From Chitinophaga pinensis (GTDB taxonomy: Bacteria > Bacteroidota > Bacteroidia > Flavobacteriales_D > Crocinitomicaceae), in NCBI GenBank assembly GCA_945883825.1, contig CAMCYF010000012.1, positions 1 to 64,000 on the forward strand: DNA of 64,000 bases, given 5' to 3'. Under the pieces are notes generated by a model that did not search any database, was not told the DNA's origin, and was given only the letters and a program-made list of their open reading frames with translations. Positions 1 to 64,000 of the stretch are shown piece after piece. Made by a program: the position numbers and the translations under genes. Numbering within the stretch: position 1 is the first letter of the stretch; each line of letters begins with the position of its first letter.

Positions 1-357
<357 letters not shown>

Positions 358-454
358 CTTGTTTTTTCTAGTATTGAATACTACTTTAATCGTCCGATAT
401 ATCACTAAAGTTTTGTGATACTATGATTTTTTTTTATAAATTACTGGTATCAAC

Positions 455-573
<119 letters not shown>

Positions 574-578
574 TAAAG

Positions 579-609
579 AGCCTCTTCAGTAATGAAGGGG
601 CTTTTTTTA
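579..609 (+). terminator. Rho-independent terminator of the rRNA operon
   Basis: A 10-bp stem (AGCCTCTTCA with TGAAGGGGCT, one T·G wobble) closes a GTAA loop and is followed by seven T residues. It lies directly after 5S rRNA and ends the rRNA transcript. Confidence 0.9.
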
Positions 610-713
610 TGGATCAAATCTCATAATCTAAAGAGAGTTTCTTTATTCTATAAAAAGTTACTGGATAGATTTATTATAACTTCTTCCGATTGATTATTAT
701 AAAATATATCAAC

Positions 714-752
714 AAAAAAAATAGGCCAATCTATTAAATTGACCTATTTTTT
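714..752 (-). terminator. Terminator downstream of tRNA-Met, probably bidirectional
   Basis: A near-perfect inverted repeat has arms of about 15 bp (AAAAAATAGGTCAAT against ATTGGCCTATTTTTT, one wobble), flanked by A and T runs on both sides. It sits between the converging rRNA operon and tRNA gene, so it can stop transcripts from either side. Confidence 0.8.
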
Positions 753-753
753 G

Positions 754-827
754 TAGCGAGACCGAGAGTTGAACTCGGGACCTTTGGGTTATGAATCCAA
801 TGCTCTAACCAACTGAGCTATCTCGCC
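754..827 (-). tRNA. tRNA-Met (anticodon CAT)
   Basis: This is a 74-nt cloverleaf on the minus strand. The acceptor stem GGCGAGA pairs with TCTCGCT (a G·T at the end), the D arm is GCTCAGTTGGTTAGAGC, the anticodon loop is TTCATAA, and the T arm contains GAGTTCAACTC. The base pair closing the anticodon loop would be A-C. CCA is not encoded. The D arm and first pair resemble an elongator Met tRNA, but tRNA-Ile with a modified CAT anticodon cannot be fully excluded by eye. Confidence 0.9.
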
Positions 828-842
828 ATAAATTAGATTTTA

Positions 843-1064
843 CTAATATTCGTCTTCGTTAAAGAGAAAATCTTCGCGAGAGGGGTAATCTGGCCAAATT
901 TCTTCAATGTTTTCATACAAATCTCCTTCATCCTCTAAATCTTGTAAATTCTCAACAACTTCTAATGGTGATCCTGTACGAATTGCAAAGTCGATTAACT
1001 CTTCTTTTGTTGCAGGCCATGGTGCATCTTCTAAATACGATGCTAATTCTAGTGTCCAATACAT
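843..1064 (-). CDS. DUF2795 domain-containing protein
   Basis: A 73-residue acidic protein whose sequence (MYWTLELASYLEDAPWPATK at the start, then LIDFAIRTGSPLEVVENLQD) matches the DUF2795 family, short proteins common in Bacteroidota and often beginning with this YWTLELASYL pattern. The function of the family is not established. The gene is monocistronic: tRNA-Met lies downstream and it has its own clear promoter upstream. The plus-strand reading frame across the same bases is a shadow. Confidence 0.85.
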   Translation of the reverse strand: MYWTLELASYLEDAPWPATKEELIDFAIRTGSPLEVVENLQDLEDEGDLYENIEEIWPDYPSREDFLFNEDEY

Positions 1065-1095
1065 ATGTTGTTATGTTTGTAAATTTCTATTTCGG

Positions 1096-1126
1096 CAAAA
1101 GTAAACTTTATTTTATATAAAGCAAA
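1096..1126 (-). promoter_or_regulatory. Promoter of the DUF2795 gene
   Basis: On the minus strand TTTG, a 19-nt spacer, then TACTTTTG. This is a full match to the Bacteroidota -33/-7 pattern (TTTG ... TAnnTTTG). The predicted start of transcription lies about 25 nt before the ATG. Confidence 0.75.
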
Positions 1127-1170
1127 TAATTAGTTCATTCTTCTTGCTTTTTTTTAATAAATAATAAAAT

Positions 1171-1719
1171 TTAGAGTCTTGGCTTCCAGATTTCTTCGAC
1201 TGCGCCCAAATCTTGCGATAGTTTCCTGCAAACTGTAAAGAGATAATCACTTAGTCTATTGAGATAACTTAAGACAATAGGGTCAACAAATTCTAAATCA
1301 CTTAATTCTACGACAATTCTTTCAGCTCTTCTGCAAACGCAACGAGCTACGTGGCAAAAAGATACAGTTTGGTGTCCGCCAGGTAAGACAAAAAATCTCA
1401 TTTCTGGTAATGTAAGATTCATCTCGTCAATCCAATTTTCTAAATTTAAAATGTCTTCTTTATTAAGGGAAGGTAATTTCATGCTTGATTTTTCAGGATC
1501 TGCAGCCAAACTGGATCCAATAGTAAATAATCTATCTTGAATTTCTATTAGTTGAATTTTAGTCTTAGAATCGATTTCAAAATCTCTGACAAGTCCAATG
1601 AATGAATTAAGTTCATCTATGGTGCCATAGGAATCAATGCGTAAAGATTTTTTGGAAATTCTTGTCCCTCCAATCAATCCAGTGATACCTTTATCTCCTT
1701 TTTTAGTATATATTTTCAT
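1171..1719 (-). CDS. Cob(I)alamin adenosyltransferase, PduO type
   Basis: 182 residues, the usual length of the PduO/MMAB-type ATP:cob(I)alamin adenosyltransferase, which makes adenosylcobalamin from reduced cobalamin and ATP in the cytoplasm. Family motifs are all visible: TKKGDKG at 5-11 (ATP-binding loop), YGTIDELN at 31-38, CRRAER at 129-134 and NRLSDYLF at 154-161. It starts 10 nt after the ispH stop and is probably cotranscribed with it. In this family the product usually serves methylmalonyl-CoA mutase. A cobalamin riboswitch lies 9 kb away on the same strand, although not on this operon. Confidence 0.93.
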   Translation of the reverse strand: MKIYTKKGDKGITGLIGGTRISKKSLRIDSYGTIDELNSFIGLVRDFEIDSKTKIQLIEIQDRLFTIGSSLAADPEKSSMKLPSLNKEDILNLENWIDEMNLTLPEMRFFVLPGGHQTVSFCHVARCVCRRAERIVVELSDLEFVDPIVLSYLNRLSDYLFTVCRKLSQDLGAVEEIWKPRL

Positions 1720-1729
1720 TGTTTTGAAT

Positions 1730-2953
1730 TCAGTTTAAATTTTCTAAACACTTTTCTAAATTTTTAGCTTCTTCTCCAATTAGTACTAGAATTTTTTGTA
1801 GTACTTCATCAACAATAATATCTGGACATGAAGCGCCAGATGTTACAATTACACGAATTGATTCTTTTTCAGGAAGAAATTCTTTTTTCTTTTTTAGCGC
1901 TTGCGTATGAATGTCGTAACTTAAGATTTCATTTTTAGAATAAATAGCATCTTGATTACTAATAAAAAAAGTAGTGAACTTGTTTTCTAAAAGTTCAACT
2001 AGGTGTGTGGTGTTTGAGCTATTATGTCCGCCAATAACAATTGCTAGATCTGCTTCTTTTTCAAGTAAACCATAAGTTGCAGATTGATTGTCATTCGTTG
2101 CATAACAAAGTGTATCTCTAGTATCGGCAATGTGAGATTTAATAGCATCTTCCCCATATTTATTTTCCATTACACCGCGTAAATAGTCAGTAATTTTTTG
2201 GGTTTCAGAAGCAAGCATAGTTGTTTGGTTAATAACACCTATTTTTTCTAAATGAATGCGAGGATTGAAGCCCTTTGAAATTTTCCCTTTAAAAAAGTCA
2301 AAAAAAGCAACTTCATTTTTTTTTCCTTCAATAAATTCTGCTAGTTCTCTAGCATCGCCCATATTTTCAAGAACAATTACAGGAGCATTTTTTTCGCTGT
2401 GAGAGAATGTGGCTCTTGTTTCCTCGTGATTTAGTTTACCATGAACGACAATCGTATGATCTGTTTCGCCTAATTTTTTTGAACGATTCCAAACTTTTTC
2501 TACAAAGGGGCAAGTTGTGTTGTAGGTTTCAACATTCACACCAATTTTTTTCAAGTGTTTTTCAATTTCAATTGTTGTTCCAAATGCAGGAATAATTACA
2601 ATGTCTTCTTTTGTTAAGGACTCAAAAGGAATTAATTGTTTGCCATTTGTGTCTTGTAAGAATTTTACTCCGTTTGCTACTAAATCTTCATTAACATTTG
2701 GATTGTGAATCATCTCACTGATAAGAAAAATACGTTTGTCAGGGTTCTCCTCAATTGCTTTGTAGCTTTTTTCAATTGCATTTTCTACACCATAACAAAA
2801 GCCAAAATGACGCGCAAAAATAAATGTGACTTTATCTAAGGTTAATTCTAATGCACTAAAATCTTTTTTTCTAGGATCATCTAATTTTCGTTTTGCTTTC
2901 ACCTTTGCTATAATTGGTGAGTGGTAAAAATTAGGGACTTCAAATTGCTTCAT
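1730..2953 (-). CDS. ispH: 4-hydroxy-3-methylbut-2-enyl diphosphate reductase
   Basis: IspH/LytB performs the last step of the MEP isoprenoid pathway, reducing HMBPP to IPP and DMAPP with a [4Fe-4S] cluster. The three cluster cysteines are present at about 53 (HFGFCYGV), 148 (NTTCPFVEKVW) and 376 (SGASCPD). The open frame runs 28 codons further upstream, but MKQFEVPNFYHSPI is the usual Bacteroidota N-terminus and a -7 box lies inside the extension, so the ATG at 2953 is chosen (407 aa). It is followed after 10 nt by the cobalamin adenosyltransferase. Confidence 0.95.
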   Translation of the reverse strand: MKQFEVPNFYHSPIIAKVKAKRKLDDPRKKDFSALELTLDKVTFIFARHFGFCYGVENAIEKSYKAIEENPDKRIFLISEMIHNPNVNEDLVANGVKFLQDTNGKQLIPFESLTKEDIVIIPAFGTTIEIEKHLKKIGVNVETYNTTCPFVEKVWNRSKKLGETDHTIVVHGKLNHEETRATFSHSEKNAPVIVLENMGDARELAEFIEGKKNEVAFFDFFKGKISKGFNPRIHLEKIGVINQTTMLASETQKITDYLRGVMENKYGEDAIKSHIADTRDTLCYATNDNQSATYGLLEKEADLAIVIGGHNSSNTTHLVELLENKFTTFFISNQDAIYSKNEILSYDIHTQALKKKKEFLPEKESIRVIVTSGASCPDIIVDEVLQKILVLIGEEAKNLEKCLENLN

Positions 2954-2992
2954 TCTGAAATTATAACTATAAATAGAATTATTTGTTCTGAA

Positions 2993-3000
2993 CAAAATTA
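2993..3000 (-). promoter_or_regulatory. -7 promoter box for ispH
   Basis: TAATTTTG on the minus strand, about 39 nt before the ATG at 2953. No good -33 TTG is seen at the expected distance. Its position inside the upstream extension argues against the longer ispH start at 3037. Confidence 0.5.
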
Positions 3001-3080
3001 GCAAAACGATGTTTGAATTCATACTATTTGTTTCCACATTTTAATTTAAGTTGTTTGCTGTTAATAAAAAATATAAGATA

Positions 3081-3112
3081 TTGTTACATTATTTAGTTTC
3101 TAGTTAATTTTG
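3081..3112 (+). promoter_or_regulatory. Promoter of the KMO operon
   Basis: TTG at 3081-3083, a 21-nt spacer, then TAATTTTG at 3105-3112. The box ends 11 nt before the ATG of the small membrane protein, so that small gene is the first of the operon. Confidence 0.65.
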
Positions 3113-3123
3113 TTAAAAGATAA

Positions 3124-3333
3124 ATGACAATTCAAGAGCTTATTCAACTAAAGTACAGTGGAGAATTAAATCAAACAATCTCCTATGTCAATGTTACTAT
3201 TCAAGCAGTTTCAGTGTTGATTGGCGGCTTGTTAATTTGGCGTTTTATGAGTGCTTGGCAACGCAAAAAAAAACTAGAAAGAAGAAGAAATCCTTTTTTT
3301 GAATCAGCTTATTCAAAGCATTGGAGAAAATAA
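3124..3333 (+). CDS. Small single-pass membrane protein, unknown function
   Basis: 69 residues with one hydrophobic segment (about 27-43, VTIQAVSVLIGGLLIWRFM) followed by a strongly basic stretch (QRKKKLERRRN). The likely topology is therefore a short outside N-terminus, one membrane span and a positive tail inside. No family is recognised. It is judged real because a good promoter lies 11 nt upstream and the next gene, kynurenine 3-monooxygenase, starts only 6 nt after its stop. A role in anchoring or regulating that enzyme is speculation. Confidence 0.6.
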   Translation: MTIQELIQLKYSGELNQTISYVNVTIQAVSVLIGGLLIWRFMSAWQRKKKLERRRNPFFESAYSKHWRK

Positions 3334-3339
3334 AAGTTT

Positions 3340-4701
3340 ATGGAAAAAGGAAAAAATGTAGTTATTGTTGGTGCTGGTTTGGTAGGATCTCTTTGGGCTG
3401 TTTATTTATCAAAAGCTGGATACAAAGTAACCATTTATGAAAGAAGATCAGATATCCGTAAAACAGAAATTTCAGCAGGAAAATCGATTAATCTTGCCTT
3501 ATCTGTCCGTGGTTGGACGGCCTTAGATGCTGTTGGAGTTGGAGATGAAATTAGAAAAATTGCCATTCCAATGCATGGAAGGGTAATGCACGATTTAGAG
3601 GGAAATTTAACTTATCAACCTTATGGTAAAGAGGGAGAAGCTATTTATTCAGTCTCCAGAGGAAAAGTTAATGCGGCAATGATGGATATTGCAGAAAAAT
3701 ACGGCAATGCAACTATTCATTATAACCACGAATGCCAGAATGTTGATTTGACAAATGGCATTGCCTTTCTAAAAAATTCTTTAACTGGAGAGAAAATTGA
3801 AGTAAAAGCCGATTTGATTTTTGCTGTTGACGGAGCATTTTCTGCAGTACGATTTAATTCTATGCAGAAGTTAAACCGCTTTAATTATAGTCAAAATTAT
3901 ATTGCTGATGGTTATCGTGAATTACTTTTACCTGCAAATGAAGATGGATCTTATAAGTTAGATAAAAATGCACTTCATATATGGCCAAGAGGACGTTTTA
4001 TGATGATTGCTCTTGCAAATGAAGATGGGTCGTTCACCTGCACTTTATTTATGCCACATGAGGGCGATAAGTTTGCTTTTGATAAATTAAATTCCCCAGA
4101 GGAAGTCAATGCATTCTTCAAAACTGTTTTTCCAGACTTTTACCAAATGGTTCCAACTGTTGCAGAAGCTTGGGAAGATCATCCTTTATCTAATTTAGCG
4201 ATTATTCGTTGCTCTCCATGGACAAATGGCAAGGTTGCACTCATGGGAGATGCTGCTCACGCTACAGTGCCGTTTTATGGTCAAGGAATGAATGCGGGTT
4301 TTGAAGATTGTACTGTGCTCTCTAATTTAATGAAGAAACACAATGAGAATTGGGAAGCGATTTTTGAAGAATACAGTCGCGAACGCAAACCAGATGGAGA
4401 TGCACTTCAGGATTTGTCATTGGATAATTATTATGTTATGCGAGATTATGTATCAGATCCTGAATTTTTATTGCGCAAAAAAATTGAGGCTAAATTTAGT
4501 GAACTCTACCCAAAAAAATGGCTTCCACTTTATTCTCAAGTAACTTTTAGTAACATTCGTTATAGTGTGGCATACCAACAAGGTAAAAAGCAAAGCGATA
4601 TAATGGATATCATCATGAAAATACCAAACATAGAGAATGTATGGGATTCTGAAACTGTTATGAATGAAATGAAGGTTTTAAGTAAAGATTTTAACTTTTA
4701 A
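3340..4701 (+). CDS. kmo: Kynurenine 3-monooxygenase
   Basis: 453 residues. An FAD- and NADPH-dependent hydroxylase that converts L-kynurenine to 3-hydroxykynurenine in tryptophan breakdown. The Rossmann motif GAGLVG is at 11-16 after a beta strand (NVVIV), the mid-protein dinucleotide motif FAVDGAFSAVR is at about 161-171, and the second FAD motif GDAAHATVPFYGQGMNAG is at 303-320, all typical of the KMO branch of flavin hydroxylases. Unlike the mitochondrial enzyme there is no C-terminal membrane anchor, as expected for bacterial KMO. It is second in a three-gene operon. ACMSD, which acts later in the same pathway, lies at 51937-52944. Confidence 0.93.
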   Translation: MEKGKNVVIVGAGLVGSLWAVYLSKAGYKVTIYERRSDIRKTEISAGKSINLALSVRGWTALDAVGVGDEIRKIAIPMHGRVMHDLEGNLTYQPYGKEGEAIYSVSRGKVNAAMMDIAEKYGNATIHYNHECQNVDLTNGIAFLKNSLTGEKIEVKADLIFAVDGAFSAVRFNSMQKLNRFNYSQNYIADGYRELLLPANEDGSYKLDKNALHIWPRGRFMMIALANEDGSFTCTLFMPHEGDKFAFDKLNSPEEVNAFFKTVFPDFYQMVPTVAEAWEDHPLSNLAIIRCSPWTNGKVALMGDAAHATVPFYGQGMNAGFEDCTVLSNLMKKHNENWEAIFEEYSRERKPDGDALQDLSLDNYYVMRDYVSDPEFLLRKKIEAKFSELYPKKWLPLYSQVTFSNIRYSVAYQQGKKQSDIMDIIMKIPNIENVWDSETVMNEMKVLSKDFNF

Positions 4702-4704
4702 GTT

Positions 4705-5586
4705 ATGAAATATATTTTAATTTTATTTTTACTTCCACTTATTGCTTTGTCACAAGGGGGGTTTAAAAAAGGTAAAAAAGGCGACGATTATCGAATTGTC
4801 ACTAAAAATGGATATCATTTTGCTTTTGGTCCAACTTATTTGCTTTCTTCAAAAACCATTTACGGAGATTTATCAGACAATTCAGGAGCAAGAGGAGATT
4901 TTGAGATTAATCCAGTTGGACAATTTGGTGCCTTTGCAGAATTTGGTTTCTTACAGTTTCCCTCTTGGAAGGGAACTCCAATTAAGTTTCTTAAAAAAAG
5001 TAGGATAATGGATTACATGGAATTTGCAGTAGGCTTCCGTCAACTTGCAGGTTCTGAAAAAACAACGATTAATTACCGTAATATTGATAATACTCTTGCT
5101 TCTTCTCAAGAGTCAATTGGTGATTTTAGAAATACACACGTTTACCTTCGAGCATCTCTTCACTCTTTAATTTTTGTTGGAAAAAAGAAAATAGATGTTA
5201 CTAGAAAGTATTTTATAGATCAATCTATTGGCTTGAATTATGACTATAATTTATTCCCTGGAGATACAATCTATCCTTCTAATCTATCATCAAATATTGT
5301 AAAAAGAGATTTTTACAATCCTTCGGTTTTACAATTTCATTATAGTTTATCCTATGGTATTCGACTAAACCGAGCCTGGATGTTAATTCCTGGAGTTTCT
5401 TTACCTCTTCTTGGTATTTATGAGTGGAATGACTTTGGAGCAAAAATGTCTTGGTTTTCCTCGCAATATAGGCCAATTCAATTTCAGATTAAGTTTATTA
5501 AATTATTTGAAAGGGCACCAAAATGCAATGTTTTTGGTAATCCAAATGATATTAAGTTAGATCAGCAATATAGAATGGGTAATTAA
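4705..5586 (+). CDS. Secreted protein, probable outer-membrane beta-barrel, unknown function
   Basis: 293 residues beginning with a signal peptide (MKYILILFLLPLIALSQG). The rest is rich in alternating aromatic/hydrophobic strands with glycine turns (YHFAFGPTYLL, AFAEFGFLQFP, FRNTHVYLRASLHSLIFVG), which suggests a beta-barrel in the outer membrane. No named family is recognised. It starts 3 nt after the KMO stop, so it is cotranscribed. The stop codon interlocks (TTAA) with that of the convergent gene at 5583. Confidence 0.7.
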   Translation: MKYILILFLLPLIALSQGGFKKGKKGDDYRIVTKNGYHFAFGPTYLLSSKTIYGDLSDNSGARGDFEINPVGQFGAFAEFGFLQFPSWKGTPIKFLKKSRIMDYMEFAVGFRQLAGSEKTTINYRNIDNTLASSQESIGDFRNTHVYLRASLHSLIFVGKKKIDVTRKYFIDQSIGLNYDYNLFPGDTIYPSNLSSNIVKRDFYNPSVLQFHYSLSYGIRLNRAWMLIPGVSLPLLGIYEWNDFGAKMSWFSSQYRPIQFQIKFIKLFERAPKCNVFGNPNDIKLDQQYRMGN

Positions 5587-6116
5587 TTTAGCCATTTCTT
5601 TCGAACTCTGGCTTCAAGTACTTTTCTATATTTTTTAAGTACAGAATCTCTATCGGAGATATTACTAATTTTAATTATATCAGTAAAAATCATTTCATTG
5701 TTTTTGAAAAAAATAAATTCGAAACTTACTGAAGTCGATTCATCGCGGTAAATAGAATAGATACTTGTTCGTTCTAAAATTTCATTTACTGTGATTTTAG
5801 TTTTACTAGCTTTAAATTTTCGGTCATATCCTTTTACATTTACAAATAAATAGGTGTCGTATCCTTTGGTTTTAATGTTTTCACGAAGGGAGTCACTTGT
5901 TAGATCACTTATGTTTGCTCCTTGTTTTAAGAAATTTAATGAGGGCTGCGCTTTGATTCCAAGACTATTTAGAATTTCAGTTGTGTTTAATTCAATAGTA
6001 TAGCGGTCTTCAGGTCTATCAAATTGGCCGATTACTAAAGCGTTAGTTAGCTTTAATCCCTGACCTAGACTATGAAAAGAGAATAATAAAAGTAAAAAAA
6101 AAACTAGATTTTTCAA
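5583..6116 (-). CDS. Secreted protein of unknown function, TTG start
   Basis: 177 residues. A clear signal peptide (MKNLVFFLLLLFSFHSLGQG) begins at a TTG codon; no ATG or GTG is available in the right place, and a -7 box 25 nt upstream supports this start. The mature part has a mixed alpha/beta pattern with a conserved-looking block (YDTYLFVNVKGYDRKFK, then a segment ending KIISNISDRDSVLKKYRK) but no recognised domain. Its end overlaps the stop of the plus-strand gene at 5586 by 4 bp. Function unknown. Confidence 0.7.
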   Translation of the reverse strand: MKNLVFFLLLLFSFHSLGQGLKLTNALVIGQFDRPEDRYTIELNTTEILNSLGIKAQPSLNFLKQGANISDLTSDSLRENIKTKGYDTYLFVNVKGYDRKFKASKTKITVNEILERTSIYSIYRDESTSVSFEFIFFKNNEMIFTDIIKISNISDRDSVLKKYRKVLEARVRKKWLN

Positions 6117-6140
6117 GGAATATATTTTAAAATTTTAATT

Positions 6141-6148
6141 CAAAGATA
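6141..6148 (-). promoter_or_regulatory. -7 promoter box for the 177-aa secreted protein
   Basis: TATCTTTG on the minus strand, 24 nt upstream of the TTG start. No TTG is found at a suitable -33 position. Confidence 0.5.
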
Positions 6149-6191
6149 CTTATTTCAATGAATGTAAAGCTATTTCTTATCAGATTTTGAT

Positions 6192-7379
6192 TTAGTTACT
6201 TATCTCATCTAGTGCTTCCAAAATTAGTTTTGTAGCTTCATTGACTTGGTCTTCAGTTATGTTTAATGGTGGCGATAATCTAAAACTATGAGGATTTGAA
6301 AGAAACCAAAAAGTAATCAATCCTTTTTCCATGCATTTTTCAACAAGTTTTGTAACTATTTCGCCTGATTCCATATCAAATGCAAACATTAAACCAATTC
6401 TTCGTACAGCTTTTATTGCATTATGAGAACCTAGTCTTGTTTCTATAATTTTACCTAAGAGTTCAACTTCAGCTAAATCAATTTCAGTTTTTAGAACTTC
6501 TAAACTAGCTGAAGCAGCCGCACAAATTACTGGGTGGCCTCCGAATGTTGTGATGTGTCCAAGCATCGGATTATTTGTAAAAACATGCATAACTTCTTTA
6601 CTTGAAACAAGAGCTCCAACTGGCATACCTCCACCTAATGCTTTCCCTAGTGTCAAAATATCTGGAGTAATTCCAAAATGCTCAAAAGCAAATATTTTTC
6701 CAGTCCGACCTATTCCGCATTGAATTTCATCAAAAATAAGTAGGGCTCCAACTTCATCACAACGCTTTCTCAAAAGCGACATAAATTCTTTTGATGGAAT
6801 ACGAACACCTGCATCACCTTGAATTGTTTCAATAATAACTCCGGCTGTTTTATTGGTGATATTTACTAGTTGTGTCGCATTATTCCATTCTAAAAAGCGC
6901 ACCTCTGGTAATAGAGGTCGGTAAGCTTGTTTTTTGGTTTCATTTGAGGAAATACTTAAACTACCATTCGTGCTCCCGTGGTATGCTCCGGTAAATGCAA
7001 TTAACTCCATTCTACCTGTTTTTCTTTTTGCAAGTTTTATTGCTGCTTCATTTGCTTCCGTTCCAGAATTGACGGAATATACACAATTTAATTTTTCAGG
7101 GAGTAATTCCAATAATGTTTTGCCAAATTCATTCTGTGCTTCTTGAACAAATTCCCCGTAAACCATTACATGCATGTGTTTATCTACTTGTTTTTTTATT
7201 GCTGAAATCACTTTTGGATGGCAGTGACCAATATTGTTTACAGCAACGCCAGCTATCATATCCATAAATACTGCGCCAGATTTATCATAGATATATAAAC
7301 CTTCTGCTCGTTCAACTTGAAGTAAAAATGGATGTTCGTTTGTTTGAGCTAAGTGATTTATGAAAAAATCTTTTTCCAT
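6192..7379 (-). CDS. Class III aminotransferase (acetylornithine/4-aminobutyrate type)
   Basis: 395 residues, a PLP-dependent fold-type I transaminase of the omega-amino-acid group. Visible motifs are SGTEANEAAIKLAK at 105-118 (phosphate-binding cup), the PLP-contacting aspartate in IFDEIQCGIGRTG (D217) and the Schiff-base lysine K246 in LGKALGGGMPVGA. The substrate cannot be fixed from sequence; acetylornithine, ornithine, GABA and beta-alanine are all possible. It begins 3 nt after the end of the phosphatase gene and is probably cotranscribed with it. No arginine-biosynthesis genes are adjacent, which weakens a specific argD call. Confidence 0.88.
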   Translation of the reverse strand: MEKDFFINHLAQTNEHPFLLQVERAEGLYIYDKSGAVFMDMIAGVAVNNIGHCHPKVISAIKKQVDKHMHVMVYGEFVQEAQNEFGKTLLELLPEKLNCVYSVNSGTEANEAAIKLAKRKTGRMELIAFTGAYHGSTNGSLSISSNETKKQAYRPLLPEVRFLEWNNATQLVNITNKTAGVIIETIQGDAGVRIPSKEFMSLLRKRCDEVGALLIFDEIQCGIGRTGKIFAFEHFGITPDILTLGKALGGGMPVGALVSSKEVMHVFTNNPMLGHITTFGGHPVICAAASASLEVLKTEIDLAEVELLGKIIETRLGSHNAIKAVRRIGLMFAFDMESGEIVTKLVEKCMEKGLITFWFLSNPHSFRLSPPLNITEDQVNEATKLILEALDEISN

Positions 7380-7382
7380 GTT

Positions 7383-9014
7383 TTATTTTCTAAAAATCTC
7401 TTGAATCGGAATTCCTGTCATAGCTCCAGTTTGTTGTAGATTTAACAAATGACTAAGTGTTGGGGCAATATCAATTATTTGATAAGGAGTAAACACATCT
7501 CCTTTAGTAATATTTTTTCCATACCAAAGTAAAGGCACATGTGTATCATAATTAAAAGATGATCCATGAGAGGTTCCTTGATGTGCGCTAGGAGTATCAG
7601 ATGATTTTAGCAAATACCCAGGATCTAAAATAAAAATTATTTCGCCGCTTCTTTCAAAGTCGTAGCCATTTTGAATCATCGTTTTCCAAGTATTATTCGA
7701 AGTATTTTCTTCGATTAATTCTTTTGAGGTATAAACGGCCTTAACTTCTGGCCAAGTTCTTATTTCATCTCGGATATAGTCTGCTATAAGATTATTACTT
7801 AGGTTTAAAGATGAAATTCTAGTTTTATTCAAATAGATATTCTGATTTTCTTCTTTTTCGATAAGGTTTTCTCCAAATTTTTCAATACATTTTTTTGCTA
7901 ATTCACTTAACTTTGTATCTAAAAATAAATAGCCTCCGGGTAGTTTTTTATCAATTAACATTTGAGGAACAGGAACTACGGCATGGTCTGCTGTTAAAAA
8001 AACAGTAAAACCATCTTTCCCACATTTTGCAGTTAAAGCAGCTAACAAACGACTTATTTCCAAGTCTAAACGCAGGTACATATCTTCTATTTCTAGTGAA
8101 TACGGTCCGAAAGCATGCCCTGCAATATCTGGAGTGGAGTAACTAATGCAAAGCATGTCTGTTTGAATATCTTCCCCAAGTTTTTCATTTTTTAGGGATT
8201 CCAATGCTAAATCAGTAAGTAATGTATTGGCAAAGGGTGAAATTGTAAAAAGTTGATTAGCTGAAGCTTCATTTCCCATTTCTAAAAAATTATAGGGGAA
8301 TTCAGCACTTGTTTTTCCTCCTATTATTTGTTCATATGGACTTTTATCTATAGAAGTATAATGGTCTTTTGAGAGTAGCAAATCCCAGTTTTTTATGTAG
8401 CTTTTGGAATTGTTTTTTGAGTTAAATTGCTTTAGCCACAGAGGAAGTTCTTTTTTAAAAAAGCTACTCGTTATAAATGTTCCACTTGAATAATCAAACC
8501 AATAAGAGCCATCACTTAAATGTCCTCCTGGCAAAATAGCAGAACGGTCTTTGTAGGATATGGAAATTACCCGAGCACTTGGATATGTCAATTTTAACTG
8601 ATCCGTTATTGTATAGGTTTTTAAACTTCTCGGAGATCTTTGTCCATCAGTTGAAATACTTCCAACAGTTGACTCTCTTGTATCAGTAACACAATTGATT
8701 ATACTTGAAGTTTTTCTGTCGTACCACTCATTTCCTACGATGCCATGATCTGCAGGAATACTTCCAGTATAAATTGAAGCGTGACCAGGACCAGTATAAG
8801 TTGGAACATAATTGTAAACTATGTTCCGAATATTCATACCTTGGTTTAAAAACCTGTTGAAACCAGTTTTGCAAAAGTTAGCTTGGTAGCGGTAGAGATA
8901 ATCGTAACACATCTGATCCACAACAATCCCAACTATAAGTTTGGGATCTTTGTTTTTCTGTGAAAAAAGTTGAGCGGCATTTAAAAATAAAAAAAGAAAG
9001 AGAATATTTTTCAT
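7383..9014 (-). CDS. PafA-like alkaline phosphatase, secreted
   Basis: 543 residues with a signal peptide (MKNILFLFLFLNAAQLFSQ). It belongs to the alkaline phosphatase superfamily, PafA/type I phosphodiesterase branch, and probably acts as a periplasmic phosphate monoesterase. Metal and catalytic positions can be followed: D33 (VVDQM), nucleophile T74 (PTYTGPGH), D296/H300 (PDIAGH), D343/H344 (TADHA) and H492 (YDTHVP). N95 and the K155-D-R157 pair match the phosphate-contacting residues that mark PafA monoesterases. A -7 box lies only 4 nt before the ATG. The aminotransferase gene follows after 3 nt. Confidence 0.9.
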   Translation of the reverse strand: MKNILFLFLFLNAAQLFSQKNKDPKLIVGIVVDQMCYDYLYRYQANFCKTGFNRFLNQGMNIRNIVYNYVPTYTGPGHASIYTGSIPADHGIVGNEWYDRKTSSIINCVTDTRESTVGSISTDGQRSPRSLKTYTITDQLKLTYPSARVISISYKDRSAILPGGHLSDGSYWFDYSSGTFITSSFFKKELPLWLKQFNSKNNSKSYIKNWDLLLSKDHYTSIDKSPYEQIIGGKTSAEFPYNFLEMGNEASANQLFTISPFANTLLTDLALESLKNEKLGEDIQTDMLCISYSTPDIAGHAFGPYSLEIEDMYLRLDLEISRLLAALTAKCGKDGFTVFLTADHAVVPVPQMLIDKKLPGGYLFLDTKLSELAKKCIEKFGENLIEKEENQNIYLNKTRISSLNLSNNLIADYIRDEIRTWPEVKAVYTSKELIEENTSNNTWKTMIQNGYDFERSGEIIFILDPGYLLKSSDTPSAHQGTSHGSSFNYDTHVPLLWYGKNITKGDVFTPYQIIDIAPTLSHLLNLQQTGAMTGIPIQEIFRK

Positions 9015-9018
9015 CTGC

Positions 9019-9026
9019 CAAATTTA
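9019..9026 (-). promoter_or_regulatory. -7 promoter box immediately upstream of the PafA gene
   Basis: TAAATTTG on the minus strand, ending 4 nt before the ATG at 9014. If used, the transcript would start at or next to the start codon (leaderless). Confidence 0.45.
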
Positions 9027-9168
9027 AGGAATGAACTCGTAATTCCCTTATTTTTCTTGTAGAATAATCAATTTGAAATTAATAGCAATAATAATATATT
9101 TGAATTTATTTTTTCTTCCTTATATAATTTATCGTCAAAAAGACTTTGTGTTAAATCAAAAAGAACGA

Positions 9169-10422
9169 TTAATTCTTTATGAATTTATAACACTTTCCAT
9201 TGTTCTCTAGCAAGTAAGCACCATTTTTAAGATTTGATACATTAACAGTTTTTTCGAATGTGCTTAAAACTTCTTTTCCACTTAGGTCTAAGATTTTTGT
9301 CTTCTCTGATGAAAACCCAGATAAATAAAGATTTTCATTCGTTGGATTTGGATATATTGAAAGGGAATTTTCTTGCTCTGTTAAACCAACACTTGGTCGC
9401 ACATCAAATACAATAGTTCCAGGGGAAATACCTACGTTAAAGTTTGATAATTCAGTATTGTTATCGTCAAAAATATGGATTTTCCCAAAAGAGAAAAAGT
9501 CAGTTTCGCTGGTGTACAATTGACCAGAAACAGGCTCCTGAGCTAATTCATAATAATTGATGGAATGACCAGAGATTGGTCCACTTAAGTTCATTAGGTT
9601 GATGTCAAATTCATTCAAAGTAGTTTCCATAGAAATTTGGTAAACTAATTTATCATCGCGTAATGCTGATGTCCCACATCCAGTTGCTGCAGATTGTAAG
9701 TTAACAGTTGTATTGCTACTGCCATTCAAAGCTACTTTTGAAACGGATGCGTTAGACCAATCTTTGTTGTTTACAGTATACAGAAAATCTCCTGATTTCA
9801 TCAAATTATCTGGATTTTTACCATCTGGACCAAGGTCTACTTCATTTCCATAACTTAAGTTATCTAGGTTTAATTTTCCAATGAGACCTTTTTCATTTCC
9901 CCACTCGTAGCCATTATTAATCGCAATATAAGCTATTGAACCATCTATTACGATATTTTGACTTGCCCATTTTGGACCAGAAATTGTATCTATTGCTTGA
10001 ATTAAAGAAAGTGTGTTCGCATCATAAATATGCAGATATGAATCGAATGTAGTTAGGTATTCTCCTCGAGTTGCAATTAATTTATTTTGATAAATCCCTA
10101 AATTTCTAACTCCTACGCAAGATACGCTTGCTATTTCTTGGTGCGTATTCAAATCCATTTTGTAGATTTTAGAGTCTGCAGCGATATAATAAAAATTTCC
10201 ATCGATGATAAGATCAGACCCAAAACGCATTCCGTTTAAGGTGCTGACTACACTATAAATTTGAGTTGATGGATCGTAACTGCCAACAGTTACTGGATCT
10301 ATAATTTGATTTGTTTGATAATCAAAATATCCTTCGTTTAGAACAAGAACTTTGTGTAGGTAATTCTGAGCATTTAAGATTGTAGAAAATGCAATTCCGA
10401 GGATTAATAAAACTTTTTTCAT
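9169..10422 (-). CDS. T9SS-secreted propeller-like protein under B12 riboswitch control, candidate cobalamin-binding surface protein
   Basis: 417 residues: a signal peptide (MKKVLLILGIAFSTILNAQ), then about 320 residues of repeated beta-strand units (for example DLIIDGNFYYIAADSKIYKM, then LGIYQNKLIATRG, YIAINNGYEW, GDFLYTVNNKDW), consistent with a beta-propeller of the DUF5074/YncE-like kind. A T9SS type A sorting domain closes it (from about 347: SLSIYPNPTNENLYL ... GAYLLENNGKCYKFIKN). A cobalamin riboswitch occupies its leader. Known Bacteroides BtuG proteins are surface propellers that bind B12 and are riboswitch-controlled, so a cobalamin-capture role is inferred. No BtuB-like receptor is adjacent. 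Family membership is judged by pattern only. Confidence 0.75.
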   Translation of the reverse strand: MKKVLLILGIAFSTILNAQNYLHKVLVLNEGYFDYQTNQIIDPVTVGSYDPSTQIYSVVSTLNGMRFGSDLIIDGNFYYIAADSKIYKMDLNTHQEIASVSCVGVRNLGIYQNKLIATRGEYLTTFDSYLHIYDANTLSLIQAIDTISGPKWASQNIVIDGSIAYIAINNGYEWGNEKGLIGKLNLDNLSYGNEVDLGPDGKNPDNLMKSGDFLYTVNNKDWSNASVSKVALNGSSNTTVNLQSAATGCGTSALRDDKLVYQISMETTLNEFDINLMNLSGPISGHSINYYELAQEPVSGQLYTSETDFFSFGKIHIFDDNNTELSNFNVGISPGTIVFDVRPSVGLTEQENSLSIYPNPTNENLYLSGFSSEKTKILDLSGKEVLSTFEKTVNVSNLKNGAYLLENNGKCYKFIKN

Positions 10423-10439
10423 GGTTTTTTTTAAAAATA

Positions 10440-10544
10440 TTAAATTATTAAACTATTAAAAAGACGCTGAAATAAAGCCAAGGAATAGAAAATCGAAATC
10501 CAAAGGAATTCGTTCATCTTCCGAGTACGACTTTATTCTGAAGT
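10440..10544 (-). promoter_or_regulatory. Probable expression platform between the B12 aptamer and the secreted propeller gene
   Basis: About 100 nt between aptamer and ATG. It contains an imperfect inverted repeat at 10495-10513 (CGAATTCC TTT GGATTTCG on the minus strand) and a second possible pairing between AAGACTTC and GAAGTCTT-like segments. No long U run follows the hairpin, so control of translation rather than termination seems more likely. This is inference. Confidence 0.4.
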
Positions 10545-10705
10545 CTTCACTCCGCTCATTGGCAAGTCTTCTGGCTCACACCAACGCTAATTCACCTTCC
10601 CGTCTTAGACAGTGGTTTTAGAATAGCTTTAACAGTGCTTACAGCTGCAGATACAGCTCCGGATTCTAACCGGATTCCTTCTTAATTTGCTTTAAGGGCA
10701 AAACC
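10545..10705 (-). ncRNA. Cobalamin (vitamin B12) riboswitch aptamer
   Basis: Read on the minus strand the conserved order is present: AAGAAGGAATCCGGT, AGAATCCGGAGCTG, the B12-box-like CTGCAGCTGTAAGCACTGTT, then GACGGGAAGGTGAATTAGC and GAGCCAGAAGACTTGCC. These correspond to the P3-P6 core and the closing J6/3-P2 segment of the cobalamin aptamer. GCAA near 10690 can pair with TTGC near 10562 to close the core. Class I or II subtype was not resolved. It precedes the T9SS propeller gene and presumably represses it when cobalamin is plentiful. Confidence 0.92.
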
Positions 10706-10716
10706 AAAGAACAGTA

Positions 10717-10724
10717 CAAAATTA
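10717..10724 (-). promoter_or_regulatory. -7 promoter box of the B12 riboswitch transcript
   Basis: TAATTTTG on the minus strand, ending 12 nt before the aptamer. The predicted transcript start near 10710 fits the 5' edge of the aptamer. The rest of 10725-10835 is AT-rich and holds nothing else recognised. Confidence 0.55.
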
Positions 10725-10835
10725 AATGAATAATTGAGGAATTGCAGTTTTTTATTTTATTTTTTGAAATTTAAGGGAGTGTGACCCAGAATTTTTAATC
10801 ACTTGAATCTTCATTTAGAATAGTCAATTAATTTT

Positions 10836-12149
10836 TTACTGTTTCATGAAAAATAGTCTGCTAATCTTATTGTTCTGTTTTAGTTGTAAGATGTATGTCC
10901 CTTTTACAAAATTAGACAGGTCAATTTCAAGTTCATTTCCAGAAAAGCTACCAGTATATACTTCACGATTTAAAACATCTAGAATAACCAATTCACTGTT
11001 GCCTGAAGCATAATTTGTAGTTAAAGTAAGATGCTCAGAAGCTGGATTTGGAAATAGATTATTTTCTGCTTCTTGCTCAGTTAAAGAGGAAGGCAAACAA
11101 GCTTGGCAACTAGTCATACTTGTATACAAGGAAGCAGAATAATCTATCATTCCTGAAATGTTTGAACATCCTGAAATCATCGTGCATTGTCCGTTGATAA
11201 TTCCGATTCCAAGAGCCATGAAACACATTCCAAAATCAACGTTTGATAAATCTGAACATGGAGGGGCAAGATCAAATTCCATGCAGTTTACTTGGCAATT
11301 TTCTAGACTTGAATCTATAGCCAAAGCATAATCAATATCCCCCACAATTGTTCCACAGCCACTAATTGGACTGCAAATCCCATTAATTAAGCCATAACCT
11401 ATAAACATTGTGCAAGCACCAAAGTCAATTCCCGCTAAATCTGCACAAGAATCTGCAAATGTTATACTCCCTTGACATTCTCCTGGAGTCCAGGAAGTTA
11501 CTCCAAACCAATTTTCCGCTATGCAAGCGTTGCTATAAGTGATATCATTGCAACCACAAACAGGATTATAATCCGCAGTACACATTATATCAGGATTTAT
11601 TTGTGAAGAATCAATGCAAGTTATGATGTCTCCACAAGGGTAAGGCAAAACACAGATATTATTATCATAGTTAAAAATAACGGATCCTATGAAATTTGAA
11701 GGAAAAGGAGCTGTTAATCCTGAACTCGATACTGAATAAGGTATTGTAGTTCCTCCAACTTGTGCAAAATAAGCTAATTCTCCACTTGCTATGACATCAC
11801 CATTTAGATTTAGTACTTGTGAAACATATGGATAATTAATAAAATTATTAAAATCACCACTAAAATTAATTGATACATTGAGTATTCCAGAAGTGTCAAA
11901 AGAAATGTTTTCTGCGCAAAAAGATGAGCATGAAATAGTACTTGAACATGCTCCCTCTGTCCACGCAGTTACACCTCCTAGATTTACCGCAATACAGTCA
12001 TTTGAATAAGTAACGCCATCGCATCCACAAACGGGTGCGTAAATCATAGGGCAAATAGCAAATGAATCAATTAGAGCTGGATTTACACATTGAGAAAAAT
12101 TATAGGTTTTAAATCCAAAAATTAGAATTAGAAGTAGGATGTATTTCAT
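10836..12149 (-). CDS. Kazal-domain and Cys-rich repeat protein with T9SS sorting domain
   Basis: 437 residues: signal peptide (MKYILLLILIFGFKTYNFSQ), a Kazal-like domain at about 21-68 (PVCGCDGVTYSNDC), a beta-rich stretch, a second Kazal-like domain at about 178-226 (PVCGCNDITYSNAC), then two copies of a Cys-rich repeat (CADLAGIDFGACTMFIGYG and CSDLSNVDFGMCFMALGIG, each continuing through NGxC and SGC to a closing C-x(2-3)-C). A T9SS type A domain ends it (FPNPASEHLTLTTNY). Kazal domains classically inhibit serine proteases, so a secreted defensive or adhesive role is possible. A smaller relative with the same modules is at 49821. Confidence 0.85.
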   Translation of the reverse strand: MKYILLLILIFGFKTYNFSQCVNPALIDSFAICPMIYAPVCGCDGVTYSNDCIAVNLGGVTAWTEGACSSTISCSSFCAENISFDTSGILNVSINFSGDFNNFINYPYVSQVLNLNGDVIASGELAYFAQVGGTTIPYSVSSSGLTAPFPSNFIGSVIFNYDNNICVLPYPCGDIITCIDSSQINPDIMCTADYNPVCGCNDITYSNACIAENWFGVTSWTPGECQGSITFADSCADLAGIDFGACTMFIGYGLINGICSPISGCGTIVGDIDYALAIDSSLENCQVNCMEFDLAPPCSDLSNVDFGMCFMALGIGIINGQCTMISGCSNISGMIDYSASLYTSMTSCQACLPSSLTEQEAENNLFPNPASEHLTLTTNYASGNSELVILDVLNREVYTGSFSGNELEIDLSNFVKGTYILQLKQNNKISRLFFMKQ

Positions 12150-12171
12150 GATTTTTATTTTTAAAGTTTTG

Positions 12172-12202
12172 TAAATTTAATCTAAAATCTAATTCTTTTC
12201 AA
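12172..12202 (-). promoter_or_regulatory. Promoter of the 437-aa Kazal T9SS gene
   Basis: On the minus strand TTG (complement of 12200-12202), a 20-nt spacer and TAAATTTA, one base off the -7 consensus. It ends 22 nt before the ATG. Confidence 0.5.
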
Positions 12203-12277
12203 TATATTTCTTGGTTTAATAAATTTAAAACCCAATGAAATCAGTTAAAGGAATATATTTTAATGAGTGATTAATGT

Positions 12278-12285
12278 TATCTTTG
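12278..12285 (+). promoter_or_regulatory. -7 promoter box of the cysteine desulfurase operon
   Basis: TATCTTTG, a full -7 match, 15 nt before the ATG at 12301. It overlaps the upstream extension of the reading frame and so supports the later start. Confidence 0.55.
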
Positions 12286-12300
12286 ACAAAATTTATTTCC

Positions 12301-13440
12301 ATGCGAGTTTACTTGGATAATGCAGCTACAACTCAAATTGCTCCTGAAGTGATTGATTCTATGTTGCTTGTTTTAAAGGAGAATTTTGGCAATCCATCAT
12401 CTACACATTTTTATGGAAGGAATGCAAAAGCTCTAGTTGAGACATCAAGACGTTCAATTGCAAAACAAATGAATTGTCTTTCTTCTGAAATTATATTTAC
12501 TTCAGGAGGAACGGAAGCAGACAATATGGCAATCCATGCAGCAATTAATGAATTAGGTGTAAAACGCATTATAACTTCTTGCATAGAACACCATGCTGTT
12601 GGTCATACGATTGAATCTCTAACAAAAGAAAATTTAGTTGAAAGCGTTTTTGTTAAAATTGATTCAAAGGGGCATGTTGACCTTAATCATCTAGAAGAAT
12701 TACTCCAAGAAAATATCCCAACATTGGTTTCTTTAATGCATGCTAATAATGAGATTTCGACCATTCTTCCTTTGAAAAAAGTTACACAAATGTGTCGAAA
12801 ATATGGCGCTTATTTTCATTCTGATACCGTACAAACAATTGGTCATTATCCATTTGACTTACACGATTTAGATATTGATTTTATAGCTTGTTCAGCACAC
12901 AAATTTCATGGACCTAAAGGAATTGGTTTTCTATATGTAAACAAGAAAACAAAGATTTCTGCATTAATACATGGCGGGGCACAGGAACGTGGGATGAGAG
13001 GTGGAACAGAAAATATCGCAGGAATTGTTGGTTTAGCTAAAGCAATGGAATTGACATACCAAGATATAACAGCTCACCAAAGACATATTCAGGAACTTAA
13101 AAACTATATGATTGATCAATTGAAAAATCAGTTTTCTGATATTACATTTCACGGAGAAACAAAGCCAGAGGAATCTTTGTATACTGTTTTGAATGTCTGC
13201 TTTCCAAAGACGGAAAAGTCTGGAATGTTATTATTTACATTGGATCTCAAAGGTGTTGCAGTAAGTGGAGGTAGCGCATGTTCTTCTGGAGCAACAAAGG
13301 GTTCACATGTTTTAGAAGGAATTTCAGCTGATTTATCACACCCGAATGCGCGTTTTTCATTTTCTAGGTATACAACAAAAGCTGAAATCGATTATGCTCT
13401 AGATCAAGTTAAAAGTGTCTTTCAAGTTAATATTTGCTAA
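12301..13440 (+). CDS. Cysteine desulfurase (NifS/IscS family)
   Basis: 379 residues from the ATG at 12301, where the usual N-terminus MRVYLDNAATT begins; an upstream in-frame ATG at 12274 would precede the -7 box. A PLP enzyme that takes sulfur from cysteine for Fe-S clusters and tRNA thiolation. The PLP lysine K201 lies in CSAHKFHGPKG and the persulfide cysteine C327 in GGSACSSGATKGS. EHHAVGH carries the conserved histidine stacking on PLP. It heads an operon with three surface-glycan genes (3-nt gap to the glycosyltransferase), which looks like packing rather than shared function. NifS versus IscS versus SufS naming is not settled. Confidence 0.92.
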   Translation: MRVYLDNAATTQIAPEVIDSMLLVLKENFGNPSSTHFYGRNAKALVETSRRSIAKQMNCLSSEIIFTSGGTEADNMAIHAAINELGVKRIITSCIEHHAVGHTIESLTKENLVESVFVKIDSKGHVDLNHLEELLQENIPTLVSLMHANNEISTILPLKKVTQMCRKYGAYFHSDTVQTIGHYPFDLHDLDIDFIACSAHKFHGPKGIGFLYVNKKTKISALIHGGAQERGMRGGTENIAGIVGLAKAMELTYQDITAHQRHIQELKNYMIDQLKNQFSDITFHGETKPEESLYTVLNVCFPKTEKSGMLLFTLDLKGVAVSGGSACSSGATKGSHVLEGISADLSHPNARFSFSRYTTKAEIDYALDQVKSVFQVNIC

Positions 13441-13443
13441 GAA

Positions 13444-14622
13444 ATGGCAGCTCAACGCCTAAAGATTTTAGCACTTTGTTCTTGGTATCCGAATGACTTT
13501 AATCCGACCTTAGGAAATTTTGTAAAAAAACATGCCGAAGCTGCTTCTCGCTATAATGATGTAGTTTGTCTTTCTGTTTTTCCTTCGTTACTTGATAAAA
13601 AAATACGTTTGGTTGAGACAAGAACAAGAACTTTCTCAGAGATCGTAGTTTACTATCCCAAAACAACTAGCAAATTTCGCCTTTGGAATATGTTCCGAAA
13701 TTATTTCGCTCATAGAAAAGCGTTTAAAAAAGGATATAAAACTGTAAAGTCGATTATCGGCAAGCCGGATTTAATTCATTTAAATATTACTTATCCACTT
13801 GGAATATGGGCGTTTTATTTAAATTGGCGAAAAGATATTCCTTATGTAATAACGGAAAATGCAACAGGTCTTCATGTAGGAACTGATCATTCATACCCAA
13901 AGATTATTTTGTCTTTGTGTAAGTTTATAGTAAGAAGAGCTTCGATTTTACTTCCAGTTAGCGAGGATCTTAAAAGTTATATGCGTATTCTTAGTCCAAA
14001 GTCACAATTTGCAATTATTTCAAATGTTGTAGATGAAGAAATATTTAAGTACAGTGAAAAACAAAAAGAATTAAAAATAAAAACTTTTATTCATATCTCA
14101 ACTGGAAAAGACGAGCATAAGAATATTAGTGGAATACTGTCTTGCATCTCTAGCATTTCAAAATATCGAAAGGATTTTCATTTGAAAATTGTCAGTGATG
14201 GCGATGTCGCATATGCCAAGGAAAAAATCGAAATTTTAGGAATCCAAGATTTTGTAACTTTTTATTCAACGAAGTCAACCAAAGAAATTGCTTCTATGAT
14301 CGACAATAGTTCTGCCTTATTGCTATTTAGTAATTATGAAAACTTCCCTTGTGTAATTGCAGAATCACTTATGATGGGTAAACCTGTTATTTCAACAGAT
14401 GTAAATGGCATCCCTGAACATGTAAATTCGAAAAATGGGATTCTAATTCCTAAAGGAGATGAAGCGCAACTTGAAAAAGCTATTTGTGATTTTTTAGATG
14501 CTAAATTCACCTTTGATTCAAATGAAATTCATTCTTATGCGTTTAAACATTTTAGTTATCAAGAAGTGGGAAAACAATTTGACGAACAGTTTAGAATAGT
14601 TTTAAACTCTAAGACTCAATAA
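13444..14622 (+). CDS. Glycosyltransferase family 4 protein
   Basis: 392 residues with the GT-B layout of GT4 enzymes: an N-terminal acceptor domain starting LKILALCSWYPNDFNPTLGN, and a C-terminal sugar-nucleotide domain with the E-x7-E type motif in ENFPCVIAESLMMGKPVI and STDVNGIPEHV. It likely adds a sugar to a lipid-linked or surface polysaccharide on the cytoplasmic side. It lies 3 nt after the cysteine desulfurase and overlaps the flippase gene by 1 nt, consistent with a small surface-glycan module. Sugar and acceptor cannot be told. Confidence 0.88.
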   Translation: MAAQRLKILALCSWYPNDFNPTLGNFVKKHAEAASRYNDVVCLSVFPSLLDKKIRLVETRTRTFSEIVVYYPKTTSKFRLWNMFRNYFAHRKAFKKGYKTVKSIIGKPDLIHLNITYPLGIWAFYLNWRKDIPYVITENATGLHVGTDHSYPKIILSLCKFIVRRASILLPVSEDLKSYMRILSPKSQFAIISNVVDEEIFKYSEKQKELKIKTFIHISTGKDEHKNISGILSCISSISKYRKDFHLKIVSDGDVAYAKEKIEILGIQDFVTFYSTKSTKEIASMIDNSSALLLFSNYENFPCVIAESLMMGKPVISTDVNGIPEHVNSKNGILIPKGDEAQLEKAICDFLDAKFTFDSNEIHSYAFKHFSYQEVGKQFDEQFRIVLNSKTQ

Positions 14623-15893
14623 TGCTGAAATCAATTCTCAGTAATTTTAGCGTGCGCTTTTCTTCTGCTATCTTTAATTTGCTAATAGCAGTTCTAGTTT
14701 CACAATTTTTAGGTGCAGCGGGAAAAGGCGAGCAAAGTCTGATACTAGCTTCAATTACAATTGTTTTATTGTTTCATAATCTTGTAAGTGGTGCTTCTAT
14801 TATCTATTTAGCATCTCGACTGAATCCTCAAAAATTACTTATTGTATCCTATTTGTGGACAATCACAGTTAGTTTTTTTAGCTATTTAATAATAATAAAG
14901 TTAGCATATTTCACTCCATTTATTTCTTTTGCAGTTGTTATGTTGAGTACTTTAAGTTCATTTACAGCCATAAATTCATCTTTGTTAATCGGTCGTGAAA
15001 AAATTGGAAAAAGTAATGTTGTTAATTTTTTAGTCCCTTTTTTAACCTTATTATTTCTATTTGTACAATTTTATTTTTTTGACAAAAAAAGTATTTCAGC
15101 TTATGTTTTCGCATTGTTTTTCTCATACTTACTGTCGCTAGTTTGTAGTTTATATTTTATTAAAGCCTATTTTTTCGAAAATGAAACGCAAGATTTAAAA
15201 TTCCAAACGACCTTCAAGTCCCTTATTTATTATGGTTTCCAGAATCAGTTGGCGCATATATTTCAACTCTTGAGTTTTCGAATTAGTTATTTTGTAATTG
15301 AACATTACAATGGAAAGGAAGCTGTTGGGATTTATTCTAATGGAATCTCTATCGCTGAAGCAATTTGGATGATAACGAGTAGTATTTGTTTGTATCAATA
15401 TTCTAAGATTTCAAATTCAACCGACAAGGAATATTCTATGCGTTTAACCGAGAAATTAACGAAAGTAGCTTTATTTATTTCTTTCCTTGTTATTTGTTTA
15501 GTTGCGATTATCCCAACAAATTTTTACACTTGGGTTTTTGGTAAAGAATTTTATGAATTAAAATCTTTAATTCTACTTCTTCTTCCTGGAGTTTGGATTT
15601 ACAACTATTATTTGATTATCGGACATTATTTTTCAGGACGAGGTAAATTCCTTTCTAATGCGCTAGCCACTTTTATAGGTCTCGTTTTTACTTTTCTACT
15701 TATATTTTCACTAGTTCCAAAATTTGGTATTCAGGGATCAGTTCTTTCTGCTATTCTTTCCTATTCACTTACCTCTCTAGTTGCAATAATAATTTATCTT
15801 TGTCAGGGAGGTAAATTTGTACTTTTTCCAAAGTTTTCTGAAATTCAAAATTATTTATTTACTAAAACTAAAGTAAATGAAAAAAGTAAGTAA
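14622..15893 (+). CDS. Polysaccharide flippase-like membrane protein (MATE/MVF superfamily)
   Basis: 423 residues, strongly hydrophobic with about twelve membrane segments. The N-terminus (LSNFSVRFSSAIFNLLIAVL followed by FLGAAGKGEQSL) is typical of Wzx-like polysaccharide exporters, which flip lipid-linked glycans across the inner membrane. It overlaps the glycosyltransferase by 1 nt and the methyltransferase by 17 nt, so all three are translated from one message. Specific substrate unknown. Confidence 0.82.
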   Translation: MLKSILSNFSVRFSSAIFNLLIAVLVSQFLGAAGKGEQSLILASITIVLLFHNLVSGASIIYLASRLNPQKLLIVSYLWTITVSFFSYLIIIKLAYFTPFISFAVVMLSTLSSFTAINSSLLIGREKIGKSNVVNFLVPFLTLLFLFVQFYFFDKKSISAYVFALFFSYLLSLVCSLYFIKAYFFENETQDLKFQTTFKSLIYYGFQNQLAHIFQLLSFRISYFVIEHYNGKEAVGIYSNGISIAEAIWMITSSICLYQYSKISNSTDKEYSMRLTEKLTKVALFISFLVICLVAIIPTNFYTWVFGKEFYELKSLILLLLPGVWIYNYYLIIGHYFSGRGKFLSNALATFIGLVFTFLLIFSLVPKFGIQGSVLSAILSYSLTSLVAIIIYLCQGGKFVLFPKFSEIQNYLFTKTKVNEKSK

Positions 15894-16683
15894 GGCAATC
15901 AAAGCATTTATTGCAATTCTCAAAAAGCCATATTTATTGAATGCTGTATTAAATAGTGAGGAACTTTTGGAATTAGAATTTCAAGTCCTATTTCCTTCTG
16001 CAAACGAAAAGAAACAGATTTCATTTTCGACCTTATTTCCCCTTGAGAAGGATGTGAATGTATATCCATATTCTTTTTTAAGTGGTTCTTCACTTGCCAC
16101 AGACTTTGCCTTGTTACAGTTATTGTGCAAAAAAATAGAGGCGGAAGATTATTTTGAAATTGGAACCTGGCGTGGAGAAAGTGTTGCGAATGTTGCTCCA
16201 TATGTTAAAAATTGTTTCACTTTAAATTTAAGCGATGATGTAATGTTAAAAAAGGGATTAGATAAAAGTTATATTCAAATGCATCGATTTTATTCTGAGG
16301 GTATTAAAAACGTAACACATCTTTTTGGGGATTCAAAATACTATGATTATTCTGGTTTAAACAAGAAATTTGATCTTATTTTTATTGACGGAGATCATCA
16401 TACAGAATCAGTAAAAAGTGATACATCCATGCTTTTTCCATTTTTAAAAAATGAAAAATCTGTAATCGTTTGGCACGATGCAAAACTAGATACAGAAACT
16501 TGTAGATATGAAGTATTAATGGGGATATATCAAGGGATGCCCCAAGAAACCCACAAACATATTTATCTTGTAGAAAATACCCTTTGTGCAATTTATTGGC
16601 CTTATGACTTAGCTTTTTCTAAGTTAGTTAAAAATACTTCCCCTGAAAATACTTTTGACATTCAGTTAAGAATAAAAAAGTAA
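15877..16683 (+). CDS. Class I SAM-dependent methyltransferase (Methyltransf_24-like)
   Basis: 268 residues. The SAM-binding motif I is seen as YFEIGTWRGESVANVAP and the acidic motif as DLIFIDGDHHTESVKSD, followed by VIVWHDAKLD, which together match the Methyltransf_24 type found in glycan and secondary-metabolite clusters. The ATG overlaps the 3' end of the flippase gene by 17 nt. Given the two upstream genes it probably modifies a sugar or lipid carrier of a surface polymer, but this is inference. Its stop is 3 bp from the stop of the convergent GtrA gene. Confidence 0.82.
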   Translation: MKKVSKAIKAFIAILKKPYLLNAVLNSEELLELEFQVLFPSANEKKQISFSTLFPLEKDVNVYPYSFLSGSSLATDFALLQLLCKKIEAEDYFEIGTWRGESVANVAPYVKNCFTLNLSDDVMLKKGLDKSYIQMHRFYSEGIKNVTHLFGDSKYYDYSGLNKKFDLIFIDGDHHTESVKSDTSMLFPFLKNEKSVIVWHDAKLDTETCRYEVLMGIYQGMPQETHKHIYLVENTLCAIYWPYDLAFSKLVKNTSPENTFDIQLRIKK

Positions 16684-16686
16684 AAA

Positions 16687-17172
16687 TTACCTAAAACTAA
16701 ATTTCCGTTGGAGTAAGTAACTAATTACAACAACAATACAGGACGAAACTATATTTGCTATTGTTGGAAAGAAATTAAAAGTTTCAATGAATATTTTTAA
16801 GAGAATCCAACTTGTAAAACTGGTAATTAGAGCACTTACAGCATAGCGAAATAATTGTGTTATTCCTTTTAAATGGCTTTTAGTAAAAACAACGTATTTT
16901 AAGAGCGTAAACCCAATTGAAAAGGAGATGATAAAACATAGAAAAGCAGTCATTGTATACGAAGAAAGTGTAATATTAACTAGCGGAAAATGCCAATTTT
17001 CTTTCTTGAAAAGGAATTGATAAAAGATAAAAAATAAAAACCAACTTAAAACTAAATTACTAACACCGCAAACGGCATAATAGTAGGTTGTACGATCAAA
17101 AAAACGTTTGAACAGTGGGTAGAAAAAATCTAAGAAAGAATGAATTAACTTAACTAATTTCATCGAATTCAA
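16687..17172 (-). CDS. GtrA-like membrane protein
   Basis: 161 residues with four membrane segments and the GtrA pattern (TTYYYAVCGVSNLVLSWFLF near the N-terminus; FRYAVSALITSFTSWILL and ISYLLQRKFSF near the end). GtrA proteins are thought to flip undecaprenyl-phosphate-linked sugars in glycan modification. The start overlaps the DUF2797 gene by 23 nt, making it the last gene of the gldB operon. It also faces the surface-glycan genes on the other strand, which could share its function. Confidence 0.85.
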   Translation of the reverse strand: MNSMKLVKLIHSFLDFFYPLFKRFFDRTTYYYAVCGVSNLVLSWFLFFIFYQFLFKKENWHFPLVNITLSSYTMTAFLCFIISFSIGFTLLKYVVFTKSHLKGITQLFRYAVSALITSFTSWILLKIFIETFNFFPTIANIVSSCIVVVISYLLQRKFSFR

Positions 17173-17947
17173 TTTGATAGGATGTATGCCGACGAATATT
17201 TAAAACCTGCCCGTCTTCAAATAATAAATATTGACCTTTTATTCCTTTAAGCATGCCATTTATTTCTGATGTTTTGTCAAAAGTTAAGCTTGTTACTTTT
17301 GTCGGGTAAATTTCAACGGGATAATTAAAGGTGTGGATGCTGTCGTCCTCACTCCAATAACATGATAAGTCGCTAGGTAGTATTTCGTGAATATGCCATT
17401 TTTCATTTTCTAAATTAATCGTTTCATCTTGCAAGTTACACAACATGCTTTGCCAGTTTGTTTTATCAGAAAAGTGTTCTTTCAATGCAACTTCAATTTT
17501 GCCAGCTAAATAGCGATTTGGTACTTCAGCTAAAATAATTGCCTTGTTTGCGCCTTGATCAATCCATCTTGTAGGCACTTGACTAATTTTTGTGACACCA
17601 ACTTTAACGATATCTGTTGCGGCTAAATAAACTATATGTGGCTGGTTATGGTATTTCAATTCATATTCAATATCTCTTCCTTTTCCCAAGTGTGCTTCAC
17701 ATAATTCGGGATGTAAAATGCAGGGGCTTGCCTCAGGAGCAGAAATAAAACAAGTGTAGCAAAATCCCTGTCCGAAAGATTTATCAGTTTGTTTAAGGCA
17801 TTTTGAGCAATCTATTCTTCCATTCCATTTTAAAGAAATTTGTTTTCCTATGAATTTATTTACATGAATATCTTTTTCTGGGCATTCGAAAAAATAATCA
17901 ATTTCACTCCCCATTTGGGTCTTCATTTTTGTAAGGAGTAGTTTCAT
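17150..17947 (-). CDS. DUF2797 domain-containing protein
   Basis: 265 residues. The N-terminal part has a zinc-ribbon-like set of cysteines (CSKCLKQTDKSFGQGFCYTC and later CILHPELCEAH). The central part (HIVYLAATDIVKVGVTK, then PTRWIDQGANKAIILAEVPN and KIEVALKEHF) matches DUF2797 and looks like the GIY-YIG/T5orf172 nuclease fold. A nucleic-acid role is inferred, not shown. The ATG overlaps the gldC stop by 4 nt, so translation is coupled to gldC. Confidence 0.82.
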   Translation of the reverse strand: MKLLLTKMKTQMGSEIDYFFECPEKDIHVNKFIGKQISLKWNGRIDCSKCLKQTDKSFGQGFCYTCFISAPEASPCILHPELCEAHLGKGRDIEYELKYHNQPHIVYLAATDIVKVGVTKISQVPTRWIDQGANKAIILAEVPNRYLAGKIEVALKEHFSDKTNWQSMLCNLQDETINLENEKWHIHEILPSDLSCYWSEDDSIHTFNYPVEIYPTKVTSLTFDKTSEINGMLKGIKGQYLLFEDGQVLNIRRHTSYQIEFDEIS

Positions 17948-18291
17948 TTTTCAGGTAAAATATTCATCTTTTCAGCAAAATGAAAGCAGTAATCACGTAA
18001 ATCTTCCGAAATCAAATGCTCACCTGTTGCTTTTTCAAAACTATCCGCCATTGTTAAAAGACTTTGATGAAAAAATTGTTTCATTTCTTCAATAGTCATA
18101 TCCTTTGTCCATAAGTCAATTTTCATTGTATTTTTTTCTTCTGGATTCCATATTGAAAGTAGAAACGCACTAGCATTTTGATTCTCGATTCCACCATCGC
18201 TAGCGCTCCAATTCATTTGAATAGGAAGATTGTTTGCGTTTAAATCAACTTTAATATTTATTTCAGATTGCTTTGAGATCCTTTCTTCCAT
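17944..18291 (-). CDS. gldC: Gliding motility protein GldC
   Basis: 115 residues matching the GldC family: IKVDLNANNLPIQMNWSASD near the start, KTMKIDLWTKDM-like text at about 60-70 and ISEDLRDYCFHFAEKMNILP near the end. In Flavobacterium johnsoniae GldC is a small cytoplasmic protein linked to gliding and stability of GldB. Here it follows gldB with a 1-nt gap, the same order as known. No signal peptide. DUF2797 follows with an overlapping ATGA. Confidence 0.9.
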   Translation of the reverse strand: MEERISKQSEINIKVDLNANNLPIQMNWSASDGGIENQNASAFLLSIWNPEEKNTMKIDLWTKDMTIEEMKQFFHQSLLTMADSFEKATGEHLISEDLRDYCFHFAEKMNILPEK

Positions 18292-18292
18292 C

Positions 18293-19306
18293 TTAGTCTG
18301 CTTTATAATTTTGTAATAATTCGTTGTAAGTTATTTTTTTTAATTGGGATAGACTAATAGAGTGGTTTTCCATATATTGTTTAACAATTCGCCATCCTAA
18401 AAATTGCCCAAGTCTATCGGGACTTTCTTCCGGCAAACCGCCTGTAAATGGCCCTTCATTTAAAAGATTTGATCTAGTTTTCTCGTCTGTTTTGAATAGT
18501 AATTCATTTTCAACTAGGTACTTCCAAAAAACACCTTCATTTTTGAGCGCCCAATTAAATTGTTTGTTGGTGTATCGTAAAATAGTATTCGTTTTTACAT
18601 TTGGCAATGTTCCTTGTGTAATATACAAAATTTTTCCCCAGCGCATCATTTCGCTTGCATAATTTTCTGATTTTTCTGTACAATAATGCGTCATAAGCCA
18701 TCCTGCAATAACATCACGAGTGAGGTATTCTTTTTTCATTCCATTTTTAATCCATGTGTAAAATTGATTAGTTGGTAGCTCTTTAATTACTTTCTCTTTT
18801 GAACCAATATAACGTTCTACACCAATTGCAATTTCTTTTTCAGTTGAAAAGACACTTGCTGAAAAAGATGAATTAATAAAATAGATGGTTTTTGGTATTT
18901 TTTCTCTTGGGAAAAATGCTTTAAGACGACTAAATGCTATCAAAAGTTCTTTTTTTTCTGAGGAGAAGTCCCCAAGTGTTTTTTTTATGGTCCCACCAAG
19001 TCTTCGAATATAATTGTTACTATAAAATCTCCTTATTCCATTTATATAAGAAGTGTCAGTCTGCATATTTCCACCCATGCAATAACCAAAAGTATAATCA
19101 AGTAGTGATGAATTATTCTTCTTAAATTTAGATTTTAAAGCCAATAGCTCTTTGTCTGTTGAGTTTCTTAATGCTGAATCAAGGTTAAAAAATTTTAAAT
19201 CAATTTGTATGCCTTCTGTAGAAATTTTAAATGGATCCTGCGAACAAGCAAAAAATAGACATAGTGTTAAGAGAATTGTCGAAAATATATAAAGCCTTGT
19301 TTTCAC
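18293..19306 (-). CDS. gldB: Gliding motility lipoprotein GldB
   Basis: 337 residues from a GTG start at 19306. A lipobox (LFFAC, Cys21) ends the signal peptide, so it is lipid-anchored. The body (IDLKFFNLDSALRNS, then LDYTFGYCMGG, IAIGVERYIG and a C-terminal GPFTGGLPEESPDRLGQFLG) follows the GldB family, which is related to zinc-peptidase-like DUF2268 folds. In F. johnsoniae GldB is essential for gliding and T9SS function. The neighbour gldC and the nearby nadE match the known gldB context. The promoter is divergent from that of the PorT-like gene. Confidence 0.9.
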   Translation of the reverse strand: MKTRLYIFSTILLTLCLFFACSQDPFKISTEGIQIDLKFFNLDSALRNSTDKELLALKSKFKKNNSSLLDYTFGYCMGGNMQTDTSYINGIRRFYSNNYIRRLGGTIKKTLGDFSSEKKELLIAFSRLKAFFPREKIPKTIYFINSSFSASVFSTEKEIAIGVERYIGSKEKVIKELPTNQFYTWIKNGMKKEYLTRDVIAGWLMTHYCTEKSENYASEMMRWGKILYITQGTLPNVKTNTILRYTNKQFNWALKNEGVFWKYLVENELLFKTDEKTRSNLLNEGPFTGGLPEESPDRLGQFLGWRIVKQYMENHSISLSQLKKITYNELLQNYKAD

Positions 19307-19315
19307 TATTTTTTG

Positions 19316-19323
19316 TAATTTTG
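19316..19323 (+). promoter_or_regulatory. -7 promoter box for the PorT-like gene
   Basis: TAATTTTG, with TTG at 19297-19299 (16-nt spacer). It faces the minus-strand gldB box only 3 bp away. Confidence 0.5.
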
Positions 19324-19326
19324 TTT

Positions 19327-19334
19327 CAAATTTA
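19327..19334 (-). promoter_or_regulatory. -7 promoter box for the gldB operon
   Basis: TAAATTTG on the minus strand, 20 nt before the GTG start of gldB. The two divergent -7 boxes overlap in footprint, so polymerase could hardly occupy both at once. Confidence 0.5.
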
Positions 19335-19354
19335 ATAATATTAAAATTATTATT

Positions 19355-20149
19355 ATGAAATCAATTATTTTGAAGTTATTTGTCCTTTTAGGTTTTGTCT
19401 TGTTATCACCATGTTTATCTTACACACAAGGTCTACAAAATAAAAATATACAAGCTGGTATTATAAGCAGTTTTGGTTTTAATTTTGCTAAAATGGGAAC
19501 TTCAAGATTAGAGAATAATGGCGTAGGTACAAATTTTAGTGTTGGCCTGCTCATGCACAAATCATTTGCGGGTTCTAAAAACTTTGGGTTTGCATCTGGT
19601 TTAGAATTTGATTTTAATACAATTAATTTTAAGTCAGTTGAATCAATTCATTATAATTACAATGACAGAGAAATTCTGCCTTATTCTTCTTCAACTCTGA
19701 GCACCTTTCAGCTTCAAACTCGAAAACATAAAACATCACTCGTAACTATTCCTCTTGCGCTTCTTTTCAGAACAGATCCTGTTGGAAGTTTTCGTTATTT
19801 TGCAAAATTTGGAATTAAGAATTCTTTTTTGATTTCTAATAAGATGGTAGATAAAGGAATAGATATTTCTAATCCAGCAATTTTAAAAGAAAATCTAAAT
19901 ATGACTTCTAAGAATGAAATGTTTTTTTACCAATTATCCTTGGGTTTATCTTTTGGTACCGAATGGAATTTTATTGGTTCAACCTGTTTAGTTGCTGAAA
20001 TGAGCTACTATTATGGGCTTACTCCTTTATTCTTGGATAGAAAAGAAGAGAACCAAACCTTGTACATTAAGGTTAATGGAGAAAATACTCCTTTTTCTAA
20101 CAAGGCTACTCTGAATCAATTAAATTTAAAATTTGCAGTCCTTTTCTAA
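19355..20149 (+). CDS. PorT-like outer-membrane beta-barrel protein
   Basis: 264 residues with a signal peptide (MKSIILKLFVLLGFVLLSPC to about residue 25). The mature part shows the PorT/OMP_b-brl_2 pattern of about eight amphipathic strands (SVGLLMHKSFAGS, FGFASGLEFDFNTI, TSLVTIPLALLFRTD, FYQLSLGLSFGTEW, LNLKFAVLF at the end). PorT/SprT belongs to T9SS, and the position opposite gldB makes that attractive, but general barrels of this fold are common, so it is not named. Its end overlaps or abuts the nadE start. Confidence 0.75.
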   Translation: MKSIILKLFVLLGFVLLSPCLSYTQGLQNKNIQAGIISSFGFNFAKMGTSRLENNGVGTNFSVGLLMHKSFAGSKNFGFASGLEFDFNTINFKSVESIHYNYNDREILPYSSSTLSTFQLQTRKHKTSLVTIPLALLFRTDPVGSFRYFAKFGIKNSFLISNKMVDKGIDISNPAILKENLNMTSKNEMFFYQLSLGLSFGTEWNFIGSTCLVAEMSYYYGLTPLFLDRKEENQTLYIKVNGENTPFSNKATLNQLNLKFAVLF

Positions 20150-20150
20150 T

Positions 20151-20933
20151 TTGAATCCTCTTCAGAATTTTATATCATCTTGGTTAAATTCCTATTTGGA
20201 AAACTCAGCTATGCAAGGATTTGTTGTTGGTGTTTCAGGAGGAATAGATTCAGCTTTAACATCAATTCTATGTGCTGAAACTGGAAAAAAAGTAATTCTT
20301 TTGAATTTGCCAATTCGGCAAACTGATGCAGAATATGATAGAGCTCAACTTCACATAGCAGATTTAAAAAAACGCTATCTAAATGTTGAATCTTTTATTA
20401 TTAATCTGTCGGAAACACTTACAGTTTTTGAGAAAACACTTCCTTTTGACATAAAAGAAAATAATTTAGCTCTTGCAAATTCCCGTGCTAGGTTAAGAAT
20501 GACAGCTTTATATGCTGTCGCTCAAGCAAATTCATGCTTAGTAGTCGGAACTGGAAATAAAGTTGAAGATTTTGGCTTAGGTTTTTTCACAAAGTACGGT
20601 GATGGTGGAGTTGACATTAGTCCGATTGCAGACCTTACTAAATCTCAGGTTTTTTCTCTTGCAAAAGAACTTAAGGTGATTCCTGAGATTTTGAAAGCTA
20701 AACCAACAGATGGCCTTTGGGAAGATGGAAGAAGTGACGAGGATCAAATTGGAGCATCTTATCCTGAATTAGAATGGGCAATGGATTTTTTTGGAGATAG
20801 TAATACTATTTCTGAACGTCAAAAAGAAATATTAGCTATTTACAAGCGTTTTAATAAATACAATGCTCATAAAATGAATCCGATTCCTGTTTGCAAAATA
20901 CCATTAGAATTGCTTGGATTGTTGGATTCGTAA
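20151..20933 (+). CDS. nadE: NH3-dependent NAD+ synthetase
   Basis: 260 residues from a TTG at 20151, directly after the upstream stop; another in-frame TTG at 20133 would add six residues, and the first ATG is too late because it would remove the first helix. The ATP-pyrophosphatase loop GVSGGIDSALTS is present, together with GTGNKVEDFGLGFFTKYGDG and TDGLWEDGRSDEDQIGASY, all diagnostic of NadE. No glutaminase domain, so ammonia is the likely nitrogen source. It converts nicotinic acid adenine dinucleotide to NAD. nadE next to gldB is also known in Flavobacterium. Confidence 0.92.
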   Translation: MNPLQNFISSWLNSYLENSAMQGFVVGVSGGIDSALTSILCAETGKKVILLNLPIRQTDAEYDRAQLHIADLKKRYLNVESFIINLSETLTVFEKTLPFDIKENNLALANSRARLRMTALYAVAQANSCLVVGTGNKVEDFGLGFFTKYGDGGVDISPIADLTKSQVFSLAKELKVIPEILKAKPTDGLWEDGRSDEDQIGASYPELEWAMDFFGDSNTISERQKEILAIYKRFNKYNAHKMNPIPVCKIPLELLGLLDS

Positions 20934-20963
20934 GCGATGACAAATGTTGTTTATCATCTAAAT

Positions 20964-23060
20964 ATGAAAAGACTTTTTCTAATTGTATTTCTGTTCTCAA
21001 GCTTAAATCTACTTTTTTCTCAAGGTTTCCAGAAAGGTTTTATTGCCTTAAAATCAAAAAATTATCAAATTGCCGAAATTACATTCCGTTCTTGTGAGAA
21101 AAAACATGCCGCTGCAGCAGCATTTGGATTAGCATCTCTTTATTTAACAAATGATTACTACAATAAGGATAGTTCATTTAGATATGTTTTGCTTGCCGAA
21201 AATAAATGGAATTTATTTGATGAAAAAAATCGAGAAAAAGCAAGAGTTTATGGTTTTGATTCATCAGCAATTCAACAACTTAAATTAAAAGTAAGTTCTC
21301 TTTTTTACGCTGATTGTTCCTCAAGTATTTTAGCGAGTGATTTCCAAAAATTCATGGATAATCATCCTTGGTCATCATATTGTTTAACTGCTTTAGTCAA
21401 AAGAGACTCACTTCTTTTCGAGAATGTTAAAATAGCAAAAACATCAAAAGTAGTATCAGATTTTATCCTAGCGTATCCTAAATCTTATTTAATACCATCA
21501 GCAATTGATTTATTTGATGACTTGCAGTATTCTGAAGCTACAGTTTCGGGGCGTATTTCTGATTATGTTTTGTTTATAGAAACTTATCCAAACAACAAAA
21601 ACAGAAAGAATGCGGAGGATCAGATATACAAATTATCTATCCAAGACAAATCATTTTCCTCGTATCTTAACTTTATAAAAAACTATCCTCAAAATACAAA
21701 TCATGAGTTGGCTTGGAAGGGCTTATATGCAAATTACACTAAAGATTGCAAATTGGAGTATTTTAAGGAATTTCAAAGAGAATTCCCAGATTTCCCTTTT
21801 CAAGAACTTATCCAAAAAGACTTAGATATTTATAGTGAAATATATTTTCCTTTTTTTGAAAACAATTTATTTGGTTTTATGGATAGCGAAGGAATAGTGC
21901 AAATCCCTGCTGAATATGATGAGGTTTTAAATTTTCAAGATGGTATTGCTGTTGTAGTAAAAAATGGTAAGTCAGGTCTGATTAATAAAAAAAATGAATT
22001 GATTTTAGGTTTTGAATTTGATCAAATCGAGGAATTTTATAATGATCTTGCTATTGTTTCTATCTCTGATTCATTAGGGGTAATTAATAGGTTGGGAACT
22101 TTGGTTTTTCCTTTAATTTATAATGATATTCTATTTCTTAACAATCGTCTAATTGCAGCAAACAATGAAAAAGGTTACTCAATTTTCAACTTAAACGGAG
22201 AAAGAAAAATTGAACTAAATTTTAAAGAAATCAAACCTCTTAAAGAAGATTATTTTATCGTACAAATAGGAGATTCTATTGGTTTGTTAAACAGCAATTT
22301 GGGTTTTGTAATCCCTGCAATTTATGAGGATATTACCTTGATTAAAGATAGTATCTTTTCTTATCAATTAGATGAAAAAAAAGGGTTAATTACTCATAGC
22401 GGAAGAATTTTGACTTTACCAGTTTACAATGAATTTTCATCTTTTGATGAGCATTCTCAAATTATCATTGCAAGATATGGTTCTAAAATGGATTACTTAA
22501 ATTTAGACGGCTCAAAATTTATCGCTTCAACTTTTGAGTATTTCCCAAAAGCACTCAAAATTGCTCATTTTTATAATGGTAACGCAATTTTTTATAAAAA
22601 TGGAAAATTTGGTATTATAAATTCAAAAGGAAAAATATTATTGAAGCCTACTTTTACTGCTCTTGGAAAAGTTTCCAATGCAGTTCCTGTAACAAAAAAT
22701 GGAATTTGGGGTTTCATGGATATCACAGGAAAAATAATTTTAGATTATAATTTTATATCTATTAATGAGTTTTATGATCTTGGTTTTATAGTTGAATTTG
22801 ATGGTTTATTGGGGCTTTTAGGAAATGATTTAAAACCAGTCTTATCGGTAAATCATCAGTCAATAAAAAGAATAGGTGAAAATTATTTAGTGGCGAAGAA
22901 AGATGGAAAGTATGGTGTTTATTCAGTTGCAGGGGAGCAAGTTGTGCCCTTCAATTTTGATCTCATTCAATTACATGATTCAGATTGTTTAGCTTTGACA
23001 AATGAAAATGGCATAGCTTATTACTTTTTAAGTACTGGAATTTACATTCTAAAACAATGA
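20964..23060 (+). CDS. Secreted WG-repeat protein
   Basis: About 698 residues from the ATG at 20964, which gives a clean signal peptide (MKRLFLIVFLFSSLNLLFSQ); the frame extends nine codons further up. The first 300 residues are helical and TPR-like (ADCSSSILASDFQKFMDNHP). From about 300 to the end there are repeated WG-type units (LFGFMDSEGIVQIPAEYDEV, KSGLINKKNELILGFEFDQI, KFGIINSKGKILLKPTF, IWGFMDITGKIILDYNF, KYGVYSVAGEQVVPFNF). WG repeats form surface or envelope beta structures of unknown function. The stop overlaps the ATG of the TonB-like gene. Confidence 0.85.
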   Translation: MKRLFLIVFLFSSLNLLFSQGFQKGFIALKSKNYQIAEITFRSCEKKHAAAAAFGLASLYLTNDYYNKDSSFRYVLLAENKWNLFDEKNREKARVYGFDSSAIQQLKLKVSSLFYADCSSSILASDFQKFMDNHPWSSYCLTALVKRDSLLFENVKIAKTSKVVSDFILAYPKSYLIPSAIDLFDDLQYSEATVSGRISDYVLFIETYPNNKNRKNAEDQIYKLSIQDKSFSSYLNFIKNYPQNTNHELAWKGLYANYTKDCKLEYFKEFQREFPDFPFQELIQKDLDIYSEIYFPFFENNLFGFMDSEGIVQIPAEYDEVLNFQDGIAVVVKNGKSGLINKKNELILGFEFDQIEEFYNDLAIVSISDSLGVINRLGTLVFPLIYNDILFLNNRLIAANNEKGYSIFNLNGERKIELNFKEIKPLKEDYFIVQIGDSIGLLNSNLGFVIPAIYEDITLIKDSIFSYQLDEKKGLITHSGRILTLPVYNEFSSFDEHSQIIIARYGSKMDYLNLDGSKFIASTFEYFPKALKIAHFYNGNAIFYKNGKFGIINSKGKILLKPTFTALGKVSNAVPVTKNGIWGFMDITGKIILDYNFISINEFYDLGFIVEFDGLLGLLGNDLKPVLSVNHQSIKRIGENYLVAKKDGKYGVYSVAGEQVVPFNFDLIQLHDSDCLALTNENGIAYYFLSTGIYILKQ

Positions 23061-23809
23061 AAGGTTTTTTTAATCGTCCTGAACATTTCTTTTTAGCGCT
23101 TATTGCTGCATTTGGAGTATATATTTTACTTTTTATGTACTTCCATATTTCATCTTATAAACAATATGTATTAATACCTGCATTTCAAGAGTTTTCAAAA
23201 ATTGAGGAAGAAATAAAAATAGCAAAGGAAAATATAGAAGTCCCTGATCAAAATTCCGGAGAATTAAAAAATTTAGCTCGGAACAATGAAGATAAGAGAA
23301 CTAAGTCAGAAAAAGATTGGTCTGAAAATACTTCTTCTGAAGATCCTGCTCAGACAATAAAAGATTTTGAGAAAAAATTATTTGAGGAAGCTGGAGGGGA
23401 GAAGAAAAGAGAAAAAATTGAATTAGAAGCTGAACAAAAAAAAGTAAAGAAAGATCAAAAATTAACCCCGACAAATAAGCAGACGACAAAAGACAATCAA
23501 TACAATGGGAATGTTATGGTTGACTTTAGTTTAGAGGGAAGAACTGCTTACAACAACAATAATTGGTATATTAGGAACCCTGGTTATACTTGTGGTTATG
23601 GCTCAGTCGGAACGATTGTAATTTTGATAAAAGTTAATTCATCTGGAAAGGTTGTAAAAATAACTTTTGATGCAGCTAAAAGTATAAATGCTACTAGCTG
23701 TATGCAAGAGCAAGCTTTAAAATATGCAAGTATGTCTCGCTTTAATGCTTTAACTAATGGAGGTTCGGATCAATCTGGATATATACGTTATCAGTTTGCC
23801 GCACAGTAG
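23057..23809 (+). CDS. TonB-like energy-transducer-type protein
   Basis: 250 residues. A short cytoplasmic N-terminus is followed by one membrane span (ALIAAFGVYILLFMYF, about 13-30), a long charged linker rich in Lys and Glu (about 50-155), and a C-terminal domain resembling TonB/TolA C-termini (GSVGTIVILIKVNSSGKVVK and ATSCMQEQALKYASMSRF). That layout fits a periplasm-spanning protein. There is no proline-rich stretch and no ExbB/ExbD nearby, so a true TonB role is uncertain. The ATG overlaps the WG-repeat stop by 4 nt (ATGA), coupling the two. Confidence 0.7.
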   Translation: MKGFFNRPEHFFLALIAAFGVYILLFMYFHISSYKQYVLIPAFQEFSKIEEEIKIAKENIEVPDQNSGELKNLARNNEDKRTKSEKDWSENTSSEDPAQTIKDFEKKLFEEAGGEKKREKIELEAEQKKVKKDQKLTPTNKQTTKDNQYNGNVMVDFSLEGRTAYNNNNWYIRNPGYTCGYGSVGTIVILIKVNSSGKVVKITFDAAKSINATSCMQEQALKYASMSRFNALTNGGSDQSGYIRYQFAAQ

Positions 23810-23832
23810 TTGATTATTTAATCATCTTTTTT

Positions 23833-23864
23833 TTGCTTAGTTTCTAAATATTTTCCTATTTTTA
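23833..23864 (+). promoter_or_regulatory. Promoter of the LexA-like regulator
   Basis: TTG at 23833-23835, a 21-nt spacer and TATTTTTA at 23857-23864 (one base off consensus), 15 nt before the ATG. Confidence 0.5.
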
Positions 23865-23879
23865 CATAAAATATGAAAA

Positions 23880-24680
23880 ATGAATGTCGGAAAAAATCTA
23901 AAAGCCCTTCGTAAGTTCAAGGAAATGTCTCAAGAAGAAATTGCACAGGCTCTTTCAATGAATCGTTCTACTTACAGTGGATATGAAAATGGAGTTGCTC
24001 TTCCAAATATTGAAAATCTTATCACATTTAGTGAATTTTTTAAGATTTCGATTGATGATCTGGTAAAAAAAGATTTTTCGGTTTTTTCAGTAAGTGATTG
24101 GCAAAATTATTCAGCGTCATGGAAAGATGAAGCAAAGGGAACACATCTTCGTGTTTTAGCTGGTATGGTAGATCAAAATAACGAGGAAATGATAGAAATG
24201 ATTCCTGAAAAAGCAAGAGCAGGTTATGTTGCCGGTTTCTCAGATCCAGAATTCATGAAGGTTCTTCCTACTTTACAAATCCCATTTTTATCTAAAGATC
24301 GAAAACATAGAGCTTTTCCAATATCAGGCGATTCGATGCCTCCAGTAAATAACGGTTCACATGTAATAGGAGAATTTATTCAGGACTGGACGCAACTAAA
24401 ATCTGGAACAGCTTGCATTGTTGTTACCAAAGAAGACGGAATTGTTTTTAAGTTTGTCTATAATCATTTAGAGGAAAATCAGTCACTTTTACTGGTTTCT
24501 TCAAATCCTCTTTTCGAGCCTTATACAGTAAAGATGAAAGATATTATAGAAATCTGGAAATTTTCCGCTTATTTCTCCAAAGACTTACCCGATGTTCAAT
24601 TGGATGCATTGCAATTAAGTTTGTCATATCGAAATTTACACAAGGATATTCAAAGAATCTTAGATAAAATAAAATCATAA
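23880..24680 (+). CDS. LexA-like (XRE-S24) transcriptional regulator
   Basis: 266 residues: an XRE helix-turn-helix at about 4-60 (MSQEEIAQALSMNRSTYSGY) joined to an S24 peptidase-type dimerisation domain. The catalytic Ser152 lies in ISGDSMPPV and Lys191 in GIVFKFVY, and Ala114-Gly115 (KARAGYVAGF) is a candidate self-cleavage site. This is the arrangement of LexA/cI repressors. The domain order and text fit the Bacteroidota group often annotated LexA family rather than a phage repressor; no phage genes surround it. It might respond to DNA damage, but no SOS-box comparison was possible. The ATG at 23880 is preferred to an out-of-frame ATG 7 nt upstream. Confidence 0.85.
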   Translation: MNVGKNLKALRKFKEMSQEEIAQALSMNRSTYSGYENGVALPNIENLITFSEFFKISIDDLVKKDFSVFSVSDWQNYSASWKDEAKGTHLRVLAGMVDQNNEEMIEMIPEKARAGYVAGFSDPEFMKVLPTLQIPFLSKDRKHRAFPISGDSMPPVNNGSHVIGEFIQDWTQLKSGTACIVVTKEDGIVFKFVYNHLEENQSLLLVSSNPLFEPYTVKMKDIIEIWKFSAYFSKDLPDVQLDALQLSLSYRNLHKDIQRILDKIKS

Positions 24681-24730
24681 TTTTTGTTTATTATTCTTTA
24701 CTTATTTTCTCAGTTTAGAGCCATTTTTCT

Positions 24731-24738
24731 TATTTTTG
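24731..24738 (+). promoter_or_regulatory. -7 promoter box just before the 79-aa gene
   Basis: TATTTTTG ending 3 nt before the ATG at 24742, which would give a leaderless message. Confidence 0.45.
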
Positions 24739-24741
24739 TTT

Positions 24742-24981
24742 ATGCGAATTGTTAAACAAATTCCACATGATAGATTTTTAATTCAAATTCACCAATACAA
24801 CGGGAAGTTTATTTTGAAAATTGAATTGAGTGGTTTTGAGCAAGTATTTAAAATAGCTGAAACTGATCTTCAAGATATTGATTTAATTGAAAAAAACTTA
24901 AATCCTGAATTTTTCTCAAATTGTTTAACACGCTTTATTGCAATGCGCGAAGATTGGAATCAACTTATACATCAAAAATAG
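24742..24981 (+). CDS. Small hypothetical protein
   Basis: 79 residues from the ATG at 24742 (MRIVKQIPHDRFLIQIHQYN). A TTG six bases earlier lies inside the -7 box and is rejected. The sequence alternates hydrophobic and charged residues (GKFILKIELSGFEQVFKIAE), suggesting a small soluble alpha/beta protein. No family recognised. The next gene begins 5 nt after its stop, so it probably leads a three-gene operon with the OmpH-like lipoprotein and the DUF4924 protein. Confidence 0.65.
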   Translation: MRIVKQIPHDRFLIQIHQYNGKFILKIELSGFEQVFKIAETDLQDIDLIEKNLNPEFFSNCLTRFIAMREDWNQLIHQK

Positions 24982-24986
24982 AAAAA

Positions 24987-25577
24987 ATGAGAAATTTAAC
25001 CCTGCTTTTTTCCTTAGTGATTCTTTTAGTTGCATGCGGAGAAAAAGATAAAACAAAAAGTGATTCAAAACCAAAGATCGAGGCGCGTAAACTTGATGGT
25101 TTAAAAATCGCCTATTATAGTAACGATAGCATTAAAGAGTATTTTGAATATTATAAGCGAGAAGATGCTGCTGTAACTAAAAAACAAAAAGCATTTCAAG
25201 TTGAAATTGATAAACGAACTTCTGAACTACAAAATTATGTTCAAAGAAAAGACCAAGAAGCAAGAAGTGGTCTGTTATCCCAAAATGAAATAGGTATGGC
25301 CCAGCAAAAAGCGCAGCAAATGGAGTCTAATATTATGCAATATCAACAAACTGAAGGTGCTAAATTAGAAGCTGAAACCGTAAAAAAACTTGAGGAAATC
25401 AGCAATAAAATTGAGGTGTTGGGTAAAAAATATTGTGAAATACATCAAATCGATATTTTGTTTATGCATGGCAAAGGCGGCCAACTAAATTATATTTCTG
25501 AAACAATGGATGTCACAAAAGAATTTATTCAGTTCTTGAATGAAAATCAAAAGGAAATTGAAAAAGATCTAAAGTAA
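24987..25577 (+). CDS. OmpH/Skp-like lipoprotein
   Basis: 196 residues from the ATG at 24987; the open frame extends upstream, but only this start gives the lipoprotein signal (LLVAC, Cys17). The rest is mostly helical coiled-coil with the OmpH/Skp pattern: LDGLKIAYYSNDSIKEYFEY, a long helix (AAVTKKQKAFQVEIDKRTSE onward) and a final DILFMHGKGGQLNYISETMD typical of Bacteroidota OmpH proteins. Skp-type proteins are periplasmic chaperones for outer-membrane proteins; a lipid-anchored version is common in this phylum. The stop codon overlaps or abuts the DUF4924 start. Confidence 0.85.
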   Translation: MRNLTLLFSLVILLVACGEKDKTKSDSKPKIEARKLDGLKIAYYSNDSIKEYFEYYKREDAAVTKKQKAFQVEIDKRTSELQNYVQRKDQEARSGLLSQNEIGMAQQKAQQMESNIMQYQQTEGAKLEAETVKKLEEISNKIEVLGKKYCEIHQIDILFMHGKGGQLNYISETMDVTKEFIQFLNENQKEIEKDLK

Positions 25578-26128
25578 TGCGTGTTGCTCAACAGAAATTA
25601 AAAGAAAATATCGCTGAATATTTGTTGTACATGTTTCAAATTGAACATGTTATTCGCTCCTTTAATTTTGATTTAACTGCTATAATTGATGTTTTTGTTC
25701 GGCCAACTTTGGTAGATGAATCATTTTTGAATCAATACAAGACGTGGTATTATGAGTTAATAGTTCAAATGCAAAAACAAGGTATAGAAAAAGAGGGGCA
25801 CCTAGATTCATTAAATGAAATAATTATTGAATTAATCTATTTACACAATACTCTTTTAACCGTTGTAAATGATGAAAAATATATCGCTCTAGTAACTGCT
25901 GCAGAGGAAGATATTGTCGCATTCAAAGAAAAATCTAATTTCATGAAACGTCACGATATTGAAGTTTTACTCCATGCAATGAATATGAAATTGCAGCTAA
26001 AAGTTAGAAAGCAGGAAATTTCTCCTGAAACAGAATTAGCAATGGATAAAATGCGTGTTCAGTTGGCTTATTTATCAAGAGAATACGGTCGAATGAAGAC
26101 TGGAGAATCAAATTTTATTCAGAACTAA
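25577..26128 (+). CDS. DUF4924 family protein
   Basis: 183 residues, mainly helical, matching the DUF4924 family of Bacteroidota (VAQQKLKENIAEYLLYMFQI at the start; LDSLNEIIIELIYLHNTLL in the middle; MRVQLAYLSREYGRMK near the end). Function unknown; no signal peptide. Its first base is the last base of the OmpH-like gene's stop, so the two are translationally linked. Its 3' end overlaps the convergent HsdR_N-like gene by 14 bp. Confidence 0.82.
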   Translation: MRVAQQKLKENIAEYLLYMFQIEHVIRSFNFDLTAIIDVFVRPTLVDESFLNQYKTWYYELIVQMQKQGIEKEGHLDSLNEIIIELIYLHNTLLTVVNDEKYIALVTAAEEDIVAFKEKSNFMKRHDIEVLLHAMNMKLQLKVRKQEISPETELAMDKMRVQLAYLSREYGRMKTGESNFIQN

Positions 26129-26576
26129 AATATATTGGAATTTCAGAAACTTCAGTAATCTTTTTTTTTGATTGTTCTACCTTCCAATTTATATGCTCAA
26201 TTCCATTGCTTAAGACAATGTATTCGCAGTTTAGCTTATTTTGATAAGAAAAAACTTGTTTCTGTGCTTCCTGATTTAATTTTATGTTTGGTCCTTTACA
26301 TTCCACTAAAATAATTGGCTCGAATAATTTATTAACTACTACAATGTCCCAGCGTTTTTTGAGTCCAAAGTAAATTAACTCTTTTTCAACACTAATAAAA
26401 CTTAGTGGATATAGTAGATCTTCAGAAAGGTAATTAATGTAATGTTGTCTCACCCATTCTTCGGGTGTTAAAATTATTTTTTTTTTGCGAATCAAACAAT
26501 TTACATAGATAACATTGTCTTTTCTTGTTAAAGTTAAAGTTGCTTTTGGTAAATTTAGAGGAATTAGGGTTTGCAT
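26115..26576 (-). CDS. Type I restriction HsdR N-terminal-like protein (orphan)
   Basis: 153 residues matching the HSDR_N domain seen as a stand-alone protein in many Bacteroidota. A PD-(D/E)xK nuclease core is visible: RWDIVVVN followed by IILVECKG (Glu-x-Lys) and then QVFSYQNKLNCEYIVLSNG. There are no HsdS or HsdM genes and no helicase part, so this is not a restriction system. It is the last gene of the long minus-strand operon (1-nt overlap with ald). Its actual function is unknown. Confidence 0.82.
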   Translation of the reverse strand: MQTLIPLNLPKATLTLTRKDNVIYVNCLIRKKKIILTPEEWVRQHYINYLSEDLLYPLSFISVEKELIYFGLKKRWDIVVVNKLFEPIILVECKGPNIKLNQEAQKQVFSYQNKLNCEYIVLSNGIEHINWKVEQSKKKITEVSEIPIYFSSE

Positions 26577-27796
26577 TACATCCCAGGAAGAAGAAGGTTA
26601 ATGTCCTTGTATTTTAAATCAAAGACTTTTCCTAGAATTTCATTTGTTAAAATCCCCTTATAAATATAGACTCCATTTCTGAAACCACTGTGCATTCGAA
26701 CTAAATCTACTACTCCTCCTTTTTCACCCATCTCTAAAATTAGTGGTGAAAAGATATTAGATAAGGCAAAAGAAGCTGTTCTCGAAACTCGTGAAGCAAT
26801 ATTTGGAACACAATAATGAATCACTCCATGTTTTGTAAATACTGGATCTATGTGATTTGTAACACGTGATGTTTCAAAGCAACCACCTTGATCAATACTT
26901 AAATCAATAACTACTGAACCAGTTTTCATACTTTGGATCATTTCTTCAGAAACAACACAGGGGGTTTTGCCTACGTTTGATCGAAGCGCGCCGATTACAA
27001 TATCTGCACGTCTTATTGCTTTGGCCAGCACTTTAGGCTGAATAATTGAAGTAAATACACGTGATCCTATATCATTTTGTAATCTTCTTAAGCGTGTAAG
27101 AGAACTATCGAATACTTTTACAGAAGCTCCTAATCCACTTGCAGCACGAGTTGCAAATTCACCTACCGTGCCTGCACCTATAACTACAACTTCAGTTGGT
27201 TGCACTCCAGCAATCCCACCTAACATAATACCTTTTCCATTAGAAAATGAAGAAAGTAATTCTCCTGCAATTAGAATTGAAGTTGTTCCGGCAATTTCTC
27301 CCATTGTTCTAACAATTGAAAACACACCTTCCTCATCTCGGATGTAATCCCATGCTATTGCAGTTATTTTTTTTTCAATTAGTTTTTGTAAGATTTCTTT
27401 TGGTTGAGTTGCTAATTGTAATGCAGAAATAAAAGTTTGATTTCCGGACATCATGTTAACTTCATCCTCAGAAGGTGGAGCAACTTTGCAAATGATATCA
27501 CATTTATATATCTCTTGCCTGTCCAAACAAATTTCTGCACCTGCTTCGCTGTATTCGTTATCAGTAAAATTAGCCCCTTCTCCGGCTTTTGCTTCTATTC
27601 GAACTCGATGTCCATTTGCTACAAGAAGACCAACTGCTTCTGGAACTAAGGCAACTCTTTTTTCTTGAAAAGATGTTTCCTTAGGAATACCGATAAATAA
27701 AGCGCCTTTTTTTCTTGGAACCTCCAACATTTCTTCTTTCGGCATCAAGCTTCCTTGCTGCATTAACGATTTCAATAATTCAGGATCAGTAATCAT
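26576..27796 (-). CDS. ald: Alanine dehydrogenase
   Basis: 406 residues. An NAD-dependent enzyme interconverting alanine and pyruvate plus ammonia. The N-terminal catalytic domain starts IGIPKETSFQEKRVALVPEA, and the NAD-binding region contains VVVIGAGTVGEFATRAASGL and GALRSNVGKTPCVV. About 30 extra residues precede the usual start, a feature I believe is shared by Bacteroidota homologues. The ATG overlaps the tsaE stop by 4 nt. Alternative call: a saccharopine or transhydrogenase-alpha relative, less likely because of the conserved KETxxxExRV segment and the single-domain length. Confidence 0.88.
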   Translation of the reverse strand: MITDPELLKSLMQQGSLMPKEEMLEVPRKKGALFIGIPKETSFQEKRVALVPEAVGLLVANGHRVRIEAKAGEGANFTDNEYSEAGAEICLDRQEIYKCDIICKVAPPSEDEVNMMSGNQTFISALQLATQPKEILQKLIEKKITAIAWDYIRDEEGVFSIVRTMGEIAGTTSILIAGELLSSFSNGKGIMLGGIAGVQPTEVVVIGAGTVGEFATRAASGLGASVKVFDSSLTRLRRLQNDIGSRVFTSIIQPKVLAKAIRRADIVIGALRSNVGKTPCVVSEEMIQSMKTGSVVIDLSIDQGGCFETSRVTNHIDPVFTKHGVIHYCVPNIASRVSRTASFALSNIFSPLILEMGEKGGVVDLVRMHSGFRNGVYIYKGILTNEILGKVFDLKYKDINLLLPGM

Positions 27797-28218
27797 AATT
27801 CAAAGGATATTTCTCTCGTTATTGAGTTTTCATTTTTACGAATATACACCCAAATTACGTCTTTTGGTAAAATAAATGCCAATTTTTCAGCCCATTCAAT
27901 AAAGAAATAGTTTGGTTCATCTATTAATTCATCTAATCCAAGTTGCAATACTTGCTTATTATTCTCAATTCGATAAGAATCAATGTGGTATACTTTTTTT
28001 GACTCATTGATTTGATATTCGTTCACAAGAGAAAAAGTAGGAGAGCCATCAAAATCTGCAATTCCCATTTGTTTTAAAACAGCAGCTATAAAAGTTGTTT
28101 TTCCATTTCCCATTTCGCCACTTAAAGCAAATATTTTTGGTTCTGTGAATAAGGAAATAAATTTCTTGGCATAATCGTCTAAATCTCCAACAGATTCGAC
28201 CTTCCAATTATACATCAT
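27793..28218 (-). CDS. tsaE: tRNA threonylcarbamoyladenosine biosynthesis ATPase TsaE
   Basis: 141 residues. TsaE is the ATPase of the TsaBDE complex that makes t6A37 in ANN-decoding tRNAs. The P-loop GEMGNGKT is at 34-41, followed by SPTFSLVNEY and YRIENNKQVLQLGLDELI and a final FFIEWAEKL, all family hallmarks. The start (two consecutive Met codons) lies within the 3' end of lpxH, an 11-nt overlap, and its stop overlaps the ald start. Confidence 0.92.
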   Translation of the reverse strand: MMYNWKVESVGDLDDYAKKFISLFTEPKIFALSGEMGNGKTTFIAAVLKQMGIADFDGSPTFSLVNEYQINESKKVYHIDSYRIENNKQVLQLGLDELIDEPNYFFIEWAEKLAFILPKDVIWVYIRKNENSITREISFEL

Positions 28219-29005
28219 TTTCTGCTAGTGTTTTATAGGGTTGTTCCTTACCATTTTTCCATTGCAACAATTCAAAATTTTCACCATCAAATTTGCCAAA
28301 AGTTTGATAATTTATCCATTCTCCTAAATTAAAATAAATTGAATTTTCAAAAGGAATTTTCAAAGGTAGGTGGCGATGGCCATAAATAAAAAAGTCAAAC
28401 TTGTTGATTGTGTTGACTTCTTTTGAATAATTATAAAGCCATTCATTTTCAATTCCATTAAATTGTTTATCACGAGGTCCATTTTTAGACCGACTCGTTT
28501 TTGAGAAAAAATTAGCTGCTGATAATCCAAAATTTGGATGCAGTCTTGCAAAAATCCACTGACTAAAAGATGATCGAAATATTTTCTTGATGAATTTATA
28601 ACCATTATCTCCTTTTCCGAGCCCATCTCCGTGGGCTATAAATAATTTTTTTGTCCCAATGCTAACTTGAATATCATCAGAATGTATTTGTACTCCAAGT
28701 TCCTTTTTAAAATAGTCAAACATCCACATATCATGGTTTCCATAAAAAAAATGCACTGGAATCCCATTATCTGTAAGAGCTGCTATTTTCCCTTGAAGTC
28801 GAGAGAAGCCCTTGGGTATTACATGTTTGTATTCAAACCAAAAATCAAAAATGTCACCAACTAAATAAATACATTCTGCAGTTGATTCAATGTGATTTAG
28901 CCAAGCAACTATTTCTTTTTCGCGTTGTAAACTTTCAGTATCATTAGGAGCTCCTAGATGAAAATCAGAAGCGAAATAAGTGTATTTTTTATTTGTTTCA
29001 GACAT
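28208..29005 (-). CDS. lpxH: UDP-2,3-diacylglucosamine diphosphatase
   Basis: 265 residues. A metallophosphoesterase of lipid A synthesis that cleaves UDP-2,3-diacylglucosamine to lipid X and UMP. All five metal-binding blocks are seen: ASDFHLG, YLVGDIFDFWFEY, FYGNHDMWM, FIAHGDGLGKGD and FIYGHRHLPL. It directly abuts the upstream TlpA gene (no gap). LpxK, two steps later in the pathway, lies in the same operon. An LpxH2-type variant with the same chemistry is possible. Confidence 0.88.
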   Translation of the reverse strand: MSETNKKYTYFASDFHLGAPNDTESLQREKEIVAWLNHIESTAECIYLVGDIFDFWFEYKHVIPKGFSRLQGKIAALTDNGIPVHFFYGNHDMWMFDYFKKELGVQIHSDDIQVSIGTKKLFIAHGDGLGKGDNGYKFIKKIFRSSFSQWIFARLHPNFGLSAANFFSKTSRSKNGPRDKQFNGIENEWLYNYSKEVNTINKFDFFIYGHRHLPLKIPFENSIYFNLGEWINYQTFGKFDGENFELLQWKNGKEQPYKTLAENDV

Positions 29006-30133
29006 TTAATGACCAAAAATTTGGAGTAGTTCATTTGACAATGCTTCACCTCTTAAATTGAGTTTAATTATCTTTCCGTCTTTGTCAATAAGAACTGTAA
29101 AAGGCACAGAATTTACTTTATAAATTTTTCCGACCCTACTATTCCATCCACCTAAATCACTAACGTGATTTTTCCACGTAAGTTTATCAGTAATGATTGC
29201 GGACTTCCATTTTTCTATATCAGTATCAAATGAAATACTCATTATTGTAAAACCATCATTTTTATATTTTTCATAACACTTAACAACCGCTGGATTTTCT
29301 TTTCTACATGGCCCGCACCATGATGCCCAAAAATCAAGAAGAACAACTTTTCCTCTTAAATCGGAGAGTTTCATTTTTGTTTTTTGATCTAACATAAGTT
29401 CTTCAAAATCGGGTGCAAGCTTTCCCGGTGCAACTAAAATAGCATCTTCTTTTATTTTTTTACTTTCAGTGTAATTTCTATAAATTTCTTTTACGGTTGG
29501 ACTAATGTTAAATGCAGAATTTAGTTCATTAATTACTGACTCCAATTGCGCAACATCTTTTGTTTGGATATGCGGTAAAGCAAAATACAATGCTGCAGTG
29601 TTTTTATTTGCTCGAATAAAAGTTTGTAAATCATTCATAAAAAGTGTGTGTTGCTTTTCCATGTAGTCATTAATTATTTTTATTCTAGTTGTATCTTTAT
29701 TGATAGCGATTAATGCCGAATCAGTTTTTTGATTCCATTTTCTAGAGATTATCGAAAAGTCATTTATAATTTTAGATTCATCAGAACCCACGAAGTTGCA
29801 AAAATTAGAGATATTTGAACCGTCTCCATAAATCTTAAAACTACTATTTTCTCTTAAAATTAAGTTTATATCGTCATTTCCCACTCGTAAAACATAGTAG
29901 TCTGTTGATGGAACTTTTCCTTTAAAACTAAAGTTGCCTTGATTATCTATAGGGAATTTATGGTAATCTTTATAAGTTTTTTTTCCTTCAGGATTTATAA
30001 AAACCTGTGATAAATTCAACTCTTTAACAGGAGGCTTAAATATCATGCCCGACAAAGTGACTTCAATTTCAGATTGACCAAAGATGATAAAAGAACATAA
30101 AAGGAATAAGCTTATTAATAATTTTTTTTTCAT
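29006..30133 (-). CDS. TlpA-family thioredoxin-like protein with DUF4369-type N-terminus
   Basis: 375 residues: a signal peptide (MKKKLLISLFLLCSFIIFGQ), an N-terminal beta-sandwich of the DUF4369 kind (FSFKGKVPSTDYYVLRVGND), a helical linker, and a C-terminal TlpA/AhpC-TSA thioredoxin domain with the redox motif WCGPC (LLDFWASWCGPCRKENPAVV) and a cis-Pro loop (VNSVPFTVLIDKDGKI). It probably reduces periplasmic disulfides. It is 6 nt downstream of a second TlpA protein; the two are diverged tandem copies. Confidence 0.88.
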   Translation of the reverse strand: MKKKLLISLFLLCSFIIFGQSEIEVTLSGMIFKPPVKELNLSQVFINPEGKKTYKDYHKFPIDNQGNFSFKGKVPSTDYYVLRVGNDDINLILRENSSFKIYGDGSNISNFCNFVGSDESKIINDFSIISRKWNQKTDSALIAINKDTTRIKIINDYMEKQHTLFMNDLQTFIRANKNTAALYFALPHIQTKDVAQLESVINELNSAFNISPTVKEIYRNYTESKKIKEDAILVAPGKLAPDFEELMLDQKTKMKLSDLRGKVVLLDFWASWCGPCRKENPAVVKCYEKYKNDGFTIMSISFDTDIEKWKSAIITDKLTWKNHVSDLGGWNSRVGKIYKVNSVPFTVLIDKDGKIIKLNLRGEALSNELLQIFGH

Positions 30134-30139
30134 GATATA

Positions 30140-31330
30140 TTAATTGATAATTTCTGCAATTTTTTGTTCAAGTGCTGCGCCGCGAAGATCTTTTCCAATT
30201 ATTTTACCTTCTTTATTAACCAAAATTGTGTGTGGAATTGCTTCAACGGAATATAAATTAATCATAGATGACTCCCATCCCATTAAATCGCTTACATGAT
30301 TTGGCCAAACAAGCCCATCAGTTAAAATCGCATTTTTCCATGCATTTAAATCTTCATCTAAAGAAACAGAAAGAATCGTAAATCCTTTTTTTTGATATTT
30401 GGAGTAAAGTTTCACTAAAGTTGGATTTTCTTTTCTACAAGGGACGCACCAGGATGCCCAAAAATCAATTAAGACAATTTTTCCTTGTAACTCTGAAAGT
30501 TTTACTGTTTTTCCTTCAGGTGTATTTAAACTAATTTCAGGGGCTAGAATTGTACCATTTTTATTTCCGGAATATTGAGTGTACGCATTTTCGATATCTT
30601 TCACTTGCCTTTTAAATGTTTCTGCAACTGTTGTTTTAGGGTAGCTTTCTTCAAATGCCTGAGCCACTACTTTTAGTATCTTCAGGTTGTTTAGGTTCCA
30701 ATTATCAAAACTAGAACTTGGAAATAGTGAGCCAGTCATGACGATATTAAATGGATTTGATGGACTTTCTAGGATTTTTGTTTGTGTCACAGCTTCTAGG
30801 TTATTTTTAATTTTAAGGAATTGAATATTGAGTTCTTCGATTGAAACACTTCCTTCCTTTGCTTTTAAATTTTCCTGTTCTAGCTGAAATTGTTTCATTA
30901 ATCGGAGGTAATCGTTCATTGAACTACTCCATTTTGTTCCTGAAGCATTGGGCTCTGTTCCAAAATCACTGGCAGAGCAATTAATTTTCAGTTCATCTCC
31001 TGGTACCATTGTTACAGGAATTACATTTTGTGGATTTTCACCAACTCTAAGTAAATAATATCCAATACTTGGTATGTTACCTTCTAATTTAAAACTTCCT
31101 GAAGCAGAAATAAGGGTATCAGCAACTGAAATTAATCCTCTATCGCTAGGCGCCTCTAAATAAATCCTTAAATTTTCTGCACCTTTTATTTCTCCAGAAA
31201 CAGAAAAATTTATTTTTAAGGGGTCAATATTGTTTTTTGATTTACTCCATATTCTATAGCTAATTGTACCTATAACACATATTAATGCTATAATTAGACC
31301 TGTTTTGTATTTATATACGAATTCCTTCAT
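30140..31330 (-). CDS. TlpA-family thioredoxin-like protein, membrane-anchored
   Basis: 396 residues with an uncleaved-looking N-terminal span (TGLIIALICVIGTISYRIW) rather than a signal peptide. A DUF4369-like domain follows (LEGNIPSIGYYLLRVGENPQ), then the thioredoxin domain with WCVPC (LIDFWASWCVPCRKENPTLV) and cis-Pro (VEAIPHTILVNKEGKI). The active-site dipeptide (VP) differs from its neighbour (GP), suggesting different redox potentials. It starts 2 nt after the gatB stop. Confidence 0.88.
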   Translation of the reverse strand: MKEFVYKYKTGLIIALICVIGTISYRIWSKSKNNIDPLKINFSVSGEIKGAENLRIYLEAPSDRGLISVADTLISASGSFKLEGNIPSIGYYLLRVGENPQNVIPVTMVPGDELKINCSASDFGTEPNASGTKWSSSMNDYLRLMKQFQLEQENLKAKEGSVSIEELNIQFLKIKNNLEAVTQTKILESPSNPFNIVMTGSLFPSSSFDNWNLNNLKILKVVAQAFEESYPKTTVAETFKRQVKDIENAYTQYSGNKNGTILAPEISLNTPEGKTVKLSELQGKIVLIDFWASWCVPCRKENPTLVKLYSKYQKKGFTILSVSLDEDLNAWKNAILTDGLVWPNHVSDLMGWESSMINLYSVEAIPHTILVNKEGKIIGKDLRGAALEQKIAEIIN

Positions 31331-31332
31331 TT

Positions 31333-32787
31333 TTATTGTTCTAGCATTTGTCTTAACAAGCTATTAGCAATTTTTGGGTCTGCTTTACCATTTGAAACTT
31401 TCATTAATTTTCCCATAAAGAAGCCTGTAAGTTGTTTTTCACCTGCTTTATAACGTTCAACTTCTGCTTTATTTTCTTCAAAAACTTGCAGAATGAAATT
31501 TTTTAAAGTGTTTTCACTTGAATCTTGAAATAAATTAAGTCTTTCAGCAATTAGCAAAGCGGGTTCTTCGCTTCTTAACATTTCAGGAAAAATTTTCTGT
31601 GAAGCAATTGAACTTGAAATTTTCCCCTCGTCAATAAGTTTAATCAATGAAGCAATTCGCTCAGTATTTAGTGGGAACTCATCTATTTCTTTTCCAAATT
31701 CATTTAAATATGATTTTATATCACCCATAATCCAGTTTGCTGCGGCTTTGTAATTTTCAGTATGACGAATTAATTCTTCGTAATACAAGGCAATTCCTTT
31801 ATTATCGGTTAAGTTGTAGGCGTCGTATTCAGATAAACCAAATTCTTTGGTGTATTTCTCAAAAAGTGCGCGTGGCAAAGTTGGCATGTCCTTTTTTATT
31901 TCGTCAATCTGCTCTTGTTTGATAAATAAAGGCTGTAAATCTGGTTCTGGAAAATACCGGTAATCATTTGCTGCTTCTTTGCTTCGCATTGAAATTGTAA
32001 TTCCTTTTAATGCATCAAATCCTCTTGTTTCTTGTGAAAGCTGTCCTCCTGATTCAAGTACTTCTATTTGGCGAGTTATTTCAAATTCAATCGCTCGCTG
32101 AACATTTCGAATAGAATTCATATTTTTCACCTCGACTTTCGTTCCAAAAGCATCTTGACCTTTTATACGAACAGAAATATTTGCATCACATCTTAAGGAT
32201 CCTTCTTCCATATTTCCGTCGCAAATATCGAGGTAGCGTAATAATTTTCTAATTTCACTGACATAATTGTATGCTTCTTGAGAACTTCTTAATTCAGGTT
32301 CTGACACAATTTCAAGTAGGGGAGTGCCTGCTCTGTTTAAGTCAACTAAAGTATCATAAACATCAACATCGTGAATGCTTTTTCCAGCATCTTCCTCCAT
32401 GTGAATTCGTGTAATATTGATTTTCTTTTCTTGATTTTCTTCCGTTCGAATTACAATACTTCCTCCGGTGCAAATTGGTGTGGTATCTTGGGTAATTTGA
32501 TATCCCTTTGGTAAATCCGGGTAAAAATAATTTTTTCTTGCGAAATGTTGTTCTCGTGCAATATCGCAACCACAAGCTATTCCCAAACGAATTGCAAAAT
32601 CAATTGTTTTGGAGTTCATCTTTGGTAAGGTTCCGGGATGTCCAAGTGTTATTGCACTAATATTCGTATTTACTTGCGCGCCGTATTCATTTACATCGTT
32701 GGAATATGCTTTAGTTTTGGTCAACATTTGCGCGTGAACCTCTAATCCAATTACTGCTTCGTATTTATCGCGTACTTCCTTTTCCAT
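31333..32787 (-). CDS. gatB: Aspartyl/glutamyl-tRNA amidotransferase subunit B
   Basis: 484 residues, the usual length. GatB carries the kinase/tRNA-binding part of GatCAB, which converts mischarged Glu-tRNA(Gln) and/or Asp-tRNA(Asn). The N-terminus (YEAVIGLEVHAQMLTKTKAY), the YFYPDLPKGYQITQ segment and the GTPLLEIVSEPELRS segment are family signatures. The C-terminal YqeY-like tail (GFFMGKLMKVSNGKADPKIA) is complete. gatA and gatC are not in the window. It lies between the PNP gene (4-nt gap) and the TlpA gene (2-nt gap). Confidence 0.95.
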   Translation of the reverse strand: MEKEVRDKYEAVIGLEVHAQMLTKTKAYSNDVNEYGAQVNTNISAITLGHPGTLPKMNSKTIDFAIRLGIACGCDIAREQHFARKNYFYPDLPKGYQITQDTTPICTGGSIVIRTEENQEKKINITRIHMEEDAGKSIHDVDVYDTLVDLNRAGTPLLEIVSEPELRSSQEAYNYVSEIRKLLRYLDICDGNMEEGSLRCDANISVRIKGQDAFGTKVEVKNMNSIRNVQRAIEFEITRQIEVLESGGQLSQETRGFDALKGITISMRSKEAANDYRYFPEPDLQPLFIKQEQIDEIKKDMPTLPRALFEKYTKEFGLSEYDAYNLTDNKGIALYYEELIRHTENYKAAANWIMGDIKSYLNEFGKEIDEFPLNTERIASLIKLIDEGKISSSIASQKIFPEMLRSEEPALLIAERLNLFQDSSENTLKNFILQVFEENKAEVERYKAGEKQLTGFFMGKLMKVSNGKADPKIANSLLRQMLEQ

Positions 32788-32791
32788 TCTT

Positions 32792-33604
32792 TTATATTCG
32801 AGAAATCAATTCTTTCATTATTATGGTCATCTTTGGTTCTTGTTTACCCGCAACTTCAATTACATCTTGAACACTTACTTTTTGAATCTTTCCAGGAACT
32901 CCTAAATCTGTGATGATTGATATCGCAAAACAAGGAATATCCATGTGTCGAGCTACTATAACTTCAGGAACGGTCGACATTCCAACTGCGTCAGCTCCTG
33001 TATTTCTAACATATTGGTATTCTGCTGGCGTTTCTAGGGTTGGACCTGTTAATCCTGCATAACATCCTACAGCAATTCTAATATCGTTTTCTTTCGCAAT
33101 TGTCAGCGCCAAAGCAATCATGGTTGAATCATAAGGCTCACTCATATCTGGAAAACGGGGTCCTAATTCATCAAAATTTTTGCCAATAAGAGGATTTCCA
33201 GGAAAAAGGTTAATGTGATCGTTTTGAATCATAATTTCCCCTACTATAAAATCTGGGTTTACACCTCCTGAAGCATTGCTTACAAAAAGACGTTCAATTC
33301 CCAATAATTTCATAACTCTTACAGGGAAAGTAACTTGTTGCAAAGTGTAACCTTCATAATAATGAAAACGACCTTGCATTGCTACAACTTTTTTTCCGCC
33401 TAATTCTCCAAAAATTAATTTTCCGGAATGACTTTCTACTGTTGAAACAGGAAAATTAGGGATGTCCTCATAGGGAATTTCATCAATAATATTTATTTCA
33501 TTTACTAATCCTCCTAAACCAGTTCCAAGAATAATTCCAATATTTGGTTGAACGTTGGTTTTTGAGCGAATATAAGCTGCAGATTCTTTAAATTGCTGTA
33601 ACAT
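32792..33604 (-). CDS. Purine-nucleoside phosphorylase
   Basis: 270 residues, the size of trimeric (class II, PunA-like) PNP, which phosphorolyses guanosine and inosine. Motifs: IGIILGTGLGGLVNEI (phosphate loop), STVESHSGKLIFGELGG, QGRFHYYEGY, and FVSNASGGVNP, with the purine-binding AGLTGPTLETPAEYQY and AVGMSTVPEVIVARH. It overlaps the lpxK gene by 17 nt. Alternative: a methylthioadenosine phosphorylase, but the length and the AGLTGPTxET segment favour PNP. Confidence 0.92.
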   Translation of the reverse strand: MLQQFKESAAYIRSKTNVQPNIGIILGTGLGGLVNEINIIDEIPYEDIPNFPVSTVESHSGKLIFGELGGKKVVAMQGRFHYYEGYTLQQVTFPVRVMKLLGIERLFVSNASGGVNPDFIVGEIMIQNDHINLFPGNPLIGKNFDELGPRFPDMSEPYDSTMIALALTIAKENDIRIAVGCYAGLTGPTLETPAEYQYVRNTGADAVGMSTVPEVIVARHMDIPCFAISIITDLGVPGKIQKVSVQDVIEVAGKQEPKMTIIMKELISRI

Positions 33605-34616
33605 ATTTTTTTATTAAAAAATTAAATTCATCTTCATTTTCAATCTTTAAATCAATAGGCAAATAATACCAAGGATAGGTCTCTAATTCGTCAGCTGATA
33701 ATTTGGTTTGAAGACGAACATAATCTTTTTCAGTGGTTATAATTACACTACTTTCTTGTGCAAAAGTATCAAATTTTTGGTGGATTTGCTTTATATCTGT
33801 TGAATCAAAATTATGATGGTCAGCAAAAAGAAGTACTTCCACTTTATACTTTTTGCGAAGTTCAATAATTAGGGTTTCTGGTTGAGCAATTCCACAAACT
33901 AATAAGACTGTTTTAAATGAAGTTCTTTTTGCAGCAAAAGAGATCAATTCACCATATTCTATTGAACTAAAGAAAATGGGTTTTGAATATTTTTGCATGC
34001 ATTCTATAATGCTATTTTTATGAGTGTTTTCAATTGATTCGGGACATTTGGTAATAACAATACAATCAGCTCTATTTGCGCCACATCTCGCTTCTCTAAG
34101 GTTTCCAACAGGAAGAAGAAAATCACTTGTGAAAATTTGCTGAAAAGGTGTTAAAAGAATAGAAAAACCAGCATTTACATATCTGTGCTGAAAAGCATCA
34201 TCGAGTAATAAGATGGAGTTTTTAGTTTGAATTTTTAAAAGTTCATTTGCTCCAAGACTTCTTTTTTCTGCAACAGCAACTGTAATCAATGTTTTAAAGC
34301 GTTTCTTATAGAGTAGTGGCTCATCTCCAACATCATCAGAAGTAGAATCTTCGCTTACTTCTTTGTAGCCAGCTGTTTTTCTGCCATATCCACGACTTAA
34401 GATTTGAACTTGGAAATCATTTTTTAATAAATTTGTCAAGTAAATAGTCATTGGTGTCTTACCACTTCCTCCAACTGATAAATTTCCAATACAAATTGAT
34501 GGTTCTTGTAGTTTTTGAGATGTAATAATTCCCCAATCGAAGAAAAGATTTCGTATTAAGGTAATTATGTAATACAAAAAAGAGAATGGAAATAGGAAAT
34601 ACCGAAATAAATTCAT
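33588..34616 (-). CDS. lpxK: Tetraacyldisaccharide 4'-kinase
   Basis: 342 residues. LpxK phosphorylates the 4' position of the tetraacyl lipid A precursor at the inner membrane. An N-terminal hydrophobic helix (FLFPFSFLYYIITLIRNLFF) is followed by the P-loop GNLSVGGSGKTP (44-55) and LLLDDAFQHRYV, the DDxFQH block. It starts 24 nt after DUF4956 and overlaps the PNP gene by 17 nt. Confidence 0.92.
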   Translation of the reverse strand: MNLFRYFLFPFSFLYYIITLIRNLFFDWGIITSQKLQEPSICIGNLSVGGSGKTPMTIYLTNLLKNDFQVQILSRGYGRKTAGYKEVSEDSTSDDVGDEPLLYKKRFKTLITVAVAEKRSLGANELLKIQTKNSILLLDDAFQHRYVNAGFSILLTPFQQIFTSDFLLPVGNLREARCGANRADCIVITKCPESIENTHKNSIIECMQKYSKPIFFSSIEYGELISFAAKRTSFKTVLLVCGIAQPETLIIELRKKYKVEVLLFADHHNFDSTDIKQIHQKFDTFAQESSVIITTEKDYVRLQTKLSADELETYPWYYLPIDLKIENEDEFNFLIKKYVTAI

Positions 34617-34640
34617 CTAGCGAATTTACAAAGCATTCTC

Positions 34641-35327
34641 TTAATTTACATGATAATCAGATAATTCTTGTTCGTCTGCATAATAAAAAACTCTTATGAG
34701 AGCAGTATCGTTTAAGAAATCAATCTTTCCAATATCAAAGCGATTAATAGATAAGCCAGTACGTTTTTCTAAATCTGCTTTCATTTCTTCATATTTATCA
34801 GGTGTTATAAGATCTATTCGCTCATAATTGATTGTTTTTCGAGTTTCATGCTTCATTAACCAAACATATTCTAAAATATACGTTAAGATTACAACAGAAA
34901 AATTTATAGTGGCTAATTCAGCCATGCTCAATTTATTTGCACCTAAAGCATTTACAACACTTATGCCAATTATCAAAAATAAATAAGTCATTTCTTTAAT
35001 TTCAATGGCATCTGTCCGATAGCGAATAATACCAAATATTGCGAAAAGCCCCAGTCCCATTCCAGTATCAATATCTAATTTCTTTAAACCGAAACAAAGA
35101 AAAAAGGTAATTGTCCCAATTAAATAGTAGGTGAAAAGGTAATCTTTCCGTTTTGTTTTGGGATAATAGAGGTAACGAATAATAATAGTAAGGAAAAATA
35201 AATTAATTGCAAACCTCAATAAAAGCATGTAAAAATCGTCATTAAACCAAATGATGGACATTGAATCTGAAATAATTTCTGCAGATTTTTTTAATGGAAA
35301 AAAAATAAAGTTAAATAGCTGTGTCAT
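34641..35327 (-). CDS. DUF4956 membrane protein, partner of the VTC polymerase
   Basis: 228 residues with about five membrane spans (FAINLFFLTIIIRYLYY, YYLIGTITFFLCFGL, GLGLFAIFGIIRYRT, LFLIIGISVVNALGA, FSVVILTYILEYVWL) and a soluble C-terminal domain of about 60 residues. The GLFAIFGIIRYRTD block is typical of DUF4956. These proteins are repeatedly found next to bacterial VTC-domain polyphosphate polymerases, as here (17-nt overlap), so a role in polyphosphate handling or export is inferred. Confidence 0.85.
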   Translation of the reverse strand: MTQLFNFIFFPLKKSAEIISDSMSIIWFNDDFYMLLLRFAINLFFLTIIIRYLYYPKTKRKDYLFTYYLIGTITFFLCFGLKKLDIDTGMGLGLFAIFGIIRYRTDAIEIKEMTYLFLIIGISVVNALGANKLSMAELATINFSVVILTYILEYVWLMKHETRKTINYERIDLITPDKYEEMKADLEKRTGLSINRFDIGKIDFLNDTALIRVFYYADEQELSDYHVN

Positions 35328-36072
35328 TGTTCATTTTTTTTAAATAAAGTAATTTTCTTTTAAAGCGGTTAAATTTTAATTTACCTTCTCCATATAATTC
35401 CATTGACCCTAAGCAATATTTACTTAGTCGGTAGGGTCTTAGACTTTTACTTTTCATGATTTTGAAAAATGGAGAAGAACGATTTAGTTTTTCTTGTTTT
35501 AATTCTGAGATAACTAAATTAGGAAAAGGGCAAGAAATTTCACCAAATTTAAATTCGATGTTAAAATCTAAAGTTAATCGTTCGTTTAAGACATTGTGAA
35601 CAAGTGTTAAACGTTGAAATGTATTCCACATAGTTGGATTCAAACTCATGGATTTTTTGAGTTGCTTATCAACAAATAGCTGTTGTTTCTCTTCAAAAAT
35701 TGGGTTAAAATCTTGCGTTTCTATTCTTTTTTTATCTGTTCTACCTTTAAATTTGTGTTTAATTTCCAAGAAGAGTAGATTTGATTCTACATACTTACGA
35801 ATCCGGACTTTAAATCGATTTGTTTTTCCTTTGTGATGGTCTTGAAAAAATGTAAATTTCTCATCATCAAAATAGAGACTTTCGTATTTTGGTATGCGTA
35901 TAGTGTTTATTTCTAATATTTTATATTCTGCTTTAAGCTCGTGTAACAATTCTTCTAATAAGCCAATACGAAAAGCAAATTTGGTATCGATACGATTCAT
36001 CAATTTTACACGATCCATTTCAGCAAGTGAAATAGGTAAAAATTGATTTATTATGTTATTTGTATCTTGCAT
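35311..36072 (-). CDS. VTC-domain polyphosphate polymerase
   Basis: 253 residues from the ATG at 36072; a GTG at 36084 is rejected because it overlaps the -7 box. The VTC tunnel-domain pattern is visible: LMNRIDTKFAFRI, YESLYFDDEKFTFFQDHHKG, NRFKVRIRKYVESNLLFLEI and KHKFKGRTDKKR, rich in the Lys/Arg residues that bind ATP and polyphosphate. It likely makes polyphosphate from ATP at the inner membrane, with the DUF4956 protein as partner. It is the first gene of the eleven-gene minus-strand run ending at 26115. Confidence 0.85.
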   Translation of the reverse strand: MQDTNNIINQFLPISLAEMDRVKLMNRIDTKFAFRIGLLEELLHELKAEYKILEINTIRIPKYESLYFDDEKFTFFQDHHKGKTNRFKVRIRKYVESNLLFLEIKHKFKGRTDKKRIETQDFNPIFEEKQQLFVDKQLKKSMSLNPTMWNTFQRLTLVHNVLNERLTLDFNIEFKFGEISCPFPNLVISELKQEKLNRSSPFFKIMKSKSLRPYRLSKYCLGSMELYGEGKLKFNRFKRKLLYLKKMNNDTAI

Positions 36073-36083
36073 TAGTGTTAACA

Positions 36084-36091
36084 CAAAGTTA
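36084..36091 (-). promoter_or_regulatory. -7 promoter box of the eleven-gene operon
   Basis: TAACTTTG on the minus strand, 11 nt before the ATG of the VTC gene at 36072. No clear -33 TTG. It is the only strong promoter match seen in front of the run 36072-26115. Confidence 0.5.
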
Positions 36092-36216
36092 AGAGATTTA
36101 GGATATAAAATCTTATAAGTTGTCTAATTATTCATTTTCCTTATTAGTTGATTACAATTCTATCATAATTATTATTCTTTTTAGAAAACCAAAAGTGCTT
36201 TTTTTACTTGTTTGTC

Positions 36217-36224
36217 TATATTTG
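36217..36224 (+). promoter_or_regulatory. -7 promoter box for purT
   Basis: TATATTTG ending 4 nt before the ATG at 36229. It lies inside the upstream frame extension (ATG at 36208), which is therefore rejected. Confidence 0.5.
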
Positions 36225-36228
36225 CTTT

Positions 36229-37389
36229 ATGAGGAAAAAAATTATGCTTTTGGGTTCTGGTGAATTAGGAAAAGAATTTGTAATTGCCTGTCAACGATTA
36301 GGTCAATATATTATTGCAGTTGATAGTTATGTTGGTGCTCCAGCAATGCAAGTTGCCCACGAATTTGAGGTTATTGATATGTTAAAAGGTTCAGAACTGG
36401 ATCGTATTATTTCAAAACATCAGCCAGATATCATCGTTCCAGAAATTGAAGCGATTCGAACAGAGCATTTGTATGATTATGAAAAACAAGGAATTCATGT
36501 AGTTCCAAGTGCAAAGGCTGCAAATTTCACGATGAATCGAAAAGCAATTAGAGATTTAGCTTCAAAAGAACTTGGAATTAAAACTGCAACCTATCGCTAT
36601 GCTACAAGTTTTCAAGAATTAAAAGATGGTGTTGAAGTTTGCGGAATTCCATGTGTCGTGAAACCATTGATGTCGAGTTCTGGAAAAGGTCAATCTGTTA
36701 TAAAATCACATTCTGATATTGAAAAAGCCTGGCTTTATGCCATGGAGGGATCACGGGGGGACTTAAAAGAAGTAATTGTCGAGGGATTTATTGATTTTGA
36801 TTATGAAATCACGCTTTTAACAGTGACTCAAAAAAATGGTCCAACTTTATTTTGTCCTCCGATTGGTCACCGCCAAGAAAGAGGAGATTACCAAGAGAGT
36901 TGGCAACCGATGCCAATGAATCCAGATCACTTAGCTGAAGCACAAAAAATGGCTGAAGAAGTAACCAAAGCATTAGGTGGAGCAGGAATTTGGGGTATTG
37001 AATTTTTCATTACCAAAGAAGGGGCCTATTTTTCAGAATTATCACCTCGTCCTCACGATACTGGAATGGTAACATTAGCAAACACTCAAAATTTTTCCCA
37101 ATTTGAATTGCATGCACGAGCAATCTTAGGATTATCAATTCCTGAAATTTCCTTAAACCAAAATGGAGCAAGTGCTGTAATATTAGCAAGTGCTCAATCG
37201 GATAGTGAACCTGAATTTAATGGTTTTGAAGCGGCAGCATTGATTCCTAAATCGGACTTTAAAATTTTTGGAAAGCCCACAACTCGTTCTTACAGAAGAA
37301 TGGGAGTAGCACTTGCATATGGAACTGAAAATGTTGGAGAATTAATTGAAAAAGCAAAACTTGTTGCATCAAAAATTACTGTAAAATGA
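36229..37389 (+). CDS. purT: Formate-dependent phosphoribosylglycinamide formyltransferase
   Basis: 386 residues from the ATG at 36229 ([20 protein letters not shown]). PurT is an ATP-grasp enzyme that makes formyl-GAR from GAR, formate and ATP in purine synthesis. Visible segments include [20 protein letters not shown], the substrate loop [17 protein letters not shown], and the metal-binding part [20 protein letters not shown]. The stop overlaps the M61 peptidase start by 4 nt. purB lies at the other end of the window. Confidence 0.94.
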
Positions 37390-39164
37390 AAAAATTAGTT
37401 TTTATAACCCTCTTTATATCTTTTCTAAAAGTTGAGGCTCAATCGATACATTACAATCTTCGAATGCCAAAGCCTCAGAATCATTATTTTGAAGTCGAAA
37501 TGGTCCTTACAGATTTTAAGGATAAACAAATTGATCTGAAATTACCTGTTTGGGCTCCTGGTTCTTATTTAGTTCGTGAGTTTTCTAAAAATATAAATCT
37601 AGTTAAAGCTTATGATCAAAAAGGAAATTTGATGGATCTGGATAAAAAAACTAAAAATTCGTGGTCCTTAAAAATTAATGGCGAAAGAAAAATAGTCGTA
37701 AAATATGAGGTCTATGCTTTTGAACTTTCAGTGAGAACTTCTTTTCTAGATTTAAGTCATGGTTTTGTTTCTGGCTCGGGTGTTTTTATGTACGCCGAAT
37801 CGTATCAAAATAACAAAGGAACTTTGGATATTTTCCCACATTCAACTTTTGCCAAAATAACAACTGCTTTGCCAAAATCATTCATTCCTGAAAAAATAGG
37901 TGGTGTTGAGAAATTTACTTTTGAAGATTATGATCAATTAGTAGATTGTCCTATTGAAATTGGAAATCAAGTGGTTTTTGATTTTATGGCTTCGGGTGTA
38001 AAACATACTGTTGCAATGTATGGCGAAGGAAATTATAATATCCCAAGCTTAAAAACAGATATGACCAAAATTATTGAAGCTGAAACGGCGGTTTTTGGGG
38101 AAAATCCAAATAAAGAATATGTTTTTATTGTTCACAATGTTGTGGATGGTCAAGGAGGTCTTGAACATAAGAATTCTACTACTTTAAGCGTAAATCGGTG
38201 GACTTATGCTACACCAAAAAATATCGACTTTTTAAATTTGGTTGCTCACGAGTATTTTCATCTATGGAATGTGAAAAGAATCAGACCGATAGAATTAGGC
38301 CCTTTTGATTATTCACAAGAAAATTACACAAGCTTATTGTGGGTGATGGAAGGATTTACTTCTTATTATGATGAGTTAATTTTAAGACGAACTGGGCATT
38401 ATTCACAAGAAGAGTTTTTAAATAAACTGCAAAGTTCAATAAATTATGTTGAAGGTTCAGTTGGCGCTCGTGTTCAACCTGTTGCTCATGCGAGTTTTGA
38501 TGCTTGGGTAAAAGCATATCGTCCTACTGAAAATAGTTCTAATACTTCGATGACTTATTATTCTAGAGGATCAATTCTTGCAGCAATTTTTGATGTTATG
38601 ATAATAAATAATTCAAAGGGAAAAGAGGGATTAGATGCATTCTTAAAACACCTTTATACAAAATTTCACAAAGGTTTAAACAGAGGATTTTCAGATATTG
38701 AATTTAAAGTTGAACTGGAAAAATTTGTAGGAAAGGATTTAACAGATTTTTATAAAAAATACATCGATGGCACAGAAATTTTGCCCTATGCAGAAATTTT
38801 TGATAATGTAGGATTAACTGTTAAAGATTTAACAAGTTTTTCGCCCTCTTTCGGAGCTGCTTGCAGACAAGAAGGTGGTAAAGTAATCGTAAAAAGTATT
38901 CGAGCTGGATCTTGTGCAGAAGATGCTGGTCTAAGTGTTGGAGACGAAATTATTGGCTGTAATTCTTATCGCGTTGATCAAGGAATGTTAGATGGAATGA
39001 TCAATAGCTTAACGATCGGAGAAACTGCAGAATTGCTTATCGCAAGAGATGAAAACTTATTTTCCGTAAAAATTAGAATGACAAATTACCGAAAACCAGC
39101 ATTTAAATTTGAAAAACAAACGAACTCGAAATATGAGACAGAATATAATTTTTGGTTGCGTTAA
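37386..39164 (+). CDS. M61 family glycyl aminopeptidase-like metallopeptidase with PDZ domain
   Basis: 592 residues: a signal peptide ([19 protein letters not shown]), an N-terminal beta domain, then the zinc site HEYFH at 288-292 ([16 protein letters not shown]) with the third ligand E322 in [15 protein letters not shown]-terminal PDZ domain runs from about 490 ([18 protein letters not shown], then [14 protein letters not shown]). It belongs to peptidase family M61, periplasmic or secreted. The ATG overlaps purT by 4 nt, and the downstream BNR protein starts inside its 3' end. Confidence 0.92.
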
Positions 39165-40440
39165 ATTTACTTTTTTAACTATTTCTCTAAACTTTTCCTT
39201 TGTGATCATCGGACAAGGAAAATACTTGAATGTTCAGATTCCACCAGTAAACAAATTGTATTCATCAAATGAATGTGAACCTTCCATAGCAATAAATCCA
39301 TTTAGACCGAATGAAATGGCAGCTGGTTCAATTTTAGCGGGCTATCATTATTCAAGTGATTCAGGAAAAACTTGGGCAAGTAAAGAACTAAAAAGCCCGT
39401 ATGGCGTTTGGGGTGACCCTGTTGTTTGCTACGATTCAAAAGGTCGCTTGTATTATTTTCATCTTGCTAATTATACGAAGACTTCATGGATTGATCGTAT
39501 TGTTTGTCAAACTTCAGATAAAATAGAAGGCGAGTTTACTACGGGGGCATTTCCTAAACCAAATGGAAGCAAAGCACAGGACAAACATTGGGTTGTAATT
39601 GATCCAATTTCTGATGTAGTTTATATGACATGGACACAATTTGATGCTTATGCTTCTCCTGATCAAAAAGATAGTTCTTTTATTATGTTCTCTAAATCAA
39701 TGGACCGCGGTGTTTCTTGGACTGATCCAGTTCGAATTTCGAAATATGGCGGTGATTGTTTAGATGGTGATAATACTGTTGAAGGTGCCGTTCCTGCACT
39801 GGGTAAGAATGGAGAAATATATGTAGCCTGGAGTGGACCTCGTGGCTTGGTATTTCAAAAGTCATTAGATTATGGAAAAACATGGCTAATAGAAGAACGC
39901 ACAATTTCACATCATACTGGAGGTTGGGAATTTTCTATACCTGGAATGAATCGTGCAAATGGTCTGCCATTCCTTGTTTCAGATATGAGTAACGGAAAAA
40001 ATAGTGGCACGCTTTATTTAAATTGGGCAGATCAAAAAAATGGAAAAAAAAATACAGATATTTGGCTGAAGTCATCGAAAGATGGTGGTGAAACTTGGAC
40101 GAATGCAGTTATGGTAAATCAAGATAAGACAAAAAAACATCAATTTTTTACTTCTGTAGCAATTGATCAAAGCAATGGTGATTTACATTTTGTTTATTAT
40201 GATAGGAGTAGAGATACTTCTAACAAAAATAAAACTGAGGTTGTTTGGTGTAGAAGTGAAGACGGAGGAAATACTTTTAAAAGTGAGATTATATCTGCTT
40301 CAGCCTTTGTTCCGAATAAAAAAGTATTTTTCGGTGACTATCTCGGAATTGCAGTCAATAAAGGTGTCGTAAGACCAATTTGGCCAAGAATGGATAAGAA
40401 AAAGATTACCTTATGGACAGCTTTAATTAATTTAAGGTAA
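39133..40440 (+). CDS. Secreted BNR/Asp-box (sialidase-fold) protein
   Basis: 435 residues from the ATG at 39133, which gives a signal-like N-terminus ([20 protein letters not shown] up to about residue 28); the frame extends to 39109. At least five Asp-box motifs (S-x-D-x-G-x-x-W) are seen: SSDSGKTWAS, SMDRGVSWTD, SLDYGKTWLI, SKDGGETWTN and SEDGGNTFKS, pointing to a six-bladed beta-propeller. The catalytic arginine triad and the Tyr of true sialidases could not be assigned, so activity is uncertain. It overlaps the M61 gene by 32 nt. Confidence 0.82.
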   Translation: MRQNIIFGCVKFTFLTISLNFSFVIIGQGKYLNVQIPPVNKLYSSNECEPSIAINPFRPNEMAAGSILAGYHYSSDSGKTWASKELKSPYGVWGDPVVCYDSKGRLYYFHLANYTKTSWIDRIVCQTSDKIEGEFTTGAFPKPNGSKAQDKHWVVIDPISDVVYMTWTQFDAYASPDQKDSSFIMFSKSMDRGVSWTDPVRISKYGGDCLDGDNTVEGAVPALGKNGEIYVAWSGPRGLVFQKSLDYGKTWLIEERTISHHTGGWEFSIPGMNRANGLPFLVSDMSNGKNSGTLYLNWADQKNGKKNTDIWLKSSKDGGETWTNAVMVNQDKTKKHQFFTSVAIDQSNGDLHFVYYDRSRDTSNKNKTEVVWCRSEDGGNTFKSEIISASAFVPNKKVFFGDYLGIAVNKGVVRPIWPRMDKKKITLWTALINLR

Positions 40441-40453
40441 ATTCTTGAAAATT

Positions 40454-41125
40454 ATGCAGTCAAGTATACCATCCTCTTGGTCAAAAGTTTTAAAAGAAGA
40501 ATTTCATAAAGATTATTTCATATATCTAAGTGAAACTGTCACCAAGTTTTATGCATCTGAAACAAACCGTTTATTTCCACCTGAAGAATTAATTTTTCAT
40601 GCTTTTGATTTATGCTCTTTTGAAAAACTTAAAGTTGTTATTTTAGGTCAAGATCCATATCCGACTTTGGGTAATGCAAACGGTCTAAGTTTTTCAGTTG
40701 CTGATTCTGTTAAAGTACTTCCTAAAAGTTTAAAAAACATCTTCTTAGAAGTTCAAGATGATTTAAAAATTGATTTTCCAAAAAACGGAAATTTAGAGAG
40801 ATGGGCAAATCAAGGTGTTCTTTTGTTAAATTCAATTTTAACGGTTGATGAAGGAAATCCAAATAGTCATAAAGATATTGGTTGGGAGCAATTTACTGAT
40901 GCTATAATTCATAAAATCAGTACTGAGAAATCAAATATTGTTTTTTTACTTTGGGGAACGAAAGCCATTGCAAAAAAGGAAATCATTGATTGTAACAAGC
41001 ATTTAGTCTTAACTGCTCCTCATCCTTCTCCGCTTTCTGCTTACCGTGGTTTTTTCGGATGCAAGCATTTTAGTCATACAAATCAGTATTTTCGGAAATT
41101 AGGAAAAACAGAAATAAATTGGTGA
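40454..41125 (+). CDS. ung: Uracil-DNA glycosylase
   Basis: 223 residues from the ATG at 40454; an in-frame TTG 9 nt earlier is possible but less likely. Family 1 UDG removes uracil from DNA. The water-activating motif GQDPYP is at 65-70 with catalytic D67, and the minor-groove loop HPSPLSAYRGFFGCKHF contains the catalytic histidine. VFLLWGTKAIAKK corresponds to the LLWG block. It sits 13 nt after the BNR protein, and hemE follows with its own promoter. Confidence 0.95.
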   Translation: MQSSIPSSWSKVLKEEFHKDYFIYLSETVTKFYASETNRLFPPEELIFHAFDLCSFEKLKVVILGQDPYPTLGNANGLSFSVADSVKVLPKSLKNIFLEVQDDLKIDFPKNGNLERWANQGVLLLNSILTVDEGNPNSHKDIGWEQFTDAIIHKISTEKSNIVFLLWGTKAIAKKEIIDCNKHLVLTAPHPSPLSAYRGFFGCKHFSHTNQYFRKLGKTEINW

Positions 41126-41144
41126 TTTTTTTCTTTCAAAAACG

Positions 41145-41152
41145 TAACTTTG
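41145..41152 (+). promoter_or_regulatory. -7 promoter box for hemE
   Basis: TAACTTTG ending 6 nt before the ATG at 41159, with a TTG at 41119-41121 (23-nt spacer). The TTG at 41150 that opens the longer reading frame is part of this box. Confidence 0.55.
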
Positions 41153-41158
41153 CAGCAA

Positions 41159-42190
41159 ATGAAAATTAAAAATGATTTGCTATTACGTGCTCACAATGGT
41201 GAATCATTAGAGCGATATCCTGTTTGGATTATGCGTCAAGCAGGAAGAATCCTACCAGAATATAGAATTGTTCGCTCAAAGCTTTCAGGATTTAAGGAAT
41301 TAGTTGAAACACCAGAATTTGCTGCTGAGGTTACAATTCAACCAGTGGATTTATTAGATGTCGATGCAGCCATTATTTTTTCTGATATTTTGGTTGTTCC
41401 AGAAGCAATGGGTTTGCCCTATCAAATGATAGAACAAAAAGGTCCATGGTTTGAAAAGACAATTCGAAGCAATGAAGAATTAAGTTATTTAGACACTACT
41501 ATTGATGTTGAAGACAGACTTTCGTATGTTTTTGAAGCCATTAAATTAACGAAAATTGCTCTCGATTCGCGAGTACCATTAATTGGTTTTGCTGGTGCAC
41601 CTTGGACTGTTTTTTGTTACATGGTGGAAGGAAAAGGATCAAAGACTTTTTCTGAATCTCGAAAATTACTTTATACTAACCCAGTTTTGGCACACGAATT
41701 GCTAAGCCGAATAACTGATGTCACTATTCGCTATATGAAAGCGCAAGTTTCAGCAGGAGCTGATGCATTGCAGTTATTTGATTCATGGGCTGGAATTTTA
41801 GGGACAGAGCAATACAGAGAATTTGGATTAAATTACATTGAAAAAATTGTAGCGGCTTTTCCAAATTTCCCTTTTACTGTTTTTTCTAAAGGTGCACTTG
41901 CTTCTTTACCTGAAATTGCAGCGTTAAATTGCTCAACATTAGGCTTAGATTGGAATATGAGTATACAAGAAACCCGAAAATTAGTCGGAGAAACTATGAC
42001 TTTACAAGGCAATTTAGACCCTTGTGTATTATATGGTTCTGACGACTTAATAAAAAAAGAGACAATAAAAATGCTAAATTCATTCAAAAGTCAAAGACAT
42101 ATTGTAAATTTGGGTCATGGAGTTTATCCTGATATTGATCCTGAAAAGGTAAAAGTATTTATTCAAACTGTAAAAAATTATGAAAATTAA
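41159..42190 (+). CDS. hemE: Uroporphyrinogen decarboxylase
   Basis: 343 residues, full length, from the ATG at 41159. HemE converts uroporphyrinogen III to coproporphyrinogen III in heme synthesis. Signatures [16 protein letters not shown] near the N-terminus (with the catalytic-site arginines), [35 protein letters not shown] and the C-terminal [10 protein letters not shown] and [16 protein letters not shown] blocks are all present. It overlaps the OmpA-family gene by 11 nt, so the two are cotranscribed. Confidence 0.95.
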
Positions 42191-43412
42191 TATTCCGAAA
42201 TTAGGTTTTTTAGCCTTAATTATTTCATCTTCTTATTCATTTGCTCAGAAAAATAAAGCTTTTGAGAAAGAAGTTTTGAAAATGACATTTGAAAGAAATC
42301 AATCAAATGATCCTATTAATGAAATCGGTGGAGTTGATGCCCTTGATTATGGTGTAAGTTCTCCATCTGAAAGGAAAGCTGATTTATTTTCCACTGAAGC
42401 TGGAGGTGATGTTAAAGTTCCTGAAAATATATTTGGTAAAGAAGAGCCTATTAAAGACATTGGTGGATCTCAATATTTGGGTTTGATTTTATATAAACCT
42501 GGAAAGTTAGCAAACGAAAGAAGCTATGTGACTATTCCACTTGGAAGAGGTAAAGAACAAATTACACTTAAAAAGAATTTAAATTATTGTGTGGAATTCT
42601 CAATTTCTCTAGCTGAGTCATCAAAGTTTGGAATAAATAATATTGCAGCATTATTTTCAAAAGATGATTTTGGTTCAAATAATACTTCTGCTATTTATAA
42701 TTCTTCTGATAGATTGGTAAAGTCGCAAAATAATAAAGTATTTTCGGGTTTTTATGGCTGGGAACAAGTATGTAATATTTACACAGCCAAAGGAGACGAG
42801 AGATTTATTACCATTGGTAATTTTGATAAAAATGAAACAACAAAATTTGAAGCGGTTAAAAAACCAAAAGATAGCGAACTAGAATCGATAAGCCAAGCTT
42901 ACTATTATGTTGATAATGTCAATATAACACTTATAGATAAGGAGGAGGATTGTAAATGTTATAACAATGCTCCCAAAAAAATTGAGGAGTCATTTTCCAA
43001 TTTAATTTATTCAAAAACACCTGAATTAACAGATAAAATGACAACTGCTGAAAAAGTTGCTGAACAAGTTGCATATTTTCGATTTGGAAAGGCAACGTTT
43101 AGTGAAAATTGCAAAGAAGCAATGAATTTTGTACTAAATGAGTTAAATACTAATCCACAATTCCGAATAGAAATACAAGGTCATTGTGATGCTAAAGAAT
43201 TGAAAGTTGGAGAGGGGCTAGATGAATATTATCAAATGGATAGAAAACGTGTTGCAGCAGTTGCTAAATATTTTGAAGAACAAGGAATTGACCCAACAAG
43301 GATTGATAAAACCTACAAAAGTGAAACAACTCAAAGTTCTGAAGTTGAAGAGGACGATGAGGATGAAGTAAAAGATGCAAAAAATAGAAGAATAAACTTT
43401 ATCCTAAAGTAA
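42180..43412 (+). CDS. OmpA-family outer-membrane protein
   Basis: 410 residues: a signal peptide ([20 protein letters not shown] to about residue 22), a beta-rich central domain of about 270 residues, and a C-terminal OmpA-like peptidoglycan-binding domain ([49 protein letters not shown], and the final [10 protein letters not shown]). An unusually acidic insert ([12 protein letters not shown]) lies just before the last NRR motif. It links the outer membrane to the cell wall. It starts inside hemE and is ended by a strong terminator. Confidence 0.88.
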
Positions 43413-43430
43413 GAAAGTAAAACGTTTTAC

Positions 43431-43463
43431 AAAAAGCTGACAAATTAAAGTCAGCTTTTTTTT
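43431..43463 (+). terminator. Rho-independent terminator after the OmpA-family gene
   Basis: An 11-bp perfect stem (AAAAAGCTGAC with GTCAGCTTTTT), an 8-nt loop and a run of T residues. It ends the hemE operon. Confidence 0.9.
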
Positions 43464-43524
43464 GCTGATAAATTTTTTAATTTATTTAATTAAATTGCTC
43501 TTTGAAGTTCCATATTTTCATTTA

Positions 43525-43554
43525 TTGAGGTTAAATATAAAGTTCTTAATTTTA
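43525..43554 (+). promoter_or_regulatory. Promoter of the 214-aa secreted protein
   Basis: TTG at 43525-43527, a 19-nt spacer and TAATTTTA (one base off consensus), ending 4 nt before the ATG at 43559. Confidence 0.5.
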
Positions 43555-43558
43555 CTAC

Positions 43559-44203
43559 ATGAAATTTAGTTTAATTTTCATCTTTTCTCTATTAATGTCA
43601 AGTATCAATGCGCAAGCAATCAATCCGGACGATTCTTTTACATTTGAATTGGGTTTGCCAAATGCGACAAATAATAAAGCGTATAGATCTATTATGCAAG
43701 GTTTAGTTTGTATCTCACCATCTTATCAATACGCGCTTAAAAATGGTATTTCTTTTGGAATAGGATTGCATTATTCCTATTTTGCAATCAATGAATTTAG
43801 AGTGCAGCCAAAAATATTTGGGGGAATTCATTCTGCTGCTACCTTCTTAAAACTTGGACATGAAAAATTTTGGACAGAACGTATTGGAACAGAAATAGGA
43901 TGTAAAATCGGTTATTTAAATTCTTTTGCTGTAAGTGATTCTATAAAAAATTATAGGAGAACTGAAGCGACCTTTTTTGAGCCATTTATTTCATTTATAG
44001 CGACTTCTTCTGTTAATAGTTCGTATCGTTTTACAATTGGATTTCCTTTTTATGGATTTAATTTCACACCAGAAACGATAGGGATTTTAGATTCAAGCAT
44101 GGGTTATTCCATTGCCGATTTCTCTAAAATAGCATCAGCATTCACAATAAGTTTTGGCTACTCCTTCTATTTCAATGGCAAAAAAAATATGGACGAGGAT
44201 TAA
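43559..44203 (+). CDS. Secreted protein, probable outer-membrane barrel, unknown function
   Basis: 214 residues with a signal peptide (MKFSLIFIFSLLMSSINAQA). The mature part alternates short amphipathic strands and glycine-rich turns (GISFGIGLHYSYFAINEF, IGTEIGCKIGYLNSFAV, YRFTIGFPFYGFNFT, FTISFGYSFYF near the end), typical of small eight-strand barrels. No named family recognised. It is monocistronic between a terminator and a convergent gene; its TAA interlocks with the TAA of the carboxylase gene (TTAA at 44200-44203). Confidence 0.7.
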   Translation: MKFSLIFIFSLLMSSINAQAINPDDSFTFELGLPNATNNKAYRSIMQGLVCISPSYQYALKNGISFGIGLHYSYFAINEFRVQPKIFGGIHSAATFLKLGHEKFWTERIGTEIGCKIGYLNSFAVSDSIKNYRRTEATFFEPFISFIATSSVNSSYRFTIGFPFYGFNFTPETIGILDSSMGYSIADFSKIASAFTISFGYSFYFNGKKNMDED

Positions 44204-45843
44204 GTTTGAATTACTCCAACATTATATCTTTTTTCAATAGGTGCATGATTGGCCATTTCAATTCCCATTGATATTATTTTGCGGGTTTCAACAGGATCAA
44301 TAATGGTATCTATCCATAGGCGACTTGCTGCATAATATGGAGATATTTGCTCATCGTACTTATTCTTAATAGAGTCGAATAGTTCTTTTTCTCGTTTTGG
44401 AGTTATTTCCTCGCCTTTTCCTTTTAATGTAGCAACTTCTATTTGAAGAAGTGTTTTAGCAGCGGCAGCACCTGACATAACGCCAATTTCTGCACTTGGC
44501 CACCCAACAATTAAGCGAGGATCATATGCTTTTCCACACATGGCGTAATTTCCAGCACCATATGAATTCCCCATTATTATGGAAAATTTTGGAACTACGC
44601 TGTTTGCCATTGCGCTTACCATTTTTGCTCCATCCTTTATGATTCCACCATTTTCACTTTTAGAACCTACCATAAATCCTGTAACATCATGCAAGAAAAC
44701 CAAAGGGATGTTTTTTTGATTACAATTCATGATAAATCGAGCTGCTTTATCTGCAGAATCTGAATAAATAACTCCTCCAAATTGCATTTCACCTTTTGCA
44801 TTTTTTGATATTTCACGGTTGTTGACCACGATTCCTACGCTCCAGCCATCAATTCTAGCATAAGCTGTAATAATTGATTTGCCATAACTTTCTTTGTATT
44901 CTGTAAATTCAGAATTATCAAGAAGGCTTTTCAATATCTCTTTTGTGTTGTATGGTTTTGAGCGATCTGCAGGAATAATGCCGTACACTTTTTTTATTGC
45001 CTCTTTTGGCTCTATACTTTCTATTCTGTCAAATCCAGCCTTTGGTTTTTCTCCAATCTTGCTTATTAAGTCTCTAATTTTAGAAAGACATTCTTGGTCG
45101 TTTTCAACTTTGTAATCACATATTCCTGAAACCTCAGTCTGAGATCTTGCACCACCCAAAGTTTCATTGTCAATACTTTCTCCAATAGCAGCTTTAACAA
45201 GATAGGAGCCCGCTAAAAAAATGGTGCCTGTTTTATTTACAATTAAAGACTCATCCGACATAATTGGTAAATAAGCACCTCCAGCAACACAAGAGCCCAT
45301 TACTGCAGCAATCTGAACGATTCCCATCGAACTCATAATGGCATTGTTTCTAAAAATCCTCCCAAAATGTTCTTTGTCGGCAAAAATCTCGTCTTGCATT
45401 GGAAGATAAACACCTGCAGAATCGACTAAATAAATAATAGGCAAATGATTTTCCATTGCAATTTCTTGCGCCCTTAAATTCTTTTTCCCAGTTATAGGAA
45501 ACCAAGCTCCAGCTTTAACTGTAGCGTCATTTGCAACAACAATTACTTGTTTCTTATTAACGTAGCCAATTACAATTACAACGCCTCCAGAAGGACAGCC
45601 ACCATGTTCTTTGTACATGCCAAAACCAGCGAATGCGCCAATTTCAATACGCTCAGTTTCTGGGTCTAAAAGAAGATTAATTCGTTCTCGAGCAGTTAGT
45701 TTTCCACTGTCGTGTAATTTTTGTCTTCGAGTTTTTCCACCTCCTTCATATATTTTTTCTAATTCTTGCTCTAAACCTCTAATTTTCAAGCGCATTTGAT
45801 CCTCATTGAAGTTAAATGCTAATTCTTTTTCTGAAATTGCCAT
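44200..45843 (-). CDS. Acyl-CoA carboxylase beta subunit (carboxyltransferase)
   Basis: 547 residues, a complete two-domain (crotonase-fold) carboxyltransferase of the biotin-dependent propionyl-/methylcrotonyl-CoA carboxylase family. Visible blocks are KLTARERINLLLDPET, FPITGKKNLRAQEIAMENHL, VDSAGVYLPMQDEIF, and the C-terminal GNSYGAGNYAMCGKAYDPRL with MSGAAAAKTL. The text is closer to methylcrotonyl-CoA carboxylase (leucine degradation) than to propionyl-CoA carboxylase, but this cannot be proved by eye. The biotin-carrying alpha subunit is not adjacent. A -7-like TATATTTA lies about 19 nt upstream. Confidence 0.88.
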   Translation of the reverse strand: MAISEKELAFNFNEDQMRLKIRGLEQELEKIYEGGGKTRRQKLHDSGKLTARERINLLLDPETERIEIGAFAGFGMYKEHGGCPSGGVVIVIGYVNKKQVIVVANDATVKAGAWFPITGKKNLRAQEIAMENHLPIIYLVDSAGVYLPMQDEIFADKEHFGRIFRNNAIMSSMGIVQIAAVMGSCVAGGAYLPIMSDESLIVNKTGTIFLAGSYLVKAAIGESIDNETLGGARSQTEVSGICDYKVENDQECLSKIRDLISKIGEKPKAGFDRIESIEPKEAIKKVYGIIPADRSKPYNTKEILKSLLDNSEFTEYKESYGKSIITAYARIDGWSVGIVVNNREISKNAKGEMQFGGVIYSDSADKAARFIMNCNQKNIPLVFLHDVTGFMVGSKSENGGIIKDGAKMVSAMANSVVPKFSIIMGNSYGAGNYAMCGKAYDPRLIVGWPSAEIGVMSGAAAAKTLLQIEVATLKGKGEEITPKREKELFDSIKNKYDEQISPYYAASRLWIDTIIDPVETRKIISMGIEMANHAPIEKRYNVGVIQT

Positions 45844-45994
45844 ATGAAATACTTAGGAATGTAAATATACAAAATGTCTGCTAAGTTCTAGTGGACTTGT
45901 GCATAACAAAAAACAATCTAATCTATTATTCTTGTTATGTTTTCACTTTTTCTTACATTCACACATTAAAATTTAATTCAAGTAACTAAATTCA

Positions 45995-47260
45995 ATGAAA
46001 GACAATTTAAATCCTGAAAAGCAAACGCGTAGTTTCCTAACAATTTACATTCTTCTTGCAATGTTGCTTGGAGCCATTTTAGGTTCTATAATTCATACAT
46101 ATTATCCTCATTTAGCAGCTAATTTCAGTAAGAACATTAAATTATTAGCGACGATTTTTATTCGTCTTGTGCAGATGATTATTGCGCCACTTGTTTTCAC
46201 AACATTGGTAGTTGGCATAGCAAAATTAGGAGATATTCGTGCGGTTGGTAGAATAGGAGGGAAGGCGCTTGCTTGGTTCTTTTCGGCGTCTTTGGTATCG
46301 CTTTTAATAGGAATGTTTTGGGTAAATTTTCTTCAGCCAGGAGTTGGACTTAATCTTTCGGACATTGATGTTTCAACAGCTTCAGATGTAACAGATAAAA
46401 CACAATCATTTTCAATACAGAATTTTATAGAACATATAATTCCAAAGTCAATTTTTGAGGCCATGGCAACGAATGAAATACTTCAGATTGTGATATTTTC
46501 AATTTTCTTTGGATTAGCAGCAGCAGCAATTGGCGATAAAGTGAAACCTGTAATTTCTGCTCTTGATTATACTTCTCACATCATCTTAAAAATGGTTAAT
46601 TACGTCATGAAATTTGCTCCAATTGGCGTCTTTGGTGCTATTGCAGCTGTTTTTGCAACAAAAGACATTTCTGATTTAATGCTTACTTACACAAAGTTTT
46701 TTAGTTCCTTTTTGGTGGGAATTGCATCCTTGTGGCTTGTTTTATTGCTTGTGGCTTTTTTCTTTCTTGGTAAGCGCTTAAAAACATTGTTGAAAAGAAT
46801 AGTTAGCCCTTTGGTGATTGCTTTTGGAACAACAAGTAGTGAAGCCGTTTTTCCTAAATTAACAGAAGAACTAGAACGTTTTGGTGTTAAAGATCGAATT
46901 GTTTCATTTATGTTGCCACTTGGTTATTCATTTAATTTAGATGGCAGCATGATGTATATGACTTTCGCAAGTATTTTTATTGCTCAAGCCTATGGAATTC
47001 CTCTTGATATTGGCACGCAATTTACAATGTTACTTGTTTTGATGTTAACGAGTAAAGGAATTGCTGGAGTTCCAAGAGCAAGTTTAGTGGTTATTGCTGC
47101 AACTTGTGGAATGTTCAATATTCCCATCGAAGGAATAGCTTTAATTTTACCAATTGATCATTTTTGTGATATGTTTAGAAGTGCGACTAATGTGTTAGGC
47201 AATTCCATTGCGACATCAGTAGTTGGTCAATGGGAGGATGGTAAAAGTAGTGAGAATTAA
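45995..47260 (+). CDS. Dicarboxylate/amino acid:cation symporter (DAACS family)
   Basis: 421 residues with eight membrane helices and two hairpins. HP1 carries the serine-rich motif FGTTSSEAVFPKL, and the seventh helix carries SFNLDGSMMYMTFASIF (NLDG in place of NMDG), followed by GVPRASLVVIAATCG (HP2). It is an inner-membrane transporter for glutamate, aspartate or C4-dicarboxylates with Na+ or H+. A TonB-dependent receptor gene follows after 15 nt and may be cotranscribed. Confidence 0.92.
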   Translation: MKDNLNPEKQTRSFLTIYILLAMLLGAILGSIIHTYYPHLAANFSKNIKLLATIFIRLVQMIIAPLVFTTLVVGIAKLGDIRAVGRIGGKALAWFFSASLVSLLIGMFWVNFLQPGVGLNLSDIDVSTASDVTDKTQSFSIQNFIEHIIPKSIFEAMATNEILQIVIFSIFFGLAAAAIGDKVKPVISALDYTSHIILKMVNYVMKFAPIGVFGAIAAVFATKDISDLMLTYTKFFSSFLVGIASLWLVLLLVAFFFLGKRLKTLLKRIVSPLVIAFGTTSSEAVFPKLTEELERFGVKDRIVSFMLPLGYSFNLDGSMMYMTFASIFIAQAYGIPLDIGTQFTMLLVLMLTSKGIAGVPRASLVVIAATCGMFNIPIEGIALILPIDHFCDMFRSATNVLGNSIATSVVGQWEDGKSSEN

Positions 47261-47275
47261 TAAGGTTTTTATTAT

Positions 47276-49678
47276 ATGAGATTCTTGTTTTCAATAGTCG
47301 CAGTTATTTCTTTTGGATTGACCTTTGCGCAAAAAACAATAAAAGTAATTGACTTGGCTACCTACAAACCTGTAGCGAATGTACTTGTCTCAAAAAGTGA
47401 TAAATCGGCTGAGTTTGGAAAAACAAATGAAAAAGGGGAAATTCAATTAAATTTTAAGGAACTCAATTTTTTGTTTTCACATCCAGATTATCTTTCAATT
47501 GTTTATTCAGTTCAAGAAATTGAAAGTTCAAAATACAAGGTTTTTATCAATCAAAATGTCAATTCTTTTGAAGAGGTTGTTGTTTCTGCTAGTAAATTCG
47601 AAGAAAAGAAAAATGATGTATCCCAAAAAATCCAAGTGCTTCGGGCTTCTGAGATCGCCGCTCAAAACCAAAGTTCAATGGCTGATGTTCTCGCAAATTC
47701 AGGTAATGTAATGGTGCAAAAAAGTCAATTGGGTGGCGGGAGTCCAATTATTCGAGGTTTTGAAACGAACAAAGTTCTTATGGTTATTGATGGTATCCGA
47801 ATGAACAATGCAATTTATCGCGGTGGACACTTACAGAACATTGTTACCTTAGACAATGCAATTATGGATCGTGTTGAGGTAGTTTTTGGAGCAGGTTCTG
47901 TTGTCTATGGTTCTGATGCGCTAGGTGGTGTAATGAATTTTACAACTAAAAGTCCAGTATTTAGTAGCAATGATACTGTATTGGTAAAAGCAGCTGCATT
48001 TACACGCTATTTTTCTGCAGCGAATGGTTTCTCCGGACATGCTGATATTTCTATTGGTAATAAGCGCTTTGGTTCCTTAAGTTCTTTTACGTTTTCTAAA
48101 TATGGTGATCTTCGCCAGGGAGCAAACAGAAGACCTTTTGTCGGAAATTTTGGCGCTAGACCTTGGTATGCAGCAACATTTAATGGTGTCGATTCAATGG
48201 TTATGAACGCAGACACCAATGTTCAAGTTGGTTCAGGATACACACAATATGATATTTTACAGAAATTTTCGTTTAAGCAAAATGAGGCTATTTCGCATAA
48301 ATTGAATTTTCAATTGTCTAACTCTGGTGATATTCCTCGTTATGATCGACTTACCCTAGAAAGTGCTTCTAAACCCAAATTTGCTGTTTGGAATTACGGT
48401 CCACAGAAAAGATTTTTAGCTGCTTACACGCTAGATTTTAAGAAGAAAAACACCTTTTTTGATCAAGGTCGCTTAATTTTAGCGTATCAAGCAATTGAAG
48501 AAAGTCGAATTGTTAGAAAGTTTAATGATTCTTGGGAAACCAATAACATTGAAAAGCTTGATATTTTTACCATAAACGCTGATTTCTTTCAGAAGATAAA
48601 AAAGCATGAATTAAGATATGGAACAGAAGCGTTTTTGAATCTTGTTAATTCTTCTGCATTTGCTAAAAATGTTGCGACAAATACAATTCGCGATACATCA
48701 ACAAGATATCCTGATGCAGGCTCTTCTATGAGGTCTGCTGCAATTTATGCTACTCATACTTGGGAAATTTCCGATAAATTTATTCTCAACGATGGACTTC
48801 GTTTTTCTTATGTTGGCTTGAATGCTAATTTTACGGATACAACGTATTTCCCATTTCCATTTAACAGCATCAACCAAAACAATAGTGCTTTTAATGGAAA
48901 CCTAGGGTTTGTTTATCTTCCTTCAAAAACCTGGAGAATTACAGCTAATCTTTCTACCGGATTTAGAGCGCCGAATGTAGATGATATTAGTAAGGTCTTT
49001 GAATCAGTTCCCGGAAGTGTAATTGTTCCCAATCCTAATTTAAAAGTTGAATATACCGTTAATGGTGAATTGGGAATAACAAAAGAAATTCTCCCTGGAC
49101 TAAGAGCAAGTATTATTTTTTATTACACCAACTTGTCAAATGCTTTGATTACGCAAAACAGTCAATTTCAAGGTGCTGATTCAATTCAATATGGTGGTGA
49201 ATTAAGTCAAGTAATGTCGACTGTAAATGCAGGAAAAGCATACATCTATGGTATCGAAGGAGCGCTTGCTGGACATATCAATAAATACATTTCTGTTTTA
49301 GGAACCGTAAATTACACGAAGGGTAGAATTGTAACAGACACAGTTCCTTATCCCTTAGATCATATTCCTCCAGTTTTCGGAAAGTTTAGTGTGATTTCTT
49401 CTGTTAATAAATTAAGAACTGAGTTTTTTGTCAATTATGCTGCTTGGAAGCGTGTTAAAGATTACAACATGATCGGCGAGGATAACTTTAGCTATGCTAC
49501 TGCAGAAGGAATGCCATCTTGGTATACTTTTAATGCTCGGGTTTCCTATTCCTTAACTAAGGATTTTAGTTTTCAGCTAGCTTGTGAAAATATCTTAGAT
49601 CAAAATTACCGTCAGTTTGCATCAAACATATCTGCTCCAGGAAGGAATTTCATTCTAACTTTAAAAGGAAATTTTTAG
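47276..49678 (+). CDS. TonB-dependent outer-membrane receptor, heme-receptor-like
   Basis: 800 residues: a signal peptide (MRFLFSIVAVISFGLTFAQ), a small carboxypeptidase-regulatory-like beta domain (about 20-95), a plug (about 110-225, PIIRGFETNKVLMVIDGIRM, then FGAGSVVYGSDALGGVMNF) and a 22-strand barrel ending RNFILTLKGNF. FRAP at 563-566 and NPNL at 586-589 correspond to the FRAP/NPNL box of heme/hemoglobin receptors such as HmuR, which is the basis for the substrate guess. No heme-uptake partners are adjacent. It starts 15 nt after the symporter. Confidence 0.88.
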   Translation: MRFLFSIVAVISFGLTFAQKTIKVIDLATYKPVANVLVSKSDKSAEFGKTNEKGEIQLNFKELNFLFSHPDYLSIVYSVQEIESSKYKVFINQNVNSFEEVVVSASKFEEKKNDVSQKIQVLRASEIAAQNQSSMADVLANSGNVMVQKSQLGGGSPIIRGFETNKVLMVIDGIRMNNAIYRGGHLQNIVTLDNAIMDRVEVVFGAGSVVYGSDALGGVMNFTTKSPVFSSNDTVLVKAAAFTRYFSAANGFSGHADISIGNKRFGSLSSFTFSKYGDLRQGANRRPFVGNFGARPWYAATFNGVDSMVMNADTNVQVGSGYTQYDILQKFSFKQNEAISHKLNFQLSNSGDIPRYDRLTLESASKPKFAVWNYGPQKRFLAAYTLDFKKKNTFFDQGRLILAYQAIEESRIVRKFNDSWETNNIEKLDIFTINADFFQKIKKHELRYGTEAFLNLVNSSAFAKNVATNTIRDTSTRYPDAGSSMRSAAIYATHTWEISDKFILNDGLRFSYVGLNANFTDTTYFPFPFNSINQNNSAFNGNLGFVYLPSKTWRITANLSTGFRAPNVDDISKVFESVPGSVIVPNPNLKVEYTVNGELGITKEILPGLRASIIFYYTNLSNALITQNSQFQGADSIQYGGELSQVMSTVNAGKAYIYGIEGALAGHINKYISVLGTVNYTKGRIVTDTVPYPLDHIPPVFGKFSVISSVNKLRTEFFVNYAAWKRVKDYNMIGEDNFSYATAEGMPSWYTFNARVSYSLTKDFSFQLACENILDQNYRQFASNISAPGRNFILTLKGNF

Positions 49679-49708
49679 CGTTTTTGTAATTTTTGGAAAA
49701 ATAATACA

Positions 49709-49716
49709 GGGGGGGG
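49709..49716 (+). repeat. G8 homopolymer tract upstream of a surface-protein promoter
   Basis: Eight consecutive G residues in a very AT-rich intergenic stretch, 23 bp upstream of the -33 element of the Kazal gene. Such tracts can change length by slippage; a sequencing or assembly error is the alternative. Confidence 0.6.
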
Positions 49717-49736
49717 CTATTTTAAAAATTTGAAGT

Positions 49737-49758
49737 TTATTGATCGATTTATCAATAA
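49737..49758 (+). promoter_or_regulatory. Inverted repeat, possible operator
   Basis: TTATTGAT and ATCAATAA form a perfect 8-bp inverted repeat with a 6-nt centre. It covers the -33 TTG and much of the spacer of the promoter below, which is where a repressor would block polymerase. It could also be a weak terminator for the receptor gene. Confidence 0.4.
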
Positions 49759-49772
49759 AATAGTTAAGTTTG
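49740..49772 (+). promoter_or_regulatory. Promoter of the 279-aa Kazal T9SS gene
   Basis: TTG at 49740-49742, a 22-nt spacer and TAAGTTTG at 49765-49772, about 48 nt before the ATG. Confidence 0.55.
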
Positions 49773-49820
49773 AGTGTCTTAAAATTTATTTAGTACACCA
49801 TTGTTTTTTACTGACCAAAT

Positions 49821-50660
49821 ATGAAAAACAGATTTTTTATTGGGTTCTTATGGTTCTCTTTTATAGTCAAAAGTCAAGCGTGTATTGATTCTACTTTAAT
49901 TGATCCTAGTATTTTTTGTTCCGGGGAATATCTTCCGGTTTGCGGCTGTGATGGCATTACGTATTCAAATGCTTGTGTTGCTTCATATAATTATGGTATA
50001 AGTTCCTTTACGGATGGAGAATGTTTTCCTACTTCACCTGATTCTTGTATGGAAATTCCAAGCGGAGTTAATTTTGGTGCTTGTGAAATGGAACTGGGTA
50101 TTATCCGTCAAAATGATACATGTATTTTTGTTTCTGGTTGTAGTTTTATTGGCAGTGATGGAATAGATTATTCAAGCTATTTTTATCCAAGTGAATATCA
50201 ATGCAATAGTTTATGTGGCGGTATCGATACTGCAATCCTTTTAAATTGTATCGATTCGACTTTAATTAATTTAAATGTCAATTGTCCTGATCTCTTTATA
50301 CCTGTTTGTTCATGTGATTCTATCACCTATTTTAATGCTTGCTGGGCAGTAAATTATCAAGGAGTTTCAGAGTATACTAATGGTGCTTGCACAACTAATA
50401 GTATAAAAGAGTGGGGTGGGAATAATGATTGTTTTATTTTTCCAAATCCTGGAGTTGATTTGCTTTTTATCAAGGATTTAAGTTTCGAACAATACAATTC
50501 AATTACAGTTTTTTCTATTAATGGCCAATTGATGGATTCAAAAACAATGACAACGGATTTATTTCAAATGGATGTTTCAAATTTACCTGTAGGTATCTTT
50601 ATTATAAAGATGGTTTCGAATAATGGTAAAGTAAGTTACTTCCGTTGGATTAAGGCATAA
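49821..50660 (+). CDS. Kazal-domain and Cys-rich repeat protein with T9SS sorting domain
   Basis: 279 residues: a signal peptide (MKNRFFIGFLWFSFIVKSQA), a Kazal-like domain (CIDSTLIDPSIFCSGEYLPV, then CGCDGITYSNAC), one copy of the Cys-rich repeat (VNFGACEMELGIIRQNDTC ... VSGCSFIG ... CNSLC), a second Kazal-like domain (PVCSCDSITYFNAC) and a T9SS type A sorting domain (FIFPNPGVDLLFIKD ... GIFIIKMVSNNGKVSY). It is a shorter relative of the protein at 10836-12149 with the same modules in a different order. It has its own promoter and terminator. Secreted or cell-surface; protease inhibition is possible. Confidence 0.85.
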   Translation: MKNRFFIGFLWFSFIVKSQACIDSTLIDPSIFCSGEYLPVCGCDGITYSNACVASYNYGISSFTDGECFPTSPDSCMEIPSGVNFGACEMELGIIRQNDTCIFVSGCSFIGSDGIDYSSYFYPSEYQCNSLCGGIDTAILLNCIDSTLINLNVNCPDLFIPVCSCDSITYFNACWAVNYQGVSEYTNGACTTNSIKEWGGNNDCFIFPNPGVDLLFIKDLSFEQYNSITVFSINGQLMDSKTMTTDLFQMDVSNLPVGIFIIKMVSNNGKVSYFRWIKA

Positions 50661-50663
50661 AAG

Positions 50664-50694
50664 AAAGACCTCTAGCAATAGAGGTCTTTTTTTA
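50664..50694 (+). terminator. Bidirectional terminator between converging genes
   Basis: An 11-bp perfect stem (AAAGACCTCTA with TAGAGGTCTTT), a GCAA loop and a T run on the plus strand. It serves the Kazal gene and may also serve the minus-strand DUF4870 gene, though the A run on that side is short. Confidence 0.9.
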
Positions 50695-50725
50695 TTCTAA
50701 TTACTCTCAGATAAAAACAGCCATT

Positions 50726-51109
50726 TTATTTTAAAAATTGAATTGTAAGCGGATAATTAAACATTTCTTTATTGTTTGCTTTTATAGCACCAATTATCGC
50801 AAAAATTACAGCAATAACTCCCAAAGTAATTAAAGCAAAGATTCCAATAATCAGAAGAATCAGTATTGCGCTAATTGAAACATAAATATAGAACGAAATC
50901 ATCCAATTAAGAATATTTTTTCCGTGTTGATCAATAATTGAAGACTTATCTTTATTTGTTGTCCACATGATTATGGGTAATGCAATTCCACCAAATGGAA
51001 CGATTATGCCAGCAAATTGAGAGAGGTGCATCAGCATGCAATAGGAAGATAAATCCATGTTCCAAGGGCGAAAATCAGGATCGTTTTCTAAGATATCGGA
51101 AAGTTTCAT
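50726..51109 (-). CDS. DUF4870 domain-containing membrane protein
   Basis: 127 residues, mostly hydrophobic with about three membrane segments. Signature text includes YCMLMHLSQFAGIIVPFGGI, KDKSSIIDQHGKNILNWMIS and AIIGAIKANNKEMFNYPL, all typical of DUF4870 (a Tic20-like fold, function unknown). The ATG is preceded by an unbroken run of 13 A residues, an A-rich translation start region typical of this phylum. Confidence 0.88.
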   Translation of the reverse strand: MKLSDILENDPDFRPWNMDLSSYCMLMHLSQFAGIIVPFGGIALPIIMWTTNKDKSSIIDQHGKNILNWMISFYIYVSISAILILLIIGIFALITLGVIAVIFAIIGAIKANNKEMFNYPLTIQFLK

Positions 51110-51136
51110 ATTTTTTTTTTTTTAACCACATAAATA

Positions 51137-51144
51137 CAAAAATA
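51137..51144 (-). promoter_or_regulatory. -7 promoter box for the DUF4870 gene
   Basis: TATTTTTG on the minus strand, 27 nt before the ATG. It is 11 bp from the -33 TTG of the divergent SIMPL promoter. Confidence 0.5.
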
Positions 51145-51154
51145 AAGATTTAAG

Positions 51155-51184
51155 TTGCTTGTTTTAAAAATTCAATTAAATTTA
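51155..51184 (+). promoter_or_regulatory. Promoter of the SIMPL-domain gene
   Basis: TTG at 51155-51157, a 19-nt spacer and TAAATTTA at 51177-51184, 15 nt before the ATG at 51200. The TTG was rejected as a start codon of a longer reading frame. Confidence 0.5.
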
Positions 51185-51199
51185 TTAAAATTAATTTCT

Positions 51200-51940
51200 A
51201 TGGATTTTCTTAAAGCAAATTTTAAAAGTTTAATAATTACCTTTTCAGTAATAATTACAGGTTACATTTTAGGTAATTCATACCTATCAAAAGGAAAAGC
51301 TGATCCAACTATTAGTGTCACGGGATTAGGGGAAACAACATTTGATTCTGATTTAATTGTTTGGCGCGCAAATTTTTCTCGTAAGAATATCACTTTGAAG
51401 GAAGCTTATTCTGAATTAAATGCGGATTTGAAAAAAGTGAAAGAATACTTAAGTAAAAAGGGAATTGACTCCAAGGATATTGTTTTTGAGGCAGCAGCGA
51501 TACAAAAAGAGTATTCTAATGAATACGATGAAAACGGAAATATAAGAAGTTCGATATTTAGTGGTTATGTTCTAACTCAAAGCATGAAAGTTCAATCAAA
51601 AAATGTAAATATTATTGAAAAAACATCGCGTGAAGTTTCTGAGTTAATTGATGCTGGAATTGAGTTGAATTCAGATGCACCAGAGTATTACTACACCAAA
51701 TTAGCAGCTTTAAAATTATCAATGATCGAGCAAGCAACAAAAGATGCTTATAATCGCGCAATTAAAATAGCAGAAAACGGAGGAGGAAGTCTTGGAGATA
51801 TGAAAAGTGCTGATATGGGAGTATTTCAAATTACAGCTGAAAATTCTTCGGAAGATTTTGAGTGGGGTGGTAGTTTTAATACTTCATCAAAACGAAAAAC
51901 TGCGAATATTACAATGCGCTTGAAATATGAAATAGACTAA
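51200..51940 (+). CDS. SIMPL domain (DUF541) protein
   Basis: 246 residues from the ATG at 51200. An N-terminal hydrophobic segment (SLIITFSVIITGYILGN) acts as a signal or anchor. The SIMPL pattern follows: ISVTGLGETTFDSDLIVWRA, ADLKKVKEYLSKKGIDSKDI, SSIFSGYVLTQSMKVQSKNV, and a final KTANITMRLKYEID. The SIMPL family is periplasmic; proposed roles include envelope stress and oxidative stress, not settled. Its stop interlocks (CTAA) with that of ACMSD. Confidence 0.87.
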   Translation: MDFLKANFKSLIITFSVIITGYILGNSYLSKGKADPTISVTGLGETTFDSDLIVWRANFSRKNITLKEAYSELNADLKKVKEYLSKKGIDSKDIVFEAAAIQKEYSNEYDENGNIRSSIFSGYVLTQSMKVQSKNVNIIEKTSREVSELIDAGIELNSDAPEYYYTKLAALKLSMIEQATKDAYNRAIKIAENGGGSLGDMKSADMGVFQITAENSSEDFEWGGSFNTSSKRKTANITMRLKYEID

Positions 51941-52944
51941 ATAAAAAGTTTAGCGTCTAAATTTAACCATTCTAAAGTGGAATTACTGAAAATATCTGTA
52001 ATGACTTCTTCATCGAGATTACTTTCTGTGATAAATTTACCAATTTCTAAATCTCCCAAGGGGAATGGATAATCGGAGCCCAAGCAAACTCTTTTAGACC
52101 CTTGAAGTGCTAGGATATATTTTAATGCTTCAATATCGTGGGTAATGCAATCTACCCAAAATTTACCAATATAATCTCTCGGATTTATTGGATTATCGAC
52201 AGCAACTAAATCTGGTCTAGAATTAAATCCGTGTTCAATTCTTCCGATTGTTGGTAGAAAAGAACCTCCAGCATGTGAAAAGCAAATACGAAGATTTGGT
52301 AAGCGTTCTAAAACTCCACCAAATATCATTGAGCAAGCGGCCCGGGAAGTTTCTGCCGGCATTCCGACTAACCAAGGTAACCAATATTTTTCCATGCTTC
52401 CAAAACCCATCATTTGCCAAGGGTGAATTAAAACTGCCATTCCTAAGCGTTCACAGGCTTCAAAAATCGGAAAGAATTTTTCCTCGCTTAAGTTTTCATC
52501 GTTGATATTTGAACCAATTTGTATTCCTACAAGTCCAATGGATTTTGCTCTTTCTAATTCTTTAATTGCAATCTCTGAATCTTGCATTGGTATTGTAGCC
52601 AATCCGATGTAATTTTTTGGGTATTCTTGAATTAATGCTGCAATGTGATCATTCAAAAATTCAGATAATTCAAGGCAATCTTTTGGTTTTGCCCAATAGG
52701 AAAATAAAACGGGAATTGTGCACACAACTTGAACTTGCGTATTGAATTTTTCATATTCTGTAATTCGCTGTTTATCGTTCCAACAATTTTCTTCTATGCG
52801 TCTAAAAAAGTTTCCTCCCTGCATCATATTTGCAGAATTATCTAAATTATGCTCAAGATGAATGAATTTCCCATAGCCAAATTTTTCTGTCCAATTGGGC
52901 ATGTTTTTTGGAATAATATGAGTATGCATGTCAATTTTTAGCAT
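51937..52944 (-). CDS. 2-amino-3-carboxymuconate-6-semialdehyde decarboxylase (ACMSD)
   Basis: 335 residues, an amidohydrolase-superfamily zinc enzyme of the kynurenine pathway that decarboxylates ACMS to 2-aminomuconate semialdehyde and so diverts flux away from quinolinate/NAD. Metal ligands are visible: H7 and H9 (DMHTHI), H174 (VLIHPWQMMG) and D291 (GSDYPFPLG), with the catalytic histidine H224 (CFSHAGGSFL). The match to ACMSD rather than other amidohydrolases rests on the N-terminal HTHIIPKNMPNW and the PWQMMG region. It follows an unknown acidic gene by 23 nt. KMO of the same pathway is at 3340. Confidence 0.9.
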   Translation of the reverse strand: MLKIDMHTHIIPKNMPNWTEKFGYGKFIHLEHNLDNSANMMQGGNFFRRIEENCWNDKQRITEYEKFNTQVQVVCTIPVLFSYWAKPKDCLELSEFLNDHIAALIQEYPKNYIGLATIPMQDSEIAIKELERAKSIGLVGIQIGSNINDENLSEEKFFPIFEACERLGMAVLIHPWQMMGFGSMEKYWLPWLVGMPAETSRAACSMIFGGVLERLPNLRICFSHAGGSFLPTIGRIEHGFNSRPDLVAVDNPINPRDYIGKFWVDCITHDIEALKYILALQGSKRVCLGSDYPFPLGDLEIGKFITESNLDEEVITDIFSNSTLEWLNLDAKLFI

Positions 52945-52967
52945 TGAAAGAAGTTTATTTTAGAGAA

Positions 52968-53447
52968 TCAATTAATACAACGATTTATTAAAGAAATCAT
53001 CGCTAAGCTTACAATGAATAATTGTGTAGCAGTGTCTTCAGACATATCTGTTCCATCTTCATCTTCCGTGGAAACTTCCATTGCCATAAATTGAGCAAGT
53101 TCTGGCTGATCGCAAAAAGATTCGAGTATTTCTTCATTTTCCTCCTCAAAATACTGATCCAACATATCGAAATAAGGTTCTTCTAGCTCATCTATATCAG
53201 CTTCTGTGATTTCTCGAAATGTTATTCCTTCTTGCGCAAAACATTCATTTATAAGGCAGAAATAGTAAATAATTAATCCTTCTAATTCCTCGTTCTCATA
53301 TTCAGTTGCTGCTGAAGCCACATAATCTAATAAAATTTGCTGTGCTAAGGCATACTTTTCAGACAAGGATTCTAATTGGTCGTCATCCAAATTATCTACA
53401 ATATCAATTGCTTTTTCGATTGAGGCTAGTGTAACTTGTTTTCCCAT
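52968..53447 (-). CDS. Acidic hypothetical protein
   Basis: 159 residues, very acidic and predicted all-helical (IDIVDNLDDDQLESLSEKYA; later FREITEADIDELEEPYFDML and EEENEEILESFCDQPEL), ending in a hydrophobic helix (LFIVSLAMISLINRCIN). No signal peptide and no recognised family. It is upstream of the ACMSD gene with a 23-nt gap and has its own -7 box, so the two probably form an operon. Function unknown. Confidence 0.7.
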   Translation of the reverse strand: MGKQVTLASIEKAIDIVDNLDDDQLESLSEKYALAQQILLDYVASAATEYENEELEGLIIYYFCLINECFAQEGITFREITEADIDELEEPYFDMLDQYFEEENEEILESFCDQPELAQFMAMEVSTEDEDGTDMSEDTATQLFIVSLAMISLINRCIN

Positions 53448-53468
53448 GGTATTTAAAATTTATCTATC

Positions 53469-53476
53469 CAAAAATA
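53469..53476 (-). promoter_or_regulatory. -7 promoter box of the acidic-protein/ACMSD operon
   Basis: TATTTTTG on the minus strand, 21 nt before the ATG at 53447; no obvious -33 TTG. Confidence 0.45.
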
Positions 53477-53625
53477 AGCATCTTATTTGGTTTTGAGTTG
53501 TTGATGAATGAAAATGACTAGAACTATAGTGTTTATTTACTAAATTTACGCGCTTTTTAGATGCTCAAAAGCTAAAAAATAGTTTTTCTGAAAAGAAGAT
53601 TTTAATTGATTTAAAAGAATAAAGT

Positions 53626-53859
53626 ATGACAATTATAGACGTTAGAACTACCCAAGAATTTGTTAGTGGAAATGTTGAGGGTTCATTAAATATCCCACTT
53701 CAAGAGTTGATGAATCATATTGAAGAAATAAAAACACTGCCAGAGCCAATTATTTTTTGTTGTGCAAGTGGTATCCGCAGTGAGCAAGCTGCAAATTATT
53801 TTAAATCTCTCGGCGTAAAATGTGAAAATGCTCGTTCCTGGAGGGATGTAAACCCATGA
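53626..53859 (+). CDS. Single-domain rhodanese-like protein
   Basis: 77 residues, a compact rhodanese domain: IDVRTTQEFVSGNVEGSLNI at the start (Asp and Arg of the CH2A-like region) and the active-site loop FCCASGIRSEQA with a candidate catalytic cysteine, followed by a short final helix. Such proteins are probable cytoplasmic sulfur carriers or transferases. It is monocistronic. The leader is long; a -7-like TAAATTTA lies near 53540 about 80 nt upstream. Confidence 0.82.
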   Translation: MTIIDVRTTQEFVSGNVEGSLNIPLQELMNHIEEIKTLPEPIIFCCASGIRSEQAANYFKSLGVKCENARSWRDVNP

Positions 53860-53871
53860 TTTTTAAATTTT

Positions 53872-54453
53872 TTAGGAAGTTTTGAGTGTAAAGTGCTCTT
53901 TTTCTTGCTGATTTCGTTTCATAATTAATCCACTTTGAAAAAAATCAATGGAAACGTGAAAAGTTTTCATTTCACATAATTTTCTCCACTCTTCAAAGAC
54001 AAGCTGCTTATTTCGAATACCATAAACAATCAAAATTGTATCATTTCCAAAATACGGAATAAGTTTTGAAACTTTTTCAAGTAGATTTGTTGGCTCTAAG
54101 ATAAATATAATGTCAAATTCATCAGTTTTAGATGAATTATTAAACTCTTCCGTATTTAATTGAACCTTTAAATCCTTAAAATTTTGTTGAAAAAAGTTTT
54201 TCCAAGATGTGATTTCTTTGTTTTCATCAATTAAAATATGCTGGGGTTTAAAATACCTTAGTAGCTTAAAAACAAATTTTTGAAAATCTATATTTTTTGA
54301 ATCATTCGGGTGAAACTCAGCTTTAATAATACTAGTCCTTATTCCATTTTCTATTAAATCGTATATAAATGGAGAATGAATTCCATGTCTCCCACTAGCT
54401 TTCCACTTATATTTAATAAATTCAACAAATCTATTCACACTACAAAGAAACAA
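53872..54453 (-). CDS. Shortened methyltransferase-like protein, probably inactive
   Basis: 193 residues. The N-terminus (FIKYKWKASGRHGIHSPFIY, then FVFKLLRYFKPQHILIDENK) and the end (VSIDFFQSGLIMKRNQQEKE, then HFTLKTS) follow a Bacteroidota family of class I SAM-dependent methyltransferases that is usually about 60 residues longer. Where that family has a glycine-rich SAM loop after HIL, this protein has IDENKEITSW, with no glycines. The start is doubtful: TTG at 54453 or GTG at 54438; no good promoter was seen. It is probably a degenerated enzyme or a repurposed fold. Confidence 0.6.
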   Translation of the reverse strand: MFLCSVNRFVEFIKYKWKASGRHGIHSPFIYDLIENGIRTSIIKAEFHPNDSKNIDFQKFVFKLLRYFKPQHILIDENKEITSWKNFFQQNFKDLKVQLNTEEFNNSSKTDEFDIIFILEPTNLLEKVSKLIPYFGNDTILIVYGIRNKQLVFEEWRKLCEMKTFHVSIDFFQSGLIMKRNQQEKEHFTLKTS

Positions 54454-54471
54454 TTTCCGTTAGTAAAATAT

Positions 54472-55875
54472 ATGAAATTAAATGAAGATTTTAAAATTGA
54501 AGATCAGAGAAGACGTTTTTTTTCTCCTAAGCCATTTTTAGCGCTTGTTGCGCCCTGTAAGATTAACGATGGAATTTCTCGTTTTTTACCCGAGGAGATG
54601 GCGGAATTTTCCACTGTTTTTACTTCAGCTAAAAAATCAACTTGTTTCTTTATACCCGCATCTGGTTCTGGATCAAGAATGTTTGATTTTTTATACGAGT
54701 ATTTAGAAAATCCGAACGATGATAATTTTAAAAAAGCATTATTTCTATTTAATAATATAGCTTCATTTGCTTTTTTTGATGAGTTATCTTTAGAAATAAA
54801 AGAAAAAATTAAGAATCTGGATATTTCCATTAAGGATTTCATTCATTATATTTTAGAAGAAACAGGAAAAAATTATGGTGATCTTCCAAAAGCACTTTTT
54901 CCTTTTCATCGCTTGGATGACAAAAATCTTAATCCATTTCAAGAACATATATTACAGGGAAAATTAATTTCTGAGGAAATAAGCTATCATTTTACAATTC
55001 AAAAGAAATTCGAGAATTTACTTAAGTCTTTTATTGAGGAGATAGAAACGAAATCTAAAAGTTCGGTTTCTATAAATTTCTCTGAGCAAAATCCAAATAC
55101 GGATTCGTATGTTTTTTCTAGTAATGGAGATTTAGTATTCGGTTCTTCAAATAAACCTTTGATGCGACCTGGTGGTCATGGTTCTTTGTTGGAAAATCTT
55201 CAAACTCTTTCTTCGGATTTGATTTTCGTTAAAAATATTGATAATGTTCAGCACTTCACAAAATGTAAAAATTCGAATGAGGTTTGGTCTTTCTTGGCAG
55301 GTCTTTCAATTGAAATAAAGTCGGAGATTCACAAGTTGACTTCAAATCCAAGCAAGGATGATCTTTCTTTGTTTAATTCCCGTTTTAACTTGTATACAGA
55401 ATCAGAAATAAATGCTAGTTCATCCGTGGAGTCCATTCTATTGTTGCTTAAACGTCCCCTACGAATCTGTGGAATGGTCAGAAATGAAGGTCAAAATGGA
55501 GGAGGTCCTTTTTTTGTCTCAAAAAATGGCATAATTCAAAAGCAAATTATAGAAAAAGGACAAGTAGATTTAGCAGGTGACCAAGCGGCTATTTTTTTTG
55601 AAAGCACTCATTTTAATCCCGTTATGATGGTTTTAGACATCAAAAATGAACAGGGCGAAATCTATGATTTATTTACATTTAATGATGATGAGCAGTTCTT
55701 GAAAGTGGAGAAAAATCATGCTGGGAAAGATGTTGTTTTTATAGAATTGCCAGGGCTTTGGAATGGAGGAATGGCAAATTGGAATACTTTATTTGTTGAG
55801 ATTGGAAATGAAGTTTTTAGCCCCGTAAAAACAGTATTGGATTTAATTAATCCTAGTCACTTATCAATGGACTAG
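54472..55875 (+). CDS. DUF4301 family protein
   Basis: 467 residues from the ATG at 54472 (MKLNEDFKIEDQ), chosen because the longer frame overlaps the divergent gene and the family starts here. The pattern KPFLALVAPCKINDGISRFL, FIPASGSGSRMFDFLYEYLE, FSSNGDLVFGSSNKPLMRPGGHGSL and GAGxxSRM-like glycine-rich turns suggest a nucleotidyltransferase-like fold, as annotated for DUF4301. Function unknown. It is divergent from the methyltransferase-like gene with only 18 bp between starts. Confidence 0.85.
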   Translation: MKLNEDFKIEDQRRRFFSPKPFLALVAPCKINDGISRFLPEEMAEFSTVFTSAKKSTCFFIPASGSGSRMFDFLYEYLENPNDDNFKKALFLFNNIASFAFFDELSLEIKEKIKNLDISIKDFIHYILEETGKNYGDLPKALFPFHRLDDKNLNPFQEHILQGKLISEEISYHFTIQKKFENLLKSFIEEIETKSKSSVSINFSEQNPNTDSYVFSSNGDLVFGSSNKPLMRPGGHGSLLENLQTLSSDLIFVKNIDNVQHFTKCKNSNEVWSFLAGLSIEIKSEIHKLTSNPSKDDLSLFNSRFNLYTESEINASSSVESILLLLKRPLRICGMVRNEGQNGGGPFFVSKNGIIQKQIIEKGQVDLAGDQAAIFFESTHFNPVMMVLDIKNEQGEIYDLFTFNDDEQFLKVEKNHAGKDVVFIELPGLWNGGMANWNTLFVEIGNEVFSPVKTVLDLINPSHLSMD

Positions 55876-55971
55876 ATTTTAAAGTTAGGATTCCCAATTT
55901 TATTTTAATCTTGACCTAGGAATTCATAGTAGTAATATTCGATTTTTCAGTTAAGCTTCGCTCTTTCTTTG

Positions 55972-55979
55972 TAAATTTG
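55972..55979 (+). promoter_or_regulatory. -7 promoter box for the NifU-type gene
   Basis: TAAATTTG, 18 nt before the ATG at 55998. The TTG at 55977 that opens the longer reading frame is inside the box and is rejected. Confidence 0.5.
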
Positions 55980-55997
55980 AAAAAAAATATTCCAAAA

Positions 55998-56597
55998 ATG
56001 AATGTCCCTGTTACGATTTACACAGAAATGACGCCAAATCCATCAACAATGAAGTTTGTGGCAAACAAATACCTTCTAATTTCTGGAGATTCTGCAGAGT
56101 TTACCTCGCGAAAAGAAGCCAAAGGATTTTCTCCGCTTGCAGAAGCACTTTTTGATTTTCCCTTTGTAAAAAATGTGTTCATTGCAGCAAATTTCATCAC
56201 GATTACTAAAACTGATAATGTTCCTTGGGATTTTATCACAATGGAATTAAGAGAATTCATAAAAGAATGGATTTCAAATTCCAAAGATGTTTTAATTCAA
56301 ATGCCTGCTCCAAAAGTGCAGGTTACTGAAGGTTCTGATGAAAATCCTATTGAATTCAATGCGAGTGATTTTGACGATCCCATAAAAGCACTTTTAGATC
56401 AGTATGTTCGTCCAGCGGTTGAAAATGATGGGGGAGCAATAGATTTTCTTGGTTTTCAAGATGGAAAAGTAACAGTTCTATTAAAAGGTTCATGTGCTGG
56501 TTGTCCTTCATCAACTGCAACTTTAAAGGGCGGAATTGAAAATTTATTGAAGCAACACCTTCCAGAAGTGTTAGAGGTTGTGGCTATAAATGGCTAA
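55998..56597 (+). CDS. NifU-type iron-sulfur scaffold protein (Nfu)
   Basis: 199 residues. An N-terminal Nfu_N domain (TEMTPNPSTMKFVANKYLL, FPFVKNVFIAANFITITK) is joined to a C-terminal NifU domain (IKALLDQYVRPAVENDGGAI, with the cluster-binding pair in SCAGCPSST). This is the layout of mitochondrial Nfu1-like carriers that deliver [4Fe-4S] clusters to client enzymes. It may work with the cysteine desulfurase at 12301 and supply clusters to IspH, but that is inference. Confidence 0.9.
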   Translation: MNVPVTIYTEMTPNPSTMKFVANKYLLISGDSAEFTSRKEAKGFSPLAEALFDFPFVKNVFIAANFITITKTDNVPWDFITMELREFIKEWISNSKDVLIQMPAPKVQVTEGSDENPIEFNASDFDDPIKALLDQYVRPAVENDGGAIDFLGFQDGKVTVLLKGSCAGCPSSTATLKGGIENLLKQHLPEVLEVVAING

Positions 56598-56723
56598 TTG
56601 TTGTAACTCTTTTTCTAAAAGTTTATGATATTTTCATTTTTATGATAAATCTCTTGCTTTAACTCATAAATTTTATCTACATTTATATTAAACAAGTTCC
56701 TATCGAATTTTGTTGTTACACCA

Positions 56724-58940
56724 ATGGAAGAGTACATTACAATTAATTCTAAAGAAAGTCAAAATATTGATTTAAAAGCTTCGCTTAGAAAGTATTTTGG
56801 TTTCGATACTTTTAAAGGTGAGCAGAAAATAATTATTGATAACGTTTTAAGTGGCAGAAACAGTTTTGTCATCATGCCAACAGGTGGTGGCAAGTCGATG
56901 TGTTATCAGTTACCAGCTTTGTTATTAGAAGGAACGGCCATTATCGTCTCTCCTTTAATTGCCTTAATGAAAAATCAAGTCGATGCTATCCGAAATGTAA
57001 GTGATGAAGAAAGTATAGCACATTTCATGAATTCTTCGCTATCAAAATCAGAACTCCAGCAAGTTCGAAACGATATAACAGCTGGTAAAACAAAAATGCT
57101 ATATGTTGCCCCTGAATCATTAACTAAGAAAGAAAATATTGAGTTTTTAACCTCTGTCAACGTTTCTTTTTTCGCCATAGATGAAGCGCACTGCATTTCT
57201 GAGTGGGGCCATGATTTTCGACCAGAATACAGAAGATTAAGAGAAATTTTCGAGAAAATATCAAATGTTCCAATTATTGCTTTAACAGCAACTGCTACTC
57301 CAAAAGTTCAATATGATATTCAGAAGAACTTGAACATGTTGGATGCGGATGTTTTTAAATCTTCTTTCAATCGCGATAATTTATTCTATGAAATTCGCCC
57401 TAAGCGAGAGGTTGAGAAAGAAATAATAAAATTCATACGCAAGCACAAAGGTAAAAGTGGAATTATTTATTGTCTTAGTAGAAAGAAAGTAGAGGAAATC
57501 GCTGAATTACTTCAGGTGAATGGAATAAATGCCTTGCCTTATCACGCTGGTTTAGATGCTCATACACGCGGAAAACATCAAGATATGTTCCTCATGGAAG
57601 ATATCGAGGTGATAGTTGCAACGATTGCCTTTGGAATGGGGATTGATAAACCAGATGTTCGTTTTGTTATACACCACGATATTCCAAAATCATTAGAAAG
57701 TTATTACCAAGAAACTGGTCGTGCAGGAAGAGACGGTGGAGAAGGGGAGTGCTTGGCTTTTTATAGCTATAAAGACATTGAGAAACTAGAGAAATTCCTT
57801 CAGGGAAAACTTGCTGCAGAGCAGGAAATTGGCAGGCAGCTCTTGAATGAAATTGTTTCATATTCTGAAACATCAGTATGTCGAAGAAAATTCATCTTGC
57901 ATTATTTTGGTGAGTATTTCGATGAAAATGGCTGTAACAAAAATTGTGATAATTGTAAAAATCCACGAGAACGGACAGAGGGACAGACATTTGTATTAAT
58001 GCTTTTAAATGCTATTTCTTTACTTGAAGAGACACAGAAAGCAAAACATTATTGTGCTTTTTTATCCGGCCATCTTACTGCTGATATTAAGCAATATAAA
58101 CACGATTTATTTCCAAGCTTTGGTGTTGGAAAAGAGAAAGATGAGCATTTTTGGAATGCCGTAATTAGACAAGTTTGTGTTGGTGGTCTTGTAAGCAAGG
58201 AAATCGATACATTTGGTACGCTGAAATTGACAGACCAAGGAAAAGAATTTATTAAAAACCCAAAATCCTTTCAATTAATTAAGCAGCATGATTTTTCAAA
58301 TACTGATGACGATGACACAGTTATTGAAGTAGGAGGGAAAGGAGGAGCCTTTGATGAAACTTTATATTCTTTACTTGTTGATATGCGAAAATCCCTATCA
58401 AAGGAGAAGGGAATTCCCCCATTTGTTATCTTTCAAGAACCTTCACTAAAAGATATGTGTTTTCAGTATCCAATTACAGTTGAGGAGCTGACAAATATAC
58501 AAGGTGTTGGTACAGGAAAAGCCCAGCGTTATGGTGAACCATTTGTTGCCTTGATTGCAAATTATGTTGAAGACAATGAAATTGAACGGCCACAAGACAT
58601 GGTTGTAAAAACGCTTGTTAACAAATCAGTTCTTAAGGTACAATTAATTCAAAATATTGACCGTAAACTTCCATTGGAGGATATTGCAGATTCTCAAGGA
58701 AAAAGTTTTGGTGAATTGTTAGACGAAATTGAGTCAATTGTTAATTCTGGAACTCGTGTAAACATCAATTATTACATTAATACTTTATTGGAGAGTACTG
58801 ATCAAAATGAAGTTTTTGAGTATTTCACGGAGTCGGAAACAGATGATATAGAGGCAGCTTACAGAGAATTTGACGGTGTTTACACAGAAGAGGAATTACG
58901 TCTGATACGTATTCGCTTTATGAGTGAACTTGCTAACTAA
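56724..58940 (+). CDS. recQ: ATP-dependent DNA helicase RecQ
   Basis: 738 residues. A 3'-5' helicase of recombination and repair. The P-loop TGGGKS is at 53-58 (MPTGGGKSMCYQLPALL), DEAH at 153-156 (IDEAHCISEWGHDFRPEYRR), motif VI is QETGRAGRDGGEGECLAFY, the zinc-binding part is CRRKFILHYFGEYFDENGCN followed by CDNC, then RQC winged-helix and HRDC domains (ITVEELTNIQGVGTGKAQRY). Longer than E. coli RecQ because of a C-terminal extension. Its TAA interlocks with the stop of the convergent peptidase. Confidence 0.94.
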   Translation: MEEYITINSKESQNIDLKASLRKYFGFDTFKGEQKIIIDNVLSGRNSFVIMPTGGGKSMCYQLPALLLEGTAIIVSPLIALMKNQVDAIRNVSDEESIAHFMNSSLSKSELQQVRNDITAGKTKMLYVAPESLTKKENIEFLTSVNVSFFAIDEAHCISEWGHDFRPEYRRLREIFEKISNVPIIALTATATPKVQYDIQKNLNMLDADVFKSSFNRDNLFYEIRPKREVEKEIIKFIRKHKGKSGIIYCLSRKKVEEIAELLQVNGINALPYHAGLDAHTRGKHQDMFLMEDIEVIVATIAFGMGIDKPDVRFVIHHDIPKSLESYYQETGRAGRDGGEGECLAFYSYKDIEKLEKFLQGKLAAEQEIGRQLLNEIVSYSETSVCRRKFILHYFGEYFDENGCNKNCDNCKNPRERTEGQTFVLMLLNAISLLEETQKAKHYCAFLSGHLTADIKQYKHDLFPSFGVGKEKDEHFWNAVIRQVCVGGLVSKEIDTFGTLKLTDQGKEFIKNPKSFQLIKQHDFSNTDDDDTVIEVGGKGGAFDETLYSLLVDMRKSLSKEKGIPPFVIFQEPSLKDMCFQYPITVEELTNIQGVGTGKAQRYGEPFVALIANYVEDNEIERPQDMVVKTLVNKSVLKVQLIQNIDRKLPLEDIADSQGKSFGELLDEIESIVNSGTRVNINYYINTLLESTDQNEVFEYFTESETDDIEAAYREFDGVYTEEELRLIRIRFMSELAN

Positions 58941-60883
58941 TTCACTTCCTTTAGTAGTTCTTCAATTGAATTTCTAGAAACTGCATGGTATTGATTTTTT
59001 GAATTCTCAAAAATTTGTTTTGCTAATTTAGGATTTACTTTATTCATTGCTTTATAGATTGGAACTAAGTATTTCCTTCTTCCTACTTTTTTGAGAAATC
59101 GTTCTATGTCACTATTAAGCTCGGTATAGTTATTTTCTAAAGCCAAGGTAAACCATTCAGTCATAATTTCAGAATTACCACAATTTTTAAATCCTAGGTT
59201 AAAATCAATTATTTTAAGTTTTTCTTTTGAAATATTTTTAGGAAGCGTCCGAATAAATGTCTGCCATTCTTGTACAATATGATCTTCTCTTTTTAAGCGT
59301 TCTATCAGTTTCTTTTTACGCATTTTCCCCTTAATTCGAATTTTTTTATAACTTACTTTAGTTTTAAATATAGCTTTACCTTGAGTAAAATCATTTGCTA
59401 ATACTTTCATCTTTTCCAAGCTAGTAGAATGTATTTGAAGACAGTTTTTTGGCAATCCTTCCTTGTAAATCCAGTCTAAATGATTAAATTTAACTTCTTC
59501 TTTCGACAAAAGATTTTTATCTAAATAACGAATAAAATCCTCAGAATTTATTGTTTTAAATGCATGTTTTTCAAAATAGGATTGAATAAAAATATCAAAT
59601 TTTTTGCGTCCAACTTTTTGCTCTAATGTTTTTAGAAAGAAGGCACCTTTTACATACGCAATATCTGTCATTCCATCATCTGGATTTCGATTTTTTAAAT
59701 CTAGAAACAAGCGACTGTCTTCAGGATATTTAGAATTGGCTATTGTTTTTAATTCATCTTGTAATTCATAGTATTCAACCGCAGCGAGGATGTCGGAGAC
59801 GTCTTTACCATAAAGTTCTTCCATGATTCTTTGTTCAAAATATACTGTAAAACCCTCGTTTAACCAAAAGTCATTCCAAGTACGATTAGTAACTAAATTT
59901 CCAGACCAAGAATGCGCTAATTCATGCGCTACAACAGATGTTAAACTTCTATCTCCTGTTATAATTGTTGGATTAACAAAGGTTAACATCGGATTTTCCA
60001 TTCCTCCAAAAGGAAAGGAGTAGGGTAGAACCAATAAATCGTATTGATCCCATTGGTATTTACCGTATATTTTTTCTGCTGCTTGCATCATTTTTGGCAA
60101 GTCTTGAAACTCGAACAAACAGGCCTTTGCTAATTCTGGTTCGCAATAAAATCCTGTATTTGGACCTAAGGATTGATAACTTAAATCACCAACTGCTAGC
60201 GCAATTAAATAAGATGGAATTGGTTTTTTCATTTCAAAGAAATAATTTCCATTACTGCTTTTCTCTCTTTTATTTTTAGCACTCATAACAGCCATTAAAT
60301 CATCAGGTACAGATACTTTTGCTGAATACGTTATTCTGTTTGAAGGAGAATCTTGAATAGGAATCCAAGTTCTTGTTAGTATTGCCTGTCCTTGAGTATA
60401 TAAAAATGGCTTTGTTTTGGAGGATGTTAAATTAGAATCTAGCCAATCAAGTGCAGCAGAATTTTCTGTAGTTTGATAATAGATGTTAATCTGTTGCGTC
60501 TTATTTTTAGTAGTCACGAGTAAAGGTTGCCCTAAAATGGAATCTTTATCCATATTTCCAATAACGAAATCTGTTTCTTTTTCATGGTTTATAGTTCCCA
60601 GCGTAACCTTTTGAATTAACAAGCCATTTATATCAAAGATTGCAGTATCTGAATTGTTATTGTTCATTGTATGCCTAGCAACACCATAAATTGTTTTGTT
60701 TTGAAAATTAACTTCAAGTTCTAAGTCTAGGTGTGTTGTATGAATTTCTCGAAGATTTGAATAACTATGATCATCAAATGTTGAGTCAGCTAGTTTTTCT
60801 GTACTTGTTTCTGTGGCACTAGGCTTTTGATCACAAGACATTAATAGCCCAACAAGAATAATTAAGCAGTAGAAATTTCTCAT
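58937..60883 (-). CDS. M1 family metallopeptidase, lipoprotein
   Basis: 648 residues with a lipobox (LLMSC, Cys17). The gluzincin site HELAH at 320-324 with the third zinc ligand E343 (WLNEGFTVYFE) and the aminopeptidase exopeptidase motif GGMEN at 293-297 place it in family M1 (aminopeptidase N/leukotriene A4 hydrolase-like). A C-terminal helical domain follows. Likely periplasmic, releasing N-terminal residues from peptides. The ATG overlaps the stop of the unknown upstream gene by 4 nt. Confidence 0.92.
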   Translation of the reverse strand: MRNFYCLIILVGLLMSCDQKPSATETSTEKLADSTFDDHSYSNLREIHTTHLDLELEVNFQNKTIYGVARHTMNNNNSDTAIFDINGLLIQKVTLGTINHEKETDFVIGNMDKDSILGQPLLVTTKNKTQQINIYYQTTENSAALDWLDSNLTSSKTKPFLYTQGQAILTRTWIPIQDSPSNRITYSAKVSVPDDLMAVMSAKNKREKSSNGNYFFEMKKPIPSYLIALAVGDLSYQSLGPNTGFYCEPELAKACLFEFQDLPKMMQAAEKIYGKYQWDQYDLLVLPYSFPFGGMENPMLTFVNPTIITGDRSLTSVVAHELAHSWSGNLVTNRTWNDFWLNEGFTVYFEQRIMEELYGKDVSDILAAVEYYELQDELKTIANSKYPEDSRLFLDLKNRNPDDGMTDIAYVKGAFFLKTLEQKVGRKKFDIFIQSYFEKHAFKTINSEDFIRYLDKNLLSKEEVKFNHLDWIYKEGLPKNCLQIHSTSLEKMKVLANDFTQGKAIFKTKVSYKKIRIKGKMRKKKLIERLKREDHIVQEWQTFIRTLPKNISKEKLKIIDFNLGFKNCGNSEIMTEWFTLALENNYTELNSDIERFLKKVGRRKYLVPIYKAMNKVNPKLAKQIFENSKNQYHAVSRNSIEELLKEVN

Positions 60884-62460
60884 TTCAGATTTAATTTTAA
60901 GATCCCAAATTTCTCTTTAAATCCTTGAATTGCATAGAGTAATAATTCTTGATTAACGAGATCAAGTTTAAAGGCTTTAGGAACCATTAGTGCATTTAAT
61001 TCTTTTTTATCTAGAAGGATTTTTCTGGAATACATCCCATCTATTTTATTGATCTGGCAAATTGCTGAGGTATTTCTCTGCCGAGAAAAATTATTGCTTT
61101 GTATTTTTGAATTTTCTTTTGTAAAGCTTCCAAACTCATCATAATTAGTAGAATTATCATTGAAAATAAAACAAAAAGAAGAATCTGTATAAAAAGAGCT
61201 ATAGGAACTATAAGCCCCTTGATCGTTTATAGAAACCTGGGATTTTTTAATGCGTTTTTCCCAATCTAAAGTGCTTTTTTCATTTATTTTAAATGCAATT
61301 ATATCATCATAATAGTAGTAATTTATAGAAGATGAAACCCCAGTTCTGAAATCTTGACTTATTCTTCGATACATATAATACTGTTCTACAGAACCGAGAA
61401 TTGAGCCATCATTTAAGGTAAAAATATCTCTAAGTTTATAGGTATAAATGTTTGGGCTGTAAGAATTTATCACTCTCCCTAAACTTTGTCTGTTATTTTG
61501 ATCATTATCCGACCATCTATCATTTGCCGATACGCTTGATAAAGGAATAAACGCAGAGGACCTTAGACTGTCTTTTTGAGCATCAATTAGTAGTGAAAAT
61601 ATTCCAAGAGATTTATTGGAATTACCTTTTGCATAAATTCCAATAAGGCTGTAGGAAGAACTATCATTTGAGCCAAGTTGCATATCATCAATTCTTAAGC
61701 CATCTAATTCTAAAGAAAATTCCTTCAGAACATTATTTTTTAATTTATATACATGTAAAGCTTTAAAATTCTCATTGTTATTTGCAAATAAACGATCTAC
61801 TGGTTTAATGTATTCCATCAAGCTTATTAAACATTCTCCATTGTTTGTTAGATGATAATTTGATATTATTGTTAGGTTACCATCGTAAGGAATTACATAT
61901 TCTCCAGTCTGAACCTCGTTAAAATTTAGGTCAAATATTTTGTAGCCATACGCATCGCTATTTGAAGATTTACCGGGTATTTGCCAAAAAATAGAAATAA
62001 ACTTATTGTTACTTGAGGTTATAATTTGAAAATTTGGTTGTGCATTAAATTTTTTGTTCTCGTAATCTGCCATTAAGATTGGCTCATCTTCTGGTTCTAA
62101 GTACTCGTCGTATTTTTGAAGAAAAATCATCATCCTTTTGCTTGCGAAATCAGAAAGAAAAACACAAGTTTTATTTCCAAAAAAGAAGCTTGCTTCGAAG
62201 GTGCCAATTCCAAATTGAGTCTTTAGTTTTACTTTTTTTTCTTCAAGAAAAGTTAAATTCTCGTAGTTGTTAAATTTATAGGATCCAAAAGTATTTCCAC
62301 CTGACCAACGTAGCGCAACAAAATCTCTACTGGTTTTCGGTAAAATATCCATTAATGAACCCGTATTTTTTAGTAGTTCACTCCAGATTATTGGTGTTTC
62401 CTGACTATAAAATTTAGGTATAGCGGCAATAAAAATTAAAAAGATAAGCGCTTTTTTCAT
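60880..62460 (-). CDS. Secreted protein of unknown function
   Basis: 526 residues with a signal peptide (MKKALIFLIFIAAIPKFYSQ). The mature part is rich in beta strands with Trp, Tyr and Asn and has propeller-like units (NFQIITSSNNKFISIFWQIP, YHLTNNGECLISLMEYIKP, DIFTLNDGSILGSVEQYYMY), but no T9SS sorting domain and no named family. It lies directly after purB (no gap) and overlaps the M1 peptidase start by 4 nt, suggesting a link with the peptidase. Function unknown. Confidence 0.75.
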   Translation of the reverse strand: MKKALIFLIFIAAIPKFYSQETPIIWSELLKNTGSLMDILPKTSRDFVALRWSGGNTFGSYKFNNYENLTFLEEKKVKLKTQFGIGTFEASFFFGNKTCVFLSDFASKRMMIFLQKYDEYLEPEDEPILMADYENKKFNAQPNFQIITSSNNKFISIFWQIPGKSSNSDAYGYKIFDLNFNEVQTGEYVIPYDGNLTIISNYHLTNNGECLISLMEYIKPVDRLFANNNENFKALHVYKLKNNVLKEFSLELDGLRIDDMQLGSNDSSSYSLIGIYAKGNSNKSLGIFSLLIDAQKDSLRSSAFIPLSSVSANDRWSDNDQNNRQSLGRVINSYSPNIYTYKLRDIFTLNDGSILGSVEQYYMYRRISQDFRTGVSSSINYYYYDDIIAFKINEKSTLDWEKRIKKSQVSINDQGAYSSYSSFYTDSSFCFIFNDNSTNYDEFGSFTKENSKIQSNNFSRQRNTSAICQINKIDGMYSRKILLDKKELNALMVPKAFKLDLVNQELLLYAIQGFKEKFGILKLNLK

Positions 62461-63816
62461 TTATTTTACAAGTTGAATTCCCAAATAATTGTGAGGGCTA
62501 ATTAGTTTTAGCTCATATTTTATTTTTTCTTCAAGTTGAAGAGAATCAATAAAGTCATGAACGGATTCTTTGCTTATTTTTTCGTTTTTACGTGTTAATT
62601 CTTTAAGCGCTTCATATGGCTTTTCAAATCCTTCTCTTCTTAGAATAGTTTGAATAGCTTCAGCAACAACAGCCCAGTTATTTTCTAAGTCTTCTGCTAT
62701 TTTGACTTCATTGATTACTAATTTATTCAAGCCATTGATGCAGGATTCTAAGGCAATAACAGTATGTCCAAGTGGAACGCCAATATTTCGGAGAACGGTA
62801 GAATCAGTCAAATCTCTCTGTAAACGAGAAACGGGTAATTTTGACGATAGGTGTTCTAGTATTGCATTTGCAAGGCCAATATTTCCCTCAGAATTTTCAA
62901 AATCAATCGGATTTACTTTGTGCGGCATAGCTGAAGAACCAATTTCGCCATCTTTCAATTTTTGTTTGAAATAATCCATGGAAATATAGGTCCACATATC
63001 TCGGTTTAAATCTAAAATAATTGTGTTTATACGCTTTAAACAATCAAAAAGTGCTGCAAGATTGTCGTAATGCTCAATCTGTGTTGTGGTTTGACTTCTT
63101 GAAAGTCCAAGTGTTGAATTTACAAAGTTATTGGAGAAAAGCACCCAGTCAATTTCTGGGAAAGCAACAAAGTGAGCATTAAAATTACCTGTCGCTCCTC
63201 CAAATTTTGCGGAATAGGGTGTTTGCTCTAGTTGTTTTAATTGATTTTCTATGCGCTCACTAAAAACTTGAATTTCTTTTCCTAAGCGTGTTGGTGTTGC
63301 TGCTTGCCCATGTGTTTTTGCCAACATTGGAATTTCCTTCCATTCTTTTTTGTAGCGATTTAAAAGAGTTATCAAATCATGAATCTGCGGCAAATAAATC
63401 TTTTGAATGCCTTCTTTTAAAGATAAAGGAATTGCTGTATTGTTAATGTCTTGTGATGTCAATCCAAAATGAATATATTCAAGGAACGATTCAAGTCCAA
63501 TGGATTTTATTTTATCTTTTAAGAAATATTCCACGGCTTTAACATCGTGGTTTGTTATTTTCTCTGAGTTTTTAATCCAATTTGCATCTTCCTCTGTGAA
63601 ATTCAGATAAATCGCTCTTAAATCAGCTAATTTATTCACTGGAAAGTTTTTGAAAAAAGGAATCTCAGTTTGACTCAAGGCAATAAAGTATTCTACTTCA
63701 ATTTTCACGCGGTAACGAATAAGTCCAAATTCAGAGAAATATTCAGCTAATTTTTTTGTTTTCGCGTGATAGCGTCCGTCAATAGGAGAAATAGCCGTGA
63801 GAGGATTTAAAGTCAT
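62461..63816 (-). CDS. purB: Adenylosuccinate lyase
   Basis: 451 residues. PurB cleaves SAICAR to AICAR and adenylosuccinate to AMP. The N-terminus (LTAISPIDGRYHAKTKKLAE), the TSQDINNTAIPLSLKEG block and the signature loop GSSAMPHKVNPIDFEN (with the mobile-loop catalytic residues) are all present. The length and N-terminus fit the E. coli-type enzyme. It leads an operon with the unknown secreted protein (0-nt gap) and M1 peptidase. Confidence 0.95.
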   Translation of the reverse strand: MTLNPLTAISPIDGRYHAKTKKLAEYFSEFGLIRYRVKIEVEYFIALSQTEIPFFKNFPVNKLADLRAIYLNFTEEDANWIKNSEKITNHDVKAVEYFLKDKIKSIGLESFLEYIHFGLTSQDINNTAIPLSLKEGIQKIYLPQIHDLITLLNRYKKEWKEIPMLAKTHGQAATPTRLGKEIQVFSERIENQLKQLEQTPYSAKFGGATGNFNAHFVAFPEIDWVLFSNNFVNSTLGLSRSQTTTQIEHYDNLAALFDCLKRINTIILDLNRDMWTYISMDYFKQKLKDGEIGSSAMPHKVNPIDFENSEGNIGLANAILEHLSSKLPVSRLQRDLTDSTVLRNIGVPLGHTVIALESCINGLNKLVINEVKIAEDLENNWAVVAEAIQTILRREGFEKPYEALKELTRKNEKISKESVHDFIDSLQLEEKIKYELKLISPHNYLGIQLVK

Positions 63817-63832
63817 CTTTCTAATTAAGTAA

Positions 63833-63861
63833 CAAAGATACGATTTTGATTTTTAATCAAA
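63833..63861 (-). promoter_or_regulatory. Promoter of the purB operon
   Basis: On the minus strand TTTG (complement of 63858-63861), a 17-nt spacer and TATCTTTG, 16 nt before the ATG. Confidence 0.6.
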
Positions 63862-63914
63862 AAAAGGAATCATAAATGCTTGTAATTTATTAAAACTATT
63901 GGTTAAAATATCCT

Positions 63915-63922
63915 TAAATTTG
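63915..63922 (+). promoter_or_regulatory. -7 promoter box for the gene at the right edge
   Basis: TAAATTTG ending 3 nt before the ATG at 63926. Confidence 0.45.
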
Positions 63923-63925
63923 CAC

Positions 63926-64000
63926 ATGCTTTTCTCCAAATTATTTATCCGTTTCAATTGGGTTTCGCTAATTCTAATTTACCTTGTTGTAGTTGCAGGA
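63926..64000 (+). CDS. N-terminus of a membrane protein, possibly heme A synthase (CtaA), cut by the window edge
   Basis: Only 25 codons are present (MLFSKLFIRFNWVSLILIYL then VVVAG). A short basic start, a Trp and a first membrane helix ending VVVAG look like the beginning of COX15/CtaA, where a Gly-x-x-VR-x-TGSGMGCPDWP block would follow. That block is beyond the window, so the identity is only suggested. The frame is open to the edge and a promoter box lies directly before the ATG. Confidence 0.4.
   Translation, partial: MLFSKLFIRFNWVSLILIYLVVVAG

Follow-up and report, generated by a model that had tools for sequence, protein, structure and literature searches.

A cobalamin riboswitch-linked, BtuG-like propeller with a T9SS sorting domain probably serves cobamide uptake in an uncultured flavobacterium

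Results and Discussion

The locus and its riboswitch leader

The window analyzed here is a stretch of 64,000 nucleotides from the assembly of an uncultured flavobacterium (2.16 Mb, 99.79% complete). It encodes a protein of 417 residues (P0001), here called T9BtuG, behind a cobalamin riboswitch, and the features of the locus are as follows.

9169..10422, minus strand: coding sequence of T9BtuG (P0001), 417 aa, with the ATG at 10422 and the stop ending at 9169
10369..10422, minus strand: signal peptide, residues 1–18, cleavage expected before Gln19 (read by eye, ..LNA/QN; no lipobox)
9394..10365, minus strand: beta-propeller of the BtuG/DUF5074 kind, residues about 20–343 (profile comparison and predicted structure)
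9172..9357, minus strand: T9SS type A sorting domain, residues 356–417 (PF18962 and TIGR04183)
10544..10723, minus strand: cobalamin riboswitch aptamer RF00174 (105.2 bits, E 2.7e-25, model positions 1–189 of 189)
10717..10724, minus strand: promoter −7-like box TAATTTTG, read from the sequence
10529..10545, minus strand: hairpin GACTT-CAGAATA-AAGTC, directly after the aptamer, its sequence nearly invariant in 17 leaders
10494..10512, minus strand: weak terminator-like hairpin CGAATTCC-TTT-GGATTTCG, then ATTTTC, a possible expression platform

About 120 bases separate the aptamer from the start codon. The next gene downstream (7383–9014) starts 154 bases past the T9BtuG stop and encodes a type I phosphodiesterase/alkaline-phosphatase-like protein (PF01663). 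The aptamer belongs to the cobalamin riboswitch family, as its score of 105.2 bits compares with a gathering score of 31.5, and it is the sole RF00174 match found in the assembly. A reading of the DNA made from the sequence alone (hereafter the sequence-only reading) had placed the aptamer at 10545–10705; the Infernal search with the Rfam model confirms a real, full-length aptamer, although that span was slightly short at the 5′ end.

The TAATTTTG box conforms to TAnnTTTG, the promoter consensus known from Bacteroidetes, and a similar stretch is found in most of the 17 aligned leaders, the aligned slices of which start within the box. The hairpin at 10529–10545, which we take to be P13-like, is part of the minimum-energy fold of the window and is absent from the folds of three relatives. 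Across the 17 leaders the stretch GACTTCAGANTAAAGTC is nearly invariant; the sequence after it varies and, in most of them, leads into a run of T. The terminator-like fold of the window is no better than shuffled sequences (z −0.73). In the three relatives (z −3.92, −3.08, and −1.57), such a fold takes the place of the short hairpin after the aptamer and beats the shuffles in two of the three. An OFF switch acting by transcription termination is thus plausible for the family, and we infer that the copy in the window would work in the same manner.

A BtuG-like propeller with a T9SS tail

The signal peptide, propeller-like repeats, and T9SS type A domain that the sequence-only reading had attributed to the protein are all borne out, the repeats by profile comparison and predicted structure and not by single-sequence searches. 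The signal peptide region, recognized by eye, forms a helix at residues 2–17 in the AlphaFold model, and cleavage by signal peptidase I fits the conservation of Ala18 and Gln19, each of which is retained in 24 of the 25 class-wide sequences. None of the 55 aligned T9BtuG members has the lipobox pattern, i.e., the lipoprotein cysteine expected of a BtuG. The C-terminal region is matched by PF18962 at residues 356–410 (Pfam, E 4.3e-9) and by TIGR04183 at residues 356–416 (NCBIfam, E 1.4e-6), and the genome encodes the T9SS outer-membrane component SprA (2312.9 bits), the one T9SS part that was searched for. With this C-terminal sorting domain, a Sec signal, and a translocon represented by SprA, the protein has the features by which T9SS type A substrates are predicted. 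It is not a BtuJ, as the DUF4465 domain (PF14717) gave no Pfam match in P0001 up to an E-value of 1.

Single-sequence searches of Pfam, NCBIfam, and the PDB returned no domain or BtuG match for the middle part of P0001; the PDB matches consisted of the T9SS tail and of designed SAKe propellers, among which no stretch was individually significant. At the profile level, hhalign aligned the 22-member family profile with a 12-member DUF5074 profile over P0001 residues 18–340 (99.1%, E 7.6e-19). The DUF5074 profile is made up of riboswitch-linked proteins, 10 of which have a lipobox-like pattern, and it matches a BtuG chain with an E-value of 1.7e-90. BtuG chains are also matched directly by the T9BtuG family profile at 7.6e-8, chiefly through the last blade.

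The AlphaFold2 model of P0001, built with 55 sequences, has a pLDDT of 89.8 and a pTM of 0.87, and the about 28 strands assigned to it by DSSP suggest a propeller of probably seven blades. The structural neighbors are those that the sequence-only reading had anticipated: in a Foldseek search of the PDB, BtuG entries take every one of the first 11 ranks (E 6.5e-16 to 3.5e-13, TM by target 0.74–0.80, identity 14–17%). The fold match alone is no proof of kinship because many other propellers match too: the PDB yielded 1394 matches at E ≤ 0.001, and the first non-BtuG entry, at 8.8e-12, is a small step from the last BtuG, at 3.5e-13. Taken together, the fold, the profile match, and the riboswitch make a strong case for kinship with BtuG.

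By profile and tree (see below), we regard T9BtuG as a distant BtuG homolog that forms a subfamily of its own; the term “analogue” in the sequence-only reading was right as to the likeness but undersells the relationship. The protein shares with BtuG the propeller fold, propeller homology at the profile level, and the leader riboswitch, and does not share the lipobox and the linkage to btuB. Having neither a lipid anchor nor an adjacent BtuB, T9BtuG is not a BtuG by membership but very probably functions like one.

Linkage to the riboswitch and spread across the class

Among the matches listed from the source genome, 60 congeneric genomes, and 39 order-level genomes, all 52 homologs that bear an N-terminus have RF00174 on the same strand, 90–139 bases before the start. 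Fifty of these are in the genus and the other two are in G065 and G070; matches to the T9SS tail and C-terminal pieces (G007, G009, G021, and G041) were left out of this count. A second set consists of 80 named loci, the top 80 of 92, most of them from MAGs of Flavobacteriales, Crocinitomicaceae, or Cryomorphaceae, and 14 of these loci double as rows of the leader profile. That profile places a riboswitch upstream in 77 loci vs. none of 75 downstream control windows. The profile was used in place of two rigid riboswitch motifs, which were too strict (39/77). Three loci were missed: L152 and L154, where 13 and 0 bases of the leader are present, and L157, in which the gene is split. The riboswitch was confirmed by cmscan in all seven loci tested. 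The counts of 52/52 and 77/80 are not independent because at least 27 of the 80 loci share DNA with the other set.

A wider search was made with profile A5, which has 55 aligned members and was built from 54 of the 80 named loci after L112, L114, L154, and L157 were dropped as fragments or split genes and 22 near-duplicates were left out. Of 395 class genomes, 46 have a match at E ≤ 1e-12 (10 of the 46 partial), including 39 genomes outside the genus, and no match occurs in five other-genus genomes of the source organism’s own family. Twenty class-wide neighborhoods from 15 families were hand-picked from these 39 matches, and RF00174 lies upstream in 17 of them; L354 and L358 have no riboswitch, and L347 stops at the contig edge. 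The riboswitch link of T9BtuG is tight and spans the class, in agreement with the control by the riboswitch that the sequence-only reading had proposed.

A maximum-likelihood tree of 40 sequences, for which the last 75 residues of the T9SS proteins were removed, separates 28 T9SS propellers (all but that of G064) from the lipoprotein BtuGs (100/100). Within them, the three T9SS propellers of BtuB operons (98/94) stand apart from 25 standalone sequences (84/80). G064 and three lipoproteins form long branches, the placement of which is unsure. Since the T9SS propellers form a separate clade, the T9SS tail is unlikely to be a recent addition to a BtuG, and T9BtuG seems from the sequences to be an old subfamily. 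The protein of G064, on its long branch, looks like a second, separate combination of DUF5074 and a T9SS tail under a riboswitch.

BtuB absence and operon replacement in the genus

The 61 genomes of the genus fall into 50 with the riboswitch and T9BtuG, five with the riboswitch before an operon and no T9BtuG, and six with neither. Among these six, a C-terminal fragment of T9BtuG is present in G041 and perhaps in G007. The five operon-type congeners (G017, G019, G026, G027, and G058) have one riboswitch each and no full-length match to the 417-residue protein. Their operon encodes, in order, a DUF4465 protein, a TBDR of ~655 aa, a DUF5074 lipoprotein, and SFAP, a name given here to a T9SS protein of unknown family (domains Pfam-checked in G017). 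This DUF4465-BtuB-DUF5074-SFAP order is complete in four of the five genomes; in G058 the contig runs out past the beginning of the TBDR gene.

A genome-wide search for BtuB with profile A3, built from riboswitch-linked BtuBs, included the source genome, 31 T9BtuG-bearing and four operon-type congeners (none of them among G038–G060), and order-level genomes, and did not extend to the class-wide genomes. All 14 rows of the profile come from searched genomes and match by construction. The four operon-type congeners searched, all of them profile rows, match at E 1.5e-217 to 3.3e-232, and 19 of 23 order-level genomes (10 rows, 9 non-rows) match at E ≤ 8.8e-100. No convincing BtuB was found by this profile in the 31 T9BtuG-bearing congeners searched (best E 4.8e-39) or in the source genome (best E 6.2e-21). 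Two riboswitch-linked TBDRs, those of G069 and G079, escaped the profile; compared separately, they showed only generic similarity to the 18 TBDRs of the source genome. The DUF5074 profile matches P0001 alone in the source genome (E 2.5e-5), which thus encodes no lipoprotein BtuG recognizable by this search.

At the locus level, the sequence-only reading had the protein working without an adjacent BtuB, and this holds: the locus of the window has none, and the 18 Plug-domain receptors of the genome are only generically similar to both kinds of riboswitch-linked BtuB. The DNA flanking T9BtuG in the 80 named loci shows no convincing BtuB (best E of the BtuB profile 7e-17). Among the 20 class-wide loci, within the DNA covered (4–9 kb downstream in 18 loci, and 0.6–1 kb in L348 and L351), BtuB is absent from 19 and present only in L364. 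In L364, BtuB, a DUF5074 protein, and SFAP follow the T9SS propeller, the same arrangement as in G065 and G070. Pfam found no TBDR domains in six large neighbors of T9BtuG in the class-wide loci, and NCBIfam had no match to the two SFAP proteins and the single DUF6580 protein examined.

The B12-binding domain has four matches in the source genome; two of these lie in reading frames 727 and 1135 residues long, a mutase-like size, and the T9BtuG-bearing genomes are predicted to keep B12-dependent enzymes. The genome encodes one FecCD permease, located in a BtuFCD-like set whose members are 29, 45, and 35% identical to those encoded next to the operon of G065. A BtuC model is the best scorer on this permease, at 179 bits, below its cut-off of 334.

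Residues of the putative pocket

In BtuG2, Trp194, Trp272, and Tyr316 narrow the cavity for the upper ligand, and Tyr239 and Trp272 belong to the beta5A and beta5B loops, which are mobile (PMC10404256). Conservation at the corresponding positions was read from 25 standalone sequences, namely P0001, five of the 80 named loci, and 19 class-wide loci. Tyr291 of P0001 aligns to BtuG2 Tyr316 (HMMER; numbering checked by Cys32) and is Tyr in all 25. Two further positions are aromatic throughout the 25 sequences: residue 222, in the region equivalent to the beta5A loop, is always Trp, Phe, or Tyr, and residue 174 is always Trp or Phe. Trp272 is not conserved in T9BtuG, which has approximately Cys249-Gly250, to within a residue or so, where BtuG2 has Asp271-Trp272. 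Cys249 is kept in 24 of the 25 sequences, the remaining one being unreadable at this position, and in all 55 members of profile A5. The T9SS propellers of BtuB operons have Thr (L364), Ala (G065), or Met (G070) there, and the G064 protein has Gly. Tyr291, residues 222 and 174, and Cys249 may line the B12 pocket, the loops having been assigned from distant alignments.

Proposed role and alternative explanations

We consider it likely that T9BtuG is a T9SS-exported cobamide binder that feeds an outer-membrane transporter encoded elsewhere and replaces the riboswitch operon of some of its congeners. When cobalamin is scarce, the riboswitch, an RNA assigned by homology for which we infer OFF logic, would permit expression. 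The signal peptidase I signal would take the protein through the inner membrane, and the T9SS C-terminal domain would direct it across the outer one, as its sequence and the presence of SprA suggest. Outside, the propeller would probably be held on the cell surface, where its central pocket, judging from homology, fold, and conserved aromatic residues, would bind cobamides and hand them to the outer-membrane transporter, and the single BtuFCD-like ABC transporter would then import them. T9BtuG would stand in for the riboswitch operon of some congeners because its own genome encodes no recognizable BtuB or lipoprotein BtuG. The overall interpretation of the sequence-only reading is thus supported at the level of sequence by the riboswitch, the BtuG-like model, and the linkage between them.

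A more specific version of this explanation, to which we give about an even chance, is that the anchored propeller sits as a lid on one TBDR encoded elsewhere, a diverged BtuB or a protein that replaced it. T9SS type A substrates are often attached to the surface, and the genome has 18 Plug-domain matches from which such a TBDR could come. BtuG2 is reported to work as the lid of BtuB (PMC6143338, PMC10404256).

The most visible candidate for such a partner was a TBDR of ~800 aa whose gene immediately precedes the riboswitch; ten loci among the 80 named ones have it there (L112, where it is cut, L115, L119, L121, L137, L140, L141, L146, L147, and L149). Its ortholog in the source genome, L192 (G000:C14), has 66–75% identity. 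The L192-type TBDR is rejected as a dedicated partner because the pattern of presence and absence fails: no close ortholog is found in 17 of the 50 T9BtuG-bearing congeners, and it is present in all five operon-type genomes at 71–72% identity. Fifteen of the 17 have no match at E ≤ 1e-100, and G015 and G022 have matches of 36–39%; some of the 17 are incomplete, and G011, G015, G020, G022, and G050 are 99–100% complete.

A comparison of the Plug proteins of the source genome (G000), G020, G050, and G054 with those of G026 and G017 (101 of 104 Plug matches, two riboswitch BtuBs being taken from L061 and L063 instead and a 103-residue fragment left out) found no TBDR exclusive to the T9BtuG-type genomes, which weighs against the lid. 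Two weak leads as partner candidates are L193 and L198 (partial, about 720–730 residues), whose counterparts are closer in three T9BtuG-type genomes (44–50% and 40–59% identity) than in two operon-type genomes (31–32% and 27–28%). Against the first of these, L193 is most like a heme/hemoglobin-type receptor (TIGR01785, 1.5e-33; TonB-B12 only 7.6e-12).

The sequence-only reading had also used the term “cobalophore-like.” For a cobalophore set free from the cell, the tail would be cleaved and the propeller would leave, capture cobamides some distance away, and be retaken or unloaded at the surface. The T9SS tail in place of a lipid anchor, with a lipobox in 0 of 55 members, and the lack of a fixed BtuB neighbor would suit such a carrier. 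Release would be costly for free-living cells, and sequence does not separate it from surface anchoring; we do not favor it over a surface-held protein and hold it to be unlikely.

The same low probability is assigned to the view that T9BtuG is a dispensable T9SS-exported accessory, a minor scavenger like BtuH or BtuJ in cells that take up B12 via ordinary TBDRs. A T9SS propeller does accompany BtuB and a DUF5074 protein in G065, G070, and L364. A central role is argued for T9BtuG because in the genus the gene is kept behind the only cobalamin riboswitch found.

It is very unlikely that the propeller binds something else (a siderophore, heme, cobalt, or a compound of algal origin) and that the B12 riboswitch merely times expression: the identity to BtuG is only about 15%, Trp272 of BtuG2 is replaced, and other surface propeller proteins of Bacteroides appear to serve iron piracy (PMC13142918), but the riboswitch link is tight and class-wide, the eleven best structural matches are BtuG, and relatives in the sister clade lie within BtuB operons (G065, G070, and L364).

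Relation to known systems

T9BtuG resembles the BtuG proteins of Bacteroides thetaiotaomicron (BtuG1/2/3; DUF5074/YncE-like) in its propeller, profile homology, leader riboswitch, presumed extracellular location, and the equivalent of Tyr316, and differs in that it has a T9SS tail and no lipobox, has btuB beside nearly none of its loci, and forms a separate clade. BtuG homologs are described in PMC6143338 as surface lipoproteins, found in 106 of 109 btuB operons of gut species and not found outside Bacteroidetes; neither “Flavobacter” nor “secretion” occurs there. Like BtuJ, T9BtuG is riboswitch-controlled, and the DUF4465 protein of G017, the first in its operon, is also T9SS-tailed. DUF4465 proteins (BtuJ) are B12 binders (PMC13398666, PMC12751083), and BtuJ has a jelly-roll fold (PMC13398666), unlike P0001, which is without DUF4465. 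The BtuBG operons share with T9BtuG the kind of regulator and the presumed ligand, and sister-clade T9SS propellers lie inside such operons (G065, G070, and L364), whereas no BtuB, DUF5074, or SFAP gene follows T9BtuG at its own locus. A cobalamin riboswitch is reported before a TBDT in Flavobacterium psychrophilum (PMC9723704).

In its PF18962/TIGR04183 tail, Sec signal, and SprA-encoding genome, T9BtuG is like other T9SS type A substrates, the known examples of which are mostly enzymes and adhesins. Among the matches listed from the open-licence literature, no B12-binding T9SS substrate and no title on a T9SS-exported BtuG were found. Within the scope of this search, four points are new: the T9SS export route predicted for the protein, the absence of BtuB from the locus, the exchange of the BtuB operon for T9BtuG inside a single genus, and the class-wide spread.

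The exchange of B12 shapes communities both in aquatic habitats and on hosts, and organisms are often scored as B12 importers in genome surveys when they have BtuB. If the proposed role of T9BtuG is correct, many Bacteroidia would import B12 by a route that BtuB-based surveys miss, and the T9SS, not lipoprotein export, would place the binder outside the cell. This raises the question of which outer-membrane protein takes B12 from a BtuG relative when BtuB is absent.

A broader and tentative idea, which seems to us somewhat improbable, is that T9BtuG belongs to a cobamide module without BtuB in many families of the class, in which Cys249 could aid binding through cobalt coordination, an outer-membrane transporter of an undescribed kind would accept the cobamide, and a membrane-like DUF6580 protein may provide an inner-membrane step. 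DUF6580 presumably resembles the S-components of transporters. A DUF6580 protein of 175–191 aa follows T9BtuG on the same strand in 6 of the 20 class-wide loci (L345, L351, L356, L360, L362, and L363), and in L360 and L363 a Peripla_BP_2 protein is added.

Other riboswitch-led operons and T9SS proteins

In the five congeners in which the riboswitch precedes an operon instead of the T9SS propeller (loci L061-L065), this alternative operon encodes a DUF4465 protein, a BtuB-type TonB-dependent receptor, a DUF5074 lipoprotein, and a T9SS protein. The DUF4465 protein carries a T9SS tail (Pfam; scanned in L061), so BtuJ-type binders are found among T9SS substrates too. A conserved T9SS protein family of ~320 aa, here named SFAP, is located in B12 operons, and its members (alignment A4; positions within each locus) include, among further ones:

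L061:3834-4790, SFAP
L066:8571-9575, SFAP
L364:7945-8934, SFAP

The aligned members share the signature ..GSTAIHKDSS..FAVFENGF..DPYPTPFESGGFDLDA.., and the two scanned had no NCBIfam match. SFAP is possibly an undescribed component of the cobamide system.

Two riboswitch-led proteins also bear T9SS tails: a DUF5074 protein in G064 (L074:494-1792), apparently a second origin of this combination, and a 511-aa protein in G089 (L080:1780-3312) with no other Pfam domain above its cut-off.

Downstream genes and Kazal-like proteins

The T9SS propeller is directly followed by a DUF6580 protein, a candidate for the inner-membrane step of the cobamide, in L345, L351, L356, L360, L362, and L363. In distant relatives (L155, L158, and L159), a second DUF5074-related gene (hmmsearch) comes after the propeller. 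By eye, two window proteins show repeats similar to the modules of Kazal inhibitors (CP..Y.PVCGCDGVTYSN.C), together with T9SS-like tails:

10836-12149, minus strand, Kazal-like repeat protein 1
49821-50660, plus strand, Kazal-like repeat protein 2
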